Below are positions 1 to 64,000 of a DNA stretch of 64,000 nt, in pieces. The notes below the pieces were generated by a model. That model was given only the letters and a program-made list of their open reading frames with translations, did not search any database and had not been told where the DNA came from. Source of the DNA: Oxalicibacterium solurbis (GTDB taxonomy: Bacteria; Pseudomonadota; Gammaproteobacteria; Burkholderiales; Burkholderiaceae_D); the NCBI RefSeq assembly GCF_014635845.1, contig NZ_BMDP01000002.1:310001-374000 (forward strand), given 5' to 3'. A program made the translations under genes and the position numbers. Positions within the stretch are counted from its first letter, which is position 1; each line of letters begins with the position of its first letter.

Positions 1-417
1 ACAGCCTTGCTGGAAGAACATTCGCCCGGCTACGCCGTGGTCGATCTGAAGCTGCACGGCAATACCTCGGGGCTGGCCTGCGTACAGATGCTGCACCAGT
101 ACGATCCGGAGATGCTGATCGTCGTGCTGACGGGTTTCGCCAGCATCAACACGGCGGTCGAAGCGATCAAATTGGGCGCCATTCAATATCTGGCGAAACC
201 GTCCAATACCGATGACATCGAGGCGGCCTTTGCTCACGTCGCCGGCAACACGGAAGTCGAACTGACCAATCGCTCCACGTCGATCAAGACGCTGGAATGG
301 GAGCGTATCCACGCGGTGCTGGCGGAAACCGATTTCAACATCTCCGAAGCGGCACGCCGGCTCGGCATGCATCGCCGCACGCTGGCGCGCAAGCTGGAAA
401 AACAGCGCGTCAAGTAA
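1..417 (+). CDS. regA: RegA/PrrA/ActR-family response regulator, 5'-truncated by the window edge
   Basis: The reading frame is open from base 1, so the true start lies outside the window. The visible part holds the second half of a receiver domain: VVDLKL with the likely phosphoacceptor Asp, then VVLTGFASI and the conserved Lys in YLAKPS. A short Fis-type helix-turn-helix follows, ending in GMHRRTLARKLEK. This receiver plus very short Fis-like C-terminus is the layout of RegA/PrrA/ActR redox regulators, which are paired with a RegB-type membrane kinase. No kinase gene is visible, but it could lie upstream of the window. The gene converges with the flavin-oxidase-like gene at 445. The family call is firm; redox control is inferred from the family. 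Confidence 0.85.
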   Translation, partial: TALLEEHSPGYAVVDLKLHGNTSGLACVQMLHQYDPEMLIVVLTGFASINTAVEAIKLGAIQYLAKPSNTDDIEAAFAHVAGNTEVELTNRSTSIKTLEWERIHAVLAETDFNISEAARRLGMHRRTLARKLEKQRVK

Positions 418-444
418 CGCACATCAGCCTATCGGCCGTGCCGA

Positions 445-1392
445 TCATCGCCAATGGCCGATGTGCGCCAGGGCCGGCGATTCTTCCTTCAACGTCCAGC
501 GTAACGGGATTGCATGCGTCGTGTGCTGCATGCGTTGCACATGGAAACGCCACAGGCGCTCCGCCCCGTCGAAGCGTTCCTCTTCCGGTACCTTCCACAC
601 GATCTCTGCATGGCCTTGCAAATGCAGCAGGTTGCCATTCGAGAAATCGACGAACAGCAAGGCGGCGCGATCATCCACCAGCAAATTGCCCAGCGTATTG
701 AAATAGCGGTTGCCGACGAAATCGGGGATCGTCAACGTATTGCCATCGATACGCACAAAGCCCGGATGGCCGCCCTTGTGCGAGACATCGACGCCGCCTT
801 CGGTTTTCTGCATGTCGACACCGCTGGCGACGAAGAAGGTATCGGCGTGCGCAATCATGTCGAACGCCGATGCATCCAGTTGATCGGCAACGCGTGTTGC
901 GCCGATGGTTGTCGCATTTTCCTGAGCATGTTCGACATCGCGTACCTGGATGTATTTCGGACAATTTCCGAACGATTGCGTGACCTGCAGTTCGATACCG
1001 TGCGCATCGATGCGGCGAACGACGCCGTTTGCGCGGTTGCGCCGACGATTGCCGAGATCGATGCCGAGCAGGCCGACCGGTTTGCCGGGTTGCAGCAATG
1101 CCAGCACATCCGGTTGCCAGTGTGCGCGTTCGTCGATATGCAGGAGCTGCGCATCCGGTGCATCGATGAATCCCGCAGGGCCGGTCACGATGGTGGCGAC
1201 AGGTGCGCCATCCGCATCCGTCGTTGCCAGCATCACGTATTGCAGCATCGAGAAAAAGTCGCGATGCTGATCCGGCATCGCGTCGCGTATCGCGAATCCG
1301 GGCGGGCCGCCGCCAGCGAGTTCGTGGGCGCGCAATTCACCGGCGTGAAATGGCACCTCCTTGCGCACGGGGACGATCGTCGCGGTATTCAT
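445..1392 (-). CDS. pyridoxamine 5'-phosphate oxidase-like FMN-binding protein
   Basis: This 315-residue protein has two split-barrel-like halves. The first (about residues 35-100) carries FFSMLQYVMLATTDADGAP, typical of PNPOx-fold flavin proteins. The second (about 180-270) carries SHKGGHPGFVRI and GNRYFNTLGNLL. Such proteins usually bind FMN and reduce or protect small molecules; the substrate cannot be read here. The ATG at 1392 is chosen because it overlaps the stop of the upstream GST gene as ATGA, indicating translational coupling. In-frame sequence further upstream lies inside the GST gene. The pair probably forms one operon controlled by the divergent LysR gene at 2130. Confidence 0.8.
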   Translation of the reverse strand: MNTATIVPVRKEVPFHAGELRAHELAGGGPPGFAIRDAMPDQHRDFFSMLQYVMLATTDADGAPVATIVTGPAGFIDAPDAQLLHIDERAHWQPDVLALLQPGKPVGLLGIDLGNRRRNRANGVVRRIDAHGIELQVTQSFGNCPKYIQVRDVEHAQENATTIGATRVADQLDASAFDMIAHADTFFVASGVDMQKTEGGVDVSHKGGHPGFVRIDGNTLTIPDFVGNRYFNTLGNLLVDDRAALLFVDFSNGNLLHLQGHAEIVWKVPEEERFDGAERLWRFHVQRMQHTTHAIPLRWTLKEESPALAHIGHWR

Positions 1393-2024
1393 GATGCGGC
1401 AGTCACGCTGGAAGCAGGCAAGGGCGACGTCGGCATTGCACGAAAATGCGGCAACGATTCCACACGCTGCAACCAGGCGCGAATGGCCGGATACGCTTCC
1501 AGCGAAAGGCGGCCTTCCGAAGCGTGGGCGATATACGAATAGCAGGCCAGATCCGCGATGGTGGAATTTTGTGTCGCCAGCCATTGGCGCTGCGCCAGAT
1601 GGCTCTCCATCATGCGGAACAAACGCGTAGCGATTTTTTCCGCAAGCGTCGGATCGACTTCACCCGGCGCATTCCACAGCGCCGTCATGCGTGCGCTCGC
1701 CGGGCCGTAGCGCACTTCACCGGCTGCGATCGACAGCCAGCGCTGCACATGGGCGACGGCGACCGCTTCGGTCGGATACCAGTGGCTTTGTGCGGCATAG
1801 CGCGTGCTGAGATAGGTCAGGATCGCATTGCTGTCGCTGAGTACCAGATCGCCGTCGATCAGCACCGGAATCTGTCCCAGCGGATTGAGTTTCAGGAACG
1901 CTTCGGAACGGCGTACGTCTGCGCCGGCCTCGATGAATTCATGCGGCAGCTGCAGCATGTCGAGCAGCAGGGCGACGCGATGGCAATGGCCGGACAGGGG
2001 AACGCCGTAGAGCTTGATGGTCAT
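1389..2024 (-). CDS. glutathione S-transferase family protein
   Basis: This 211-residue protein has the GST layout. An N-terminal thioredoxin-like domain (MTIKLYGVPLSGHCHRV, then the cis-Pro and binding region LGQIPVLIDGDLVLSDSNAIL) is followed by a helical C-terminal domain containing NSTIADLACYSYI, the usual N-capping box. It is expected to conjugate or reduce electrophiles with glutathione in the cytoplasm. The ATG at 2024 starts the conserved domain. The gene overlaps the PNPOx-like gene by 4 bases and diverges from a LysR regulator, so a detoxification operon induced through that regulator is likely by context. Confidence 0.9.
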   Translation of the reverse strand: MTIKLYGVPLSGHCHRVALLLDMLQLPHEFIEAGADVRRSEAFLKLNPLGQIPVLIDGDLVLSDSNAILTYLSTRYAAQSHWYPTEAVAVAHVQRWLSIAAGEVRYGPASARMTALWNAPGEVDPTLAEKIATRLFRMMESHLAQRQWLATQNSTIADLACYSYIAHASEGRLSLEAYPAIRAWLQRVESLPHFRAMPTSPLPASSVTAAS

Positions 2025-2066
2025 GATGAAATTCTCCGTGGTGGTTGAACGCTTCCTATCGTATGA

Positions 2067-2087
2067 ATTTACGAAAACGATGTAAAT
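2067..2087. promoter_or_regulatory. inverted repeat, candidate LysR operator
   Basis: ATTTAC at 2067-2072 and GTAAAT at 2082-2087 form a perfect inverted repeat with a 9-base spacer in the 105-base gap between the GST gene and the divergent LysR gene. The position suits a LysR-type regulatory site. A further TTTAC-like half-site occurs around 2101-2106. Function is inferred. Confidence 0.45.
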
Positions 2088-2129
2088 CAGGCAAAATTGC
2101 AATTTACTATTTCATTTATCGGAATAATC

Positions 2130-3029
2130 ATGGATCGTCTGGACGAGCTGGAAGTCTTTCTCGCGATTCTCGATACCGGCAGCCTGATCGGTGCGAGCCG
2201 CAAGCTGCGGCGTTCGGCGCCTGCCGTTACACGCCTGTTGTCGTCGCTGGAGCAGCGCATCGGCGTGCGATTGGTGGAGCGCACGACACGGCATCTGGCC
2301 GCGACGGAAGCCGGCATGCGGCTGGCGGCACAGGCGAGACAGGTGCTCGCGGATTACGACGATGCCGTACACGAAGATGCGAATGCACCGTTACGCGGCA
2401 CTTTGCGGCTGACGGCGCCGATCGTATTCGGGCGACGCCATGTGGCACCCATCGTCAATGCCTATCTGGACCTGTATCCCGAGATGCGGGTGGATATGGT
2501 GACCAGCGATCGCAATCTCGATCTGATCGAGGAAGGCCTCGATATTGCCGTGCGCATCGGTGCGATGGCCGATACCAGTCTGGTGGCACGCCGCGTCGGT
2601 TCGGTGCGGCGGATGCTGGTCGCAAGTCCGGAATATCTGGCGCGTCGCGGCAAGCCGAAGACGCCCGACGATCTGGCTGCACACGATGTGATCTATACGT
2701 CGGGGCGGCTGGCGGCGATGGAGTGGCGATTCCGGCATGCAGGGCGGGATCGAACGCTGCAACTGTCGCCGCGGCTGATCGTCAACGAAATCGATGCTGC
2801 ATTGCTCGCAGTGAAGGCCGGGCGCGGATTGGCACGCGTATTGTCTTACCAGGTGGCCGACGATCTGGCGGCCGGCACGATGGTGCGCGTACTGCCTGGC
2901 TACGAGCCGGAGATGTTGCCGGTACAACTTGTGGTTGCAGGTACGCGGCACATGGCGCCGAAGGTGCGGGCGTTTCTGGATCTTGCAGTCGAACAGTTGC
3001 GCGCATTGAAAGTGATCCAGAAACGCTGA
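2130..3029 (+). CDS. LysR-family transcriptional regulator, divergent from GST operon
   Basis: This 299-residue protein has the standard LTTR size. The N-terminal winged helix-turn-helix is MDRLDELEVFLAILDTGSL through SAPAVTRLLSSLEQRIGVRLVERTTR (residues 1-60). A periplasmic-binding-like effector domain follows (about 90-295, including RGTLRLTAP and DIAVRIGAM). It belongs to the LTTR subgroup that often controls adjacent GST, SDR or oxidoreductase genes. The start at 2130 is preferred because the domain begins there. It is divergent from the GST/PNPOx pair with a shared 105-base regulatory gap, so it most likely controls that pair and itself. Confidence 0.88.
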   Translation: MDRLDELEVFLAILDTGSLIGASRKLRRSAPAVTRLLSSLEQRIGVRLVERTTRHLAATEAGMRLAAQARQVLADYDDAVHEDANAPLRGTLRLTAPIVFGRRHVAPIVNAYLDLYPEMRVDMVTSDRNLDLIEEGLDIAVRIGAMADTSLVARRVGSVRRMLVASPEYLARRGKPKTPDDLAAHDVIYTSGRLAAMEWRFRHAGRDRTLQLSPRLIVNEIDAALLAVKAGRGLARVLSYQVADDLAAGTMVRVLPGYEPEMLPVQLVVAGTRHMAPKVRAFLDLAVEQLRALKVIQKR

Positions 3030-3192
3030 TGTGGGTTGCGCCGCACGACATTGCGTCATTCCAGATCGATAAAAGTTCGTTGCTGAAACGAACTTTTCCT
3101 GAGGCACAGGCTCTACAGACGTCCGCTTTGCCATCGCAGGCACGAAACATGCTGTCCTGCAGGTATCGCTCCACTCTTTCCCGATCGACAGA

Positions 3193-4317
3193 ATGAAGGA
3201 TACGACTTCCCGCCGCTGGGAGCTGGATGCCCTGCGCGGCCTGATGCTGGTGATGATGTTCACCACTCATTTGCCGACTCGCTACAGCAATATTTTCGGG
3301 CAGTCCTTCGGTTTCGTTTCCGCCGCCGAAGGCTTCGTCATCCTGTCGGCCTTCATGGCGGGCATGGTCTATACGCGCAAGGCGCAGCGCGACGGCGTGC
3401 CGGCGATGCGCACCGCCTTCTTCCGCCGCACGCTGACTGTCTATGCATGGCATGTCGGTTGCCTGCTGCTGTTGTTCACCGTCATCGCCGGACTTGGCTT
3501 GAAGTTCGGCCAGCCGGGGCTGAAAAGCCTGATCGGCTTCTATCTGTACGATCCGGTGACCGCGCTATGGGCCAGCGTCCTGCTGATCTACAACCCGCCA
3601 TTGCTGGACATTCTTCCGCTGTACATCCTGCTGCTGCTGCTGAGCCCGTGGCTGCTGGCTCACGGCATGCGATGCGGCTGGCGCGGCATCTTTATCGTCA
3701 GCCTGCTGCTGTGGGTTGCCGCGCAGTTCGACATTTCGGCCGGGCTGTACGCAATGCTGGTTGCCGTGACCGGATTGACCGTGCCGTTCCGCGAGACCGG
3801 TGCATTCGAAACCTATGCGTGGCAACTGTTGTGGGTGCTCGGCTTGTGGCTGGGCGCCATGCATGCACAGGGAAAACTGGATCGCTGGCTGGCTTTCTCG
3901 CCGAAGATTCTGGGGACGGCGCTGGCGATCGTCGTCATCTGCTTCGTCTGGCGCCATGTGGTCGGGCAGGCGCCGTTTCCGGGCAATGACGTGCTGAACC
4001 GATGGCTGTTCGACAAATGGCATCTGGCGCCGCTGCGCATGGTGAATTTCCTCGCGCTGGCGATCGTGCTGCAGCATTTCGGCCAGCGCATCGTGCCGCT
4101 GCTGCCGCGCCTGCGCTTCTTCGAATCGATGGGCGCGGCATCGCTGCCGGTGTTCTGCATGCATCTGCTGGTCGTGCTGGTGATCCGTGCCGTACTGGGC
4201 GACAGCTTCGACGACCGTACCGACTGGGACGATGCCGTGCTGCTGATCGGCGGTGTGCTGCTGCTCTATCTGGTTTCGTATCTTGCAGCTGGCTGGCGCA
4301 ATCGGCCGCGTCGCTGA
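3193..4317 (+). CDS. opgC: OpgC-domain membrane protein (acyltransferase-3 type)
   Basis: This 374-residue polytopic protein has about ten hydrophobic segments. It begins RRWELDALRGLMLVMMF, the RxxxLDxLRGL opening of the acyltransferase-3/OpgC family, followed by MFTTHLPTRYSN and SAAEGFVILSAFMAG. OpgC-like proteins add succinyl groups to periplasmic glucans; many homologues of this length have no known acceptor. No opgG/H genes are adjacent, so the substrate is open. It sits alone, 163 bases after the LysR gene on the same strand, and converges with the sfnB-like gene. The family is fairly certain, the precise role is not. Confidence 0.75.
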   Translation: MKDTTSRRWELDALRGLMLVMMFTTHLPTRYSNIFGQSFGFVSAAEGFVILSAFMAGMVYTRKAQRDGVPAMRTAFFRRTLTVYAWHVGCLLLLFTVIAGLGLKFGQPGLKSLIGFYLYDPVTALWASVLLIYNPPLLDILPLYILLLLLSPWLLAHGMRCGWRGIFIVSLLLWVAAQFDISAGLYAMLVAVTGLTVPFRETGAFETYAWQLLWVLGLWLGAMHAQGKLDRWLAFSPKILGTALAIVVICFVWRHVVGQAPFPGNDVLNRWLFDKWHLAPLRMVNFLALAIVLQHFGQRIVPLLPRLRFFESMGAASLPVFCMHLLVVLVIRAVLGDSFDDRTDWDDAVLLIGGVLLLYLVSYLAAGWRNRPRR

Positions 4318-4326
4318 GTGGCATCG

Positions 4327-4352
4327 GCGGGGAAAGCGCAAGGTTTCCCCGC
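4327..4352. terminator. 9-bp hairpin between convergent genes
   Basis: GCGGGGAAA at 4327-4335 pairs perfectly with TTTCCCCGC at 4344-4352 across an 8-base loop. It lies between the ends of the opgC-like and sfnB-like genes. No T-run follows in either direction, so termination is plausible rather than certain. Confidence 0.4.
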
Positions 4353-4375
4353 GAGAAAAAATCACGAATAAAAGA

Positions 4376-5626
4376 TCACGAATAGATCGAAGGGGCGGGT
4401 GTTTCTCCGCTCAGTACCCATAGCCCGACGTCTTTCAGCTTGTAGTCCAGCGAATCGTGCAGTGTGTGCACGCGCACGTTGCGCCAGAAGCGATCGAAAC
4501 CGTACTTCGCTGCCGTCGCGCGTGCGCCCATCACCTCGAAAATCTTCGACGTGATGTCCAGCGCCGCACTCGCGGCTGCGAGCTTGGTTTCGAAGATCGC
4601 CACCGCCAGTTCGCCGCGTTCCTGTGCAGTCAACGCATCGCCGCGATTCCATGCATGTTGCAATCGCTGTTCCGCATCCTCGGCCAGCGCGATCGCACCG
4701 CGTAACACGATGCGCAGGTCGCCGAAGCGCTGCTGCGTGAACGGATCGTCGCTCGCACGTTCAAGGCCCGATTGAAACCACGGGCGGCCCTGTTCATGCA
4801 CATACTTCCATGCGTTCAGCAACGCACCCTGTGCATTGCCGATGTATATCTCGACCAGGATCAGTTGTGACACCAGCGTGCGCAGCGTTGCACGCGGCGT
4901 GCCGGCCGTGCCCGGCGGACCGAGCACTTCATCCTTTTCGACGCGCACCTGCGTGAAGGTGACCGAACCGCTGTCGGTCTGGCGTTGGCCCATGTTGTCC
5001 CAGTCGTCCAGTACCTTTACACCGACGCGGCCGGTCGGGATCGACAGGAACACGCGGTCGGCCGGATCGGTGGAGCGGGGTGCGGTCACGTTTAGCATGT
5101 CGGAGCCGGTGGCGCCCGAGCAGAACGACTTGATGCCGTTCAGTTCGTAATAGCCGCCGTCTTCATTCTTCCACGTCAATGTCGTGCGCGTATCCAGCCC
5201 GTTGGTCGCATTGCCCCAGAACCAGTTCTCGCTGATGGTCTTGCCGAGCAGGCGTTCCTTCTGCCGCGGATTGCCGAACAGCGCGACGCTGGCGACCTGC
5301 AAGTGCTGGAAGCCGAACAGGTGCGCGAGCGAGCTGTCCACTTCGGCGAAACGGCGAACGATGCGATAGATGTCGGGCCACGGCGTTTCCGGTCCGCCGT
5401 AGGTGGCCGGCACGGCGAGTTTCAGCAGACCGCTGTCGCGTAGTGCTTGGCGTTCTTCCCATGCGGTGCCGCCCTGGCGGTCGCGTGCGACGGCAGTGGC
5501 GGCCAGCGCCTTTGCCGTCGCTTCGACCGCATCGGTCAGCCCGCCGAAATCGCGTTGCGCCAGATGTTGCGGCGTGAAAGTGGCGGCGGGCGGCAGCAGT
5601 TCGCCCGGTTTCGGTAGTTGGCCCAT
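4376..5626 (-). CDS. sfnB: SfnB/DszC-like acyl-CoA-dehydrogenase-fold flavin monooxygenase
   Basis: This 416-residue protein has the acyl-CoA dehydrogenase fold: a helical N-terminus with LRDSGLLKLAVPATYGGPE, a middle beta domain with GIKSFCSGATGSDMLNVTA, and a C-terminal helical bundle ending in FWRNVRVHTLHDSLDYKLKDVG. The missing acyl-CoA catalytic Glu region and the SDMLNV segment match the SfnB/DszC group, which uses reduced flavin to oxidise organosulfur compounds. The start at 5626 is the Met before the domain. The gene follows the ssuA-like gene after 35 bases on the same strand, fitting a sulfur-starvation operon. The exact substrate (sulfone, sulfonate or other) is unknown. Confidence 0.82.
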   Translation of the reverse strand: MGQLPKPGELLPPAATFTPQHLAQRDFGGLTDAVEATAKALAATAVARDRQGGTAWEERQALRDSGLLKLAVPATYGGPETPWPDIYRIVRRFAEVDSSLAHLFGFQHLQVASVALFGNPRQKERLLGKTISENWFWGNATNGLDTRTTLTWKNEDGGYYELNGIKSFCSGATGSDMLNVTAPRSTDPADRVFLSIPTGRVGVKVLDDWDNMGQRQTDSGSVTFTQVRVEKDEVLGPPGTAGTPRATLRTLVSQLILVEIYIGNAQGALLNAWKYVHEQGRPWFQSGLERASDDPFTQQRFGDLRIVLRGAIALAEDAEQRLQHAWNRGDALTAQERGELAVAIFETKLAAASAALDITSKIFEVMGARATAAKYGFDRFWRNVRVHTLHDSLDYKLKDVGLWVLSGETPAPSIYS

Positions 5627-5661
5627 TTCTATTCCGTTTGTGGCAAGGATCAGAACATCAA

Positions 5662-6645
5662 TCAAAACAGTGGAACGGCAGTCGCGTTCACCTTCTTCGG
5701 CAGCAGGCCTTCGGTGAGGAAGGCATCGGCGATCTTCTGCTGTTCGCTCAGATGCTGCGGCACGACGGCGCGCACGTTGTAGCTGCGGCGTGCATTGGCC
5801 TGCTCGATGGTGGCTGCGTCCAGTCCCCAGACCGGCGACAGCAGCGCGGCAGCGTCGGCTGGCGCCTGCTTGACCCATTTGCCGGTGGTCTTCAGTTCAT
5901 CGACGATCAGCCTGACGACTTCCGGATGTGCTTTCGCAAACGGCGTCGAAGCGAGGTAGTAACGCTGGTAATCGGCAAGATTGCGGCCGTCGGTCACGAT
6001 GCGTGCATGCGACTGGCGCTGCGCGGCTGACAGGAAGGGATCCCAGATCACCCAGGCATCGATCGCGCCCTTCTCGAATGCGGCACGGCCGTCGGCCGGT
6101 GCCAGATAGGCGGGCTGCACGTCTTTCAGCGACAGGTCGGCCTGATCGAGTGCGGCCAGCAGCAGGTAATGCGCGCCGGCAGCCTTGGCGAAGCCGATGC
6201 GTTTGCCTTTCAGATCGGCGACGGTCTTGATCGGCGAATCCGGCTTGACGAGGATCGCCTGCGCGCTCGGCGACGGCGATTCCTGCGCGATGTAGGTCAG
6301 TTGTGCGCCGGCGGCCAGTGCGAATACCGGTACCGTGTCGGCAACGTCGGCAGAGACGTCGACCGCGCCGACGTTCAACGCTTCCAGCAGCGGCAGGCCG
6401 CTGGCGAATTCATGCCAGCTGACCTTGACGCCGAGCGGTGCCAGTTTCTTTTCCAGCGTGCCACGTGTCTTCAGGATCGTGATCAGCGTTGACGATTTCT
6501 GGTAACCGATGCGTACGGTGTGAACGGCATCGGACTTGTCCTGCGCCTGTGCGGTGAAGGGCAGGATTGCCAAAGCCGGCAGCAGCACAAGCAGGGTGAC
6601 GATGCGACGTCGAAATATGGAAAGAGGTTGATGGATATGCTTCAC
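5662..6645 (-). CDS. ssuA: aliphatic sulfonate ABC transporter substrate-binding protein (SsuA-like)
   Basis: This 327-residue protein has an N-terminal signal peptide (hydrophobic core TLLVLLPALAILPF, cleavage likely after TAQAQ). A type 2 periplasmic binding fold follows, with IGYQKSSTLITILKTRGTLEKKL, the SsuA opening, GVKVSWHEFASGLPLLEAL, and DAWVIWDPFLSAAQ. It should bind sulfonates or sulfate esters in the periplasm. Translation appears to start at GTG 6645, preceded on the minus strand by GGGAGAA. No permease or ATPase gene is adjacent, so it must use a transporter encoded elsewhere, or it acts with the downstream sfnB-like enzyme in a partial sulfur-acquisition operon. Confidence 0.85.
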   Translation of the reverse strand: MKHIHQPLSIFRRRIVTLLVLLPALAILPFTAQAQDKSDAVHTVRIGYQKSSTLITILKTRGTLEKKLAPLGVKVSWHEFASGLPLLEALNVGAVDVSADVADTVPVFALAAGAQLTYIAQESPSPSAQAILVKPDSPIKTVADLKGKRIGFAKAAGAHYLLLAALDQADLSLKDVQPAYLAPADGRAAFEKGAIDAWVIWDPFLSAAQRQSHARIVTDGRNLADYQRYYLASTPFAKAHPEVVRLIVDELKTTGKWVKQAPADAAALLSPVWGLDAATIEQANARRSYNVRAVVPQHLSEQQKIADAFLTEGLLPKKVNATAVPLF

Positions 6646-6946
6646 GTGATTCTCCCTGTTATGAATGATTGATTGAAGAGCGTGGTGACGAAACGGACGG
6701 TCGTAACGTCAGCGAGTGACGATATGGATACCTGCAGTAGATGCAGGAAGAAATGGCAGGTTACCGATCCGTCTGCATGAAAGGAACGAATCTCTTCGCG
6801 CATGCATCTGCGATTTCTGCATTAGCCGCTTTGCGCATATGCACATGCGAAAAACACCGTTTCGGACAATGCGTTGTAATGTTTGCTATCGTGTGCAATG
6901 CCGTGCTGCAGTACATGACGCTATGCAGATGCCAGGAGAAAACACC
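6646..6946. other. intergenic region between divergent ssuA-like gene and fumC
   Basis: These 301 bases must hold both divergent promoters. I see no gene and no convincing paired -35/-10 boxes. A CAGGAGAAAA ribosome site precedes the fumC start. Confidence 0.5.
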
Positions 6947-8335
6947 ATGACCACACGCAAGGAGCGCGATACGTTCGGCCAGATCGAGGTCGACAACGAT
7001 CACTTGTGGGGCGCGCAGACGCAGCGCTCGTTGATGCACTTCCGTATATCGACCGAGAAGATGCCGCCGGAACTGATTGCGGCGCTGGCCGAGGTCAAGC
7101 GCGCTGCGGCGATCGTCAATCGCGATCTCGGGCGCTTGAAGGAAGACAAGGCGCAGGCCATCGTCACCGCCGCCGACGAAGTCATTGCCGGCCGCCATCC
7201 GCAGGAATTCCCGCTGGCGGTCTGGCAGACCGGTTCCGGCACGCAGAGCAATATGAACATGAACGAGGTGCTGGCCAATCGTGCTTCGGAACTGCTGGGC
7301 GGCGAGCGCGGCGAGAAGCGGTTCGTGCATCCGAACGACGACGTCAACATGGGGCAATCGTCGAACGACATCTTTCCGACGGCAATCTACGTCGCGGCCG
7401 CCATCGGCGTGGCTAATCATCTATTGCCGTCTGTCGAACGCCTGCGTGCGACGCTGCAAGCCAAGTCGGAAGAATTTGCCGACATCGTCAAGATCGGTCG
7501 CACGCATCTGCAGGATGCGACGCCGCTGACGCTGGGACAGGAATTCTCGGGTTACGTTGCGCAGCTGGCGCATGCGCATTCCTGCATTGCGACACTGCAA
7601 CCGCCGCTGCGTGAACTGGCGGCCGGCGGCACGGCGGTGGGAACGGGATTGAATGCGCATCCGGAATTCGGCGTGCGCATCGCGGCGGAGTTGAAGCGAC
7701 GCACCGGCGTGGCTTTCGTCAGCGCGCCGAACAAGTTCGCATCGCTGGCAGCGCACGATGCATTGGTCGCGATGCACGGCGGCCTGAAGACGCTGGCAGC
7801 GGCGATGATGAAGATCGCCAACGACGTGCGCTGGCTGGCATCCGGCCCGCGTTCCGGCCTCGGTGAGTTGGGCATTCCGGAAAACGAACCCGGCAGTTCG
7901 ATCATGCCCGGCAAGGTGAACCCGACGCAGAGCGAAGCGGTGACGATGCTGTGCTGCCAGGTGTTCGGCAACGACGTCGCACTGAACATCGGCGGCGCAT
8001 CCGGCAATTTCGAATTGAATGTGTTCAAGCCGCTGCTGGCGCACAATTTCCTGCAGAGCGTGCGTTTGCTGGCCGACGGTATCGCCAGCTTCGATGAGCA
8101 TTGCGCGCACGGTATCGTCGCGCATCGCGACCGCATCGACGACCTGATGGCACGTTCGCTGATGCTGGTGACGGCACTGGCGCCGCACATCGGCTACGAC
8201 AAGGCGGCGCAGATTGCCAAGCAGGCACACAAGGATGGCAGCAATCTGCGCGATACCGCGATTGCGCTAGGCATGGTCAGCGGCGAGGATTTCGACCGCT
8301 GGGTGCAGCCGAAGGACATGATTCATCCGGGCTGA
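6947..8335 (+). CDS. fumC: fumarate hydratase class II
   Basis: This 462-residue protein interconverts fumarate and malate in the TCA cycle using the iron-independent class II mechanism. Signatures: [18 protein letters not shown] (about residues 96-113), [13 protein letters not shown] with the catalytic His region, and the family signature [15 protein letters not shown] (about 316-330). Length equals that of characterised FumC. The ATG at 6947 has a strong CAGGAGA site eight bases upstream; the longer open frame has no such site. A class I fumarase is also present at 49272, so this genome has both types. FumC-type enzymes are often favoured under iron limitation or oxidative stress. Confidence 0.97.
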
Positions 8336-8483
8336 AGCGGACGTCGCTGGCGTTTCGAATGACGTTGTCGTGTGGTGAATGAGGGCTGTTGTTGCGGGCA
8401 ATGCAGCGATCACGATCCGTATCGATCATTCCACTGAGATTTTTTCGAAAAATGCCCGTCTGATATGACACTGCAGTCAAATA

Positions 8484-8517
8484 AAAACGGCTTCCACATT
8501 GTTGTGGAAGCCGTTTT
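8484..8517. terminator. bidirectional terminator
   Basis: A 15-base perfect stem, AAAACGGCTTCCACA at 8484-8498 and its complement at 8503-8517 with a TTGT loop, flanked by A and T runs. It serves fumC on the plus strand and the secreted-protein gene on the minus strand. Confidence 0.9.
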
Positions 8518-8558
8518 CACATCTGTCGGATCGCACAAGGCGATCATTTCAGCAAAGC

Positions 8559-8969
8559 TTATTTGCCGGTATTTGCAGCCTTGGCATCGGCAATCGCGGA
8601 TTCCTTGGCGGCCTTGGCTTCCTTCTCGCAGACGTCTTTTTGATTACCCTTCAGATCGTCACATTTTTCCTGGGCGACCTCATAGTCGGCATCGGCAATG
8701 TCCTTGTGCGCTTTCTGGCGTGCCTTGTCGGTGCCTTTATAGGCAGCTTCGGCATTTGCTTCCGTCTTCACGCGTGCAGCCTTGGCTTCTGCCTGGCAGA
8801 TATCCTTGGCGTTGTTCTTGAGCGTGTCGCATTTTTCGCGGGCTGCCTTGTATTCGGCTTTTGCGCTTTTTTGTGTTGCTTCGTATGAAGCCTTGTCCTG
8901 TGCATGCGATGCGGACATGAAGCCGAAGCTGGCGGAAGCGATAACGATCATTGAGAGAGCTTTTTTCAT
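8559..8969 (-). CDS. secreted Lys/Ala-rich protein with two Cys-containing repeats
   Basis: This 136-residue protein has a signal peptide (KKALSMIVIASASFGFMSASHAQD). The mature part is Lys/Ala/Glu-rich and probably helical. It holds two copies of EKCDxLKxNxKDxCxxEAKAA, each with two cysteines eleven residues apart, consistent with disulfide-stapled helices in the periplasm. I recognise it only as a type common in Burkholderiales, not a characterised family. The start at 8969 is chosen for the signal peptide. It lies next to the CsbD gene (73-base gap, same strand), suggesting shared stress-related expression. Function unknown. Confidence 0.75.
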   Translation of the reverse strand: MKKALSMIVIASASFGFMSASHAQDKASYEATQKSAKAEYKAAREKCDTLKNNAKDICQAEAKAARVKTEANAEAAYKGTDKARQKAHKDIADADYEVAQEKCDDLKGNQKDVCEKEAKAAKESAIADAKAANTGK

Positions 8970-9042
8970 GATGGTGTCCTTTTGTCGTTGTTGGAAAAAA
9001 TGAATGGATGGATTGCGATGAATTGCTTTCGATGATGCGCGC

Positions 9043-9261
9043 TTACAGGAAGCGGCTATCGTCGCGATTGCGCTCCTCGAAGGAGCGAATCTGTTTTTCT
9101 GCCTCATCCTTGCTGACGCCATAGGCTTCCTGGATTTTTCCCGAAAGCTGGTCGCGCTTGCCGGCAATGGTGTCCAACTGGTCGTCGGTGAGCTTGCCCC
9201 ATTGCTCCTTGATGTTGCCTTTGAACTGTTTCCAGTTACCTTCGATGATGTCCCAATTCAT
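9043..9261 (-). CDS. CsbD-family stress protein
   Basis: This 72-residue protein matches the CsbD family along its length: MNWDIIEGNWKQFKGNIKEQWGKL, then DDQLDTIAGKRDQLSGKIQEAYG. CsbD-like proteins are small, very hydrophilic, general-stress-induced proteins of unknown mechanism. An AGGAGAAG ribosome site lies just before the start. It is upstream of the secreted Lys/Ala-rich gene on the same strand. Confidence 0.93.
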   Translation of the reverse strand: MNWDIIEGNWKQFKGNIKEQWGKLTDDQLDTIAGKRDQLSGKIQEAYGVSKDEAEKQIRSFEERNRDDSRFL

Positions 9262-9495
9262 GACACTTCTCCTTGGTTGTCGTACTGCGGATTTTCAATG
9301 CGGCAAAGATGCCTGCAGATTCCTTATGCAATACGCGGGCCAGGTTTTTTGGCTTTTAAAATCAATGCCTTGCAAATGATTAGTTAATTTTATGTAAATA
9401 ATTTACGTGTCATTGCAAACACTACATGTGAGAAAAAAAGAGGGCGCCTGAAGGACAAGGGGAAGCGGTCGCAGGAAGATGCGGCAAGCGGAAAA

Positions 9496-10419
9496 TCACG
9501 TGCCGGCGGCGGGATTTTTGCCGGCAGCATGGGCGTTTTCATCATGCCGTAGCGTGCCGAACCATAATGCGTATTGGCGCGTGAAACTGGCACCGAGGAA
9601 GAAGATCTGCGCCGAGTAGTAAACCCATAGCAGCAGTACCACCAGCGAACCTGCTGCGCCATAGCCGCTAGCCACGCCGCTGTTGCCGAGGTAGACGCCG
9701 ATCAGATGCTTGCCGAGGCTGAACAGCGCTGCCGTACCGAGCGCACCGATCGCCACATCGCGCCATGACAGCTTGATCTGCGGCAGCATCTTGTAGATGA
9801 CGGCAAACAGGCAGGCGATCACAAGGAAGGACACGCTATTGGATAGCGGTTGCAGGATGAAGGCCGACTCTTGCCAGAAGCCGCCCCAGTAGCGTTCCAG
9901 CACCGCCAGCATCGCGCTGATCACCAGCGACACCAGCAGCAGAAAGGCCAGCACCAGGACCAGCCCGAACGACAGCAGGCGCACACGCAATACATTGCGC
10001 CAGCCGCCTTGCCGCGCCATCGGCACATGCCATATTTCGTCGAGGCTGTCCTTCAATTCGGCGAAGATCGTGGTGGCGCCGAACAGCAGAGCGCCGATCG
10101 CCACGATCGTCGGCGCAAAACCGACATTCGGGCTGTGCGCATTCGCCACCAGCATCTGGATCGCTTCGGCGCCTGCTGCACCGACGAGGTTATGCAGCTG
10201 CGCGAAGATTTCGCCGCGTGCGGCCTGCGGGCCGAAGATGGCGCCGACGATACCGATGGTCAGCACGAGGATGGGCGCCATCGAGAACAGCGTATAGAAG
10301 GCGACTGCCGCCCCCTTGCTGCCGCCGCGTTGTGCAAACCATTCCATTACCGAGCAGACGGCGACGATGCGCATGCGTCTCCAGATGGAAAGGTTTGCGG
10401 AAGGCGATTGTTCCGTCAT
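9496..10419 (-). CDS. YihY/virulence factor BrkB-family membrane protein
   Basis: This 307-residue inner-membrane protein has six predicted membrane spans. Family signatures are QRGGSKGAAVAFYTLFSMAPILV near residue 30, FGATTIFAELKDSLDEIW, and the C-terminal GSLVVLLLWVYYSAQIFFLGASFT. The family was once annotated as RNase BN, which is not supported; the role is unknown, with transport or membrane integrity suggested. The ATG at 10419 begins the conserved block, with no convincing start in the long upstream frame. It is divergent from the 24-residue membrane peptide at 10675. Confidence 0.88.
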   Translation of the reverse strand: MTEQSPSANLSIWRRMRIVAVCSVMEWFAQRGGSKGAAVAFYTLFSMAPILVLTIGIVGAIFGPQAARGEIFAQLHNLVGAAGAEAIQMLVANAHSPNVGFAPTIVAIGALLFGATTIFAELKDSLDEIWHVPMARQGGWRNVLRVRLLSFGLVLVLAFLLLVSLVISAMLAVLERYWGGFWQESAFILQPLSNSVSFLVIACLFAVIYKMLPQIKLSWRDVAIGALGTAALFSLGKHLIGVYLGNSGVASGYGAAGSLVVLLLWVYYSAQIFFLGASFTRQYALWFGTLRHDENAHAAGKNPAAGT

Positions 10420-10674
10420 GGAAATTATCGGGTCGGTTGAGAGAACGTCTCGAAAAAACGCGCTGTTACAACAGAAGAGTCGATGCGATGCCGAAAAGTT
10501 GCCGGCTGTCGATGTCCACTGTACGCAATCGCCGTTTTTCGCCTGCTTTCCTACGTGCGATGCAGTTGCCCGCCTATGGAGCGTGCCGATCGGCATTGCT
10601 AGGATGAGCTTTCGGGCGGGCCGGCGAGATCGGCCTTCGCAATCGGTTTTTCCTGAGTGATTGAGGAGGATGTG

Positions 10675-10749
10675 ATGGGAAAATATTTCATCGTCTGGCT
10701 GCTGGGCGTGCCACTGTTCGTACTGGTGCTGATCTACCTGATTTTCTGA
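10675..10749 (+). CDS. 24-residue single-span membrane peptide
   Basis: ATG at 10675 is preceded by GAGGAGGATGTG, a near-ideal ribosome site. The product begins MGKYFIVWLLGVPLFVLVLI and ends YLIF: one charged residue then a continuous membrane span. It is too short for ordinary gene finders. Similar short peptides annotated as hypothetical occur in betaproteobacteria from memory, but I cannot confirm homology here. The strong ribosome site and clean start-to-stop frame are the evidence. Function unknown. Confidence 0.6.
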   Translation: MGKYFIVWLLGVPLFVLVLIYLIF

Positions 10750-11064
10750 TTCGGGTTTTGTTTGTAATGACAGGAACCATTTCATTTCAACAATATCTGA
10801 TGTGCGAATCGTAGTTTCGCTGCCGCCGGTGTTCTCTTGTTTTTGCGCAACGGAAACAGATCTGTTTGCGCTGCACGGTTTTTGCATGTCATGCCTTTTG
10901 CCGCAACGTGATAAGAAGACGGGCAAATAGGCATGCGGCACGAAAAAGCGGACAATGGCGGACATGCGGTATGGAATGCCGGTGCCCGCCAAGACGCGAT
11001 GTTCGCGTCGTTCGGGCAGATACCGGCCGGCGATTCGTTTTCATCCTCAATGGAGTCCGATTAC
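10750..11064. other. intergenic region upstream of histidine kinase, with palindrome
   Basis: No gene is evident apart from possible longer starts of the kinase. It contains a 14-base perfect palindrome AAACAGATCTGTTT at 10854-10867, flanked by GCGCA (10845-10849) and TGCGC (10867-10871). This could be an operator or a hairpin in the leader. Confidence 0.45.
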
Positions 11065-13128
11065 ATGTTCCGAACACCGGAATCTCGCGTTGGGTATCGC
11101 GCAGGGTATCGTGCGTGGTGCAGCATATTGTTTGCACCGCTGTTCGCCGCCTGCTTTATCGCGGTGATGGGTGCGATTGCCATCACCAACTGGCATCAAC
11201 AGTACTGGCTGTTCAATTTCCGCCTGGCCGACATGGTTCCTGTGCGACCGAATGTCGGCATTGCCTTCATCCTGGCTGGCGTTGCGCTGGCGTTGCGCGC
11301 TGTTCATATTTCGCATGGCGGCGCGAAGACGGCGGCAACGGTGGGCGCTTTCCTGTTTGCCGCGCTGACCACACTGTGGGCCTTGCCGTCGCTGACGGTT
11401 TTCCTGTACGGTTTCGGCCTCGATGCGCATGCGCTGCTGCCGGGCGTCAGTGAAGCCGCGCTCGCCATCTATACGGAACCGATGCGGCCGCTGACGGCAT
11501 TGAGTTTCATATTGGGCGGCTTGAGTCTGCTGGCGCTGGATTACCGTACGAAGCACGATCAGTATCCGGCCGAGTACGGCGCTTTCATCCTCGTTGGCAT
11601 CACCGGCATTCCGCTGATCGGGCATCTGTACAACGTGATCTCGATCGACGGCATCTCGTCCACACAGGGGATGATGCCGTTTACCTCGATTGCCTTCCTG
11701 ATCCTGGCGCTCGGCATCCTGTCGTCGCGCCCCACGCACCGCCTGATGAGTCTGTGGAACAGCAAGTCGCCCGGCGGTCCGCTGTTGCGCCGCCTGCTGC
11801 CGAACAGTCTGCTGCTATTGATGATTCTGGACTTCATCGTCAAATGGGGCGTGCAGCGCGGTTTCTACGATGCGGACAAGACTTCGCCCTTGCTGATTTT
11901 GCTGGCAGGTTCGCTGCTGTTCATCATGTTCTGCCGTACGGCGGCGTTGCTGAATCGCGAATACGAAGGCCGCCAGCAGGGCGAAGCGGCGCTGGCGGAA
12001 AGCAATGCGCTGCTGCGCGCGGTCAGCGACAGCACGCCGGATGCGATCTTCGTCAAGGATATTTCCGGCCGCATGATCTTCGCCAATCCGGCCAAGCTTC
12101 GCCTGCTCGGAAAGGAACGCGAGAATGTCATCGGTTATCGCAATGCCGATCTGTATCCCGATCCGACCGATGCCGAGCGCGTCAGCCTGGAAGACCAGAG
12201 CGTCATCGAGAGCGGGCGGCCGCGCGTGTTCGAGACGACGACCAATTTCCCGAGCGGCATACGCACGCTGCATTCGACCAAGGCGCCGTGGCTGAATGCA
12301 CGTGGCGAGATCATGGGACTGGTCGGCATCAGTACCGACATCACCGAACGCAAGCGGATGGAAGACACGCTGAAGGCGCACGAGACGCAGCTGGAAGCGC
12401 TGGTTGCCGCCCGCACGGCCGAGGTCAGCGAACTGATCGGCCATCTGGAAAGCACGCGGGAGGAAGAGAAGCGCGCGATTGCCCGCGAACTGCACGACGA
12501 TCTCGGTTCGGCGCTGACGGCGCTGAACATGCACCTGTCGATGATCTTCCAGCAAATGCCGCCGGACCCGAAATTCACCGAGCGTTCGGTCAAGATCAAG
12601 GCGCTGCTGAGTTCGATCACCGATGCGACGCGCCGCATCCAGAACGGTTTGCGTCCGGACAAGCTCGACGTGTTCGGCATCAAGGTGGCGATCGCGGAGC
12701 AGGCGCTGGAATTCGAAAAATATTCTGGCATGGCCTGCAACGCCAGCTTGCCGGACGATCCGCTGACCTATGCGCCGCGCGTGGATATCGCGCTGTTCCG
12801 CATGGTGCAGGAAGCGCTGAACAACATCGCCAAGCACGCGCAGGCAACGCGCGTGGATGTGATTCTCGACGATACCGATGAAGAGATCGTATTGACGATA
12901 CGCGACAACGGTATCGGTATTGCGCCAGAGCGCCTCAATAACGTGATGACGCACGGCCTGCGCGGCATGCGCGAACGTGCCGCGTATCTGGGCGGTTCGG
13001 TGAAGGTGGCTGGATCGCAGGGAAATGGCACGGCGATTGTCGTGACGATTCCAAAGACCGAGGCCAATATGGCGGAAAAGACGGAAGACGCGGAAGAAGA
13101 AGCGGTAGAAAGAAGCGGCGAAGGTTGA
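11065..13128 (+). CDS. membrane PAS-domain sensor histidine kinase (NarL/DegS type)
   Basis: This protein is about 687 residues long. The N-terminus has seven or eight membrane segments (residues 10-290) forming a MASE-like sensor. A PAS domain follows (about 315-430, AVSDSTPDAIFVKDISGRMIFANP to ISTDITERKRME). Then come a HisKA_3 dimerisation domain with phospho-His near residue 477 in ARELHDDLGS and an HATPase_c domain (about 575-665, DNGIGI, GLRGMRERAAYLGG). This kinase class pairs with LuxR-type regulators such as the one at 13736. The start at 11065 is chosen for a GGAG nine bases upstream; ATG at 11050 or 10933 remain possible. The signal is unknown. Confidence 0.88.
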   Translation: MFRTPESRVGYRAGYRAWCSILFAPLFAACFIAVMGAIAITNWHQQYWLFNFRLADMVPVRPNVGIAFILAGVALALRAVHISHGGAKTAATVGAFLFAALTTLWALPSLTVFLYGFGLDAHALLPGVSEAALAIYTEPMRPLTALSFILGGLSLLALDYRTKHDQYPAEYGAFILVGITGIPLIGHLYNVISIDGISSTQGMMPFTSIAFLILALGILSSRPTHRLMSLWNSKSPGGPLLRRLLPNSLLLLMILDFIVKWGVQRGFYDADKTSPLLILLAGSLLFIMFCRTAALLNREYEGRQQGEAALAESNALLRAVSDSTPDAIFVKDISGRMIFANPAKLRLLGKERENVIGYRNADLYPDPTDAERVSLEDQSVIESGRPRVFETTTNFPSGIRTLHSTKAPWLNARGEIMGLVGISTDITERKRMEDTLKAHETQLEALVAARTAEVSELIGHLESTREEEKRAIARELHDDLGSALTALNMHLSMIFQQMPPDPKFTERSVKIKALLSSITDATRRIQNGLRPDKLDVFGIKVAIAEQALEFEKYSGMACNASLPDDPLTYAPRVDIALFRMVQEALNNIAKHAQATRVDVILDDTDEEIVLTIRDNGIGIAPERLNNVMTHGLRGMRERAAYLGGSVKVAGSQGNGTAIVVTIPKTEANMAEKTEDAEEEAVERSGEG

Positions 13129-13139
13129 GATCGCATCCT

Positions 13140-13158
13140 AAAGCACGATCGTGCTTTT
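13140..13158 (+). terminator. hairpin after histidine kinase
   Basis: AAAGCAC at 13140-13146 pairs with GTGCTTT at 13151-13157 over a GATC loop, followed by a short T-run. It lies directly downstream of the kinase gene. Confidence 0.6.
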
Positions 13159-13262
13159 AGATACATCAGTATCAATGAAAATACGGGAAAATTCAGAGAG
13201 CGGCGGGAAGGAGTGTCGAGGCGGAGCGTCGAAGAGGAGAGGTGGCGTTGCTGCTACAACTC

Positions 13263-13691
13263 TCAGGCCGGATGCTCGCATCGCTGCCTGCTGGTGCTGA
13301 GACCTTTCAGGAATTCGAACAGCTGGGGAAATTCCGACGTCTTGTCGTAGAAATGATTCACGCCATACTGCATGCCGACGCGGCGGAAAACTTCGGTGGC
13401 ATTGTTGCTGCAGATGATCTTCAGTGCGTTGGCGATCTTTTTCTTTTCCGCGATCTGCCGCAGCAGATTGATACCGTTTCCCTTTTTCAGCTGGATATCG
13501 ACGATCAGCACATCACAAGGAAGCGAATTGAGCTGGCTCAGCGCGTCGCCTTCCGATTCGGAAACGCCGGATACGACGACGCCCGGAATCATCGTCAGGT
13601 TTTCGATCATCAGTTCGCGCACGTCTACCGAGTCTTCCACCAGGAAGACGCGCAACGGATGATCGTCAGCATGTGTCGTAGTCTTGTTCAT
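13263..13691 (-). CDS. stand-alone receiver-domain protein
   Basis: This 142-residue protein is a single CheY-like receiver with no output domain. It shows the acidic pocket FLVEDSVDVRE, the phosphoacceptor in CDVLIVDIQL, and the conserved Lys in HFYDKTSEF. It could act as a phosphate relay or sink, or by protein contacts. It is the last gene of a minus-strand run (sigma-54 activator, LuxR regulator, this gene) facing the kinase at 11065, so cross-talk with that kinase is likely. The start at 13691 is chosen just before the domain. A 44-base gap separates it from the LuxR gene. Confidence 0.85.
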   Translation of the reverse strand: MNKTTTHADDHPLRVFLVEDSVDVRELMIENLTMIPGVVVSGVSESEGDALSQLNSLPCDVLIVDIQLKKGNGINLLRQIAEKKKIANALKIICSNNATEVFRRVGMQYGVNHFYDKTSEFPQLFEFLKGLSTSRQRCEHPA

Positions 13692-13735
13692 GTTCAAGCC
13701 GCCAAAAAACCGTTTTTGCATGCCGGGCGGTATTG

Positions 13736-14368
13736 CTAGTCGATCAGATTCTGCTTGATCGCGTAGTAAATGATGCCGGCATTGTTTTCCATGTTCATCT
13801 TCTGCAGTACGCGTGCGCGATAGGTGCTCACCGTTTTTACGCTCAGGCAAAGATCTTCCGCGATTTTCGTCACGCCGTGCCCCTGGCACAGCTTGTAGAA
13901 GATTTCGTACTCACGTTTGGACAACGTTTCGTGCAGCGGTTTCTCCGTGTTCGCATCCAGTTCTGTCGTCAGCAGTTCGGCAACGGCAGGGCTGATGTAC
14001 TTGTGTCCGCGCAGAATGGTCTTGATTGCATTGACCAGTTCATCGGCCAGCGCTTCCTTCTGTACGTAGCCGCTGGCGCCGCTGCGCAGGATCTGCACCG
14101 CATACCGGCTTTCCGGATGCATGCTGAGGATCAGGACCGGCATATCCGGCTTTTCGCGCTTGATCTGCTTCAACACTTCGACGCCGCTTTTGTCAGGCAT
14201 GTTGATGTCGAGCAGGACAATGTCGAATTCCTGTGCGCGGATGAGACGGATCGCCTCCTGCGCAGTGCCGGCTTCTCCTTCAATCTTCATGTCCGGCACT
14301 TGCGAGATGAAGTACTGCACGCCTGCGCGGACTACTGCATGGTCATCGACTACGAGGATTCTTATCAT
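13736..14368 (-). CDS. LuxR/NarL-family two-component response regulator
   Basis: This 210-residue protein has a receiver (MIRILVVDDHAVVRAGVQYF; phosphoacceptor in FDIVLLDINMPDKSG; Lys in GYVQKEAL) and a LuxR-type DNA-binding domain (TLSKREYEIFYKLCQGHGVTKIAEDL, then VKTVSTYRARVLQKM). This output class is the usual partner of HisKA_3 kinases like the one at 11065, so the two probably form a pair although transcribed toward each other. The gene is 23 bases downstream of the sigma-54 activator gene. Family is certain; regulon unknown. Confidence 0.92.
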   Translation of the reverse strand: MIRILVVDDHAVVRAGVQYFISQVPDMKIEGEAGTAQEAIRLIRAQEFDIVLLDINMPDKSGVEVLKQIKREKPDMPVLILSMHPESRYAVQILRSGASGYVQKEALADELVNAIKTILRGHKYISPAVAELLTTELDANTEKPLHETLSKREYEIFYKLCQGHGVTKIAEDLCLSVKTVSTYRARVLQKMNMENNAGIIYYAIKQNLID

Positions 14369-14391
14369 TATGGTTAATCGCTCAAGCAGAT

Positions 14392-15495
14392 TTAATTGCG
14401 TCCCTGGATGCTGTATGGGCGGGCAATTGCATCCTGCAGGAACAGTTTGGACTGGTATTCGTTCAATCGATTGTAAAGCGTTTTCAGGCTGACGCCCAAC
14501 ACTTCGGCTGTCATCGTCTTGTTGCCCCCACAGTGGTCCAGCGTGGCGCAGATCAACTGCTGTTCGGCCTCGGCCAGCTTGCTGCCGAGCGGCACGGTGA
14601 CGCAGTCGCCCTGGCATTCGGGCTGGGCCGCGCGCATCGGGCCGATGGCTTGCGCGATATCCAGTTCGCGGTCGGCCAGGATGAAGGCGCGATGCACGAC
14701 GTTCTTCAATTCGCGCACATTGCCCGGCCATACGTAGGAACTCATCAGGCGCAACGAGGCTCGCGAGAAGGTCTTGCTGCTGCCTTCCTCTTCGTTCAGC
14801 TGATCGAGAAAAAGTTTCGCAAGCAGCCGCACATCGTCGCTGCGTTCGCGCAACGACGGCAGGTTCAGCGGAAATACCGCAAGGCGATAGTAAAGATCGC
14901 TGCGCAGGATGCCGGCGGCGACCGCTTCGGCCGGATCGCGGTTGGTGGCGGCGACCACGCGCACGCTCACTTCGGATTCTTCATCGGCGCCGATGCGGTA
15001 GAAGCGATTGGTTTCCAGCACGCGCAACAGCTTGACCTGCATGTCCAGCGGCATTTCGGTGACTTCGTCGAGGAACAGCGTGCCGCCGTCCGCGCGCTCG
15101 AAGCAGCCTTTCTGTGTGCGGATGGCGCCGGTGAAGCTTCCCCGTTCGTGGCCGAACAATTCGGCTTCGATCAGTTGCGGCGACACGGCACCGCAGTTGA
15201 GTGCGACGAAGGGGCTGGTCGTATCCTTGCTCATCTGGTGGATGACGCTGGCGACCAGTTCCTTGCCGGTACCGCTTTCGCCGACGATCAGCACGTTGGC
15301 GCTGGTCGGTGCGACCTTGCCGATCATCTTGAACAGATGTTGCATCGGCGTCGATGCACCGTACAGGTCGCCGCAGCGGGCGAGTTTTCCGACAGGAAAA
15401 TCATTCGTGTCGTTATGCTGCGCATCGTGCAGCGCGCTCAGCGTCGGCAGGCCGACGACATTGCCGTTGCTGCAGATATCCAGTCCGTTCGACAT
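14392..15495 (-). CDS. sigma-54-dependent activator lacking a receiver domain
   Basis: This 367-residue protein has a short, unassigned N-terminus of about 65 residues. An AAA+ domain follows (Walker A VGESGTGKE, loop GSFTGA, Walker B GGTLFLDEV, arginine-containing NLPSLRERSDDV), then a Fis-type helix-turn-helix at the C-terminus (AEVLGVSLKTLYNRLNEY). It activates RpoN promoters. Without a receiver it is probably controlled by protein contact or by level. The GAFTGA loop reads GSFTGA; an Ala-to-Ser change at this position may alter sigma-54 coupling. The start at 15495 has AGAGGAGAA upstream. It heads the run of regulators ending in the stand-alone receiver. Confidence 0.92.
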   Translation of the reverse strand: MSNGLDICSNGNVVGLPTLSALHDAQHNDTNDFPVGKLARCGDLYGASTPMQHLFKMIGKVAPTSANVLIVGESGTGKELVASVIHQMSKDTTSPFVALNCGAVSPQLIEAELFGHERGSFTGAIRTQKGCFERADGGTLFLDEVTEMPLDMQVKLLRVLETNRFYRIGADEESEVSVRVVAATNRDPAEAVAAGILRSDLYYRLAVFPLNLPSLRERSDDVRLLAKLFLDQLNEEEGSSKTFSRASLRLMSSYVWPGNVRELKNVVHRAFILADRELDIAQAIGPMRAAQPECQGDCVTVPLGSKLAEAEQQLICATLDHCGGNKTMTAEVLGVSLKTLYNRLNEYQSKLFLQDAIARPYSIQGRN

Positions 15496-15578
15496 CGGTT
15501 TTCTCCTCTGTTGAAATGCAGCACGATGGAACGTACTGCAATTTTTACAGAGCGATTGTGATCGGTTTGCAAACATTG

Positions 15579-15603
15579 CAGAATCGGCGCTTTTCCGATT
15601 CTG
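15579..15603. repeat. 9-bp inverted repeat between regulator and YbdK gene
   Basis: CAGAATCGG (15579-15587) and CCGATTCTG (15595-15603) form a perfect stem with a 7-base loop. It may be the terminator of the YbdK gene or an operator for the sigma-54 activator. There is no T-run. A second palindrome, GTTTGCAAAC, lies at 15566-15575. Confidence 0.4.
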
Positions 15604-15661
15604 CTGTGGGATTCCGCTTACAGCAGGACCTGTCCGGCCGCATGGAATGGACTTGTCGGGC

Positions 15662-16774
15662 CTATTGGCCCATCCATGTGGCGCTTTGCTGGCGCACGAC
15701 GTCGTTCAGCGAGCCGCTCTTTTCGTAGCTGGCGCGCAACCATCCGGCGTCTCCCTGTCCGGATTGCACGCGCTGGCGCAACCGGGCCAGCGCATCGGCG
15801 GTGCCGAGCGCATCGGCGGCATCGGCCAGCATGTCGAAGGTGCGCAGAATGTCGTCCTGGATCGAGGTTTGCGTGCCGCCGACCGGATCGATCAGTGCAC
15901 CGTTCAGGCCGAAGCGGCATGCCTGGAAGCGGTTGTAGGTATAGGTCAGGTAGGTGTCCTGTACCGGCTGCAGTTCAGGACGATCGAAAAAATGCTTGGC
16001 GAGCGTCTGTGCATAGGCGCCCAGAGCGACGGCGGTTTCGATTTGCAGCGGCGTATCGCAGACGCGGATTTCGACGGTGCCGTATTCCGGCTTGGGGCGG
16101 ATGTCCCAGTAGAAATCCTTCATGCTGGCAACGATGCCCAGTTTCGACATCTTGTCGAAATAGGTGTTGAACGCCTGCCAGTCGGGCAGGAAAGGCATGG
16201 TGCCGGAGAGCGGGAAGGCATTGATGCTGGTCAGCCGCGACGACTGGAACGTCGTATCGACACCTTGATAGAACGGCGACGATGCCGACAGCGTGATGAA
16301 GTGCGGAATGGTGCGTGCCAGCAGGTGCGAGAGCCGGATTGCCTCGTCGCCGCTCGGACAGCCGATGTGGATGTGCTGGCCGTAGACGGTGAACTGCTTG
16401 GCCAGATAACCATACAGGTCGGAGACGAGGCGATAGCGGTCGGTCGGGTAGATGCGCTGGTCTTCCCAGTGCTGGAACGGATGCGCGCCACCGCCGGCCA
16501 GGCCGAGGTTGAGCTTGTTGGCAGCGGAGACGAGCAGCGTACGCATCGTCTCGAGCTCGGCCAGCATGGCGTGATGATCGGTATGCACGGACGTCGCGAT
16601 CTCGATCATGCTTTCGGTGATCTCGGGCTTGATGTCGTAACCGTGCGCGGTCTTGTTGATGATCTGCAGCAGATCGTCCGAACCGCGCGTCAGGTTGTAA
16701 TCGCGCCGGTTGACGATCTGCAGTTCGAGTTCCACGCCCATTGTCAGCGGCGTCGAGTTGTTGAATTCCAGCAT
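15662..16774 (-). CDS. ybdK: YbdK-type carboxylate-amine ligase (glutamate-cysteine ligase 2 family)
   Basis: This 370-residue protein matches the GCS2/YbdK family from its first residues (TPLTMGVELELQIVNRRDYNL). It has AGGGAHPFQHWEDQRIYPTDRY, QHIHIGCPSGDEAIRL with metal/ATP-binding residues, and a C-terminal block with EIRVCDTPLQIE. E. coli YbdK has weak gamma-glutamylcysteine ligase activity; the natural substrate is uncertain. It lies 51 bases downstream of a CPA2 antiporter gene on the same strand, so the two are probably co-transcribed. That pairing is notable because Kef antiporters respond to glutathione adducts. Confidence 0.88.
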   Translation of the reverse strand: MLEFNNSTPLTMGVELELQIVNRRDYNLTRGSDDLLQIINKTAHGYDIKPEITESMIEIATSVHTDHHAMLAELETMRTLLVSAANKLNLGLAGGGAHPFQHWEDQRIYPTDRYRLVSDLYGYLAKQFTVYGQHIHIGCPSGDEAIRLSHLLARTIPHFITLSASSPFYQGVDTTFQSSRLTSINAFPLSGTMPFLPDWQAFNTYFDKMSKLGIVASMKDFYWDIRPKPEYGTVEIRVCDTPLQIETAVALGAYAQTLAKHFFDRPELQPVQDTYLTYTYNRFQACRFGLNGALIDPVGGTQTSIQDDILRTFDMLADAADALGTADALARLRQRVQSGQGDAGWLRASYEKSGSLNDVVRQQSATWMGQ

Positions 16775-16825
16775 GCGGTTTCCTTCAGCGTTTTGAGGTA
16801 ACGGCTTGAGCGGCCGATGCCTGTC

Positions 16826-18034
16826 TTATCCCTGGCTTTTTGCTTCGCCCGAAGCGGTCAATGCATAGCGCGTGCAGATCGGGCCGAGCAGTTCGAGGAT
16901 GACGAGGATGGAGACGACCAGCGCGCTCAGTTGTGCGCCGAATTGCGGATAGTCGCCGAGCGCGTGTTGCACCATCAGGATATTGAAACCGGATAGCGGC
17001 ACCAGTCCCACACCCAGCAGCGCGCCCTTGCGCAGCGTCATGCCGTTTACCTGCGCCAGCGCCGTGCTGGCAGCCAGCGCAATGGCGAAGCGCAAGACGA
17101 TGAAGGCCAGTGCCGCGGGCCACAGCATGACCAGATAGCGCCATTCCAGCTGCGTGCCGCTGAAGACGAACAGCGCAACGTAGAACAATCCGCTGAACTG
17201 GCTCAAATCGGGTTCGACGATCGCGTGGCGCGCATCCTGGCTGCGGCTGGCGATGCCGAACATCAGCAGTGCGATCAGCGCGGACAGCTTGAACATGACG
17301 GCGATGCCGACGGTGGCGGCAATCAGCGCCAGTACCAGGATCAGTTGCGCCTGCGTGTCACGTCCCAGAAACTGCCCCAGCCATACCAGCAGGCGGCTGA
17401 TGATCCAGCCCAGCAGTGCGGAGCCGAACAGCAGGTACAACGGATGCAGGATGTAATTTTCCCAGCCGGCCTTGTATTCGACGTGTACTGCGGCCAGTCC
17501 CATCGAGAAGACGATGAAGGCCAGCGCATTGCCGATGACGACGATGTTGAGCATGCGTTCCGTCATCTGGCCTTCGGCCTTGACTTCGCGCACTACGTTC
17601 AGAATCACCGCCGGCGATGTCGCCATGCCGAGCGCGGCGACCATGCAGGCGACCAGCTTGTCGATCTCGAACTGGATCAGCAGCAGGAACAGGGCGACGA
17701 ACATCAGCAGGCTGACGGCGATGCCGGTGAGCAGCAGGCCTTTCTCGCGCAACAGCCATTTGTAATCGACGCGCCGGCCGAGTTCGAACAACACCAGCCC
17801 GAGCGACAGATCGACCAGTATGCTGATGTCGTCCAGCAATGACGCATCGATCAGGTTCAGCACCGATGGGCCGATCAGCAGGCCGGTCAGGATGTAGCCG
17901 GTAATCGCTGGCAGTTGCGGGAAGAAGCGGCGCAGCAGGCGCGCGCCGAGCAGGCCGACGATCAGCAGCAGGCCGGTCGCGGTCAGCACGTTCAGCGCAT
18001 GCGGCATCGATGGAAAGAAACTGTGTGGCGTCAT
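16826..18034 (-). CDS. CPA2-family cation:proton antiporter (Kef-like membrane domain only)
   Basis: This 402-residue protein has about twelve membrane spans of the Na/H exchanger fold (LPAITGYILTGLLIGPSVL near residue 40; SLGLVLFELGRRVD; a region with MVAALGMATSPAVILNVV). It moves K+ or Na+ against protons across the inner membrane. KefB/KefC proteins are about 600 residues with a cytosolic nucleotide-binding RCK/TrkA-N domain; this one ends right after the membrane domain, so it lacks that gate. The gene precedes the YbdK-like gene. A 544-base non-coding region lies upstream. Confidence 0.85.
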   Translation of the reverse strand: MTPHSFFPSMPHALNVLTATGLLLIVGLLGARLLRRFFPQLPAITGYILTGLLIGPSVLNLIDASLLDDISILVDLSLGLVLFELGRRVDYKWLLREKGLLLTGIAVSLLMFVALFLLLIQFEIDKLVACMVAALGMATSPAVILNVVREVKAEGQMTERMLNIVVIGNALAFIVFSMGLAAVHVEYKAGWENYILHPLYLLFGSALLGWIISRLLVWLGQFLGRDTQAQLILVLALIAATVGIAVMFKLSALIALLMFGIASRSQDARHAIVEPDLSQFSGLFYVALFVFSGTQLEWRYLVMLWPAALAFIVLRFAIALAASTALAQVNGMTLRKGALLGVGLVPLSGFNILMVQHALGDYPQFGAQLSALVVSILVILELLGPICTRYALTASGEAKSQG

Positions 18035-18578
18035 GTTGTTCCCGGCAGTTTAAGAAGCGTGCAAACGATGGACGGCACGCATGATCTGACGTCCTGCCGC
18101 CATGTTCCCGGGCGGCAATGCGACATGGCGACAGGAAAACGATCTCCAGCGCTTTTCTCCAGCGTTTTTACTGCAAGTGCGAAGAAGCTCGGTGAATGTC
18201 TTCACCGCATGGTGCGTTATTGCCGAGTCCGGCTAACCGTATGCGGGCAACAAGGCGCGCGGCGCAGCGAACGGTGACGTTACGATTGCCGCGATTGCAG
18301 CAGTCACGAAGGACAGCGGTCGCTATCCGAAATCGGCTGCAAAGTGTAGCAGCAGTCGCGGCTGAAAGTCGCGCACATTTTTCGCATACGGTACTGCACT
18401 TTATACAGGACGCATGCATTTGCCGGACGCGATTATAGAGGAAAAATACGAAGGAAATTTCTCCTCCGCATGTTGTCATCCATATATCGAATCAAATGCA
18501 CCGAACCACGGCGTCGATCCAATGTGTCGCTCTAATGTTTCGCTGCAGCGATGCAGTGCGATGACGCGATGTAACAGT
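18035..18578. other. 544-base intergenic region with no recognisable gene
   Basis: It lies between the start of the antiporter gene and the end of the NDH-2 gene. The many short frames have no ribosome site and no protein signature. GGTGAATGTCTTCACC-like symmetry occurs near 18191-18206, and the sequence becomes more A/T-rich after 18390. A small RNA or the antiporter's leader cannot be excluded. Confidence 0.4.
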
Positions 18579-19943
18579 TCAGTGCAGTTTGACGCGCGGC
18601 GAGGTTTTGCGTTGCAGCCATTGCCCCAGCGAATCGGCCAGCATGCGCGTGAAGCCGTGCAGTGCCGCCACGTGCATCTTGTACAGCGACAGATACAGCA
18701 GCCGCGCGAGGATGCCTTCGATGAACAGCGCGCGGCCGAGCAGCGGCCCCATCAAATTGCCGACTGCGTCGAAGCGGCCGAGCGAGACCAGCGAGCCGAG
18801 ATCGCGGTAGACGAATGCCGGCAGCGTTTCGCCGTTCAGCTTCTTCTTCAATGCATCGAACAAAAAGCTGGCTTGCTGATGCGCGGCCTGCGCGCGCGGC
18901 GGCACCGTGCTGTCTTTCTCCGGCCAGGGGCAGGCGGCGCAATCGCCGAAGGCGAAGATGTCGGGATCGACTTCCGTCTGCAGCGTCTGCTGCACGACGA
19001 TCTGTCCCAGCCGGTTCACCGGCAGATTCAGTTCGCTCAATATCTGCGGTGCGCGGATGCCGGCGGCCCAGACGGTGAGATCGGCAGGCAGGCTTTGCCC
19101 GCTTGCCATCACGACGCGATCGGCCTGCACCTCGGAGACCTTGGCATCGGTCAGCACGTCGATATCCAGCTTGCGCAGCAGGTCGGTGGTGGTTGCCGAT
19201 ACCTTTTCCGGCAATGCGGAAAGGATGCGCGGTGCAGCTTCGATCACGGCAATGCGAATGTCGTGCCGCGGATCGAGATGATGCAGGCCGTATGCGCCGA
19301 GCACTTCGGCGGTGTTGCGCAATTCGGCTGACAGTTCGACGCCGGTGGCGCCGCCGCCGATGATGGCGATGTGCAGTTGCGGATGCACGCCGTTGCCGGC
19401 CGCGGTGATGCCGCGATCCGCGCGCATGCACAGGCTGATCATGCGGCGGCGAAAATGCTCGGCCTGATGCAGGGCGTCGAGTGCCACTGCATTCTGCTCG
19501 GCACCCGGCACGTTGAAGAAATTGGTGACGCTGCCGATGGCGAGGATCAACGTGTCGTACGGAATCTGTCGCTGCGGAATCAGTTCGAGACCGTGTTCGT
19601 CCTGCACGCTGCCGACGGTGATGGTCTTGCCGGCGCGGTCGAGGCCGAGCAGTTCGCCCTGCTGGAACACGAAGCGATGCCAGCGTGCCTGCGCTGCGTA
19701 TTCGAGCTGGTGCGTATTCGCATCCATGCTGCCGGCGGCGACTTCATGCAGCAGCGGTTTCCAGATGTGGATGGAGGAGCGGTCCACCAGCACGGTGCTG
19801 ACGCGGTCGCGCATCTTGTTGCCCAGTGCAGTCGCCAGTTCCAGGCCGCCGGCACCGCCGCCGACGATGACGATGCGATGCCGCGAATCGGCCTGGGGCT
19901 GCCGCGATGCATCCACGTTTTCGGTATCGGTGCTGGTGGTCAT
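18579..19943 (-). CDS. ndh: type II NADH:quinone oxidoreductase (NDH-2)
   Basis: This 454-residue flavoprotein has two dinucleotide-binding folds: FAD site HRIVIVGGGAGGLELATALG (about 27-46) and NADH site HIAIIGGGATGVELSAEL (about 190). TVWAAGIRAP and the FAD-contact segment DIFAFGDCAACPW follow. The C-terminal amphipathic part (ALFIEGILARLLYLSLYKMHVAALHG) is a membrane anchor. It passes electrons from NADH to quinone without pumping protons. The start at 19943 has GGGAGC just upstream. It is a single gene, downstream in orientation of nothing obvious. Confidence 0.93.
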   Translation of the reverse strand: MTTSTDTENVDASRQPQADSRHRIVIVGGGAGGLELATALGNKMRDRVSTVLVDRSSIHIWKPLLHEVAAGSMDANTHQLEYAAQARWHRFVFQQGELLGLDRAGKTITVGSVQDEHGLELIPQRQIPYDTLILAIGSVTNFFNVPGAEQNAVALDALHQAEHFRRRMISLCMRADRGITAAGNGVHPQLHIAIIGGGATGVELSAELRNTAEVLGAYGLHHLDPRHDIRIAVIEAAPRILSALPEKVSATTTDLLRKLDIDVLTDAKVSEVQADRVVMASGQSLPADLTVWAAGIRAPQILSELNLPVNRLGQIVVQQTLQTEVDPDIFAFGDCAACPWPEKDSTVPPRAQAAHQQASFLFDALKKKLNGETLPAFVYRDLGSLVSLGRFDAVGNLMGPLLGRALFIEGILARLLYLSLYKMHVAALHGFTRMLADSLGQWLQRKTSPRVKLH

Positions 19944-20112
19944 GCTTGCTCCCTTCTTTTCTTCGTCGATATTGCATCGATGATGCCGCATTGAAGTACG
20001 ACGTGCGGCACGCAGCATTTCGCATACGCTCAGACAGCAAGATACCACCTGGCGTTCCGCCGGTCTCCTTGTCCTGTCGTGTCTCGCTTTGTACGGCCGA
20101 CGTTGGTTTCTA

Positions 20113-23100
20113 TCAGTCGAAGGCGAAGTTATAGAACAGCGACAGCGCGCTGCGTGTGCCGGCTTCGCCTTCCACCGTTAGGCGTTTTGTCAGCGTGTAG
20201 CGCAGCAGCAGCACGCTGCTGGCACTTTCCAGTCCTTGCTTGTAGCTGACGTACAGCCGCGACGAAATCCGCTTGCCGAGTGTGACGATGCGTTCTTCCA
20301 GATTACTGGTGCTGTTGCTTTCGGTGCCCACACTGAAATCGTCCAGCCCGAACACCGTGGCGATCTGCGATGTCACGCCGGAAGCCGCACCTTGCGCCAG
20401 CAGCGAACTGGCGGCGGCCTGCAATGCGCCGATATCGCCGTCGCCGGAATCGGACAGGCCGTGGCCCAGCACCAGCCACGACAGTTTTTCCGCATCCGGC
20501 ACGGTCGGGTCCGATACCAGCGTGATGCGCGGACGCAGCACCGTGCCGCCGACCGAGACGCCGGCCTCGACTTCCTGGCCGCGCCGCATCGCGAGAATGT
20601 TCAGCGCCGGATTGCCGATCGGACCGTTGAAGCGCAGGATGCCCTGTTCGATCGCCAGCTCGCGGCCGTAGGCCTTGAAAGTGCCGGAGACGATGCGCAG
20701 ATCGCCCGTTGCGCGCAACGCTTCGCCGCCGTCGGCCAGCAGGTTGATTTCGCCGGCCAGCATCGCATCGAGCCCGCGGCCTTGCAGATGAATGCCTTTC
20801 CGGCCGAGGCCAAGCTTCAGATCCAGTGCGATGATGGTCTTCGTACCCTGCGTCTGGTTGCGGCCGACGATGACGACATCGTCCGACAATTGCGGCATAT
20901 CGGTGCTGCCGATGTCGAAGAAGCCGGAATCGGCGGTGAAGCTGCCGTTGGCCTTGGCGCGGCCGTCGCGCCAGCCGGCGGTGCCAAGGCCGCTGATGAC
21001 CAGCTTGCGGTCGGAACGGTCGATCAGCTTGTATTGCGATGCCGTGACGGCCAAGTCGAGCGCCAGTTGCTGCTTGACCAGCGACAGCGGGCCATTGATC
21101 GATAACGTGCCGCCGTTGGTGAAACGCAGTTCGCTGATGACCAACTGTTCGCCGCGAAATTCGCTGCGCAGCGTGCCTTGCTTCAGGTCGACGCCGGTAT
21201 CGGTGAACAGCAGGCGCAGCTTGTCGGCATCCATGCGGCCGGTGATGCGTGGATTGGTCACACTGCCGGCGAGCGTGACGTCGCCGTGCAGGCTGCCTTC
21301 GGTTACCAGCATTGGCGAGATCATCGGCCCCAGCCAGCCCAGCGCCGGCGCATCGATGCGGACATTGCCGTTCAGCGGCGCCTGCGACGTTAGCGTCAGG
21401 CGCTTGTCGCCGCCGCCCAGCGCACTGGTGAAATCGGCAGCGATGCGGCCGGTCTGCGTGCCTTCGGCGAGGAACTGCAGCGCAAGACGGCCGCCGCTTG
21501 CCGTTGCATTGGCCTGCAATGTCGTCAGCCCCAGCTTGACCGGCGCATTGCCGAGCATCGACACATCGCCGCTTTCGCGCTGCAGGCTGAAGCTGCCGTC
21601 GAGCCGGTTGCCGAGTTTGAAATCCCACGCGCCGCCGACGGCGAGATCGGCGCTGACCGGCGCATCCGGTCGCGCATAGTGGAGCAGGTCGTTGATCTGC
21701 AGATGATCGAAGCGGCCGCGCGTGGTCAGGCCGCGTGCATTGCGGACGAACTGCTCGATGGAAAAGACTGCATTGTTGCCGATGGCGAGATTGAAGCGGT
21801 CGAGTTTGACTTCGTCTGTTGATACGGAAAGCGGTGCGGCTTCGGTCAGCTTCGCGTTCAGGCGACCGTCGGCATCGAGCGTGGCAATGCTGCCTTGCCA
21901 GCGCGGCGTGCGCGCCAGATCCTGCAAGCCACCGTTGGCGGAAAGTTTCCAGTGCTGGTCGTATTCGTTCAGCGTGATATTCACCGTGTGCCGGGCGGTC
22001 GTGCCGTTGACGGCGAGGCTGGCGTCGTCGGCTTCCAGCGCACCGCCGGCGATGCCGTCGGCATGCACGTCGATTACCAGCGGCGCGTTCGGTTGCGCGG
22101 CAAATTTGGTCTGGATGGCGAGATTGCGTACCAGTTGTTCGCCTATGCGCAAGTCCTGCAGTTTCGTTTCGATGCTGACGGCGGCGAGTGGTGCAGCTTT
22201 ATCGCGCCGGTCCAGGGTCAGATCTCCCTTTCCTTGCAGCATGGCAGCCTGCAACTGGCCGGGCAGGCGCAGGCGACTGCCGCTCCATTCGGCGACGAGG
22301 CGCGGCTGCTGCACGCTGCCGCGCACTTCGCCTTCGAGCTTCAGCATGCCGCCGAAAGCGCGGCCGAGTTGTTCGAGTTTCGGCGCGTCGAAATGGAAGG
22401 TTATGCGGGCATCGCTTTGTGCCAGCCGGCCTTGCGCATCGAATCGATTGTCGCCGGCACGCAGTGCAAGGGCAGGTACGTCCAGCGTTTCGCCGCGCAG
22501 TTGCATGCGGCCTTCGCCGGACAGCGGATTGCCAGCCAGCTTGCTGTCGGCGATGCGGAAGGATGCATCGGCCTGCATGGCCGGCTGGCGCGTGCCGTTG
22601 GCGGCGAATTCGGCGTTGAGCTGCAGCGTCGGCATTTGCGCAAAGTCGCCGAGATCGCGCAGATCGAATCCGCGTATCGTTCCTTTGGCATCGAATGCCT
22701 GATTGCCGTCGAGCGCGATGCGGGCAGAGAGATCCGCGGCGCTGCCGCCGGCGCGCAAGGCCATCTTGTCGATGTTGATTGCATTGTCGGCAACGGTGGC
22801 ATGCGCATCCAATGTCAGTCGGTGTTTCTTCAGCGGTTCGCTCAGTGCGAGCGTAAATTCCTGTTTACCGTCGGCGTGTCGTACGTCCAGCTTGCCGGCC
22901 AGTTTGGTGGTGCGCATGCGGCCGTCGATCTTCTGCAGGTCGAGCGCATCGGTCTGCAGCGTCAGCGTCAACGCGCCGTTGCGCAGCTTGCCGCTGCCGG
23001 ACGCATTGCCGGCCGGTTGCCGTGTGCTGCCGAAGCCGGCGGCGATGCGCCGGAAATCGAAGGTTTGATCCTGCTGCGTGAATTCGACGCGCAGGCTGTG

Positions 23101-24114
23101 CAGCGGGACGCGGCCTTCGTCGTAGCGTCCCGCGGCGGGGTTGGCGACGGACAGCGTGCCGCTGCCGTTTTCTGCCGCATGCAGATCGACGTTCAGCGCG
23201 GTCTTCGGCAGGCTGGCGGCGATGACGGACAGATCGATCGTGCGCGCCGTCACGTCGGCTTTGCCGAGCAGCTGTTCGTCGAAAGGATGCAGCATGGCAT
23301 TGCCGTTCAGCGAGGCATCGGCGATCTTCAGCGCGGCGGCGGCCTGCAGTTCCTTCAGCGAGCCGTGCAGCAGAAGTTGGCCGGCGGCGCGGATGGTGTT
23401 GCCGTCGGTCGTCGTTTCGCCGCTGGTCGACAGCGTCGCTTCCAGCGGATAGGGACTGGCGGTCGACAGGGTGGCGCGGCCTTCGAGATTGCCGCTGAAG
23501 GCAGTCTTGTCGGCAGCGGAACGTGCACTGAATTCATCGAGGTTCAGCAGGTAGCGTTTGCCGTCGTAATCGAGATTGAATGCGAACGGGCCGAGCGTGA
23601 TCACGTTCAGTGGCCCCCAGGCGACATCGCCGCCGTGTACCTGCACGCTGTCGATGCGCAGGTGAAGCGGCAGCGCGATGCTGGATGGCAGCTTTGCCGG
23701 TTCGTCGTTCTGCGCCATCTTGCCGGTGATGCCGAGCCTGCCGATGCGCAGCAGTGCGATATGCAACTGGCCGGTCAGCAGCTTCGGCAGGCGTACGTCC
23801 AGCGTGACGTCGTCGGCGGCGATCTGCTGGTTTTCCAGATGCAGCGACAGCTTGCCGATGTGCAGTGTGTCGCTCCAGGTGCCGCTGACGTCTTCCGCGT
23901 TGACGATGCCGTTCGACAGGCCGGCGGCGAATTCGAACGAGGCGCGCGTGCCGCGTTCGCTGTGCGTGATCCAGCCGATGCCGGCCAGCAGAATCAGCAA
24001 TAGCAGAGACAACATTACGGCCAGCACGCGCGGCCATCGGCGCTTGCTGCGCGCATGCACAGGCGTGTTGGGCGCCGATGGCTGGCTTGTCTGTTTGTCG
24101 TCGTCAGAAACCAT
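20113..24114 (-). CDS. tamB: translocation and assembly module inner-membrane subunit TamB
   Basis: This 1333-residue protein has a cytoplasmic tail, one N-terminal signal anchor (VLAVMLSLLLLILLAGIGWI, about residues 29-48), then a very long beta-rich periplasmic region of the AsmA/TamB bridge type. The C-terminal TamB domain (DUF490) ends SVLLLRYTLTKRLTVEGEAG and YNFAFD. TamB bridges inner and outer membranes and is implicated in lipid transport and autotransporter assembly with TamA. The start overlaps the end of tamA by 11 bases, so the two are translationally coupled. Length is similar to E. coli TamB (about 1260). A 702-codon open frame on the opposite strand is a composition shadow. Confidence 0.95.
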   Translation of the reverse strand: MVSDDDKQTSQPSAPNTPVHARSKRRWPRVLAVMLSLLLLILLAGIGWITHSERGTRASFEFAAGLSNGIVNAEDVSGTWSDTLHIGKLSLHLENQQIAADDVTLDVRLPKLLTGQLHIALLRIGRLGITGKMAQNDEPAKLPSSIALPLHLRIDSVQVHGGDVAWGPLNVITLGPFAFNLDYDGKRYLLNLDEFSARSAADKTAFSGNLEGRATLSTASPYPLEATLSTSGETTTDGNTIRAAGQLLLHGSLKELQAAAALKIADASLNGNAMLHPFDEQLLGKADVTARTIDLSVIAASLPKTALNVDLHAAENGSGTLSVANPAAGRYDEGRVPLHSLRVEFTQQDQTFDFRRIAAGFGSTRQPAGNASGSGKLRNGALTLTLQTDALDLQKIDGRMRTTKLAGKLDVRHADGKQEFTLALSEPLKKHRLTLDAHATVADNAINIDKMALRAGGSAADLSARIALDGNQAFDAKGTIRGFDLRDLGDFAQMPTLQLNAEFAANGTRQPAMQADASFRIADSKLAGNPLSGEGRMQLRGETLDVPALALRAGDNRFDAQGRLAQSDARITFHFDAPKLEQLGRAFGGMLKLEGEVRGSVQQPRLVAEWSGSRLRLPGQLQAAMLQGKGDLTLDRRDKAAPLAAVSIETKLQDLRIGEQLVRNLAIQTKFAAQPNAPLVIDVHADGIAGGALEADDASLAVNGTTARHTVNITLNEYDQHWKLSANGGLQDLARTPRWQGSIATLDADGRLNAKLTEAAPLSVSTDEVKLDRFNLAIGNNAVFSIEQFVRNARGLTTRGRFDHLQINDLLHYARPDAPVSADLAVGGAWDFKLGNRLDGSFSLQRESGDVSMLGNAPVKLGLTTLQANATASGGRLALQFLAEGTQTGRIAADFTSALGGGDKRLTLTSQAPLNGNVRIDAPALGWLGPMISPMLVTEGSLHGDVTLAGSVTNPRITGRMDADKLRLLFTDTGVDLKQGTLRSEFRGEQLVISELRFTNGGTLSINGPLSLVKQQLALDLAVTASQYKLIDRSDRKLVISGLGTAGWRDGRAKANGSFTADSGFFDIGSTDMPQLSDDVVIVGRNQTQGTKTIIALDLKLGLGRKGIHLQGRGLDAMLAGEINLLADGGEALRATGDLRIVSGTFKAYGRELAIEQGILRFNGPIGNPALNILAMRRGQEVEAGVSVGGTVLRPRITLVSDPTVPDAEKLSWLVLGHGLSDSGDGDIGALQAAASSLLAQGAASGVTSQIATVFGLDDFSVGTESNSTSNLEERIVTLGKRISSRLYVSYKQGLESASSVLLLRYTLTKRLTVEGEAGTRSALSLFYNFAFD

Positions 24115-25882
24115 AGCCTACCGAGAAGTGAAGCCGCACTTCGTGCGTATCGTGCCCGTAGGCGAGGTCGAGATTGACCGGGCCGATCGGGCTGCGCCAG
24201 CGTGCGCCCACGCCGCTGCCATGCGCGAAGTGGAAGCCTTTCCACGAGTCTGCGGCATTGCCGGTATCGTGAAACACGGCCGCGCCCCATTGCGGCGTGA
24301 TGCGATAGACGAGTTCGGCGCTGAAGACAGCGCTGTTGGTGCCACCGACGATGGCACCGTCCTGTTCGACGCCCAGTGTGTTGTAACCGTAGCCGCGCAC
24401 GGTCTGGTCGCCGCCGGTGCGGAACAGCAGGTCGGCCGGCACCGATTCGCGGCCAGCGCCGGATACCTGGCCGACCTCGCCGCGCAGTACCGCCTGCCAG
24501 CGCTTGTAGTAGGGCGACAGATAGGTTGCGCGGCCGACCACGCGTGCCAGCGTCTTGCCGTCGCCAGTCGGGCCGGCGCCGAGATCGATCGAGGCGACGT
24601 AGCCACGCGACGGCGAGATCAGGTTGTTCAGGCTTCGCCGCGTGTAGGTGAAAGAGCCAATCACTGCTTCGCGGTGATTCGAATAGTCGCTGCCTTCGAT
24701 GCGCTGGTGATCGGTATACAGCGTGGTGGCCCACACCATTTCATTGTTCTTGTCGGGACTGGTCAGGCGCGCAGCGGTGGCGGTTTTGTCGTTGAGTTCG
24801 CCTTCGCTGTTCGTATATTCGTAGCGTGTGCCGAAGCTGGGGCGCCAGTCGTTCTGCAGCGGAGGCAGGAAGACGTCGGCACCGAGCAGCCGGTTGTTGC
24901 GATCGACCAGCAGCCGCGATTCCAGCCGCCAGTCGCGCTGCAGGAAATTGCGGTCCAGCCACCGGATCTGCCCGCGCGGGCCGGAATCGGTGGAGAAGCC
25001 GATACCCAGCGACAGCCGCTTGCGTTCGTTTTCGTTGAGTTCCAGTTTGATCGGCACGTTCTTCGGATGCGCCGGATCGATGTTGACGGTGGCAAAGGCG
25101 GAACGGAAGTAGCCGGTGTCCTGCACGCGCGCCTGCAATTCGTTGAGTTTTTCCTGCGAATACGGCTCGCCCGGCTTGATCGGATTCAGGTCCGTCACGA
25201 TGCGGCTGGCATAGCGCTGCAGGCCGGAGATTTCCAGTTCGCCGAAGGTGAAGGCGGGGCCGGAGTCGACTTCCACCGTCAATGCGGCGCTGTTGGTCGC
25301 CGGATCGATGCGCGCCTCGCTTTGCGTGATGGCGGCGGCAGGGTAGTCGCGTACCAGCAGCGATTTCAGCAGATTGTTCTTGGCATCGTCCCAATCCTTC
25401 TGGCGGAAGGCGTTGCCGGCCGGCAGGCTCCAGCGTCGCTGCAGGCGTTCGACGCGCTGCGGGTTGGATGCGGCAACGTCGCCCTTGATTCGGATATCCA
25501 CCGTATCGACCAGCGTGCGCGGGCCGAGCGCCACCTTGTAATGCGCAGTCCAGGTTTCGCCGCGCTGATCGAGTTCGTGCGTGACGGATGGCGAGAAATA
25601 GCCTTCGGTTGCCAGCAGGGTACGAATCTGGTTCGGTGCGCTGCCGGCCAGGCGACGGATTTCATCTTCGGCCAGGCCGCCGGCGGACTGGCGACGGCTG
25701 ATCTCGAGGTTGTCTTTCAGCAGCGACGTCAGTTCGCCGGCACCGTCTATGCTGACGGTATAGGAAACGGATGCTGCTGCCGGTGCTGCGGATTCCTGCG
25801 CCCGCGCCTGGATCGGCAATATGGCTTGCGTGCACAGCAGGCAGGCAGCGATACGCAAGGTGAGGGAAATCTTCTTCAGCAC
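24104..25882 (-). CDS. tamA: translocation and assembly module outer-membrane subunit TamA
   Basis: This 592-residue BamA-superfamily protein has a signal peptide (ISLTLRIAACLLCTQAILPI, cleavage after QARA), about three POTRA domains (residues 40-270, with GPAFTFGELEISGLQRYASR), and a C-terminal 16-strand barrel. The barrel includes FRTGGDQTVRGYGYNTLG (the conserved VRGY-type L6 loop) and ends in an aromatic residue (HFSVGYGF), as outer-membrane proteins do. It pairs with TamB, encoded immediately downstream with an 11-base overlap. Translation seems to start at GTG 25882; the ribosome site is weak. Confidence 0.94.
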   Translation of the reverse strand: MLKKISLTLRIAACLLCTQAILPIQARAQESAAPAAASVSYTVSIDGAGELTSLLKDNLEISRRQSAGGLAEDEIRRLAGSAPNQIRTLLATEGYFSPSVTHELDQRGETWTAHYKVALGPRTLVDTVDIRIKGDVAASNPQRVERLQRRWSLPAGNAFRQKDWDDAKNNLLKSLLVRDYPAAAITQSEARIDPATNSAALTVEVDSGPAFTFGELEISGLQRYASRIVTDLNPIKPGEPYSQEKLNELQARVQDTGYFRSAFATVNIDPAHPKNVPIKLELNENERKRLSLGIGFSTDSGPRGQIRWLDRNFLQRDWRLESRLLVDRNNRLLGADVFLPPLQNDWRPSFGTRYEYTNSEGELNDKTATAARLTSPDKNNEMVWATTLYTDHQRIEGSDYSNHREAVIGSFTYTRRSLNNLISPSRGYVASIDLGAGPTGDGKTLARVVGRATYLSPYYKRWQAVLRGEVGQVSGAGRESVPADLLFRTGGDQTVRGYGYNTLGVEQDGAIVGGTNSAVFSAELVYRITPQWGAAVFHDTGNAADSWKGFHFAHGSGVGARWRSPIGPVNLDLAYGHDTHEVRLHFSVGYGF

Positions 25883-26117
25883 TCTGTCTGGATGGAAATG
25901 TTTTTAAAGGTCGAAAGCAATCCGGAAGGTGTACCGAAAGACAGCTGAAAAAACGACGTTGACGTTCGTGCAAGCTTATCAGTATTTGGTGCGATAGAGC
26001 GGCACTGGCGGAGGTTTTACGGGATTGCCGCAATACGGGTTGGGATGCGCGTTCGCTTGCCGGTCGTCGGCAAAATCCCTATAGTGGGCGCACTCGAATT
26101 TCCCGGATACAGGCAAC

Positions 26118-27044
26118 ATGGGCCGCAACAGCAACAAGGACAGCAAGACCGGCAATCAGGCCGATTATCAGGTCAATAAGCAGGCAGATAATCAGGCTGA
26201 TAAGGATGTGCGGCAGGAACAGCCGCACGAGATACGTCCCGGTCAGTCGATCGAACTGCTAAAAGAGTTGCACATCCTGACGCGCGACGGCAAGCTGAAT
26301 CAGGACAGTCGCCGCAAGCTCAAGCAGGTCTATCACCTTTACCAGTTCATCGAGCCGCTGCTGCAGGAGGCGTTGACGACGCGTTCCGCCGTCACGCTGG
26401 TCGACCATGGCGCCGGCAAGTCCTATCTGGGCTTCATTCTGTACGACCTGTTCTTCAAGCAGCGCGGTGGCGATGATTCGCACATCTACGGCATCGAAAC
26501 ACGCGACGAGCTGGTGCAGAAATCCGAAGAGCTGGCGCAGCGACTCGATTTTCCCGGCATGTCTTTCCTGAACCTGTCGGTGGCGGAATCGATCACGTCG
26601 GACAAATTGCCGGCGCAGATCGATGTGGTCACCGCGCTGCATGCCTGCAATACCGCGACCGACGATGCGATCCGTTTCGCGCTGGAGAAAAAGGCGCAGT
26701 TCATCGTGCTGGTGCCGTGCTGCCAGGCCGAAGTGGCTTCCGTGCTGCGCAAGAACAAGGGCCGTGCATTGTCGAATCCGCTGACCGAAATCTGGCGCCA
26801 TCCGCTGCATACACGCGAGTTCGGTAGTCAGGTGACCAACGTGCTGCGCTGCCTGCAACTGGAAGCGCACGGCTATCAGGTCAGCGTGACCGAGCTGGTC
26901 GGCTGGGAACATTCGATGAAGAACGAACTGATCATCGCCAGCTACAAGGATCTGCCGCGCCGCCGTCCGACCGAACGTTTGCATGAAGTGCTGCAGACGC
27001 TCGGCCTGGAAGAAATGCAGTCGCGCTTCTTCACGCCGGCCTGA
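26118..27044 (+). CDS. SAM-dependent methyltransferase (Methyltransf_32/METTL25-like)
   Basis: This 308-residue protein starts with a polar low-complexity stretch (residues 8-40) built on repeats of QAD/NQAD/DKD. A class I methyltransferase core follows: VTLVDHGAGKSYLGFILYDLF (SAM loop, about residue 95) and DVVTALHACNTATDDAIRFAL, the LHxCxxATDxA pattern of the Methyltransf_32 family that includes METTL25/RRNAD1. The CC in VLVPCCQAE is also typical. The substrate is unknown, with RNA or protein possible. The start at 26118 is the ATG opening the polar tail. It is divergent from tamA and converges with the cytochrome c gene. Confidence 0.8.
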   Translation: MGRNSNKDSKTGNQADYQVNKQADNQADKDVRQEQPHEIRPGQSIELLKELHILTRDGKLNQDSRRKLKQVYHLYQFIEPLLQEALTTRSAVTLVDHGAGKSYLGFILYDLFFKQRGGDDSHIYGIETRDELVQKSEELAQRLDFPGMSFLNLSVAESITSDKLPAQIDVVTALHACNTATDDAIRFALEKKAQFIVLVPCCQAEVASVLRKNKGRALSNPLTEIWRHPLHTREFGSQVTNVLRCLQLEAHGYQVSVTELVGWEHSMKNELIIASYKDLPRRRPTERLHEVLQTLGLEEMQSRFFTPA

Positions 27045-27071
27045 ACTGCCGGCCGGTTTCTTGTTCGTCTT

Positions 27072-27929
27072 TTATTGCTGCGGCGATTGCGGAGACGATT
27101 GCGGCTGAGGCGCCGCGGCTTTCTGTTTCGCCATCTGGTGCAGATAGGCGAGCAGGTCGTCGAGTTGCGTATCGCTCAATACCGTTTCGGAAAAAGCCGG
27201 CATCACGCGCTGCGGCCAGTTGCGCACCGATGACGAGTCGCGAATCAGCCTGCGCAGAAAATCTTCCTGAAAGTATTCGGTCGGATTGAACGGCAGGTTC
27301 AGGTCCGGCCCGACTGCGCCGTCGCCACCGCCATTGATGCGATGGCAGCTGGCGCAGTTAACTGTGAAAAGATGCATGCCGCGCCATGCGGCGCTGTCGG
27401 CCTGTGCCTGCGGCACGATTTGCGGATAGCGTTTCTCCAGCGGTTCGACATCGGCGATCGATTCGATCTGGAACGGCCATTGCTCGGGCGACACGCCGCT
27501 TTTCTCCGGCATCAGCCAGACCAGATAGAATGCGCCGGCGCTCGGTTTGCCGGGCGCAACTGCGGGCCATGGCCGGGTTTGCGGTTCGAGCGCCAGCCAT
27601 GGTTCCGATGCCGACCTCAGCAGGCTGACGGGAATCGTTGCGACGAAGCCGTCGCTTGCCTTGAATTGCAGCGCTTCGAAACCGCGTATGTCGCGCAGGA
27701 TGGCCGACAGCGGAATCGCCTGATAGCTCATGCTGCGTTTGTAGGTCGGATCGTCCGGGATCGTGATGGTTTGTGTGGACGGATGGCGCAGCAGGTTGGA
27801 TAGCGCCAGTTTCTGTTTCTGGTTGGCGAGCTGCAGTTGCAGAACCGGTTCGTCGGCCGCGTGGGCGGTGGCGAACGTCAGTATCGTGCACAGCAGCAGG
27901 CCGATGGCGTGGGCGAAAGGAATGCGCAT
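27072..27929 (-). CDS. periplasmic c-type cytochrome with N-terminal extra domain
   Basis: This 285-residue protein has a signal peptide (FAHAIGLLLCTILTFATAHA). An N-terminal domain of about 150 residues (SMSYQAIPLSAILRDIRGFEALQFKASDGF) faintly resembles the molybdopterin-oxidoreductase-like fold without an obvious cofactor Cys. A C-terminal mono-heme cytochrome c domain follows, with CASCH haem attachment and likely axial Met in RVMPAFSE. The tail is Ala/Pro/Gln-rich. It probably carries electrons in the periplasm; the partner is not visible. The start at 27929 is set by the signal peptide. Confidence 0.8.
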   Translation of the reverse strand: MRIPFAHAIGLLLCTILTFATAHAADEPVLQLQLANQKQKLALSNLLRHPSTQTITIPDDPTYKRSMSYQAIPLSAILRDIRGFEALQFKASDGFVATIPVSLLRSASEPWLALEPQTRPWPAVAPGKPSAGAFYLVWLMPEKSGVSPEQWPFQIESIADVEPLEKRYPQIVPQAQADSAAWRGMHLFTVNCASCHRINGGGDGAVGPDLNLPFNPTEYFQEDFLRRLIRDSSSVRNWPQRVMPAFSETVLSDTQLDDLLAYLHQMAKQKAAAPQPQSSPQSPQQ

Positions 27930-28048
27930 GACGGCTCCGGGAACGGCGATGCTGCCGAGTATAGCGGAGCGATGCGTGTGAAGATGCAAGGAATGCGATG
28001 CAGCGAAAACGCAGCAAGAAATGTGGCAAAAAACGCAGCGTAAGAATG

Positions 28049-28092
28049 CAATGAAGATCGCAATGAAACGAGCACAATGAGGCGGGCAATGA
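28049..28092. repeat. four CAATGA direct repeats
   Basis: CAATGA occurs at 28049, 28061, 28075 and 28087 (steps of 12, 14 and 12 bases) in the 200-base gap between the divergent cytochrome c and GIY-YIG genes. The stretch is purine-rich on the plus strand, so simple composition could explain it. Confidence 0.4.
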
Positions 28093-28129
28093 AAGAACGG
28101 CGCAGGACGATAATCGCAAGGATGCAGCG

Positions 28130-28426
28130 ATGGCGTGGTTTCTCTACCTGATCGAATGCCGCGATGGCAGCATTTACACCGGCATCGCGGTCGATGTCGC
28201 AGCGCGCTTTGCCGCGCACGCCAGCGGCAGGGGCGCACGCTACACGCGCTCGCGTCCGCCACGCCGGTTGCTGGCGATCGTCGCCTATCCCGATCGTTCG
28301 TCGGCGCTGAAGGCCGAATATGCGATGAAGCAGTTGAGCGCCGCCGACAAACGCCGCTTCTGCCTGCGGCGCAACGGTTTGTGGTGTGTGGCTGCCCAGC
28401 TTGCCGAGGCTGGCGCGCAAAAGTGA
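28130..28426 (+). CDS. GIY-YIG domain protein (UPF0213/YhbQ-like)
   Basis: This 98-residue protein consists of one GIY-YIG nuclease domain: FLYLIECRDGSIYTGI supplies the paired Tyr motif, RFAAHASGRGARYTRSRPP the conserved Arg helix, and RSSALKAEYAMKQL the Glu. YhbQ-type members cut or bind nucleic acids; a repair role is suspected but unproven. The length is typical. It lies alone between the divergent cytochrome c gene and the convergent lipoprotein gene. Confidence 0.92.
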   Translation: MAWFLYLIECRDGSIYTGIAVDVAARFAAHASGRGARYTRSRPPRRLLAIVAYPDRSSALKAEYAMKQLSAADKRRFCLRRNGLWCVAAQLAEAGAQK

Positions 28427-28448
28427 TGCGCGTGTCCGGTCGCGGCGA

Positions 28449-29144
28449 TCAGCGTTTCTCTTCGTCGTTCACCGGCAGCGGATCAGCGCGGCAGTCCTTG
28501 TATTCGACGCCATTCATTTCGAATAGCGCCATGTCTCCCTTGTTCCAGAATGTCGTGCTGCCGTCGCTGTAGCGCGCACCCGAACCGGAAATGACCTGCG
28601 GCAGCGTGACCGTGCGGCCCGGCAGCATCAGTTCCACTTTTTCGTCGCCGAAGCGCGCGATCAGCGCGATCTTGTCGCACTTGAACGGCACGACGGTCTT
28701 CGGTGCCGGTGCGATATCGAGATTGGAAACGCGCACGACCAGGATGGAAATCGGTTTGTCCTGATCGGCAAAGGAAACCGGGATCGGCTCGCTGGACCAC
28801 AGCGGCTGTTCGCGGCCGTCGATGATGGTGGCGCTGATCGCATAGCGGTGATCTTGAGCTATCGACTGCGGCAGATAGTGCAGGTCGAATGCGATCGGCA
28901 CCTGGGTCTTGGGCTGCATCGTCTGTTGGGCGACGAACTGGCCGGTGCGGTTGGCGCGCGTTACGTCTTCCAGGCTCACGATGACCTTGGCATCCGATGG
29001 CAGCGCGATACGTTCGCGATAGCTGACATTGCCGGTCAGGTGGCCGGACAATGCTGGCCCTTGATTGCGCTTGAAAAGCGAGCTGCAGCCGCTGGCCGCG
29101 AGACAGAAGGCCAGCAGGATGGCGAGGGAGCGAAGCGATGTCAT
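28449..29144 (-). CDS. lipoprotein with YscW-like and MliC lysozyme-inhibitor domains
   Basis: This 231-residue protein has a lipobox ending LAASGC (lipidated Cys20). Residues about 35-142 match the YscW/YbaY beta-sandwich family (VSYRERIALPSDAKVIVSLEDV, IPVSF, ISILVVRV). Residues about 150-220 match MliC/PliC, inhibitors of c-type lysozyme: FKCDKIALIARFGDEKVELML, the hallmark SGSGARYSDG, WNKGDMALFE, and a Cys pair (156 and 218). It should sit in the outer membrane facing the periplasm and block host or competitor lysozyme. The start at 29144 is set by the lipoprotein signal. Confidence 0.85.
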   Translation of the reverse strand: MTSLRSLAILLAFCLAASGCSSLFKRNQGPALSGHLTGNVSYRERIALPSDAKVIVSLEDVTRANRTGQFVAQQTMQPKTQVPIAFDLHYLPQSIAQDHRYAISATIIDGREQPLWSSEPIPVSFADQDKPISILVVRVSNLDIAPAPKTVVPFKCDKIALIARFGDEKVELMLPGRTVTLPQVISGSGARYSDGSTTFWNKGDMALFEMNGVEYKDCRADPLPVNDEEKR

Positions 29145-29369
29145 GGCAAGAGTCCTGTGATGAATGGGTAGTTTCGAGGATTTTGTAAAAATGCGCAGCG
29201 GCATGCCTGCATGTTTTTCTGCCGGTGTGTATGCGTACGGTTTTCGCGCGGTTTCCTGCAACTTTCTTGACGTATGTTTACGCCGCAAGGTAGGCTTGGC
29301 GCCAGCATCGCGCCGCCAATACTGCATCCGTATTCATGCGGGGCGGATATTTCCTTACGATTCATTTCA

Positions 29370-30464
29370 ATGCATAGCCATCGATTTGTCAAAGCCGGAC
29401 TGATTCATTGCATTTTCGCCGTGTCGCTGACGGCTTTTTCGGGCATGGCTGCGGCTGCCTACGAGGAAAGCAGTTGCGGTGCCGAACCCGGCATTCGCGA
29501 GCTGAAGAAATATCCCGGCGTCTACAATTTCTATTACGAAAACGACCTGTTCGCCGGCACCGACAACAACTACACCAACGGCATCAAGCTGTCCTGGGTT
29601 TCGACCAATCTGGCGGATTACATCCACGATCCCTGTCTGCCGAAATGGATACGCCAGTTGAACCGTTTTTCAGAGCGTTTGCAGCCGGGACCTTACGAGT
29701 CGCGCAACATGGTGGTCAGTCTCGGACAGGAGATGTATACACCGACCGACAGGTATCGCCGCGATCTGATCGTCGACGATCGTCCTTATGCCGGCTGGCT
29801 ATACATGGGTTTCGCCTACAACGCGCGCCAGGAAACCAAGATGGATACCGTCGAGATCGACATCGGCATGGTCGGTCCGGCTTCGCTGGCGCATCAGGCG
29901 CAGGATTTCATCCATGATCTGCGCGGCATCGACAAGTTCGAGGGCTGGGACAACCAGTTGAACAACGAACTCGGCGTGATCTACGTGCGCGAGAAGAAGG
30001 AGCGGGTGTTTTCATCTGCGGCTATGGATGGCCCGAAGATGGATGCCATCACGCATTACGGTTATGCGCTCGGTAACGTCAAGACCTATCTGAACGGCGG
30101 CATGGAATTTCGTATCGGTACTTATCTGCCCAACGATTTCGGCACGTCGCCGATTCGTCCGGCGGCCGACAGCAATGCGCCGCTGCCGGCGAATTCGTCG
30201 CGACGCCTGTTGCAAAGCGGCATGCACGCCTTCGTCTCGTTCGATGTGCGTGCGGTGGCAAGAAATATTTTCCTGGACGGGAATACCTTTTCCGACAGCC
30301 ACAGCGTGGACAAGAAGTACCTGGTCGGCGACGTGGCGGCCGGCATCGCCTGGCAATGGCCGGGCGTGAAGGTCACTTATGCGCAATACCTGCGCAGCAA
30401 GGAATTCGACGGTCAAGACAAGGCGCAAAGCTATGGATCGCTCACCGTTAGTTTCGAATACTGA
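29370..30464 (+). CDS. lpxR: LpxR-family outer-membrane lipid A deacylase (DUF2219)
   Basis: This 364-residue protein has a signal peptide (FVKAGLIHCIFAVSLTAF, cleavage near MAAAAY) and a 12-strand barrel. Signatures: FYYENDLFAGTDNNYTNGIKLSW with the Asn-Asp pair and Thr that line the active site, RRDLIVDDRPYAGWLYMGF, and ITHYGYALGNVKTYLNGG with the catalytic-type His. It ends in an aromatic residue (SFEY), as barrels do. Salmonella LpxR removes the 3'-acyloxyacyl chain of lipid A. The start at 29370 is favoured because the signal peptide begins there. Confidence 0.9.
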   Translation: MHSHRFVKAGLIHCIFAVSLTAFSGMAAAAYEESSCGAEPGIRELKKYPGVYNFYYENDLFAGTDNNYTNGIKLSWVSTNLADYIHDPCLPKWIRQLNRFSERLQPGPYESRNMVVSLGQEMYTPTDRYRRDLIVDDRPYAGWLYMGFAYNARQETKMDTVEIDIGMVGPASLAHQAQDFIHDLRGIDKFEGWDNQLNNELGVIYVREKKERVFSSAAMDGPKMDAITHYGYALGNVKTYLNGGMEFRIGTYLPNDFGTSPIRPAADSNAPLPANSSRRLLQSGMHAFVSFDVRAVARNIFLDGNTFSDSHSVDKKYLVGDVAAGIAWQWPGVKVTYAQYLRSKEFDGQDKAQSYGSLTVSFEY

Positions 30465-30494
30465 GTATCGAGCGGAACGAACCGACGGGAGCGT

Positions 30495-30531
30495 AAAACG
30501 GCAGACAAGAGTCTTATTTGTCTGCCGTTTT
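30495..30531. terminator. bidirectional terminator between lpxR and carbonic anhydrase
   Basis: AAAACGGCAGACAA (30495-30508) pairs perfectly with 30518-30531, ending in a T-run. It serves both convergent genes. Confidence 0.92.
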
Positions 30532-30535
30532 TATT

Positions 30536-31159
30536 TTATTCCGGGATGCCGTCGAAGAATTCGACTGCGCCTGTCTCCAGCGAATATTCGGCGCCGACCA
30601 CGCGCAGGCCATGATTCTGGATCAGTTTTTCCAGCAGTTCGGAACCATGACGAAGATGATTGCACGAAGCGCGGATATTGGCGCGCACCGACTGATGCAC
30701 CAGCGCATCGTGATCGTGCCTGATGCCGCTGTCGAGCAGTGTTTCGACGGAAGGGCGGATACGGTCGACGATGGATTGCAGGTTGCGCGAGGTGCCTTCT
30801 CCCGGCGACTTGAGCGCTTCCAGCGTCGCGAGGATGGCGCCACACTGCGAATGGCCGAGCACGACGACCAGCTTGGTGTTGTAGCGTTCGGCGGCGAACT
30901 CGACGCTGCCGACCTGCGACGGCGCGACGATATTGCCGGCTACACGGATGACGAAAAGATCGCCCAGCCCCTGATCGAACACCATTTCCGCCGGCACACG
31001 CGAATCCGAGCAACCGAGGATGATGGCGAACGGTTGTTGACCGTCCGCGATTTCACGGCGGCGGGTGGCCAGCGATGCATCGCCGGCATTGCTTTTGTCG
31101 GCGACGAAGCGAAGGTTGCCTTCGCGAAGTCGGTCGAGTGCTTCTTTTGCTGTATTCAT
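30536..31159 (-). CDS. beta-class carbonic anhydrase
   Basis: This 207-residue protein hydrates CO2 to bicarbonate in the cytoplasm. Zinc ligands are Cys50 in LGCSDSRVP, His103 and Cys106 in GHSQCGA, with the Asp52-Arg54 dyad present. Length and layout match beta carbonic anhydrases of the Can/CynT group. It is a single gene ending at a strong terminator shared with lpxR. The start at 31159 begins the family's N-terminal helix. Confidence 0.95.
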   Translation of the reverse strand: MNTAKEALDRLREGNLRFVADKSNAGDASLATRRREIADGQQPFAIILGCSDSRVPAEMVFDQGLGDLFVIRVAGNIVAPSQVGSVEFAAERYNTKLVVVLGHSQCGAILATLEALKSPGEGTSRNLQSIVDRIRPSVETLLDSGIRHDHDALVHQSVRANIRASCNHLRHGSELLEKLIQNHGLRVVGAEYSLETGAVEFFDGIPE

Positions 31160-31326
31160 GTGCGATCCTGGTCTGTTACGGCGCGAAGGGCGCGAGACGC
31201 TACTTTAATGCATTCGCGCAGGACGCGCCCGTCGGCCGGTAGCGAATGCGAAGACGGGCGAAAATGATGATGCGATACGGATAGATGCGATGGGCAGTGC
31301 TGCAAGCATGCAGAGATGCGCCGCAA

Positions 31327-31360
31327 AGAAAAAAGAGCAGTCCCGATAACGGGGCTGCTC
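31327..31360 (-). terminator. terminator of the zinc-ribbon gene
   Basis: GAGCAGTCCCG (31335-31345) pairs with CGGGGCTGCTC (31350-31360) with one G-U pair. The A-run just before it on the plus strand becomes a T-run in the minus-strand transcript. Confidence 0.75.
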
Positions 31361-31384
31361 AGAGGGGCACACAAGAGAGAAGGA

Positions 31385-31690
31385 TCAGAAGTCGAATAGG
31401 TCAGCCAGCAGGTTTTTCTTGCGTTTCTGGCCGTAGCCGTCCTTGTCGTAGCCATCTTTGCTGTAACCGTAGCGCGCATCCTGGCGATGACGATCGTCGC
31501 GATGCAATGGCGCCTGCGCACGCGGTGGAGGCGGCGGTTCGGGCGGCAGGGCGGCGACCGAACGCTCGATCAATTTGTCGAGTTCGCCGCGATCGAGCCA
31601 GACGCCGCGGCATTGCGGGCAATAGTCGATCTCGATGCCGTGGCGGTCGGACATGATCAGGTGCATTTCACTGCATACGGGGCATTTCAT
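31385..31690 (-). CDS. zf-TFIIB-type zinc-ribbon protein
   Basis: This 101-residue protein has an N-terminal zinc ribbon with two CxxC pairs (KCPVCSEMHL and YCPQCRGVWLDRGELDKLI). A Pro-rich linker (PPEPPPPPRAQAP) and a charged, Tyr/Lys/Asp-rich tail with repeated YSKDGYDKDGYG follow. The zf-TFIIB family binds zinc; its role in bacteria is unknown. The start at 31690 begins at the ribbon. It lies 34 bases downstream of the BI-1 gene on the same strand, probably one transcript. Confidence 0.88.
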   Translation of the reverse strand: MKCPVCSEMHLIMSDRHGIEIDYCPQCRGVWLDRGELDKLIERSVAALPPEPPPPPRAQAPLHRDDRHRQDARYGYSKDGYDKDGYGQKRKKNLLADLFDF

Positions 31691-31724
31691 TGTGTGCCTT
31701 TCTTCCAGTGCGTGGAGCGAACGA

Positions 31725-32411
31725 TCATTCATCACCGCCTGCAAAACCCAGCAGCTGCAGCAGGCTCGTGAACAGGTTGAAGATGGAAACGTACAGCGTG
31801 ACCGTCGCCATCACATAGTTGGTTTCGCCGCCATGGATGATGTTGCTGGTCTCATAGAGAATCAGGCCGCACATCAGCAGCACGAACGCTGCCGACACCG
31901 CCAGCGACAGCGCCGGAATCGTGAAGAACACAGCGGCCAGTGCCGCCAGAAAGGCGACTAGGATGCCTGCCGTCAGGAAGCCGCCCATGTAGCTGAAATC
32001 CTTGCGCGTTGTTAGCGCATAGGCGGACAGGCCGACGAAGATTGCAGCGGTCGCGCCGAAGGCCATCATCACGGTCTGGCCGCCGTTCGGCAGGCCGAGA
32101 TACAGATTCAGAATCGGGCCGAGTGTATAACCCATGAAGCCCGTCAGCGCGAACACGAAAGCGACGCCAAGTCCCTGGTTGCGGAACTTCGTCGTCAGGA
32201 ACAGCAGGCCGAAGTAGCCGATCAGCGTGATGACGATGCCGGGGTGCGGCAGGTTCAGTGCCATCGCAGCACCGGCAGTCAGTGCGCTGAACAGCAATGT
32301 CATCGACAGCAGCAGGTAAGTGTTGCGGATGACCTTGTTGGACGAGATGGTTGCAATCGCCGGACGCGTCGCGCCGTAGGACGGATTGCGTGCGTGATCG
32401 ATCGGGTTCAT
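31725..32411 (-). CDS. Bax inhibitor-1/YccA-family membrane protein
   Basis: This 228-residue protein has seven membrane spans of the BI-1 (TMBIM) fold, with RNTYLLLSMTLLFSALTAGAAMA near the start, GYTLGPILNLYL, and a C-terminal YETSNIIHGGETNYVMATVTLY containing the conserved acidic residues of the putative pH/Ca2+ sensor. Bacterial members are cation leak channels (BsYetJ) or FtsH modulators (YccA). The start at 32411 is preferred, with AGGAGTT upstream. It is divergent from the NhaR-like gene. Confidence 0.9.
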   Translation of the reverse strand: MNPIDHARNPSYGATRPAIATISSNKVIRNTYLLLSMTLLFSALTAGAAMALNLPHPGIVITLIGYFGLLFLTTKFRNQGLGVAFVFALTGFMGYTLGPILNLYLGLPNGGQTVMMAFGATAAIFVGLSAYALTTRKDFSYMGGFLTAGILVAFLAALAAVFFTIPALSLAVSAAFVLLMCGLILYETSNIIHGGETNYVMATVTLYVSIFNLFTSLLQLLGFAGGDE

Positions 32412-32530
32412 GGCATAACTCCTCAAGATGAATTGTTGTCTGCAAGGTAATTGCATTCGGTGCGTCAAGGCACTCTTTTCCTCTTAGACATATACACTGT
32501 AGTCGGAGTTTTAAATCACGAAAATTCGAA

Positions 32531-32536
32531 TATAAT
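32531..32536 (+). promoter_or_regulatory. candidate -10 box upstream of nhaR
   Basis: TATAAT at 32531-32536, in a very A/T-rich stretch (32515-32560), 39 bases before the nhaR start. No good -35 box is visible at 17 bases. Confidence 0.35.
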
Positions 32537-32574
32537 TAATTTTCAATTCGTAAAAACGGAACATTTATTCTGAC

Positions 32575-33474
32575 ATGAGCGCGATCAATTACAAGCATCT
32601 GCATTACTTCTGGGTGGTGGCAAAGGCAGGCGGCATCGGCCGTGCCAGCGAACGACTGCATCTGACGCCACAGACGATCAGCGGCCAGATCGCGTTGTTC
32701 GAGGATGTGCTCGGCTACAAGCTGTTCAACCGTGTCGGGCGCCGGCTCGAACTGAACGATGCCGGCCGCGTTGTGCTCAGTTATGCCGACGAAATCTTCA
32801 CGCTGGGCGAGGAACTGCAGGAAGTGCTGCGCTTCCGTCCCGGTGGCTGGCCTCTGCAGTTGCGCGTGGGCGTGGCGGACGCCGTGCCGAAGGCGATCGC
32901 CTATCTGCTGCTGGAGCCGGCGATGGAACTGCCGGAATCGCTGCGCATCGTCTGCCGTGAAGGAAAATTGACCAGCCTGCTGGCTGACTTGGCGATCCAC
33001 CGGCTGGACATCGTCATTGCCGATAGCCCGATGCCGGCCAACATCGACGTGCGCGGTTACAACCACTTGCTGGGCGAATGCGGCGTTTCCTTCTTCGCGA
33101 CGGAAGAGCTGGCGAAGCAGTACAGGAAGGGCTTCCCGAAAAGCCTGGACGGCGCGCCTTTTTTGATGCCGGGCGAGGATGCGGCGGTGCGGCCGCGCTT
33201 GCTGCGCTGGTTCGAGAAGGAGCGCGTGCATCCGCGCATCGTCGGCGAATTCGATGACGGCGCGCTATTGCAGGCGTTCGGCGAGGCGGGCAAGGGCATC
33301 TTCGCTGCGCCATCGGCGGTCGCCGAGCAGATCATCAAACAATATGGCGTGACCGAAATCGGCCGGACCACGTTGGTCAGCGAACAGTTTTATGCGATTT
33401 CGGTAGAGCGTCAGCTGACGCATCCGGCTGTGGTGGCGATCAGTTCCGCCGCGCGCGAGAGCCTGATCAAGTAG
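32575..33474 (+). CDS. nhaR: NhaR-like LysR-family regulator
   Basis: This 299-residue protein opens INYKHLHYFWVVAKAGGIGRASERLHLTPQTISGQI, the characteristic NhaR N-terminus, and keeps the family pattern through LGYKLFNRVGRRLELNDAG and DIVIADSPMP. E. coli NhaR activates the nhaA Na+/H+ antiporter gene in response to sodium and also controls other genes. No nhaA is nearby; the divergent neighbour is the BI-1-like membrane protein, a possible target. Its stop overlaps the convergent LysR gene by 8 bases. Confidence 0.9.
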   Translation: MSAINYKHLHYFWVVAKAGGIGRASERLHLTPQTISGQIALFEDVLGYKLFNRVGRRLELNDAGRVVLSYADEIFTLGEELQEVLRFRPGGWPLQLRVGVADAVPKAIAYLLLEPAMELPESLRIVCREGKLTSLLADLAIHRLDIVIADSPMPANIDVRGYNHLLGECGVSFFATEELAKQYRKGFPKSLDGAPFLMPGEDAAVRPRLLRWFEKERVHPRIVGEFDDGALLQAFGEAGKGIFAAPSAVAEQIIKQYGVTEIGRTTLVSEQFYAISVERQLTHPAVVAISSAARESLIK

Positions 33475-34393
33475 CGGCGTGTAGTGGTGTTTCCGGGCCG
33501 ATGTCGCTTTCCAGCAATTCGGCCAGCCATTCCATGAACACGCGTACCCGCTGCGGCAGATGGCGGCGGTGCGCGTACAGCAGCGAGACCGGCATCGGCG
33601 CGGCCGTGAATGCCGGCAAGACTTCCACCAGCGCACCGCTTTCCAGATGGCCGCGCGCGCCATGGCGCGGCACCTGTATCAAGCCGAGTCCGCCGAGGCA
33701 GGCTGCCTCGTAGGCATCTGCGTTGTTGACGGTGACGCTCCCCTGCATCGGCAGCATGCGGGTTTCGCCATCCGCCACATATTCGAATCCCGCCGGTCTC
33801 GTGCCCAGTATCGGGCTGTAGTGGATCAGGCGATGCGACGCCAGGTCGTCCAGGCTGCGCGGCACGCCGAATTCCTTCAGATAGGCCGGGCTGGCGAGAT
33901 TGGCCATGACTGCCGCACCCAGCGGACGCACGATCAGGGCCGGTTCGGCGACGGTGCCGACGCGCAGCACGCAATCGAATCCCTCGCGCACCAGGTCGAC
34001 GCGGCGATCCGTGCTGCTGATCTCGATCTGCAATCCGGGATAGCGTCTCAGAAAATCCGCGAGATTCGGCATGACGATGCGGCGTGCGGTCGGCGTCGGC
34101 ATGTCGACCCGCAATCTTCCTTCCAGCGCCGTTCCTTCGCGGCGGAACATGCCTTCCAGTTCCTCCATGTCGGACAGCAGGTCTTTGCAGCGCTCCAGCA
34201 GCGCGAGGCCGTCGTGCGTGGCCTGCACGCGGCGCGTGGTGCGATGGAACAGGCGCGCACCGACGAGGTTTTCCAGCAAACGCACGTGTTCCGACACGCT
34301 TGCCTTCTGCAGCCCGAGGCTGACGGCGGCTTGCGTGAAGCTGCCGGTTTCGGCGACGCGGACAAAGGTTTTCAGCAGATCCAGCTTGTTCAT
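33467..34393 (-). CDS. LysR-family regulator divergent from an SDR gene
   Basis: This 308-residue LTTR has the helix-turn-helix in residues 1-60 (MNKLDLLKTFVRVAETGSFTQA, SVSEHVRLLENLVGARLFHRTTR) and an effector domain from about 90 (EGRLRVDMPTPTARR). The subgroup commonly regulates a divergent short-chain dehydrogenase or quinone-type oxidoreductase. The start at 34393 is at the domain start. The 117-base gap to the SDR gene holds a perfect 8-base inverted repeat. The 3' end overlaps the nhaR 3' end by 8 bases. Confidence 0.9.
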   Translation of the reverse strand: MNKLDLLKTFVRVAETGSFTQAAVSLGLQKASVSEHVRLLENLVGARLFHRTTRRVQATHDGLALLERCKDLLSDMEELEGMFRREGTALEGRLRVDMPTPTARRIVMPNLADFLRRYPGLQIEISSTDRRVDLVREGFDCVLRVGTVAEPALIVRPLGAAVMANLASPAYLKEFGVPRSLDDLASHRLIHYSPILGTRPAGFEYVADGETRMLPMQGSVTVNNADAYEAACLGGLGLIQVPRHGARGHLESGALVEVLPAFTAAPMPVSLLYAHRRHLPQRVRVFMEWLAELLESDIGPETPLHAAT

Positions 34394-34429
34394 GGCATTC
34401 CAATTGATATGTTTTTTATGAACAGTTAA

Positions 34430-34455
34430 TTCAAGATGTAGATATTTATCTTGAA
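34430..34455. promoter_or_regulatory. perfect inverted repeat, candidate LysR operator
   Basis: TTCAAGAT (34430-34437) and ATCTTGAA (34448-34455) form a perfect inverted repeat with a 10-base spacer between the divergent LysR and SDR genes. The interior is A/T-rich. Position and symmetry suit an LTTR site. Confidence 0.55.
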
Positions 34456-34510
34456 AATATCGAACAATATACTCGATCGCATTCTTCACCTCACCTGAAA
34501 GGAATGCGAC

Positions 34511-35266
34511 ATGAAAGGAAACATTGCCATCATTACCGGCGCCAGCCGCGGACTCGGACGCAATGCCGCGCTGCATCTGGCTGCACAGGGCGTCGCCATC
34601 ATCGGCACCTATCACAGCAACAAGGCGGAAGCCGATTCCCTGGTGCGCGAAATCACCGGCCGCGGCGGCCGCGCCGCGATGCTGCAGCTGGACGCCGGCG
34701 ACAGCGCTTCGTTCGACGGTTTCGCCGCGGCGCTGAAAGAGACGCTCGCCGCTTTCGGCAAGGAGCGTTTCGACTACCTGATCAACAATGCCGGCATCGG
34801 CCTGTATGCATCGATCGCCGAAACGACCGAGGCGCAGTTCGATCAGCTGATGAACATCCATCTCAAAGGTCCGTTCTTCCTGACGCAGAAACTGCTACCG
34901 CTGATCGCGGACGGCGGCCGCATCGTCAACGTTTCGAGCGGACTCGCGCGCTTCAGCTTTCCCGGCTATGCGGCCTACGCGATGATGAAGGGCGGCGTCG
35001 AAGTGATGACGCGCTACATGGCGAAGGAATTTGGCGCGCGCGGCATCGCCGTCAACACGCTGGCGCCGGGCGCGATCGAGACCGATTTCGGCGGCGCGAC
35101 CGTGCGCGACAATCCGGAGGTCAATGCGCAGATCGCCGCCGTCACCGCGCTGGGCCGCGTCGGCCTGCCGGACGACATCGGCGGCGCGATCGCGGCGCTG
35201 CTGTCGTCCGGCAGCCGCTGGATCAACGCGCAGCGCATCGAGGTATCGGGCGGCATGTGCCTGTAA
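34511..35266 (+). CDS. short-chain dehydrogenase/reductase
   Basis: This 251-residue classical SDR has the NAD(P)-binding TGASRGLGRNAA near residues 9-20 and YHSNKAEAD suggesting NADP preference. It also has INNAGIG, the Ser of NVSSG, and the catalytic Tyr156-xxx-Lys160 in YAMMK. The C-terminal SRWINAQRIEVSGG is standard. The substrate is unknown. It is preceded by GAAAGGAATG and divergent from its likely LysR regulator; a small membrane protein follows after 15 bases, probably in the same transcript. Confidence 0.93.
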   Translation: MKGNIAIITGASRGLGRNAALHLAAQGVAIIGTYHSNKAEADSLVREITGRGGRAAMLQLDAGDSASFDGFAAALKETLAAFGKERFDYLINNAGIGLYASIAETTEAQFDQLMNIHLKGPFFLTQKLLPLIADGGRIVNVSSGLARFSFPGYAAYAMMKGGVEVMTRYMAKEFGARGIAVNTLAPGAIETDFGGATVRDNPEVNAQIAAVTALGRVGLPDDIGGAIAALLSSGSRWINAQRIEVSGGMCL

Positions 35267-35281
35267 GCGGCAGCGACGGCA

Positions 35282-35674
35282 ATGGAAGGAGCGATCGTGC
35301 GCAGAAATCTCGCATTGGCCGCCTACGGCTGGCTGGCGGCCACCGGGCTGCTGCATTTCGTCATCGACGTCGCCGCGCAGTTCCTGCGCGGCGCGCGGCC
35401 GCCGGGTATCGAGACGATGCTGTATTACGGATTGAACACGGCGTTTGCCTGCGGCCAGGTGACGTTCGGCCTGCTGGGCTTGTGGCTGGCGTGGCGCATG
35501 CCGCAGGCGGCGCTGCAATGGCCGGTCGTCGCGCTAACATTGTTGGCCGCCGCTGCCTGGTTGCTGATCGCGTGGATCTTCATCGGCTATCAAGAGCCGA
35601 AGTTCAACGCAGCCGTATTCGTCTTGCTGTCGCTCGCCGTCGCCGCGACTGCCGGCATGAAGGGCGCGGCCTGA
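35282..35674 (+). CDS. four-span hypothetical membrane protein
   Basis: This 130-residue protein has four hydrophobic segments (around residues 9-33, 45-70, 80-102 and 108-126) and little else. I do not recognise the family. It is 15 bases downstream of the SDR gene with its own AATGGAAGGA context, so it is probably co-transcribed and under the same LysR control. It converges with the FAD monooxygenase gene at 35679 with only four bases between the stops. Confidence 0.75.
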   Translation: MEGAIVRRNLALAAYGWLAATGLLHFVIDVAAQFLRGARPPGIETMLYYGLNTAFACGQVTFGLLGLWLAWRMPQAALQWPVVALTLLAAAAWLLIAWIFIGYQEPKFNAAVFVLLSLAVAATAGMKGAA

Positions 35675-35678
35675 ATGT

Positions 35679-36914
35679 TTATCCGGCGCGCGGCGAGCGG
35701 ATGTGTTCGGGGCGCACGCCGATGCCGACCGCATAGGCAGGCAGCGCACGTAGTATCGGCCAATGTTGCATCAGCTTCAGCACCCACGGTGCTTCGATTG
35801 GTTTTCTGCCATTTCCAATGAGCGGCGTCAGCACACGATTCTGTATTGCGACTTGTGCTGCCTGCGTGACGCGTGCGGGAAACAGGCGTCGCCTTTGCAC
35901 CTGCGCCAGCAGAGGCGTCAACGCATTGCGATCGTAGGCCGGATAAGCGAGTGCGGCGGCCAGAATGTTGGCGGCGGCGACGGCATCCTGGATTGCCAGG
36001 TTGATACCGACGCCGCCGATCGGCGACATCGCGTGCGCGGCATCGCCGATGCACAGAAGCCCCGGCTTCCACCAGCGTTCGAGGCGATCGACGGACACGC
36101 TCAGCAGCTTGATGTCGTCCCAGCTTTGCAGCAGTTCGACGCGATCGGCAAACATCGGCGCAATCTGCGCCAGCGTATTGCGGAAGGCCGGCAGTCCTTG
36201 CGCGTGCAATACGTCGATACCGCCCTTCGGAATCACGTACGCGCATTGCCAGTAGCTGCCGCGATGCAGCGTGACGAAGAACTGGCCGGGACCGACGCGG
36301 CCGCCGGTGGTTGAAGTATCGCCAGCGGCGACCGGCAGGCGCATCCACAGAACATCGATCGGCGCACCCAGGTCGCGCACGGCCAGGCCGGCTGCCTTGC
36401 GTACCGTCGAATGCCGGCCGTCGGCACCGATCACCAGATCGGCATGTACCTCCAGCGGACCGTCCGCCGTTTGCACATGCACGCCGGTGACGCAATCGTC
36501 CTGTTCGATCAGGCCGGTCACTTCCGCGTTCTGCATCAGATGAAAGCCGGAAAAGGTTTCCGCATGGTCGCGCACGAAATCGAGAAAATCCCACTGCGGC
36601 ATCAATGCGACGAATTTGCACTGCGTGCGCAATCGTGAAAAATCCGCGAGTTCCCATTCGCGTCCGGCGAGCGTGACGCCGATCTCGCGCGCTTCGTCGT
36701 GCGGGCGTTGCAGGAAGGCCGGCAGCAAGCCCAGTTCATGCATCAGTTCGAGCGTCGAAGGATGCACGGTGTCGCCGCGGAAATCGCGCAGGAAGTCGCC
36801 GTGCTTTTCCAGTACCACGACATCGACGCCGGCGCGTGCCAGCAACAGGCCCAGCATCATGCCGGCCGGACCTCCGCCGGCGATGCAGCAGCGGGTGACT
36901 ATGGTGTTTGCCAT
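35679..36914 (-). CDS. FAD-dependent aromatic-type monooxygenase (UbiH/PHBH fold)
   Basis: This 411-residue protein has the FAD GxGxxG motif (CCIAGGGPAGMMLGLLLARAG), the DG motif (ADLVIGADGRHSTVRKAAG, which contacts NAD(P)H and FAD), and the GD motif (GLLCIGDAAHAMSPIGGVGINLAIQDA). It hydroxylates an aromatic or quinone-like substrate using NAD(P)H and O2; related genes are often just annotated FAD-dependent oxidoreductase. It does not look like the ubiquinone enzymes UbiF/UbiH in the C-terminus. The start at 36914 has GGAGGATG before it. Confidence 0.88.
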   Translation of the reverse strand: MANTIVTRCCIAGGGPAGMMLGLLLARAGVDVVVLEKHGDFLRDFRGDTVHPSTLELMHELGLLPAFLQRPHDEAREIGVTLAGREWELADFSRLRTQCKFVALMPQWDFLDFVRDHAETFSGFHLMQNAEVTGLIEQDDCVTGVHVQTADGPLEVHADLVIGADGRHSTVRKAAGLAVRDLGAPIDVLWMRLPVAAGDTSTTGGRVGPGQFFVTLHRGSYWQCAYVIPKGGIDVLHAQGLPAFRNTLAQIAPMFADRVELLQSWDDIKLLSVSVDRLERWWKPGLLCIGDAAHAMSPIGGVGINLAIQDAVAAANILAAALAYPAYDRNALTPLLAQVQRRRLFPARVTQAAQVAIQNRVLTPLIGNGRKPIEAPWVLKLMQHWPILRALPAYAVGIGVRPEHIRSPRAG

Positions 36915-37035
36915 CTCATCCTCCGTTGAAAACAGGGTACCTGGCCGTTGCCTGATGATTTTGGCAACGGTTCGCGACGGCAACAGATTGTCGTACTATA
37001 TCGGCTGTTTGCCTATCACGATAATAAGGAAAACC

Positions 37036-38169
37036 ATGCCATTTGCGCCGCGTCGCACCATTTCCTCGGGATTTCGCCGAACGCTCGGCCGTACTGTGAT
37101 CGTTGCAGGCCTGCTGGCCGGATTGCAGTTGCCTGCAATGGCGGACGATCTGGCGGATGTATCGCAGCTATTGCGTGCTGGACAGCATGCGCAGGCGTTG
37201 TCGAAGGCCGATGCCTATCTGAGCAAGAATCCGCGCGATCCGCAGATGCGTTTTCTGAAGGGCGTGATCCTGACCGAGCAGAACAAGCCGAACGAAGCGA
37301 TCGATATTTTCACGAAGCTGACCAAGGATTATCCGTCGTTGCCGGAACCGTACAACAATCTTGCAGTGTTGTATGCGGCAGCCGGCCGCTATGACGACGC
37401 ACGTCTTGCGCTCGATAAGGCGATCCGCACCAATCCGACCTATGCGACAGCTTACGAAAATTTGGGTGACGTACATGCGAAGCTGGCAAGCCAGGCATAC
37501 GACAAGGCGTTGCAGCTGGATCACAACAATGCCGGCGCTAAATCGAAGCTGACGATGATTCGCACGCTGGTTGGCAATACCACCGGCGGCACGAATCCGC
37601 AGGTGGCCGTGGTTGCGGCGGCACCGGCGAAACCGGAACCGCCTAAAGCGGAAGCCAAGCCTGAGCCGAAGCCTGAACCCAAGCCGGAACCGAAACCGAA
37701 ACCAGAGCCGAAGCCGGAAGCACCAAAGCCTGAACCTAAACCGCAAGCCGAGCCCAAGCCCGATCCAAAGGCAGAGCAGAAACGTCGCGAAGCCGAAGCC
37801 AAGCGCGAGGCAAAGGCCAAGGCCGACGCGGAACGTGCCGAAGTATTGGCCGCCGTCTCCCACTGGGCCAAGCAGTGGAGCGAGCGTGACGTGAAAGGCT
37901 ATCTGAACGCCTATTCGAACGATTTCACATTGCCGGCCGGACAGTCGCGCAAGGACTGGGCGACCGAGCGCCGTGCACGCATCGAAGACAAGAAACACAT
38001 CAGTGTGAAGATCGAATCGCCGCAGGTCAGCGTGAGCGGCAATACGGCGATGGTGAAATTCCGCCAGATTTACGATTCGGACACTTTCCATGCGGATAGC
38101 CGCAAGATGCTTACGCTGGTCAAGCAGGGAGGTAAGTGGTTGATCAAGCAGGAGCGCGCGAGTAACTGA
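37036..38169 (+). CDS. TPR protein with Pro/Glu/Lys repeat and NTF2-like (Cds6-type) C-terminus
   Basis: This 377-residue secreted protein has a signal peptide (VIVAGLLAGLQLPAMADD) and three or four TPR units (about 40-165). A stiff charged linker follows, built of about ten KPEP/EPKP repeats (about 200-250), then a helical RREAEAKREAKAKAD stretch. The C-terminal NTF2-like domain (about 270-377, WAKQWSERDVKGYLNAYSNDF to KWLIKQE) resembles the tail of the L,D-transpeptidase encoded immediately downstream. The stop overlaps that gene's ATG as TGATG. A periplasmic scaffold reaching through peptidoglycan is an inference from the repeat linker and partner. Confidence 0.8.
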   Translation: MPFAPRRTISSGFRRTLGRTVIVAGLLAGLQLPAMADDLADVSQLLRAGQHAQALSKADAYLSKNPRDPQMRFLKGVILTEQNKPNEAIDIFTKLTKDYPSLPEPYNNLAVLYAAAGRYDDARLALDKAIRTNPTYATAYENLGDVHAKLASQAYDKALQLDHNNAGAKSKLTMIRTLVGNTTGGTNPQVAVVAAAPAKPEPPKAEAKPEPKPEPKPEPKPKPEPKPEAPKPEPKPQAEPKPDPKAEQKRREAEAKREAKAKADAERAEVLAAVSHWAKQWSERDVKGYLNAYSNDFTLPAGQSRKDWATERRARIEDKKHISVKIESPQVSVSGNTAMVKFRQIYDSDTFHADSRKMLTLVKQGGKWLIKQERASN

Positions 38170-39437
38170 TGGCAGGATTCAATGGTAATTGGCGGTCGGC
38201 TGTACGCACGATCGGATATCGGACAGGCGCAGTTGCATCGGGCCTGCTGATCGCCGTTGCGGCACTGTCGCCTGGAATGGCGCTGGCCAGCGGCACCAAG
38301 CCGGGTGTGCCGGCGCGGCTGGATCCGGAAGTAATGCTGATCGATGTCTACAAGGCGCTGTCGGAAAACCGTCTGCGCGATGCGCAGGCCAAAGTCGATG
38401 CGCTGGTCGCCGCCTATCCGAATTTCCGTCTCGGTCAACTGGTGCGCGGCGATCTGCTGCTGTTGCATACGCAACCGATCAAGACTTTCGGCGCCGCGGC
38501 GAATGCGCCTGCCGATCAACTGGCCAATCTGCGCGCCGAAGCCATCGTGCGTCTGAAATCGTTGCGCGAACGGCCTGATCCCAATCTCATTCCGCGCCCC
38601 ATCCTGCAGATGCGCGACGACCAGAAGAATGTGCTGCTGGTCGATGCCAAGCGTTCCCGCATGTATGTCTACGAGCGCGTGGGTGGGCGCAACGGGCAGT
38701 TCAAGCTGGCCAGCGATTATTACGTCAGCCAGGGCAAGCTCGGCGTGAACAAGTTCAAGGAAGGTGACCAGAAGACACCGCTTGGCGTGTACTACATCAC
38801 CTCGCGTTTGCCGGGCGCGCGCCTGCCGGCATTCTACGGACCGGGCGCATTGCCGATCAATTATCCGAACGAATGGGACAAGGCCAATGGCCGTGGCGGC
38901 TCGGGCATCTGGCTGCATGGCACGCCGCCGGACAGTTACAGCCGTCCGCCGCTGTCTTCCGATGGCTGCGTGGTGCTGCCGAATCCGGATCTGACCGAAT
39001 TGTCGGAGGCCGTACAGATAGGCACCACGCCAGTCATCATCAGCGACGACGTGAAATTCGTCACGCGTGAAAAATGGGAGGCCGATCGCCAGAGCGCCAA
39101 CAAGATGCTGGAATCGTGGCGTGAAGATCTGGAAAGCACGGATCCCGAGCGCCTGCGTCGCCACTATTCGCGCAACTTCAAGGCGATGCGTGGACAGGAT
39201 CTGAACGACTGGATGGAAAAGCTGAAGCAGGCCAACTTCGGTGCGCGTCGCATCAAGGTGGAGTTGCGTGACGTCACGCTGTTCCGTTATCCGGAACCGA
39301 AGGACCAGAAGGAAATGATCGTCGCTTCCTTTACGCAGGATGCGGTGATCGGCAAAGGCCGACACGTTACGCACAAGCGCCAGTACTGGGTGAGGGAGGG
39401 CGCTCAGTGGCGCATCGTTTCCGAAGCCAATCTCTGA
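38169..39437 (+). CDS. L,D-transpeptidase (YkuD) with Cds6-like C-terminal domain
   Basis: This 422-residue protein has a signal peptide (about residues 20-41) and a helical N-terminal region (45-135). The YkuD catalytic domain (about 150-300) has His250 and the SSDGC267 motif (HGTPP to LSSDGCVVL), which cross-link or attach proteins to peptidoglycan. A C-terminal NTF2-like domain (about 310-422, WREDLESTDPERLRRHYSRNF to WRIVSEANL) follows. It is translationally coupled to the TPR protein. A strong terminator follows. Homologues with this layout occur in many proteobacteria; the precise cross-link type is not predictable. Confidence 0.92.
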   Translation: MAGFNGNWRSAVRTIGYRTGAVASGLLIAVAALSPGMALASGTKPGVPARLDPEVMLIDVYKALSENRLRDAQAKVDALVAAYPNFRLGQLVRGDLLLLHTQPIKTFGAAANAPADQLANLRAEAIVRLKSLRERPDPNLIPRPILQMRDDQKNVLLVDAKRSRMYVYERVGGRNGQFKLASDYYVSQGKLGVNKFKEGDQKTPLGVYYITSRLPGARLPAFYGPGALPINYPNEWDKANGRGGSGIWLHGTPPDSYSRPPLSSDGCVVLPNPDLTELSEAVQIGTTPVIISDDVKFVTREKWEADRQSANKMLESWREDLESTDPERLRRHYSRNFKAMRGQDLNDWMEKLKQANFGARRIKVELRDVTLFRYPEPKDQKEMIVASFTQDAVIGKGRHVTHKRQYWVREGAQWRIVSEANL

Positions 39438-39455
39438 TCTGGATCGTAGATAAAG

Positions 39456-39485
39456 AAAAGCCGCAACATATGTTGCGGCTTTTTT
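39456..39485 (+). terminator. terminator after L,D-transpeptidase
   Basis: The palindrome AAAAGCCGCAACA/TGTTGCGGCTTTT (39456-39468 and 39471-39483) is followed by T residues, 19 bases after the stop. Confidence 0.9.
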
Positions 39486-39725
39486 GTTTCGTGCGAACAG
39501 ATTTATATCGTGCACTTTGTGCAATGCGCTTTCCTGTTATTGCATGACGATGAGGCAATGACAGACAGGCATGCCCGTCAGACAACGATGCGCTTCACGC
39601 ATCTTTACAATTGTAAAAGTCTATTTCCCTCATGGATTTTGAAGACGGCGTCTATATAGTGATTCCATGCCGATGCGATTGATGAGCCGATCCGGTTCAT
39701 CGCAAAGGTGAGAGAGGAGTCGATC

Positions 39726-40088
39726 ATGTTGAACAGGAAATGGATAGGCGTCGTATTGCTGGCTGCTGCTGCAGTTTCCACCAATGCACTGGCAGACAAC
39801 CGCGGCGTCAATACGGCGCTCGGCGCGGTGGCTGGTGCGGTCGTCGGCAATGTGGTCGGCGGACAGAACGGTGCCGTGATCGGTGGCGTGCTGGGCGCAG
39901 TGGTTGGTGCCAGTGTTTCCGATCATGATCGCCGCGATCGCTATTACGACGGTCGTCGTTATTCCAATGCACGCTATCAAGCGCCTGTGTATGCGCGGCC
40001 GGCTCCAGTTTATGCACGCCCTGGTTACTACCGTGACGTGCGTCGCGTCGAGTATGTGCGTCACGGACGCGATTATTACCGCCGTTGA
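39726..40088 (+). CDS. glycine-zipper envelope protein with Tyr/Arg-rich tail
   Basis: This 120-residue protein has a signal peptide (WIGVVLLAAAAVSTNALAD). A glycine-zipper segment (about 36-65, ALGAVAGAVVGNVVGGQNGA and VIGGVLGAVVGASV) is of the type that inserts in or spans membranes. The tail is Tyr/Arg/Pro-rich (APVYARPAPVYARPGYYRD). Function unknown; such proteins are often outer-membrane-associated and stress-induced. The start at 39726 begins the signal peptide, with GAGAGGAG upstream. Confidence 0.8.
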   Translation: MLNRKWIGVVLLAAAAVSTNALADNRGVNTALGAVAGAVVGNVVGGQNGAVIGGVLGAVVGASVSDHDRRDRYYDGRRYSNARYQAPVYARPAPVYARPGYYRDVRRVEYVRHGRDYYRR

Positions 40089-40176
40089 TTCCATGCGCGA
40101 AAGCTCTAGAGCTGCCGCGCATTGTTTCGGCATCCGGACGTGATTGCGGCTGGATGCACGAGGAAAGGCTTGCAAG

Positions 40177-40443
40177 ATGAATACCATGATGATGCGCGGG
40201 AAGTTCAAGCGTTTGATGCTGCTGTTGCTTGCCGCTGCTGCGCTCGGCGGCTGTGCCGTCGTGCCTTACGATGATGGCTACTATGGCCAGACGACCTATG
40301 CCACACCGGTATACGTCGCACCGACGGTGAATTTCGGCCTCAGTTACTCAAATCGTGGCTATTACGGTCCGCGCTACTATCCGCGTTATTACGGACGCGG
40401 ATATTGGGGGGGCGGCCGTGGGCATGGACACTGGCATCGTTGA
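40177..40443 (+). CDS. small Tyr/Gly-rich lipoprotein with His-rich end
   Basis: This 88-residue protein has a lipoprotein signal with lipobox AALGGC (Cys26). The mature part is Tyr/Gly/Arg-rich (YGPRYYPRYYGRGYWGGG) and ends GHGHWHR. No family is recognised. It lies 88 bases after the glycine-zipper gene on the same strand. The His-rich end resembles that of the convergent gene at 40562. Surface or metal-related roles are speculative. Confidence 0.75.
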   Translation: MNTMMMRGKFKRLMLLLLAAAALGGCAVVPYDDGYYGQTTYATPVYVAPTVNFGLSYSNRGYYGPRYYPRYYGRGYWGGGRGHGHWHR

Positions 40444-40490
40444 TCGAGTATGGAAACTGGCCCTGTTGCTGGAACCAATTTCCGGAAATA

Positions 40491-40520
40491 AAAATGGCTG
40501 ATCGAAAGATCAGCCATTTT
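40491..40520. terminator. bidirectional terminator
   Basis: AAAATGGCTGATC (40491-40503) pairs perfectly with GATCAGCCATTTT (40508-40520) around a GAAA tetraloop, between convergent genes. Confidence 0.92.
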
Positions 40521-40561
40521 GTTTTGTCGCCCGGGATAACCGGAGCAATTATCGATCGGTA

Positions 40562-40915
40562 TCAGCGATGTCCGTGCCCATGCCCGCCATGATGATACGG
40601 TCCATGTCCGTAGTGGCGCGGAGGCGGCGGACGCCAGCGATGATAGCTGCGCCCGTAGACCACTATGGGCGGCGGCGCCGTATAAACAGGTGTGGTGCCA
40701 TAGATGATCGGCGGCGCGTAGTAATTCGAATAATTGTTGTTGACGACCGGCGGCGGATAATAGACCGGTGCCGGCGGATAGTAAGCCGGGTAGGCAGGAT
40801 AGCCGCCGACGCCGATATCCACCGACCAGTTGACGCCGCCGGCCATCGCCGGTGCGGCGGCAGTCAGGGCGCCGCAGACAGCCAGCGCGGCAAATGTACG
40901 TGAAATGATTGGCAT
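40562..40915 (-). CDS. secreted Pro/Tyr/His-rich low-complexity protein
   Basis: This 117-residue protein has a signal peptide (TFAALAVCGALTAAAPAMAGG). A Pro/Tyr-rich body follows (YPAYPAYYPPAPVYYPPP, then SNYYAPPIIYGTTPVYTAPPP), and the tail is His/Gly-rich (HYGHGPYHHGGHGHGHR). Similar proteins are common in Burkholderiales near other low-complexity envelope genes, but none has a clear function. It converges with the Tyr/Gly-rich lipoprotein and shares its terminator. Confidence 0.75.
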   Translation of the reverse strand: MPIISRTFAALAVCGALTAAAPAMAGGVNWSVDIGVGGYPAYPAYYPPAPVYYPPPVVNNNYSNYYAPPIIYGTTPVYTAPPPIVVYGRSYHRWRPPPPRHYGHGPYHHGGHGHGHR

Positions 40916-41062
40916 GACGAAAACCTCGCAATGGATGATCCATTTAACGTCAAACGTGCGGGTTTCTCAACCTGGAATGGGTAAAAGACTGTAACAGCGG
41001 CCATGACGGCTGCTTGCCGCGCGTTGCCGTCATGTATGGCTACGCGCCGTTTTGGTCGTGCA

Positions 41063-41521
41063 TTATTGCCGCGCCGGATCGTGGGCCACCAGCAGGCTGC
41101 AGCGGATCTTTTCGACCAGCAGGGTATCGGTGGAGCCGCGCCACCAGCGCATGGCCAGCGATTGCAGTCGTGAATGGCCGACGATGACGAGATCGATGCC
41201 CAGCTTGTCGACCAGTCCGGCGATCACCGGTACCGGTTCGCCGACTTCCAGATGCGGCTGCACGTTCAAGCCGGCTTGCCGCAGAAAGTCGAGGCCGTTC
41301 TGCAATTCGTCCTCCATCTTCTTTTTCTCGGCGGCGATTTCCTCGTCGACGCCGACCATGGAAACCATCGCATATTCGCCGATGATGACCGATTGCGGCG
41401 GATTGACGACAACCAGCAGATGGACGTCGGTGGCGGGGCCGGGCGACAGTCTGACGCACTCTTCCAAAGCGGAGCGGCTTTCCGGCGTACCGTTGTAAGC
41501 AACCAGAATCTTGCGATACAT
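41063..41521 (-). CDS. universal stress protein (UspA family)
   Basis: This 152-residue protein begins MYRKILVAYNGTPESRSALEECVRL, the standard Usp beta-1 and helix-1. It ends with DLVIVGHSRLQSLAMRWWRGSTDTLL, where the ATP-binding G-2x-G-9x-G(S/T) motif has Arg in place of the second Gly, so ATP binding may be weakened. A Glu/Lys-rich helix (EEIAAEKKKMEDELQNGL) sits mid-protein. A cytoplasmic stress role is inferred from family. The start at 41521 has GAGGCG upstream. Confidence 0.9.
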   Translation of the reverse strand: MYRKILVAYNGTPESRSALEECVRLSPGPATDVHLLVVVNPPQSVIIGEYAMVSMVGVDEEIAAEKKKMEDELQNGLDFLRQAGLNVQPHLEVGEPVPVIAGLVDKLGIDLVIVGHSRLQSLAMRWWRGSTDTLLVEKIRCSLLVAHDPARQ

Positions 41522-41601
41522 AACGCCTCCTCGGTTTGCATGGACGTAAATCCAGTATAGCGCCAACCGTACGCCAAACAAGCGGGCGCATATGCGAACG
41601 G

Positions 41602-42807
41602 TCAGAACGCGCTTTTCAGGCGGCTGAAGTTAAGCGCGATCAGCAGCACGCCGATGGCGCCGATGGCAATCACGATCGAGGTGCCGAAACGTTCTGCTGC
41701 CATGCCGGCGATACCGACACCGATCGACTGGCCGAGATAGAAACTGGCGGCGAAGGCTGAGACCGCCGCACCGCGCCGTTCCGGCGCCATCTGCGTGGCA
41801 TTGATCTGCAGCGTGTTGTGCATCATGTAGAAACCGAGACCGCAGATTGCACAACCGGGAATCGCCCACCACCAGTGGGGCGACAGCGCAATCGACAGCA
41901 GTGAAAGCGTCACCAGAATGCCGCCCCACAGTGCCAGCCTTTTTTCGCCTAGCCCTTTGACGAGCCGGCGCGATGTCAGCGCGTACAGCAGGCCACCGAG
42001 GCCGAACAGCATTACCAGCGCAGCGGCGTTGGTCAGCGTCATCCCGTGTACGTAATGCAGGTGCAGCGCGATGAATGCGAACGAACCGTACAGACAGCCG
42101 CCTTCCAGAAACACCGTCATCAACACGATGCGTGCCCACGGGCGCGACAATACCTGCCCGAACTCGGACAACATGCGCCGCCATGCTGCACCTTCCGCGT
42201 GACGCGTCTGTTTTGCATGCGCCGGCAGCCGGCGGTTCAACGCGAACAAAGCGACGGTGACAATGACGAAATAGGACGCAATGCAGAAGAACGGCAATTG
42301 CCAGCCGAAATGATCGGCAGCCAGGCCGCCCAGCAGCACGCCGGCAGAGATGCCGACGATCTGGCCGATCAGGAATTGCGCCAGCACCGGCTGGCGATCT
42401 TCATACGGCACGACATCGCCTATCCATGCCATTGATAACGGAATGATCGCGGCAGCGGTGGCGCCTGCCATCAGGCGCGCGGCAATCAGCAGCGGATAGT
42501 TCGGCGCTAGCGCGCAAAGCAATGCTGTGAATGCGCAGCCGAGACTGGCACAGGCGACGACGAAATACTTGCCGAAGCGATCGCCGACCGGACCGAAGAA
42601 CAGTTGCGAAAAACCGTAGGCGATGGCGAAGGCAGTGATCACATACGCGACCTCGCCGATCGAGACGCCAAATTCCTGCGACAGTCGCGGCAGCAACGGA
42701 TCGGTTACACGCAGAGAAATCGCGCTGCCGAAGGCGGCTAGCGACAGGGCGGGGATGGCAAGGCGGGGAATGGTTGGAATGGCTGGCGCGATATGGTCGG
42801 CTGGCAT
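41602..42807 (-). CDS. MFS transporter (YnfM-like drug/solute exporter)
   Basis: This 401-residue protein has twelve membrane spans, with the MFS motif A region (FFGPVGDRFGKYFVVACAS) after helix 2 and PLSMAWIGDVVPYEDRQPVLAQF in the middle of the N-terminal half. The second half starts near PWARIVLMTVFLEGGCLYGSF. The layout resembles YnfM-type proton-driven exporters; the substrate is unknown. The start at 42807 has CAGAGGAAA upstream. No regulator is adjacent. Confidence 0.85.
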   Translation of the reverse strand: MPADHIAPAIPTIPRLAIPALSLAAFGSAISLRVTDPLLPRLSQEFGVSIGEVAYVITAFAIAYGFSQLFFGPVGDRFGKYFVVACASLGCAFTALLCALAPNYPLLIAARLMAGATAAAIIPLSMAWIGDVVPYEDRQPVLAQFLIGQIVGISAGVLLGGLAADHFGWQLPFFCIASYFVIVTVALFALNRRLPAHAKQTRHAEGAAWRRMLSEFGQVLSRPWARIVLMTVFLEGGCLYGSFAFIALHLHYVHGMTLTNAAALVMLFGLGGLLYALTSRRLVKGLGEKRLALWGGILVTLSLLSIALSPHWWWAIPGCAICGLGFYMMHNTLQINATQMAPERRGAAVSAFAASFYLGQSIGVGIAGMAAERFGTSIVIAIGAIGVLLIALNFSRLKSAF

Positions 42808-43125
42808 GAATTTCCTCTGGTTGGCGAGTGGCAACAAGCCTACCGCAAATTGCGAAACCCAGTTTCCCAGGAACGATTTCTGCACGATTGTTGTGCAGTT
42901 TTACTGGCAATTTGCCTGACTTCATCTTTTCCTACAAGAGGTTGCGCCGGCGTCCTATAGGGCTGAATTGGCGGTCCCATTACCATTCATGCACATCGGA
43001 TACGCGCTTTCAACAGCATGTTTTGCTCGTCATTTTCAACCCTGTTTGAAGCCCGTTCCACATGTCAGGTCGAGGCACTCTGAGCAACACCCCGGTTGTC
43101 ATTCATAGCCAGATCAGAGGTGAAC
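42808..43125. other. intergenic region, no gene seen
   Basis: These 318 bases lie between the divergent MFS gene and the hypothetical gene at 43126 and presumably hold both promoters. I see no RNA gene or clear repeat. Confidence 0.45.
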
Positions 43126-43515
43126 ATGTCCATCATTCAAACAACACGCGAGGACGCTTCCGGGCAGCAGGCAAGCCCGGATACAGATGTCCAAAATCAA
43201 CTTGCCGAGCATGACAGGCGCCTGGAACGAACGCTGAGCCGCAAGCGTGCGCGTGCGATCCGTTATCTGGAACTGGCGCGCTGTTTCGGCAGCGGCAACT
43301 ATGACAGGAACGCGTCGCGCGTGTTCACGATGCAATTCGTCTCGGAGCTGGAGCAGGAAAACGCACTGCGCCGTGCTTCGCGCAATCCGTGGCTGGAGAG
43401 CATGCTGTTGCCGCTTGCCAGCGATGGTGCCGATCATGCCGCGGCAAAGCGCGGCAATGTCCTGCCTTTCGGTCCGCAGATCGCGCCGATAAATGCCTCG
43501 GCGCCATCGACCTGA
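43126..43515 (+). CDS. hypothetical protein with R-x-PW-x-E motif
   Basis: This 129-residue hydrophilic protein is rich in Arg, Glu and Ala with no signal peptide. The central part (LERTLSRKRARAIRYLELARCF) is basic and probably helical. The segment FVSELEQENALRRASRNPWL, continuing ESMLLPLA, aligns without gaps to a segment of the hypothetical protein at 60834 (11 of 28 identical). I do not recognise a family. The start at 43126 follows AGAGGTG. Confidence 0.6.
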   Translation: MSIIQTTREDASGQQASPDTDVQNQLAEHDRRLERTLSRKRARAIRYLELARCFGSGNYDRNASRVFTMQFVSELEQENALRRASRNPWLESMLLPLASDGADHAAAKRGNVLPFGPQIAPINASAPST

Positions 43516-43555
43516 ATATCTGTCACGTCATCTTCCTTACCGAATCGAGAACGTC

Positions 43556-43717
43556 ATGAAACTCCAATATGTCCTGGGAACGCTGGCCGCCATCGGTGCG
43601 CTGGCCATCGCGATGAATCCTTTGCTGGTGGCAGCCGAAGCCAGTCCCGAACAATTCAGCCAGCAGCCGCAGATCAGTACGCTGGTGACGATCGCGGCGG
43701 CACCGTATAAATGGTAG
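43556..43717 (+). CDS. 53-residue secreted or membrane peptide
   Basis: Starts MKLQYVLGTLAAIGALAIAM, a signal-like hydrophobic segment, followed by a short polar part and the end TIAAAPYKW. It lies 40 bases after the hypothetical gene at 43126. No family recognised. The coherent signal-peptide-like N-terminus and the terminator-like hairpin after it support expression. Confidence 0.5.
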   Translation: MKLQYVLGTLAAIGALAIAMNPLLVAAEASPEQFSQQPQISTLVTIAAAPYKW

Positions 43718-43765
43718 GGCTGATGTAGCGACGCGGGAAGCAGCAAACCTAGAGAAGTAAAAATA

Positions 43766-43790
43766 AAAAACCGGCCGCAAGGCCGGGTTT
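43766..43790. terminator. hairpin between convergent small genes
   Basis: AAACCGGCC and GGCCGGGTTT flank a GCAA loop with one bulged G, with an A-run on the left (T-run for minus-strand transcripts). Confidence 0.65.
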
Positions 43791-43813
43791 CTACGAGGGG
43801 ACGGAACCGTCGC

Positions 43814-44020
43814 TTACTGCAGGCGGATTTCGCCGTTGAAATCGACTTTCAGCTGGACACCTTCTATCTCCAGCGTGACCTTGGCAGGAAACGACTCGCC
43901 GCCACCGATGCGGCCGTCGGCAATCGCCTTCTGGACGGCCATTTCGATTTCCTTTTGCGAGCTGACGCCGACCATCTTCAGGAATTTGCGCATGCTGGTG
44001 TTGAATGCTTCTTCGTCCAT
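43814..44020 (-). CDS. DUF6494-type small protein
   Basis: This 68-residue protein reads MDEEAFNTSMRKFLKMVGVS, then QKEIEMAVQKAIADGRI and TLEIEGVQLKVDFNGEIRL: a helical first half and a beta hairpin. It matches a widespread uncharacterised family of the same length that I recall as DUF6494. No function known. An AGGTAACAC context precedes the start. It is the first minus-strand gene downstream of tenA, separated by a terminator. Confidence 0.75.
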   Translation of the reverse strand: MDEEAFNTSMRKFLKMVGVSSQKEIEMAVQKAIADGRIGGGESFPAKVTLEIEGVQLKVDFNGEIRLQ

Positions 44021-44113
44021 GTGTTACCTCCGTTGCGTGATTGATGGAAGGATGCAAATTGATTCGTCTGCATGAACCATCATAGCGAATTCAGTTGTCC
44101 TGGCACAGTGGAC

Positions 44114-44150
44114 AAAAAGCCCGGCGCGCTATGGCGATGCCGGGCTTTTT
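44114..44150 (-). terminator. terminator of tenA
   Basis: AAAAAGCCCGGC (44114-44125) pairs perfectly with GCCGGGCTTTTT (44139-44150). The A-run on the left gives a T-run in the minus-strand tenA transcript. Confidence 0.88.
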
Positions 44151-44184
44151 GATGTTGATGAAAATTTCGTCGATCGTCAGTGCT

Positions 44185-44847
44185 TCAGACCGGCCACTGT
44201 TCGCGGCGATAGGCCGAATCCCAGAACATCCATTCCAGCTGCGCAGCACGCGTATAGGCCTTGTGCATCTCGTTGCGCGTTTCCTCGCTGGCAGATGCGG
44301 CGACGCGATCGATGGTTGCGATCACGGCGCGCACGGCGGCATGAAACTCCTCGCCTGCATAGGTATCGATCCACGATTGGTAACGGTTGTTCGGCGCGGC
44401 GCGGCCGACGATATCGCTGCCGATTTCCGCGTAGATCCAGAAGCACGGCAGCAGGCTGGCCAGCACGACCGGATACGGCGCGCTCCAGGCGGTGGCCAGC
44501 AGATAGCTGGTGTAGTGATGGGTGGCGGGTGTCATCGGCGTGGCGGCGAAGACATCCGGCGTGACCTTGAACTGCTCCATGAAATCGGCATGCAGGCTGC
44601 GTTCGACGACGACGGCCATTTGCGCGCCGTTGGCGAATTGCACGATTTCAGCCGGAGAATCCGCCTTGGCGGCGGCGATCGACAGTGCCCGTCCGTAGGC
44701 GATCAGGTACAGCGCGTCCTGGATCATGTAGTGGCGGAAGCGTTCCTCGTCCAGCGTGCCGGCGGCAAGCTCCGTGTTGAACGGCATGGTGCGGATGGTT
44801 TCGTACAGGGCGGCGTTTTTCTGCCAGATTTCGGATGTGAAAGACAT
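44185..44847 (-). CDS. tenA: TenA-family aminopyrimidine aminohydrolase/thiaminase II
   Basis: This 220-residue all-helical protein keeps the TenA active site: Cys135 in LLPCFWIYAEIG (same position as the catalytic Cys of B. subtilis TenA), FRHYMIQDALYLIAYGRAL, YTSYLLATA, and the C-terminal QLEWMFWDSAY with the catalytic-type Glu. It salvages the pyrimidine part of damaged thiamin. No thiamin genes and no THI-box riboswitch are visible in its 220-base leader. The start at 44847 has GAGGAGCAACATG before it. Confidence 0.93.
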   Translation of the reverse strand: MSFTSEIWQKNAALYETIRTMPFNTELAAGTLDEERFRHYMIQDALYLIAYGRALSIAAAKADSPAEIVQFANGAQMAVVVERSLHADFMEQFKVTPDVFAATPMTPATHHYTSYLLATAWSAPYPVVLASLLPCFWIYAEIGSDIVGRAAPNNRYQSWIDTYAGEEFHAAVRAVIATIDRVAASASEETRNEMHKAYTRAAQLEWMFWDSAYRREQWPV

Positions 44848-45067
44848 GTTGCTCCTCGGACGACGATGCAGCGCAGCCGCAGCGCGGCTGAAAAACTGCG
44901 GAGATGAAAACCGCAAAGCATAGGAAGAAAGCGGGCGCAGGTCAAAAGCTAAATCGCCGATTCTTGACCCGTGCCAATAAAAGGTGCGGAGAAGACCGAA
45001 GGAGCCGGCTGGATATTGCCTCGCTGGCCGTAAATAGCCGAGATGGGCCAAGGCGGAAAGAGTGCGA

Positions 45068-45409
45068 TTACTCCTGCGTGGAGGACGATGGATACTTGCG
45101 CGCGTTCAGTACCAGCTTGTCGGCGATGGCAGCGTTCAGGTCCACGCCGAGCACCGAAGCCAGCCGTACCAGATAGAGGGCGACGTCGGCCAGTTCATGC
45201 CGCACGTGTTCCGCAGTGGCGGGATCCTGCGCGACGCGCCAGGATTCTTCCTCGGTGCGCCACTGGAAGATTTCCACCAGCTCACCGACCTCGCCGGTCA
45301 GCGCCATGGCAAGATTTTTTGGCGAATGGAATTGCCGCCAATTGCGGGCCTCGGCGAATTCGTCGAGCACGCGTTCCAGCGTCTTGGTATCGAGTAGCGG
45401 AGTAGTCAT
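45068..45409 (-). CDS. MazG-like nucleotide pyrophosphohydrolase (dCTPase/RS21-C6 type)
   Basis: This 113-residue protein has the all-alpha NTP pyrophosphatase fold. Metal-binding acidic residues lie in ALTGEVGELVEIFQW (ExxE) and HELADVALYLVRLA (ExxD). The size and W-rich N-terminus (EARNWRQFHSPKNLAMAL) match the RS21-C6/dCTP pyrophosphatase group that cleans modified nucleotides. The start at 45409 begins the domain. It lies in minus orientation upstream of tenA with a 220-base gap. Confidence 0.9.
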   Translation of the reverse strand: MTTPLLDTKTLERVLDEFAEARNWRQFHSPKNLAMALTGEVGELVEIFQWRTEEESWRVAQDPATAEHVRHELADVALYLVRLASVLGVDLNAAIADKLVLNARKYPSSSTQE

Positions 45410-45501
45410 CGGGAAGAAAAGGCTGGAAAAAGAGCAGGATAGCCGGGCCATCATGATAATGCCACGCCGGAAAATGCATGCCGGCAAAGAACCATGGCAA
45501 A

Positions 45502-45524
45502 TAAAAAACCGCTCCGAAGAGCGG
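45502..45524 (-). terminator. terminator of the OB-fold stress gene
   Basis: An A-run (T-run in minus transcripts) followed by CCGCTC/GAGCGG with a CGAA loop (45509-45524), just downstream of the gene ending at 45550. Confidence 0.75.
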
Positions 45525-45549
45525 CGGATTCCAGTCCGGGAGTGGACGC

Positions 45550-45912
45550 CTATTTAATGATGACCAGGCTGTCGACGTCGATCTCCGGGCTTTCCATGAA
45601 ATCCTTTTCCACTTCGCCGTGCAGTTCGACCTTGGTCTTTTCGTCGATGCGTAGACCTGCCATGCGCTTGTTGTCGATATCCACGCGAACTTCGCCGGTA
45701 CCATCGGAGAACAGATATTTCTCCTTGCTCACCTGTTTCGTCAGAAAGCCGCGCAGCACGACAGGTTGGTCGTCGACCGGATGCTTCAGCACGTCGGCCA
45801 CCGTGGCATGCGCCGGCTGGCTGCCCGGGCCGGCGTATTGTGCGTGTGCCGCCTGCATGCAGACGAGGGTGGAAGCGGCCAACAGGATGGCGATGCAGCT
45901 CTTGCGATTCAT
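45550..45912 (-). CDS. YgiW/YdeI-type periplasmic OB-fold (BOF) protein
   Basis: This 120-residue protein has a signal peptide (IAILLAASTLVCMQAAHAQY) and an OB fold of the bacterial BOF family (TVADVLKHPVDDQPVVLRGF, EKYLFSDGTGEVRVDIDNK, ELHGEVEKDFMESPEIDV). E. coli YgiW and Salmonella YdeI give tolerance to peroxide, metals or cationic peptides. The start at 45912 is set by the signal peptide with GGAGAAC before it. It is 45 bases downstream of the hybrid kinase gene on the same strand. Confidence 0.9.
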   Translation of the reverse strand: MNRKSCIAILLAASTLVCMQAAHAQYAGPGSQPAHATVADVLKHPVDDQPVVLRGFLTKQVSKEKYLFSDGTGEVRVDIDNKRMAGLRIDEKTKVELHGEVEKDFMESPEIDVDSLVIIK

Positions 45913-45957
45913 GCGTTCTCCTTGAAAGAATGATTGATACGGCTGTAACAGGATCAA

Positions 45958-47865
45958 TCAGGCGGCCTGTCGCAGTTTCTTGGCAACGTCCGACAACTGA
46001 TAAGGCTTGTTGATGAACAGGAATCCATCCAGGTCCGCGTGCTCGGATTTCAATGCCGGCAATGCATAGCCGGATGCCAGGATGGTTTTCATGTGCGGAT
46101 AGCGTTTGCGCACCAGCCGCGCCAGTTCGATGCCGCTCATGCCATTGGGCATCATCACGTCGCTGAAGAGGATGTCGATATCGCTGTTGCGCTCCAATAC
46201 TTCCAGTGCGTCTTTCGCGCTGCCGGCGGTATGCACCACATAACCGATCGCGCGGAACAGTTCGGCGGCGACTTCCAGTAGATCGGCATCATCCTCGACG
46301 ATCAGCACTTTTTCCAGCTGCTCTTCGTGTTCGTCATGCGCAATGGCCTTGCCGTCGACAATCGGCAGATACATGGCGAATTGCGTTCCCTGATCGAGAG
46401 TGCTGGCGACGACGATCTCGCCGCCGGATTGCGTGATGAAGCCGTAGACCTGGCTCAAGCCGAGACCGGTCCCTTTGCCGATTTCCTTCGTCGTGAAGAA
46501 AGGTTCGAAGACGCGGGCCATGACGTCGGATGTCATGCCGCAACCGGTATCGTTGACCATTATCTTCGTGTAGTGACCGGCAGGTAGCGTACCGATTTCC
46601 TGTTCTTTCAGCAGTACGCCAGAAGTGGCGATCGTGATGTTGCCGCCCTTCGGCATCGCATCGCGTGCATTGATGACGAGGTTCAACAGCGTGGTCTGGA
46701 AGCGCGTGGCATCGATCAGCGATGGCGGCAGGTTCTCCTGCAGTTTGATTTCGAAACGGATGGATGAATTGCCGGCGCGACGCAGCACCGACTCGAAGCC
46801 GGCGATCAGTTCGTTCAGGTCGCACTTCTTCGATTGCAGTGGCTGCTGGCGGGCGAATGCCAGCAGATGCTGCGTCAGTTCGGCACCGCGTTCGACGGCG
46901 CGGCGCATGCTGTCCAGTGTGCGGCTGTCGCCGCTACGCGGCTGCAGTTGCAGCATATCGATACCGCTCGAAATCACCCCGAGCAGGTTATTGAAATCGT
47001 GTGCGATGCCACCGGTCAGTTTGCCCAGCGCTTCCATTTTTTGCGACTGGAACAGTGCTGCATTGGCTTTTTGCAAGGCATCGGAAGCGGCGCGCTGTTC
47101 GGTGACGTCGCGTGTGACTTTGGCGAATCCGACCAGTGCGCCGTCTTCGCCGTGGATCGCATCGATGACGACATGCGCGCAGAAGTGCGAGCCGTCCTTG
47201 CGCACGCGCCAGCCTTCCTGCTCGTAGCGGCCTTCCTGACGGGCGATCTCCAATGCCCGCTCGGGAGTGCCTGCTTCCTGTTCCTCCGGGGTGTAGAAGC
47301 GGGAGAAATGCGTGCCGATGACTTCTTCGGCCGTGTAGCCCTTGATGTGCTGCGCGCCGGAATTCCAGTTCGTGATGATTCCGGATGCATCCAGCATGTA
47401 GATCGCGTAATCGGTGACGCCTTGCACCAGCAGGCTGAACTGCTGTTCGCTGCGGCGCAGCGCTTCGGCGGTAATGGCGCGTTCGGTGATGTCGCGTGTG
47501 ACCTTGGCGAAGCCGATCAGTTCGTCATTGCGGAACACCGGATGGATGACGACGCTGGCCCAGAAACTGGTGCCGTCCTTGCGCCTGCGCCAGCCTTCGG
47601 ATTCGTACCTTCCTTCCTGGAGGGCGGTGCGCAGCGCTTTTTCCGGCAGGCCGCTGGCGCGATCCTCCGGCATGTAGAAGCGCGAAAAATGCTGGCCGAT
47701 GATTTCATGCGCCTCATAGCCCTTGAAGCGCTGTGCGCCGGCATTCCAGCTGACGACATGGCCGGACGGATCCAGCATGTAGATTGCGTAATCGCTGATG
47801 GCGGAAACCAGTGTGCGGAACCGTTCTTCGTCGTTGAAATTGTCGTTCGATGGAGGATTCTTCAT
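45958..47865 (-). CDS. hybrid histidine kinase, PAS-PAS-HisKA-HATPase-receiver
   Basis: This 635-residue cytoplasmic protein has no membrane span. Two PAS domains (about 11-130 and 136-258) resemble each other strongly, sharing DYAIYMLD, GRYE-EGWR-RKDG and GFAKVTRD. A HisKA domain (phospho-His near 289 in GGIAHDFNNLLG) and an HATPase_c domain (DTGCGM, GTGLGLSQVYGF) follow. The C-terminal receiver (about 515-632) has a phosphoacceptor in LFSDVMMPNG. It senses a soluble signal, probably through a PAS ligand; no partner regulator is adjacent. The OB-fold stress gene follows at 45 bases. Confidence 0.93.
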   Translation of the reverse strand: MKNPPSNDNFNDEERFRTLVSAISDYAIYMLDPSGHVVSWNAGAQRFKGYEAHEIIGQHFSRFYMPEDRASGLPEKALRTALQEGRYESEGWRRRKDGTSFWASVVIHPVFRNDELIGFAKVTRDITERAITAEALRRSEQQFSLLVQGVTDYAIYMLDASGIITNWNSGAQHIKGYTAEEVIGTHFSRFYTPEEQEAGTPERALEIARQEGRYEQEGWRVRKDGSHFCAHVVIDAIHGEDGALVGFAKVTRDVTEQRAASDALQKANAALFQSQKMEALGKLTGGIAHDFNNLLGVISSGIDMLQLQPRSGDSRTLDSMRRAVERGAELTQHLLAFARQQPLQSKKCDLNELIAGFESVLRRAGNSSIRFEIKLQENLPPSLIDATRFQTTLLNLVINARDAMPKGGNITIATSGVLLKEQEIGTLPAGHYTKIMVNDTGCGMTSDVMARVFEPFFTTKEIGKGTGLGLSQVYGFITQSGGEIVVASTLDQGTQFAMYLPIVDGKAIAHDEHEEQLEKVLIVEDDADLLEVAAELFRAIGYVVHTAGSAKDALEVLERNSDIDILFSDVMMPNGMSGIELARLVRKRYPHMKTILASGYALPALKSEHADLDGFLFINKPYQLSDVAKKLRQAA

Positions 47866-48205
47866 TGTCCGTCTCGGATCGGCATCATCTGCAGGGTAAA
47901 GGATTGCCGCGCGTCAGACAATCTTCCGGAGGGTTTCTGTGTCTTCAGCGCATCTTCCTTATGGAATAGATGTGCCGGTCAGGTCGGTGCGATACCGAAC
48001 CGAGACGGATATTCGAAACAGGCGATGATGCGCGATTCCGGTTCCATGTGTGGCGGCAAGCGTGATATGCGGTAGCGTGCAGACCTGATGGTTCAAGAAT
48101 GGCAATGAAATATCCGTCAGTCTGCAGGGATAAAAGACGAACGAAAGACGATTCTTCCAGTGGAAACGGGAGAATTGGACAGGGAAAGAAAAACAAGAGG
48201 GAGGG
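47866..48205. other. intergenic region between hybrid kinase and tRNA-His, no gene seen
   Basis: These 340 bases include the leader of the hybrid kinase and the 3' flank of tRNA-His, which is pyrimidine-rich on the minus strand but shows no hairpin terminator. Confidence 0.45.
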
Positions 48206-48282
48206 TGGGGTGGCCGATGGGACTCGAACCCACGACGACAGGAATCACAATCCTGGACTCTACCAACTGAGCTACGGCCACC
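48206..48282 (-). tRNA. tRNA-His (GTG)
   Basis: The minus strand folds as a cloverleaf: acceptor GTGGCC/GGCCAC with an extra 5' G (48282) opposite C73 (48209), the hallmark of tRNA-His. Anticodon stem CAGGA/TCCTG encloses TTGTGAT (anticodon GTG), and the T arm has GTTCGAG. The 3' CCA is encoded (48206-48208). A promoter lies just upstream at 48331-48359. Confidence 0.97.
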
Positions 48283-48330
48283 ATTGCGATACAGCTTGCA
48301 AATTCCGCTGCAGATGCAACGAAGCTCGCT

Positions 48331-48359
48331 ATTATACAAACTTCCCTTCCGGCTGGCAA
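48331..48359 (-). promoter_or_regulatory. promoter of tRNA-His
   Basis: On the minus strand TTGCCA (48359-48354) and TATAAT (48336-48331) are separated by exactly 17 bases, a near-consensus sigma-70 promoter about 50 bases before the tRNA. Confidence 0.8.
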
Positions 48360-48400
48360 ACCAAATAAATTCGCCTGCGAGACGGCGCCGGCGGCCGATT

Positions 48401-49243
48401 TCAAGCAGTGACGGCGGTGATGAGCGGGGATTGCTTCAGCAGTACCGAAAACGCATGTTCCAGTTGCGTCTCGCTGCCGGTGGTGAACGCCTGCAGTGAA
48501 CCCGGACGGGTTTCGAAGCGTTGAAGGCCACGCTGTTGCAACAGCCGTTCCAGCTGGCGCGATACGGCTTCGCCGGTGTCGATGATGGTAATCGGCTCAG
48601 CGCCTTCGCGCTGTGCAATGGCTTCGATCGCCGGTTGCACGAAAGGGTAGTGCGTGCAGCCCAGCGCGATCGTATCCGCGCCGCCACGCAGAATCGGCGT
48701 GACGTAACGTTCCAGCATGGCGATGGTTTCCGGTGTTTCCAGTTCGCCTTTCTCGATCTGCTCCACCAGGCCGACACAGGCTTGGGTCAGGAAGCGTACG
48801 CCGGTGGATGAAGTGATGTGATCACGCAGCGCGATGAAACGGCTGCTGGCCAGCGTACTTGCGGTTGCCAGTACGCCGCCGATACCGCTCTTGCTGAAGA
48901 CGGCGGCTGGTTTCAGGCCGGGCTCGACGCCGACAACGATCAGTTCCGGATGGCGTTGACGCAATGCTTCGATCGCGGCTGCCGTTGCGGTGTTGCAGGC
49001 TACAACGATGGCCTTGACCTTCTTCTGCAGCAGGAAATCGGCAATTGCCAGCGTACGTTCAATGATCTGTTCATCGCTCTTGCCGCCGTATGGCGCATGG
49101 CTGGAATCGCAGAAGCACAGTAGATGTTCGGACGGCAGGCGTGCCTGCACGTGGCGCAGGACAGACAATGCGCCGACGCCGGAATCGAAGAGGCCGATCG
49201 GCGCTTCGGCCGCTTCCTGATCAGGGGTGGGAGAAAAACTCAC
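48401..49243 (-). CDS. murI: glutamate racemase
   Basis: This 280-residue cytoplasmic enzyme converts L- to D-glutamate for peptidoglycan. The catalytic cysteines are Cys83 (VVACNTATA) and Cys196 (LGCTHYPF), with IGLFDSGVGALSVLR and SSHAPYGGKSDE at the N-terminus. The length is typical. Translation appears to start at GTG 49243, 28 bases after the stop of the class I fumarase gene on the same strand, so the two may be co-transcribed; the ribosome site is weak. Confidence 0.96.
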   Translation of the reverse strand: MSFSPTPDQEAAEAPIGLFDSGVGALSVLRHVQARLPSEHLLCFCDSSHAPYGGKSDEQIIERTLAIADFLLQKKVKAIVVACNTATAAAIEALRQRHPELIVVGVEPGLKPAAVFSKSGIGGVLATASTLASSRFIALRDHITSSTGVRFLTQACVGLVEQIEKGELETPETIAMLERYVTPILRGGADTIALGCTHYPFVQPAIEAIAQREGAEPITIIDTGEAVSRQLERLLQQRGLQRFETRPGSLQAFTTGSETQLEHAFSVLLKQSPLITAVTA

Positions 49244-49271
49244 GTCGTGCGGATCCGGTTCGAAGAAAACA

Positions 49272-50816
49272 TCAATTGGCGGAAACCGGAATCTCGTTCA
49301 GGCGGATCTTCTCGATCTTGTCTTTCCATTCCTTCGGCCCGGTCGTGTGCACCGAGGTGCCGGTCGCATCGACGGCGACGGTCACCGGCATGTCCTTCAC
49401 TTCGAATTCGTAGATTGCTTCCATGCCGAGATCGGCAAAGCCCAGCACTTTCGCGTTCTTGATCGCCTTCGACACCAGATACGCGGCACCGCCGACTGCC
49501 ATCAGATAGGCCGATTGATGTTTCTTGATTGCCTCGATTGCCACCGGGCCGCGTTCGGCCTTGCCGATCATCGAGATCAGGCCGGTCTGCGACAGCATCA
49601 TCTCGGTGAATTTGTCCATGCGCGTGGCCGTCGTCGGGCCAGCCGGGCCGACCACTTCGTCGCGCACCGGATCGACCGGGCCGACGTAATAGATCACGCG
49701 ATTGGTGAAGTCGACCGGCAGCTGTTCGCCCTTCGCCAGCATGTCCTGGATGCGCTTGTGCGCGGCATCGCGGCCGGTCAGCATCTTGCCGTTCAGCAGC
49801 AGCGTCTGGCCAGGCTTCCACGAAGCGACTTCTTCCTTCGTCAGCGTATCGAGATTCACGCGCTTGGATTTTTCGGTATTCGGCATCCAGTTCACGTCCG
49901 GCCAGTCGGACAGCGAAGGCGGATCGAGATAGACCGGGCCGGAACCGTCCAGCACGAAATGCGCATGGCGCGTCGCTGCGCAGTTCGGGATCATGGCGAC
50001 GGGTTTCGATGCCGCGTGCGTCGGATGCATCATGATCTTCACGTCCAGCACGGTGGTCAGGCCGCCCAAGCCTTGCGCGCCGATGCCGAGCGCATTGATC
50101 TTGTCGCACAGTTCGATGCGCAGTTCTTCGGTCTTGTTCTGAGGGCCGCGCTTGCGCAACTCGTACATATCGATGTCTTCCATCAGCGATTGCTTGGCCA
50201 TCAGCATCGCGCGCTCGGCCGTGCCGCCGATGCCGATGCCGAGCATGCCCGGTGGGCACCAGCCGGCGCCCATCTGCGGCACGGTGTTGAGCACCCAGTC
50301 GATCAGCGAATCGGACGGATTCAGCATCGTGAATTTGGATTTGTTTTCCGAGCCGCCGCCCTTGGCCGCGACCTGCACGTCCACCGTATTGCCCGGCACC
50401 AGTTCCATGTGCACGACGGCCGGCGTGTTGTCCTTCGTGTTCTTGCGTTCGAACTGCGGATCGGCGACGACGGAGGCGCGCAGCGTGTTGTCCGGATGCA
50501 GATAGGCGCGGCGTACGCCTTCGTTGACGACATCGGTGATCGATTCGTTGCTGCCGAAACCGGCGAATTTCACATCCATGCCGATCTTCAGGAAGACGTT
50601 GACGATGCCGGTGTCCTGGCAGATCGGGCGGCGGCCTTCGGCGCACATGCGCGAGTTCGTCAGGATTTGTGCGATTGCATCCTTCGCTGCCGGGCTTTGT
50701 TCCGATTCATAGGCGCGCGCCAGATGCTGGATGTAATCCTGCGGATGGTAATAGCTGATGTATTGCAGCGCGGCGGCAACGGATTCGATCAGGTCTTCTT
50801 TCTGGATGGTAGTCAT
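49272..50816 (-). CDS. fumarate hydratase class I (iron-sulfur, fused alpha/beta)
   Basis: This 514-residue protein fuses the TtdA-like N-terminal half and TtdB-like C-terminal half. The likely [4Fe-4S] ligands include the Cys of GRRPICQDTGIVNVF, and AGWCPPGMLGIGIGG and IPNCAATRH follow. The C-terminal half has GRDAAHKRIQDML and YYVGPVDPVRDEVVGPAGPTTATRMD. It hydrates fumarate and is oxygen-sensitive, complementing the stable fumC product at 6947. It lies upstream of murI and divergent from acs. Confidence 0.95.
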   Translation of the reverse strand: MTTIQKEDLIESVAAALQYISYYHPQDYIQHLARAYESEQSPAAKDAIAQILTNSRMCAEGRRPICQDTGIVNVFLKIGMDVKFAGFGSNESITDVVNEGVRRAYLHPDNTLRASVVADPQFERKNTKDNTPAVVHMELVPGNTVDVQVAAKGGGSENKSKFTMLNPSDSLIDWVLNTVPQMGAGWCPPGMLGIGIGGTAERAMLMAKQSLMEDIDMYELRKRGPQNKTEELRIELCDKINALGIGAQGLGGLTTVLDVKIMMHPTHAASKPVAMIPNCAATRHAHFVLDGSGPVYLDPPSLSDWPDVNWMPNTEKSKRVNLDTLTKEEVASWKPGQTLLLNGKMLTGRDAAHKRIQDMLAKGEQLPVDFTNRVIYYVGPVDPVRDEVVGPAGPTTATRMDKFTEMMLSQTGLISMIGKAERGPVAIEAIKKHQSAYLMAVGGAAYLVSKAIKNAKVLGFADLGMEAIYEFEVKDMPVTVAVDATGTSVHTTGPKEWKDKIEKIRLNEIPVSAN

Positions 50817-51185
50817 GGCGGTTTCGGCTAGAAGTGGACGGGCAGGAAAGGCAGATCAGCGAAATGTGTTCAAGATGATTTGTTCGGCGCCACTGATATG
50901 CGGGAGCGCGATCCGGAGGCGGCAGCATGGTGCAGGATCGGGCCGATATACAATGGCAGCTGCAGCCGGCGCGTCGCAAGGATGAAGCCTGCCAGCGGAC
51001 GGATATGTGCGAAAAGGGTTGTTTTTTCGTGGTCTGCAGGGGATTTCATGAGGCGCGCAAAGGCAGTGCGAACAAATGGGATGTCCGCATTTTACACGGG
51101 CAACCATGCTTTCGCGGCAGTTCGCGCATGCGCCGGGCAGCGGTTTTCAATGAATTTTTTGCAGCGATTGCGGCAAGGTTTTGCT

Positions 51186-51224
51186 GTAAGTTGCGCAGTA
51201 AGTTTAGTGTAAGGCTTCAGTAAG
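51186..51224 (+). repeat. four helically phased GTAAG direct repeats upstream of acs
   Basis: GTAAG starts at 51186, 51198, 51209 and 51220, spacings of 12, 11 and 11 bases, so the copies fall on one face of the helix. They end 51 bases before the acs start. This looks like an array of activator half-sites; the protein is unknown. Confidence 0.6.
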
Positions 51225-51236
51225 CGGAAACGCTTA
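51221..51236 (+). promoter_or_regulatory. short hairpin in the acs leader
   Basis: TAAGCG (51221-51226) and CGCTTA (51231-51236) pair perfectly around a GAAA tetraloop, overlapping the last GTAAG repeat. It may be a leader hairpin or part of the operator. Confidence 0.45.
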
Positions 51237-51274
51237 TTGTGGTCGGCAAACAGGATACGGAACCGGAGGAGAAC

Positions 51275-53257
51275 ATGTCCGACATCGAGAGTTTCAAGCA
51301 GGAGCAGCGCGTTTTTGATCCGCCTGCCGATTTCGTCGCCAACGCGGCTATCAGCGGCATGGACGCTTATCGCGCAATGTGCGCGGAAGCGGAAGAAGAT
51401 TATGAAGGTTTCTGGGCACGTCTGGCCCAGCAGAATATTCAATGGACCAAGCCGTTCACCAAGCGGCTCGATGCGTCCAACGCACCGTTCTACAAATGGT
51501 TCGAGGACGGCGAACTGAACGTCGCCACCAATTGCCTGGATCGCCACCTGACCAACGGCAATGCCGACAAGACCGCGCTGATCTTCGAATCCGACGATGC
51601 CAAGGTCAGCAGCGTCACGTATCGTGAACTGTACGAGCGTGTCTGCAAGTTTGCCAACGGCTTGAAATCGCTCGGTGTGCAGAAGGGCGATCGCGTCGTC
51701 ATCTACATGCCGATGTCCATCGAAGGCATTTCCGCGATGCTGGCCTGCGCGCGCATCGGTGCCACGCACTCGGTCGTGTTCGGCGGCTTCTCCGCTAAAT
51801 CGCTGCAGGAACGCATCATCGATGCCGGTGCAGTTGCCGTGCTGACTGCCGATTACCAGGTGCGCGGCGGCCGCCAGTTGCCGTTGAAGGCTATTGTCGA
51901 CGAAGCGCTCGACATGGGCGGTTGCGACACAATCCGCAAGGTCATCGTCTATCAGCGTACGGGCGCGGACGTCAATTTCAACAAAGACCGCGATCTGTGG
52001 CTGCACGATCTGGTGGACGGACAGAAGGCCGAATGCGAACCGGTGCCGGTCGGTGCCGAGCATCCGCTGTTCATCCTCTACACGTCCGGTTCCACCGGCA
52101 AGCCGAAGGGTGTGCAGCATTCGTCCGGCGGTTATCTGTTGTGGTCGATGCTGACGATGAAATGGTCGTTCGACATCAAGCCGGAAGACATCTACTGGTG
52201 CACCGCCGATATCGGCTGGATCACCGGCCATACCTACGTAACCTATGGTCCGCTTGCTTGCGGCGCCACGCAGATCGTCTTCGAAGGTGTGCCGACTTAT
52301 CCAAACGCCGGCCGTTTCTGGGACATGGTGCAGCGTCACAAGATCAGCATCTTCTACACCGCACCGACTGCAATCCGTTCGCTGATCAAGGCATCCGAAG
52401 CCGATCCGAAAACGCATCCGCGCGAATACGATCTCTCCAGCCTGCGCCTGCTCGGCTCCGTCGGCGAACCGATCAATCCGGAAGCCTGGATGTGGTACTA
52501 CAAGAACGTCGGCGGCGAACGCTGCCCGATAGCTGATACCTTCTGGCAGACAGAAACCGGTGGTCACGTCATCACACCGCTACCGGGCGCGACGCCGATG
52601 GTGCCGGGCTCCTGTACGTTGCCGCTGCCGGGTATTGCCGCAGCGGTCGTCGATGATGCCGGCCACGATCTGCCGAACGGCAAGGGCGGCCTGCTCGTCA
52701 TCAAGAAGCCGTGGCCATCGATGATCCGCAATATCTGGAACGATCCGGAACGCTTCACGAAGAGTTACTTCCCGCAGGAACTGGGCGGCACCACGTATCT
52801 GGCCGGCGACGGCGCGATCCGCAACGAGGAAACCGGCTACTTCACTATCACCGGCCGTATCGATGACGTGCTCAACATCTCCGGTCACCGTTTGGGTACA
52901 GCCGAGATCGAATCCGCACTCGTCGCCAACCCGATCGTGGCCGAAGCCGCCGTCGTCGGCAAGCCGGACGACACCACCGGCGAATCGATCTGCGCCTTCG
53001 TGGTCCTCAAGCGTACCCGCCCGGAAGGTGACGATGCCAAGGCCATTGCGAAGGAACTGCGCGAATGGGTCGCCAAGGAAATCAGCCCGATCGCACGCCC
53101 GCGTGAAATTCGTTTCGGCGATAACTTGCCGAAGACTCGCTCCGGCAAGATCATGCGCCGGCTGTTGCGTGTGATCGCGAAGGACGAGGAAATCACGCAG
53201 GATATTTCCACGCTGGAGAATCCGGCGATTCTGGAGCAGCTCAAGCAGGCGCAATAA
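51275..53257 (+). CDS. acs: acetyl-CoA synthetase
   Basis: This 660-residue AMP-forming enzyme activates acetate to acetyl-CoA. Motifs: P-loop [14 protein letters not shown] near residue 270, [34 protein letters not shown], and [11 protein letters not shown] with Lys625 as the conserved, normally acetylation-controlled lysine. Length is standard. The ATG at 51275 has CGGAGGAGA upstream. A strong terminator follows. The phased GTAAG repeats upstream suggest tight transcriptional control. No actP or regulator gene is adjacent. Confidence 0.97.
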
Positions 53258-53304
53258 GCGCGACAAGGCGAACCAATACAGCGAATTTAGTAAAGCCTGT
53301 TCAG

Positions 53305-53336
53305 AAAAAGCCGCCGTTCGATACGGCGGCTTTTTT
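53305..53336 (+). terminator. terminator of acs
   Basis: AAAAAGCCGCCGT (53305-53317) pairs with ACGGCGGCTTTTT (53323-53335), followed by T residues, 47 bases after the acs stop. Confidence 0.93.
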
Positions 53337-53366
53337 ATTGGTCATTGGCGTTGTGTGATAACCGGG

Positions 53367-53395
53367 TTGGGATGGCGTTAGATTTTCGTTATAAT
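53367..53395 (+). promoter_or_regulatory. promoter upstream of the tRNA-Ser remnant
   Basis: TTGGGA (53367-53372) and TATAAT (53390-53395) are spaced by 17 bases. The -10 and the following 40 bases resemble the leader of the intact tRNA-Ser gene (55008-55049). Confidence 0.7.
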
Positions 53396-53432
53396 TCTCG
53401 ACTTCGCCGTATTCATCGGTGAATCCGAATCA

Positions 53433-53486
53433 GGAAAGACGGATGTCGTAGGTAATCGCCTATCGGTATGCATCCTCCCTCCATCA
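53433..53486 (+). pseudogene. degenerate tRNA-Ser copy (deleted anticodon region)
   Basis: From TATAAT onward this stretch aligns with the intact tRNA-Ser(GGA) locus: shared CTTCGCC, ATCGG, CCGAATCAGG and GGATG in the leader and acceptor/D-arm start, then TAGGTAATCGCCTATCGG against the variable arm TAGGTTCATAGCCTATCGG, and a decayed T arm ending CCTCCCTCCATCA. About 37 bases covering most of the D arm and the whole anticodon arm are missing, so it cannot decode. Promoter and a downstream terminator remain, so a transcript of about 110 bases is possible. It is either a dead duplicate or a tRNA-derived small RNA. Confidence 0.65.
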
Positions 53487-53488
53487 AG

Positions 53489-53516
53489 AAAGGCCTCCAA
53501 TTGGGGAGGCCTTTTT
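53489..53516 (+). terminator. terminator after the tRNA-Ser remnant
   Basis: AAAGGCCTCC (53489-53498) pairs with GGAGGCCTTT (53505-53514) followed by further T residues, 69 bases before the gdhA start. Confidence 0.88.
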
Positions 53517-53584
53517 CACTTTTAAAACGATAATGTTTTGGGCGAGCTGCGTTTCGCACCATTTATCAAGAGCAAGGAAGGTCA

Positions 53585-54931
53585 ATGATGAAATATCAGC
53601 AGCCACAACAATTTCTGGATACCGTTGTCGCGCGCAATCCGGGGCAACCGGAATTCCTGCAGGCGGTCGGCGAAGTGATCGGAAGCGTCTGGTCCTACAT
53701 CGAGCAACATCCGCAATATGCGGAACATGGTTTGCTCGATCGTCTGGTGGAGCCGGAGCGCGTGATCATGTTCCGCGTGTCGTGGGTGGACGACCATGGT
53801 GAAGTGCAGGTGAATCGCGGCTACCGCATTCAGCATAATTCGGCGATCGGTCCGTACAAGGGCGGCATTCGTTTTCATCCATCGGTGAACTTGTCGATCC
53901 TGAAATTCCTGGGCTTCGAACAGACATTCAAGAATTCCCTGACGACGCTACCGATGGGCGGCGGCAAGGGCGGTGCCGACTTCGATCCGAAAGGCAAGAG
54001 CCCGGGTGAGGTCATGCGTTTTTGCCAGGCATTCATCAGCGAACTGTTTCGCCATATCGGCTCGGATACCGACATCCCTGCCGGCGATATCGGCGTGGGC
54101 CGTCGCGAAGTCGGCTATATGGCCGGCATGATGAAAAAACTGTCGAATCGTTCCGATTGCGTGTTTACCGGCAAAGGCCTGAGCTTTGGCGGCTCGCTAA
54201 TCCGTCCTGAAGCCACCGGATACGGTACCGTCTACTTTGCCGAGGAAATGCTGAAGAAAACCGGCCGCTCGCTGCAAGGCATGCGTGTCTCCGTTTCAGG
54301 TTCGGGCAATGTTGCACAATATGCGGTCGAAAAAGCCATACAACTGGGCGCCAAGGTCGTTACCGTTTCCGATTCGAGCGGCACGGTCGTGGACGAAGAC
54401 GGCTTTTCGCCGGAAAAACTGGCAATCCTGATGGAAGTGAAAAACCATCTCTATGGTCGCGTGAACCAGTATGCCGAACGCGTCGGTGCCAAATTCGTTG
54501 CAGGCGCCAATCCCTGGCACGTGCCTGTGGAGGTGGCGCTGCCATGCGCGACTCAGAACGAATTGCATGGCGAGGATGCGAAAACGCTGATCAAGAATGG
54601 TGTCATCTGCGTCGCGGAAGGCGCGAACATGCCTTCTACCATAGAAGCCGTCGAAGCCTTCGAACATGCCGGCGTTCTGTATGCGCCGGGGAAGGCCAGC
54701 AACGCCGGCGGCGTCGCCACTTCCGGCCTGGAGATGACGCAGAATGCGATGCGTCTGTCGTGGACGCGCGAAGAAGTGGATGCCCGTCTGCTGGAAATCA
54801 TGCAGGGCATTCATCGTTCCTGCGTTGAATACGGTACCGATGCTTCGGGGCGTGTGAATTATGTCAACGGTGCCAATATCGCTGGCTTCGTCAAGGTGGC
54901 GGATGCCATGCTGGCGCAAGGCGTTATTTGA
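53585..54931 (+). CDS. gdhA: glutamate dehydrogenase (hexameric, NADP-type)
   Basis: This 448-residue enzyme interconverts 2-oxoglutarate plus ammonia and glutamate. Motifs: GPYKGGIRFHPSVNLSILKF, PMGGGKGGADFDPKGKS with the catalytic Lys, DIPAGDIGVGRREVGYM, and the nucleotide fold GMRVSVSGSGNVAQYA. The length and N-terminus (about 50 residues before the core) are those of GdhA-type hexamers, usually NADP-specific. It lies between the tRNA-Ser remnant and the intact tRNA-Ser. The start is ATG 53585, with AAGGAAGG upstream; the next codon is also ATG. Confidence 0.96.
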   Translation: MMKYQQPQQFLDTVVARNPGQPEFLQAVGEVIGSVWSYIEQHPQYAEHGLLDRLVEPERVIMFRVSWVDDHGEVQVNRGYRIQHNSAIGPYKGGIRFHPSVNLSILKFLGFEQTFKNSLTTLPMGGGKGGADFDPKGKSPGEVMRFCQAFISELFRHIGSDTDIPAGDIGVGRREVGYMAGMMKKLSNRSDCVFTGKGLSFGGSLIRPEATGYGTVYFAEEMLKKTGRSLQGMRVSVSGSGNVAQYAVEKAIQLGAKVVTVSDSSGTVVDEDGFSPEKLAILMEVKNHLYGRVNQYAERVGAKFVAGANPWHVPVEVALPCATQNELHGEDAKTLIKNGVICVAEGANMPSTIEAVEAFEHAGVLYAPGKASNAGGVATSGLEMTQNAMRLSWTREEVDARLLEIMQGIHRSCVEYGTDASGRVNYVNGANIAGFVKVADAMLAQGVI

Positions 54932-54984
54932 GGATGGGCTTTCTTGTCTCTTTGCAGGGAAATTTCGTATTTTGCCAAGCGGGT

Positions 54985-55013
54985 TTAGCGTTTCTCTAAA
55001 CTTTTGCTATAAT
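54985..55013 (+). promoter_or_regulatory. promoter of tRNA-Ser
   Basis: TATAAT at 55008-55013 lies 37 bases before the tRNA; a weak -35 (TTAGCG, 54985-54990) is 17 bases upstream. Confidence 0.65.
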
Positions 55014-55049
55014 CCACGGCTTCGCCAAATCCATCGGCGAACCGAATCA

Positions 55050-55140
55050 GGAGAGATGGATGAGTGGTTTAAGTCGCACGCCTGGAAAGCGTGTATAGGT
55101 TCATAGCCTATCGGGGGTTCGAATCCCCCTCTCTCCGCCA
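55050..55140 (+). tRNA. tRNA-Ser (GGA)
   Basis: A 91-base class II tRNA: acceptor GGAGAGA/TCTCTCC, anticodon stem CACGC/GCGTG with loop CTGGAAA (anticodon GGA), a long variable arm (ATAGG/CCTAT), T arm GGGGGTTCGAATCCCCC, and encoded CCA. Its own promoter and terminator are visible. Confidence 0.97.
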
Positions 55141-55147
55141 GAAATGC

Positions 55148-55172
55148 AAAAGCCCGCAATGTGCGGGCTTTT
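55148..55172 (+). terminator. terminator of tRNA-Ser
   Basis: AAAAGCCCGCA (55148-55158) pairs perfectly with TGCGGGCTTTT (55162-55172), followed by more T residues. Confidence 0.93.
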
Positions 55173-55288
55173 TGTTTTGTGTGGACGTTCCGACGTTCCG
55201 ATGTGGCGATAGGGTCAATTACGAATCGGCTTCTGATCGGTCATCATTTAAATCGATGAGACATGCGCGAGCGATGACCGGATTTCAG

Positions 55289-55552
55289 TTAACGACGGCG
55301 ATAGCCGCCGGTCGATGGAGCGGGGCCGCGTTTTTCGATATGACGGAAGGTAACGCGCCCTTTGCTGAGATCGTACGGGGACATTTCGATAGAGACTTTG
55401 TCTCCGGCGAGGATGCGGATATGATTTTTCTTCATCTTGCCGGATGTGTAGGCAATCAGTTGATGTCCGTTTTCGAGATTGACGCGAAAACGCGAGTCGG
55501 GCAGTACTTCAGCGACAAGCCCCATCATTTCAAGCATTTCTTCTTTGGCCAT
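55289..55552 (-). CDS. infA: translation initiation factor IF-1, C-terminally extended type
   Basis: This 87-residue OB-fold protein matches IF-1 ([64 protein letters not shown]). It binds the 30S A site during initiation. Canonical IF-1 is 72 residues; here a basic tail ([15 protein letters not shown]) adds about 15. Many betaproteobacteria carry such a second infA away from the ribosomal operon, and the isolated location fits that. The start at 55552 is the Met before AKEE. Confidence 0.92.
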
Positions 55553-55934
55553 GGCGTTTCCCAATGTTGGATACTGCATCTGTGGTCAGTGTCGGGCCGG
55601 TTTGCAAACCGTTCCTTCCGTCGACGTTAAAGCAGAATGCAGATAATGTTTAAAACCTTGCCCGACTTGAAAACACAGGCATGGCGCGAGGATGGCCACG
55701 TATCAGCGCGTTAGCTGCGCCGGATGGTGCGGAAACAAACTACAGGCGGTCGGCAGACGAGATGCGAGTAATGTGTGCCGAATAAGTGGAGAAACCGGAT
55801 CCTGCAATTCCGATTCTAGTGACGAAAGCATTTACTGTCAGTCCGACACTATACCAGAGTTGGTGGATGCTTGTTTCAGCCGGTGCCACCAATGCTTCGC
55901 GATCCGATAAATATCCTCAGGGCATGCGGGAAAG
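55553..55934. other. intergenic region, no convincing gene
   Basis: These 382 bases separate infA from the DUF1488-like gene. Possible frames lack ribosome sites and recognisable products. No RNA gene is seen. Confidence 0.45.
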
Positions 55935-56213
55935 TTACGTCGGATGCGGTTGGCTCACAAATGTGCTGGACGTCAATACCAGCGGCTTGTTAGGTACTCC
56001 GGCGGCAACCAGTCGTCGCGCCACACCGCTGATCCTGTTTTCAAAGGCGAGGAATACTTCTATCGTATCGATGCTGGTGTCGGTATTGGCTAATGCCGTC
56101 AATTGCTTCAGCGCCTCTTTCTTGATCAGGCATTCGTGCTTGATTGAATCGACTATTACGGTAAAAAGAACGCCGTCGTTAGTCTTGCGCGGTGCGGATT
56201 GATGCTGGTTCAT
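55935..56213 (-). CDS. DUF1488-like small protein
   Basis: This 92-residue protein has DGVLFTVIVDSIKHECLIKKEAL, then a helical part (QLTALANTDTSIDTIEVFLAFENRISGVARRLVAAG). This matches the DUF1488 pattern (beta start with an HxCxI-like segment, then helices). No function is known. The start at 56213 has ACAGGA eight bases upstream. Isolated between infA and the bd oxidase operon. Confidence 0.65.
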   Translation of the reverse strand: MNQHQSAPRKTNDGVLFTVIVDSIKHECLIKKEALKQLTALANTDTSIDTIEVFLAFENRISGVARRLVAAGVPNKPLVLTSSTFVSQPHPT

Positions 56214-56630
56214 GATGCATTCCTGTCGTGTTTTTGTATTACAAGCAGATGTGCGAACGCGTAGCAGTCTGGTAGGGCGTCTTGAAACCTCGGGGGGAAG
56301 AGGCATAAAAAAAACGCTGCGGGAATCTGAACCAGATCACCAGTTGGTGAAAATATTTGTCAACTTCAGTATGGCGCGCGACCTCATAAAAGAGATGAAT
56401 GCCTTGCGCCTATCAAATCCCACCGGACCACAATTGGTAAAGGGCAGTATAGGCGCAATGCGGACGATGGATGCTTTTCTTTTGGCACTATCAGTTACTT
56501 ATATTTATCTGAATAATGCGATGTCGTCGTATTTTTTGACGAGTGCTCCTGATTTCAAGACGGTGCTAGCTTTTTTCAGGATGAGACGTATCAGTAGGAT
56601 GTGTTGACTGAAACTGCTACGAAAACATGT
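56214..56630. other. A/T-richer intergenic region, no convincing gene
   Basis: These 417 bases between the DUF1488-like gene and the bd oxidase operon look lower in GC than the flanks. A 131-codon plus-strand frame from 56212 is discussed among the rejected items. Confidence 0.45.
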
Positions 56631-56780
56631 TCAGACGGTCATTCCAGCTGCATTCATTACCAGCCGGAGCAGCAGCGCGATCACGCCGAGCGCGAGCACG
56701 CTGCCAGCCCATATTGCTGCCATCCACCCCAGCCTTTTCCACACCGAAGAGGGTGCGGGTGTTCCCGATTGCGTTCGCAT
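56631..56780 (-). CDS. DUF2474 small bd-oxidase-associated membrane protein
   Basis: This 49-residue protein has one membrane span (MAAIWAGSVLALGVIALLLRLVM) after a short polar N-terminus (SSVWKRLGW). The DUF2474 family is encoded right after cydB-type genes and is probably a CydX-like accessory subunit. The start overlaps the cydB stop by one base (TGATG), so it is translationally coupled. Confidence 0.85.
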   Translation of the reverse strand: MRTQSGTPAPSSVWKRLGWMAAIWAGSVLALGVIALLLRLVMNAAGMTV

Positions 56781-57787
56781 CAGTGATATCCCTCTCCAGG
56801 TTTGATCTTGCCGCGAAATACATAGTAGGACCACACCGTGTACATGAGAATGACCGGGATGATCAGCAGTGCGCCGACCATCGTAAAACCCTGGCTTTGC
56901 GGCGGTGACGACGCTTGCCATATGTCGATCGATGGCGGAACGATGTTGGGAAACAGGCTGATGCCTAATCCGCTGTACGAGAGAAAGACCAGGATCAGCG
57001 TCAGTACAAAGGGCATCAGGTGGGCACCGTTTCTGATCGATCGCAGCAGCATCCAGGAACAGACTGCGACCAGCAGCGGCACTGGGGCAAACCAGAAGAT
57101 GTTCGGAAAGCTGAACCAGCGCGCAGCGATTCGTGCATCGTTCAGCGGAGTCCAGATACTGATGATGGCAATGGTCGCCAGCAACGCCCACACCAGCCAA
57201 CGTGTAATCGCATAGGCACGGCGCTGCAGCGCGTGTTCGGTACGCCAGATCAGCCAGGTGCTGCCCAGCAGCGCAAACGCAATCAGCAGGCCGCAGCCGG
57301 TGAAGATCGAGAATGGAGAAATCCAGTCGAACGCACCGCCTGCGAAGACATTGTTTTCCACTGGAATGCCCTGAATGTAGGCGCCGAGGATCATGCCCTG
57401 AAAGAAGGTGGCAGCAATCGAGCCGCCGATGAATGCCTTGTCCCAGAAATGCCGTTCGTGCTCCAACGCCTTGAACCGGAATTCGAATGCCACGCCGCGA
57501 AAGATCAGGCCCAGCAGCATCAGGATGATCGGCAGATAGAAGGCCGACAGGATCACCGAATACGCAACCGGGAATGCGGCCAGCAGGCCGGCGCCGCCGA
57601 GCACCAGCCATGTCTCGTTACCGTCCCATACCGGCGCCACGGTATTCATCATCGCGTCGCGCTCTTCCTTCTCCTTGAAGAACGGATACAGGATGCCGAG
57701 GCCGAGATCGAAGCCATCCATCACCACATACATCATGATGCCGAACAGGATGATGATGGCCCAAATGAGGGGAAGATCGATACCCAT
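56780..57787 (-). CDS. cydB: cytochrome bd-type quinol oxidase subunit II
   Basis: This 335-residue protein has eight or nine membrane spans. It starts with PLIWAIIILFGIMMYVVMDGFDLGLGILYPFF and has APVWDGNETWLVLGGAGLLAAFP, the CydB signature, and LIFRGVAFEFRFK. It pairs with subunit I to reduce O2 with quinol. Its start is 4 bases after the cydA stop, and its stop overlaps the DUF2474 gene. The family context (short subunit I, DUF2474) points to the cyanide-insensitive (CioB) type. Confidence 0.94.
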   Translation of the reverse strand: MGIDLPLIWAIIILFGIMMYVVMDGFDLGLGILYPFFKEKEERDAMMNTVAPVWDGNETWLVLGGAGLLAAFPVAYSVILSAFYLPIILMLLGLIFRGVAFEFRFKALEHERHFWDKAFIGGSIAATFFQGMILGAYIQGIPVENNVFAGGAFDWISPFSIFTGCGLLIAFALLGSTWLIWRTEHALQRRAYAITRWLVWALLATIAIISIWTPLNDARIAARWFSFPNIFWFAPVPLLVAVCSWMLLRSIRNGAHLMPFVLTLILVFLSYSGLGISLFPNIVPPSIDIWQASSPPQSQGFTMVGALLIIPVILMYTVWSYYVFRGKIKPGEGYH

Positions 57788-57790
57788 CGT

Positions 57791-59224
57791 TTAGCTCCTC
57801 TGCGAAAGGGAATGTGCGCCGGGTTTGGCGGCAGCAGCGGCGGATAGCGGACGCATCTGCTGTTGATGCTGGCCGGGGCCGCCGCCTTCCGGCTCGTCGC
57901 TTTCATTCGGTCTGGGGCCGACGCGCACCAGACGCATCAGGTAACCGATGCCGGTACCGAAGACGGCGAAATAGACGATGACGAACAGCACCAGCGTCAG
58001 GCCGAGCTGATCGGCGCTGTGGCGCGATACCGAATCGGCTGTGCGCAATACGCCGTAGACAGTCCATGGTTGTCGCCCGATCTCGGTCGTGTACCAGCCG
58101 GCGAGGATGGCGATCAGGCCCGCTGGCCCCATCAGCACCGCGCAACGCAAGAACGTGCGGTTGCGCCACAAACTGCCACGCCGATACAGGAGCATGCCGA
58201 TGATGCCGAGCAGGATCATGCAAATGCCCAGGCCGACCATGACACGGAAGGTCCAGAATACGATGGTCGAATTGGGGCGATCTTCTTTGGCGAAATCCTT
58301 CAGACCGGGAATTTCACCATCCCATTCGTGAGCCAGAATCAGGCCGCCGAGCCGCGGTATTTCGATGGCGAAGCGCGTTTCTTCACGCTGCATGTCGGGC
58401 AGGCCGAACAGAATCAGCGATGTGCCGGGATGGCCATCGTCTTGCCAGTGGCCTTCGATCGCGGCAATCTTGGCCGGCTGATGTTTCAGCGTGTTGAGGC
58501 CGTGGGCATCGCCGATGATTGCCTGTATCGGCGCGACGATGGCGATCATCAGCAAGCCCATGACGACCATTTTTCGAATGGCCGGATTATCGTTGCCGCG
58601 CAGCAGATGCCAGGCACCCGATGCGACGACGAACAGTGCGGTCGCAAGAAAAGCGGCGACGCTCATGTGCATCAGGCGATACGGAAACGATGGATTGAAG
58701 ATGACCTGCAGCCAGTCGGTCGGCACGACGCGGCCGTCGACGATGTCGTAGCCTTGCGGCGTGTGCATCCAGCTGTTCGACGCGATGATCCAGGTAGTGG
58801 AAATCAAGGTGCCGACGGCGACGGCGGCGGTTGAGAAGAAGTGCAGTTTTTCGCCGACGCGGTGCCAGCCGAACAGCATCACGCCGAGAAAACCTGCTTC
58901 GAGAAAGAAAGCCGTCAGTACCTCATATGCGAGCAACGGCCCGGTGATCGAGCCGGCAAAGTCGGAAAAATAGCTCCAGTTGGTGCCGAACTGATAAGCC
59001 ATCACGATGCCGGATACGACCCCCATGCCGAAGTTGACCGCGAAGATTTGTAACCAGAAGTGATAGAGATCGCGATACACCTGGTTGCGCGTGCGCAGCC
59101 AGCATGCTTCCAGTACGGTCAGATAGCTCGCCAGCCCGATCGTGATGGCGGGAAAGATGATGTGGAAAGAAATGGTGAATCCGAACTGGATTCGTGCAAG
59201 CTCAAGAGCAGACAGGCCGAACAT
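57791..59224 (-). CDS. cydA: cytochrome bd-type quinol oxidase subunit I
   Basis: This 477-residue protein has about nine membrane spans and binds haems b558, b595 and d. It opens LSALELARIQFGFTISFHIIFPAITIG with the haem-ligand His, and has GRQPWTVYGVLRTADSVS, the conserved Q-loop-end signature. The length is short compared with E. coli CydA (522), implying a short Q-loop as in cyanide-insensitive CioA. It ends in a Gly/Gln/Pro-rich cytoplasmic tail. It heads the operon cydA-cydB-DUF2474; no FNR/ArcA box is obvious upstream. Confidence 0.94.
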   Translation of the reverse strand: MFGLSALELARIQFGFTISFHIIFPAITIGLASYLTVLEACWLRTRNQVYRDLYHFWLQIFAVNFGMGVVSGIVMAYQFGTNWSYFSDFAGSITGPLLAYEVLTAFFLEAGFLGVMLFGWHRVGEKLHFFSTAAVAVGTLISTTWIIASNSWMHTPQGYDIVDGRVVPTDWLQVIFNPSFPYRLMHMSVAAFLATALFVVASGAWHLLRGNDNPAIRKMVVMGLLMIAIVAPIQAIIGDAHGLNTLKHQPAKIAAIEGHWQDDGHPGTSLILFGLPDMQREETRFAIEIPRLGGLILAHEWDGEIPGLKDFAKEDRPNSTIVFWTFRVMVGLGICMILLGIIGMLLYRRGSLWRNRTFLRCAVLMGPAGLIAILAGWYTTEIGRQPWTVYGVLRTADSVSRHSADQLGLTLVLFVIVYFAVFGTGIGYLMRLVRVGPRPNESDEPEGGGPGQHQQQMRPLSAAAAAKPGAHSLSQRS

Positions 59225-59307
59225 GATGCGTCCTTTGATGACACCTCGTTGGAAAACCTGAAACTCATTCTAGGCAGCAAAACACATAATGTGTAGTGGG
59301 CATAAAG

Positions 59308-59329
59308 CCCTAGGACATATGGTCCTGGG
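59308..59329. promoter_or_regulatory. imperfect inverted repeat upstream of cydAB
   Basis: CCCTAGGAC (59308-59316) and GTCCTGGG (59322-59329) are near-perfect complements separated by five bases, about 84 bases before cydA and 180 before the divergent gene. It may be an operator for either. Confidence 0.4.
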
Positions 59330-59508
59330 TCAATTCGACTCAGATGTTTCTCGTCGGCATGTATTCTTGCGTTCAGCGGTATTTCGGCGCTTTACACTTT
59401 GTTGCGATTCAGAAAAACGGAGGAGGAACTCCCCATGTTGCATGGGCCTCGAAATGACAAGATGAATCTCATCGGTTCGATTCATTAGTTCGATACAAAG
59501 GAGTCATC

Positions 59509-60717
59509 GTGAGCAGTTTTCCTATGCGTCTGATACGCATTGCCTTGGCACTCTGCTTGATGGCATCCGCATCGGCATGGTCGCAAACCTATGTCAACCT
59601 TTCCATTACATCGGCACCGCCGCCGTTGCCGGTTTATGTGCAGCCGCCGATTCCGGACAACGGTTATATCTGGCAGCCGGGTTACTGGGCCTACGAGGAT
59701 GGCGATTATTACTGGGTGCCGGGTACATGGGTGTTGCCGCCTTCGGTTGGACTGTTCTGGACGCCCGGCTACTGGTCATGGCGTAACGGCCTCTACGTTT
59801 TCTATCCCGGCTACTGGGGACCGCAGGTCGGTTTCTATGGCGGCATCAATTACGGCTACGGTTATACCGGTTCCGGCTATCACGGCGGTTACTGGCGGCA
59901 TAATGTCTTCTATTACAACCGTTCCATCAACAACTTCGGCAATCGCCGTATCACGCACGTCTACAACAAGACAGTGATCAACAAGGTTACCGTCAACCGC
60001 ATCAGTTACAACGGCGGACGCGGTGGCATTGCCAGGAGGCCGAGTGAACGCGAGCGCAATTATGCGCGCCAGAAACACGTCGCACCGACGCAGGCGCAAT
60101 TGCAGCATGCGCGCGAAGCATATGGTAATCACGAGCAGCGCGCCTCTTTCAATCGCGGCAAACCGCCGATTGCCGCGACGGACAGGCCGGGACAGCTTCG
60201 TGGCAATGGTGCTGTTTCGTCGCGCGATGCTGGTAGACAGGATCGTTCGCGTGACGAGATGCGCAGCAATGATGGACGTCGTCCGGAGAGCCGGGCAAGC
60301 GATTCGCATCGTTTGTCCAGCACAGGTTCGCAAACAGGCTTTGCACGCGACAATACGCAACGACAGATCGATCGCACGCAGCAACAGCAAAGAGAGCAAC
60401 TGCAGCGTCAGCAACGCGAGCAGCAATGGCAACAACAGCAGCAGCGCGATCAGCAGGTACGTAGTGCGCAACAGCGGCAGGGGCAGGAGCAACGCGAACG
60501 GCAGATGCGTCAGAACCAGCAACTGCAGCATCAGCGTGAGCAGAATGTGCAGCGTGAACGGCAGCAGGAACAGATGCGTCGCTCGCAACAACAGGTGCAA
60601 CAGCGCGAACAGCAGCAAGTCCGTCAGATGCAGCAGCAACGTATGGAACAGTCGAGGCAGCAGGGCCAGCATCGTGGTCAGCAAGGCGGAGGACGAGACG
60701 ATCGCCGACGGGAATGA
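59509..60717 (+). CDS. secreted YXWGXW-type protein with long Gln/Arg-rich tail
   Basis: This 402-residue protein has a signal peptide (IRIALALCLMASASAWSQ). An aromatic repeat region (about 50-145) contains PGYWAYEDGDYYWVPGTW and WTPGYWSWRNGLYVFYPGYWG, as in YXWGXW-repeat proteins. A Gly/Arg middle follows, then about 150 residues made almost only of Gln, Arg and Glu (QQQREQLQRQQREQQWQQQQ). The tail is probably a long charged helix. Function unknown; an outer-membrane or surface role is possible. The start follows AAAGGAG. It is divergent from cydAB. Confidence 0.8.
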   Translation: MSSFPMRLIRIALALCLMASASAWSQTYVNLSITSAPPPLPVYVQPPIPDNGYIWQPGYWAYEDGDYYWVPGTWVLPPSVGLFWTPGYWSWRNGLYVFYPGYWGPQVGFYGGINYGYGYTGSGYHGGYWRHNVFYYNRSINNFGNRRITHVYNKTVINKVTVNRISYNGGRGGIARRPSERERNYARQKHVAPTQAQLQHAREAYGNHEQRASFNRGKPPIAATDRPGQLRGNGAVSSRDAGRQDRSRDEMRSNDGRRPESRASDSHRLSSTGSQTGFARDNTQRQIDRTQQQQREQLQRQQREQQWQQQQQRDQQVRSAQQRQGQEQRERQMRQNQQLQHQREQNVQRERQQEQMRRSQQQVQQREQQQVRQMQQQRMEQSRQQGQHRGQQGGGRDDRRRE

Positions 60718-60743
60718 CATTGACTTTGCCGCTTGCCAAAAAC

Positions 60744-60769
60744 AAACTCCCGCGATTGCGGGAGTTTTT
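60744..60769 (+). terminator. terminator of the YXWGXW gene
   Basis: AAACTCCCGC (60744-60753) and GCGGGAGTTT (60758-60767) with a GATT loop and trailing T residues. Confidence 0.9.
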
Positions 60770-60833
60770 GCATGGAACGTCGGCTGTTGAATTGGCGCGG
60801 AACGTTTGCCGGGTTAGGGCGGCATCGGCCATG

Positions 60834-61259
60834 TCATGGATTGCGTGTCGGCTGCACTAGCGAAAAAACATTTTGCGAGGCGGCATTTTCTTCCTGCAAG
60901 CGTTCAATTTCCGCCATCAGTTTCAGCAGTTTTTCGATCCATGGATAACGTGCATAGCGTTTGGCGCGATTGCTTTCTTCCAAACGTTTGACGACATCCG
61001 GCGACAGGATGCGCGGCTTCTTGCTGCAGACTCCCCCCTGTTTCTGCGCACGTTTCCCCAAATAGTCGAAGGCGCATTGCCGCTTGTATTCGGCCAGAAT
61101 TTCGAGATCGGCAAGCTCATGGGTTTCTGAATACATGTCGACAGTGCGGGTGAGGTAGGCTTGCCAATCGCCTTCGCGGATGACTGGCGAGCTAAGGAAA
61201 GTAGTTAGGCCATTACCCGAATCGATGGCCGGAAGAGCGGAATCCATGACGGTGGACAT
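60834..61259 (-). CDS. hypothetical protein sharing an R-x-PW-x-E segment with the 43126 gene
   Basis: This 141-residue hydrophilic protein has no signal peptide. The middle is basic (YKRQCAFDYLGKRAQKQGG, KKPRILSPDVVKRLEESNRAK) and is followed by RYARYPWIEKLLKLMAEIERLQEENAAS, a likely amphipathic helix or coiled coil. The segment VVKRLEESNRAKRYARYPWI aligns without gaps with the protein at 43126. I do not recognise a family. An AGGAGGTCATT ribosome site precedes ATG 61259. Confidence 0.65.
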   Translation of the reverse strand: MSTVMDSALPAIDSGNGLTTFLSSPVIREGDWQAYLTRTVDMYSETHELADLEILAEYKRQCAFDYLGKRAQKQGGVCSKKPRILSPDVVKRLEESNRAKRYARYPWIEKLLKLMAEIERLQEENAASQNVFSLVQPTRNP

Positions 61260-61573
61260 AATGACCTCCTGTCTTTTTAGGAAACATTGCGCGGTTGCAT
61301 GAAAGAAGACTTCTCATTCAGCATCCACTCTACAGATGATGAGATACCGAAAAACAATTGGATAAAAATACTTGGAAGTGGCGTATCACAATGTGCGTGA
61401 AGACACATAAAGCGGCTTTTTCCCATAAATATGGGAGATGCGATGGAGTGACTAATGATATTTCTTGGAAGAAGTAACAATCGTGACAGAATTTAATGAT
61501 TCAAAGCATCTTTTTTTGATATGGATCGGGTTATTTACGACTAAACTACGGGCCTTATTTGAGGAGATGAAAA
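61260..61573. other. A/T-rich intergenic region with a small palindrome
   Basis: 314 bases, lower in GC than average. It contains the perfect palindrome TCCCAT-AAAT-ATGGGA at 61421-61436. The downstream gene's ribosome site (GAGGAG) ends it. No gene seen. Confidence 0.45.
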
Positions 61574-62302
61574 ATGAAAAAGATCGTTTCAATTTTTTTT
61601 GCTCTGCTGTTTGCCAATGCCGCGATGGCGGCTTCCCTGGAAGATGATGTCAAGCAGTACGTCGCAATATTCTCCACAGAAAGTGCAGTACAACCTGAGG
61701 TCCTGGAATCCTTCGCATGGATGGGAATTTCTGATCCACGCGTTTTTGATTTGATCGAGCAACGCGTATTGCGTGGTGCGGACCAGGCACCCAAAAACAA
61801 GACGAAGAAAAACGAGATTGCGCTAAGCATGCGTGCACTGGGATTTTCGGGGCAATCGAAATATGCGAATACGTTGAACAAGTACGTGTCCGATCGTACT
61901 TATGCACGCTATGCTAAGACTGCGCTGAAGGAGATGCCTGATTATCAAAAGTGGAATGCCGTCATTTCCAATCGGGCGACGTTCGATCCTCGTTATAGCG
62001 ACGATGCCAATCGCATTCTCAATATGCTGCACTCCGACGATTTCATGTTGAAGCGGATCGGTGCAAAACGGGTTTATTTCAGCAACAAGGATGACGTGTT
62101 GCTCGAGACGCTGGTGAGCGAGATTCGCGCCACTTACGGAAAAACGAATATCGACTCGGAAACCAGCGATGCCATTGCGTGGATGGTGAAGGCGCTGGCC
62201 AGCACCGGACAGGAACGTTATCAACCGTTTTTCCAGGAAGTGCTCGAAAAGAGCAGCGACCAGAAGGTAAAACGCTATGCGGAACGTGCATTTGATCGTT
62301 GA
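61574..62302 (+). CDS. secreted helical repeat protein (HEAT-like), function unknown
   Basis: This 242-residue protein has a signal peptide (KKIVSIFFALLFANAAMAAS). The mature protein is all helical with spaced units of about 35-40 residues (VLESFAWMGISDPRVFDLI, EIALSMRALGFSGQSKYAN, RILNMLHSDDFMLKRIGA, AIAWMVKALASTGQERYQP) reminiscent of HEAT repeats. No enzymatic motif. It lies 31 bases upstream of a methyltransferase gene on the same strand. Base composition is more A/T-rich than most of the window, suggesting different ancestry. Confidence 0.7.
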   Translation: MKKIVSIFFALLFANAAMAASLEDDVKQYVAIFSTESAVQPEVLESFAWMGISDPRVFDLIEQRVLRGADQAPKNKTKKNEIALSMRALGFSGQSKYANTLNKYVSDRTYARYAKTALKEMPDYQKWNAVISNRATFDPRYSDDANRILNMLHSDDFMLKRIGAKRVYFSNKDDVLLETLVSEIRATYGKTNIDSETSDAIAWMVKALASTGQERYQPFFQEVLEKSSDQKVKRYAERAFDR

Positions 62303-62333
62303 TAAGTTGTTTTGGCATGACTGAAGAGTTGCA

Positions 62334-63053
62334 ATGAAATCCCCTATCGCATTTGGTATTCAGGAGCCCTATGTTCCTGAGACGATGTTCGGCAAATGGT
62401 TTTTGAAGACGAACACATGGTCTGTACATGTTCTTGATCGTGCATTGAATGATCTGGAACGCTTGATTCCGGAACGGCAAGGCAGTTATGCCGTTGTGGC
62501 GGATGTGGGATGCGGTTGGGGATATTCGCTTTCCAAACTGAACGAACGGTTCAAGCCGGAAAAGCTGATCGGCATGGATATCGATCAGGAGGTGCTGGAA
62601 TCTACAGCCAGACAGAATGCCGGTTTAGCTGACAAGATGGAACTCATCTGCTGTTCCAGTTCTGCTCTCAATCTTGAGGACAACAGTGTCGATCTGTTGT
62701 TTTGTCATCAGACTTTTCATCATTTGATTCATCAGGACCGGGCAATAGGCGAATTCTTTCGCGTTTTGAAACCGGGAGGCATATTGTTGTTCGCGGAATC
62801 CACGCGTCGTTATATTCATTCATGGATAATTAGGCTGTTGTTCCGCCATCCCATGGATGTGCAGAAGACGGCACCCGAATATCTGAGTTTAATCCGCGAG
62901 GCAGGCTTTGCTGTGGGACAGGAGTCCATTTCCTACCCATATCTGTGGTGGAGCAGAGAGGATCTGGGCATCATGGAAAGGTGGTTTGGCGTCCGCCCGC
63001 CGGTAGAGCGTGAAGAAACCCTGATTAATCTGGTGGCGGTAAAGCCAATTTAA
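62334..63053 (+). CDS. class I SAM-dependent methyltransferase
   Basis: This 239-residue protein has a Methyltransf_11-type core: VVADVGCGWGYSLSKLNERF (SAM motif I, about residues 53-72), LIGMDIDQEVLEST (motif II acid), and NSVDLLFCHQTFHHLIHQDRAIGEFFRVLKPGGILLF (motifs IV-V). The target is unknown; the fold is common in lipid, quinone and natural-product methylation. The coding DNA is visibly A/T-richer than the window average. It precedes the aryl-polyene-like genes by 134 bases, so it may or may not belong to that cluster. Confidence 0.88.
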   Translation: MKSPIAFGIQEPYVPETMFGKWFLKTNTWSVHVLDRALNDLERLIPERQGSYAVVADVGCGWGYSLSKLNERFKPEKLIGMDIDQEVLESTARQNAGLADKMELICCSSSALNLEDNSVDLLFCHQTFHHLIHQDRAIGEFFRVLKPGGILLFAESTRRYIHSWIIRLLFRHPMDVQKTAPEYLSLIREAGFAVGQESISYPYLWWSREDLGIMERWFGVRPPVEREETLINLVAVKPI

Positions 63054-63055
63054 TG

Positions 63056-63077
63056 CCGGGGACTAAGGTCTCCCCGG
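63056..63077. terminator. hairpin after the methyltransferase
   Basis: CCGGGGAC (63056-63063) and GTC-CCCCGG (63068-63077, one bulged T) around a TAAG loop. There is no T-run, so attenuation or a leader hairpin is as likely as termination. Confidence 0.4.
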
Positions 63078-63187
63078 TACGCGTGGAGTGGTAAGTCGGC
63101 TATGCCAAGCATTGCTTATAATGGCGCCGCTTTTGGATGGGTTGGCTGCATGGAGAGATTTCCAGGCGGCAATCGGGGTGGATAAGT

Positions 63188-63940
63188 ATGTCGTCGTGCA
63201 AGGTCAGTTTTTCTATCATGCGCCATGCGGCTTGGGCGCCAGGAGTGACGACACCGGAGGCATGGTCGTCCTGGGCAGACCATCCCCATGCAATGACGCA
63301 AGGGGATGAGCCTGCCTTGCGTCAGATGCCGGCAATGCTGCGCCGTCGTGCGGGCATGCCTGGCAAGATGGCACTGGAAGTCGCATACCAATGCCTGGAT
63401 GCGCAGGATGCCGATACTCCGGTCGTTTTCTGTTCTCGCCATGGGGAGGTTGCCCGTGCGGTGAAATTGTTGGCGGATCTTGTCAGGCATGATCCGCTTT
63501 CGCCGACAGAATTCGGATTGGCGGTCCATAACGCAAGCGCGGGCCTGTTTTCCATTGCGCGCACCGATCGGGAAAACCATATTGCGCTTGCGGCCGGCGC
63601 CAGCACGGTCGAGCATGGCGTGATCGAGGCATGCGGCTTGCTCGCGGATGGCGCGTCCAAGGTATTGCTGGTGGTCTATGACAGTGCGCTTCCGGCAGAA
63701 TTTTCCCGGTTCGAGGATTGCAGAGAACAGCCGCATGCGTGGGCATGGTTGATGGGGCCGGCATCCGATTCGCCCATCCATTTGCAGTGGCATGGAACAA
63801 ATGCACGCGCGACGGAAAATGCAACGGCGCCGGATTGCATGCCGCCCAGTCTGAAAGTATGGCGGTTTTATATGCGGGGAGATGCGTCGATGGAGCGGGT
63901 GACGCAGCAGCATCATTGGCATTGGACACGTGATGCTTGA
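63188..63940 (+). CDS. beta-ketoacyl-synthase-like chain-length-factor protein (Ketoacyl-synt_2)
   Basis: This 250-residue protein has the thiolase-like half fold of the Ketoacyl-synt_2 family: DTPVVFCSRHGEVARAVKLL, LSPTEFGLAVHNASAGLFSI where a ketosynthase would have its Cys (no Cys here), and SKVLLVVYDSALPAEF. Such chain-length-factor-like proteins occur at the start of aryl polyene and related fatty-acid-derived pigment clusters. The start at 63188 follows GGGGTGGATAAGT. Its stop overlaps the next start (ATGCTTGA). Confidence 0.82.
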   Translation: MSSCKVSFSIMRHAAWAPGVTTPEAWSSWADHPHAMTQGDEPALRQMPAMLRRRAGMPGKMALEVAYQCLDAQDADTPVVFCSRHGEVARAVKLLADLVRHDPLSPTEFGLAVHNASAGLFSIARTDRENHIALAAGASTVEHGVIEACGLLADGASKVLLVVYDSALPAEFSRFEDCREQPHAWAWLMGPASDSPIHLQWHGTNARATENATAPDCMPPSLKVWRFYMRGDASMERVTQQHHWHWTRDA

Positions 63941-64000
63941 GCGGGCCTGGCTTTATTGGCGTGTTGTGGCTACCGGATTCAGTTTTCTTGTTTTCGGCAT
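63933..64000 (+). CDS. start of a probable lysophospholipid-type acyltransferase, cut by window end
   Basis: ATG at 63933 lies 8 bases inside the end of the ketosynthase-like gene. The visible product, MLERAWLYWRVVATGFSFLV then FG, resembles the N-terminal membrane segment of 1-acylglycerol-3-phosphate acyltransferase-like proteins that follow the Ketoacyl-synt_2 gene in aryl polyene clusters. With only 22 residues visible the family is an inference from position. Confidence 0.5.
   Translation, partial: MLERAWLYWRVVATGFSFLVFG

Follow-up and report, generated by a model that had tools for sequence, protein, structure and literature searches.

Between acs and gdhA, the window (the whole stretch of 64,000 nucleotides analysed here) contains a degenerate second copy of the gene for tRNA-Ser(GGA). 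On alignment, positions 53390-53490 (copy A) are a degenerate duplicate of the intact tRNA-Ser(GGA) gene and its leader at 55008-55140 (copy B). Copy A is most probably a tRNA-Ser(GGA) pseudogene left by a duplication around gdhA, of which the upstream copy has since decayed; we put the probability of this reading at about 85%. We regard it as ordinary genomic debris of a known sort, and none of the tests gave evidence for a working function. The acs gene ends at 53257 and is followed by copy A, gdhA and copy B, with the following features:

53305-53335, plus strand: intrinsic terminator of acs (AAAAGCCGCC..GGCGGCTTTTTT), which in the ancestor bordered the tRNA-Ser slot on its left

53367-53395, plus strand: promoter-like site of copy A, TTGGGA-17-TATAAT, with 10 of 12 consensus matches

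53396-53432, plus strand: degenerate tRNA-Ser 5' leader, aligned with the leader of copy B

53433-53486, plus strand: degenerate tRNA-Ser body, 54 nt as against 91, from the covariance match and an explicit alignment

53487-53516, plus strand: terminator-like hairpin after copy A (AAAGGCCTCC..GGAGGCCTTT), 12 pairs and a U tract

53585-54931, plus strand: gdhA, glutamate dehydrogenase (Pfam ELFV_dehydrog, 1.3e-90), between the two tRNA copies

55005-55049, plus strand: extended -10 promoter (TGCTATAAT) and hairpin leader of the intact tRNA-Ser, conserved in 11 congeners

55050-55140, plus strand: intact tRNA-Ser(GGA), copy B (ARAGORN; Rfam RF00005, 56 bits)

55148-55172, plus strand: terminator of copy B, a terminator-like site

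The preliminary description of this DNA had aligned 53390-53486 with the tRNA-Ser(GGA) gene and its leader, and the alignment was borne out. Compared locally with the tRNA-Ser(GGA) region, 53367-53530 scores 55.2, whereas control pieces from the same window reach a mean of 17.0 (standard deviation 2.7) and a maximum of 25.2. The leader (53396-53432, score 43.3) and the body (53433-53491, score 56.2) are each significant when taken separately, neither score being reached by any of 2000 shuffles or by any window piece; the similarity between the two copies is therefore not that of a generic promoter, which was the objection that the preliminary description had itself raised. When its first 13 bases are removed the body still scores 42.2, a value reached by 4 of 2000 shuffles and by no window piece. 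Homology to copy B is not significant upstream of the -10 box (89 of 2000 shuffles reach the score) or for the last 26 bases taken alone (288 of 2000).

A covariance model of leader and tRNA-Ser(GGA) was built from 12 genomes, with copy B among the training rows and copy A left out. In the 64 kb it matches 53391-53490 across model positions 1-141 with 26.6 bits (E 7e-5), so that the covariance scan suggested earlier for this site returned a full-length match; copy B, itself a training row, scores 155.6 bits over the same positions. Of the further matches of the model in this whole genome and in other congeners, many are probably other tRNAs whose variable arm is long. At copy A itself ARAGORN calls no tRNA, and no Rfam family matches at gathering score. 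Matches of copy A to hairpin-rich families below the gathering score, seen at a low Rfam threshold, were taken as chance.

The explicit alignment of the body with the tRNA comprises 54 aligned bases, 44 of them identical and 10 substituted, and 37 of the 91 bases are missing. Of the arms, those of the D loop and the anticodon are gone and the T arm is reduced; the variable arm and the acceptor strands are retained. Two of the seven acceptor stem pairs are broken and five kept, and the CCA end is changed. Among the 12 intact tRNA-Ser(GGA) genes the body is nearly invariant. The deficit of about 37 bases and the loss of the anticodon arm had been noted before and both stand; the losses do not form one block but are spread over several places, in the D and anticodon arms and in parts of the T arm.

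The genus was taken as Herminiimonas, since a 300-base stretch of the gdhA of G005 (L162) is identical in L065, Herminiimonas contaminans. The ancestral gene order was read from the 11 congeners that yielded acs at top score. All 11 have a single intact tRNA-Ser(GGA) about 100 bases past acs and after a terminator. The terminator-like site AAAAGCCGCC..GGCGGCTTTTTT of the present genome aligns with the acs to tRNA-Ser spacers of these congeners, and by this alignment the slot behind the acs terminator is occupied here by copy A. An order of acs, tRNA-Ser in the congeners and of acs, copy A, gdhA, copy B in the present genome implies a duplication bracketing gdhA in this lineage, and the earlier proposal of a dead duplicate from such an event is thereby supported. 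The leaders carry further information: letters CGCC..CATCGG are common to copies A and B and missing from the congeners, and the edit distance from copy A is 8 to copy B, 13 to G006 and 16-19 to the others. As the two copies share these private letters and copy A is nearest to copy B, both most likely arose in this lineage; copy B is as near to G006 (distance 7) as to copy A, and the leader, with 45 bases, is insufficient for dating the duplication. Copy A is known from one genome, by which alone its species is represented in the comparison.

The ancestor would have carried a lone tRNA-Ser(GGA) gene behind acs. From this state we infer two possible routes, a tandem duplication of the tRNA gene with later arrival of gdhA between the copies, or integration of gdhA-bearing DNA at the tRNA gene by homologous recombination. 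By either route an intact copy B would have freed copy A from selection; drift of copy A and the loss of some 37 of its bases, those of the D and anticodon arms among them, would have followed. Homologues of gdhA with 81-82% identity are found elsewhere in the genomes of three congeners (G003, G009 and G010); other congeners have a more distant gdhA.

To judge from the gene content next to it, the tRNA-Ser(GGA) gene behind acs is apparently a hotspot of insertion in Herminiimonas. The DNA past this gene differs among nearly all congeners (loci L114-L124), and beside it G002 has a complete tyrosine integrase, while remnants of integrase genes are present there in G012 and G003. After copy B, an infA-like gene and cydA have weaker matches in the congeners, none of them at this position, and both look acquired by this comparison. 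Genomic islands at tRNA genes as a rule keep the tRNA intact and duplicate its 3' end. The present locus resembles such sites in that a repeated tRNA sequence brackets a gene not placed there in the congeners, at a hotspot; it is unlike them in that the repeat consists of the leader and the 5' part of the tRNA, and in that no integrase was recognised nearby in the translations of neighbouring frames, which were read by eye and in some cases searched with Pfam. A second copy of the tRNA 3' end is absent from the window, which has one only. A genomic island with integrase and 3'-end repeat was accordingly rejected as a model for the locus. Copy A shows that a tRNA-flanked insertion hotspot can leave behind a decayed tRNA copy that is overlooked by annotation tools. 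We found no paper on the tRNA-Ser locus of Herminiimonas.

With respect to the signals around copy A, the promoter TTGGGA-17-TATAAT reported earlier is present at 53367-53395, but only its -10 box (TATAAT) is clearly inherited from the tRNA gene. The -35-like hexamer has no significant homology to the region upstream of the tRNA gene in a shuffle test, and the TG of the extended -10 is lost: TGC in copy B and 11 congeners has become CGT, TGCTATAAT being replaced by CGTTATAAT. The site at 53367-53395 is the sole promoter called within 53200-55400, where 1.4 would be expected by chance. The leader hairpin of copy A is retained at 53403-53423 (-8.8 kcal/mol), with one of the leader substitutions relative to copy B falling in its stem and leaving a G-U pair; this retention would be no more than a short divergence explains. 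The hairpin and T run described downstream are likewise real (53487-53516, -19.8 kcal/mol, z -3.7). Because the sequence of this hairpin is unlike the tRNA terminator of copy B and of most congeners, the view that it is a retained terminator is unsupported. A similar GGCCTCC hairpin after the tRNA-Ser of G003 was taken as coincidence, and homology to a tRNA terminator was not seen. The hairpin was missed by the terminator pattern scan, probably since its T run is absorbed into the stem. The whole unit of copy A folds at -49.7 kcal/mol (z -5.4), mostly owing to this last hairpin. Transcription of copy A is possible on these signals, and the candidate transcript, unable to decode, may be about 115 nt in length (about 53402 to 53516).

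Could copy A be a tRNA gene on its way to becoming a new regulatory unit, making either a small RNA or a leader of gdhA? The decoding arms would have been lost, the promoter and leader hairpin kept and a new terminator gained. The fold of the 54-nt body is somewhat more stable than those of its shuffles (z -2.55, reached by 2 of 200), and this folding, the surviving promoter-like site and the strong hairpin count against pure decay, as decaying sequence need not show them. We nevertheless consider such a unit unlikely. An influence on gdhA or a tRNA-derived small RNA, both raised in the preliminary description, received no positive support, and the conservation check that it had proposed came out negative: the unit is absent from all 12 other congeners, was not found in a search of 40 relatives, and occurs in none of the 393 other genomes among the 394 family genomes searched (source included), a 21-base match in G070 apart. 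Were it an independent small RNA, copy A would run from the old tRNA promoter to the hairpin at 53487-53516 and act either in trans or as a decoy of proteins that bind tRNA. The promoter-like site, the succession of leader, body and terminator-like hairpins with the folding energy given above, and a precedent in Bacillus cereus (PMC3399842) speak in favour of this; restriction to one genome, loss of the extended -10, the absence of any Rfam family at gathering score and a promoter count no higher than chance make it very unlikely.

An action on gdhA in cis, with the old tRNA promoter reading into gdhA and the hairpin at 53487-53516 serving as a leaky terminator or attenuator in its 5' leader, is distinctly improbable as well. 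It would account for the position of the promoter of copy A: no other sigma-70-like site was called upstream of gdhA, and this one lies in the same direction 190 nt before the start codon; gdhA may, however, own a promoter of another type, since simple consensus scans miss such promoters. Upstream of the 35 other gdhA loci searched there is neither a comparable unit nor similarity to that of copy A, neither an alternative pairing nor a leader peptide came to light, and copy A pairs with the leader of gdhA no better than shuffled sequence does (154 of 500 shuffles are as good). It is also conceivable that the two copies share just a promoter-leader module and that 53433-53486 is unrelated to the tRNA. 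In its favour, the match is best in the leader, and the last 26 bases taken by themselves fall short of significance. It is contradicted by the body, whose score no shuffle out of 2000 reaches and only 4 of 2000 reach once its first 13 bases are removed, and by the acceptor strand, the variable arm, the 3' acceptor strand and the CA end, which fit the order and spacing of the model over 1-141. We hold it to be extremely improbable. The pseudogene reading stands against all of these. If copy A were expressed, one would have here a recent example of a tRNA gene in transition to something new.

A published survey covers tRNA pseudogenes throughout cellular life (PMC9858662), and copy A is like the bacterial ones in that it, too, is homologous to a tRNA gene and can give no decoding tRNA. 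The nearest functional precedent is tRNA-Other of Bacillus cereus. This pseudo-tRNA, which lies beside an island and has a Trp anticodon, is part of a longer, iron-regulated regulatory RNA, has a deletion phenotype, and is also present in some other Bacilli (PMC3399842). Both are pseudo-tRNAs beside acquired DNA and outside translation; copy A differs in having no anticodon and no D arm, in being restricted to one genome, and in being known from sequence alone.

Downstream of gdhA, no terminator was called between 54931 and 55148. As gdhA thus has no recognisable terminator before copy B, its transcripts may enter the tRNA-Ser gene, and the terminator at 55148-55172 probably also ends this predicted read-through. 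The infA-like gene mentioned above (55289-55579, minus strand) is a second gene for IF-1, with 54% identity over 71 residues to the standard infA of the genus and no closer match in 12 congeners. The cydA gene (57791-59224) has a 72% identical match in one congener only. In the precursor of the intact tRNA-Ser(GGA), a 5' leader hairpin lies between promoter and tRNA (55014-55049 in the window) and is conserved in 12 of 12 genomes, with a stem of TTCGC..GCGAA and a loop that varies in length and sequence; its role is perhaps in processing or stability of the precursor.
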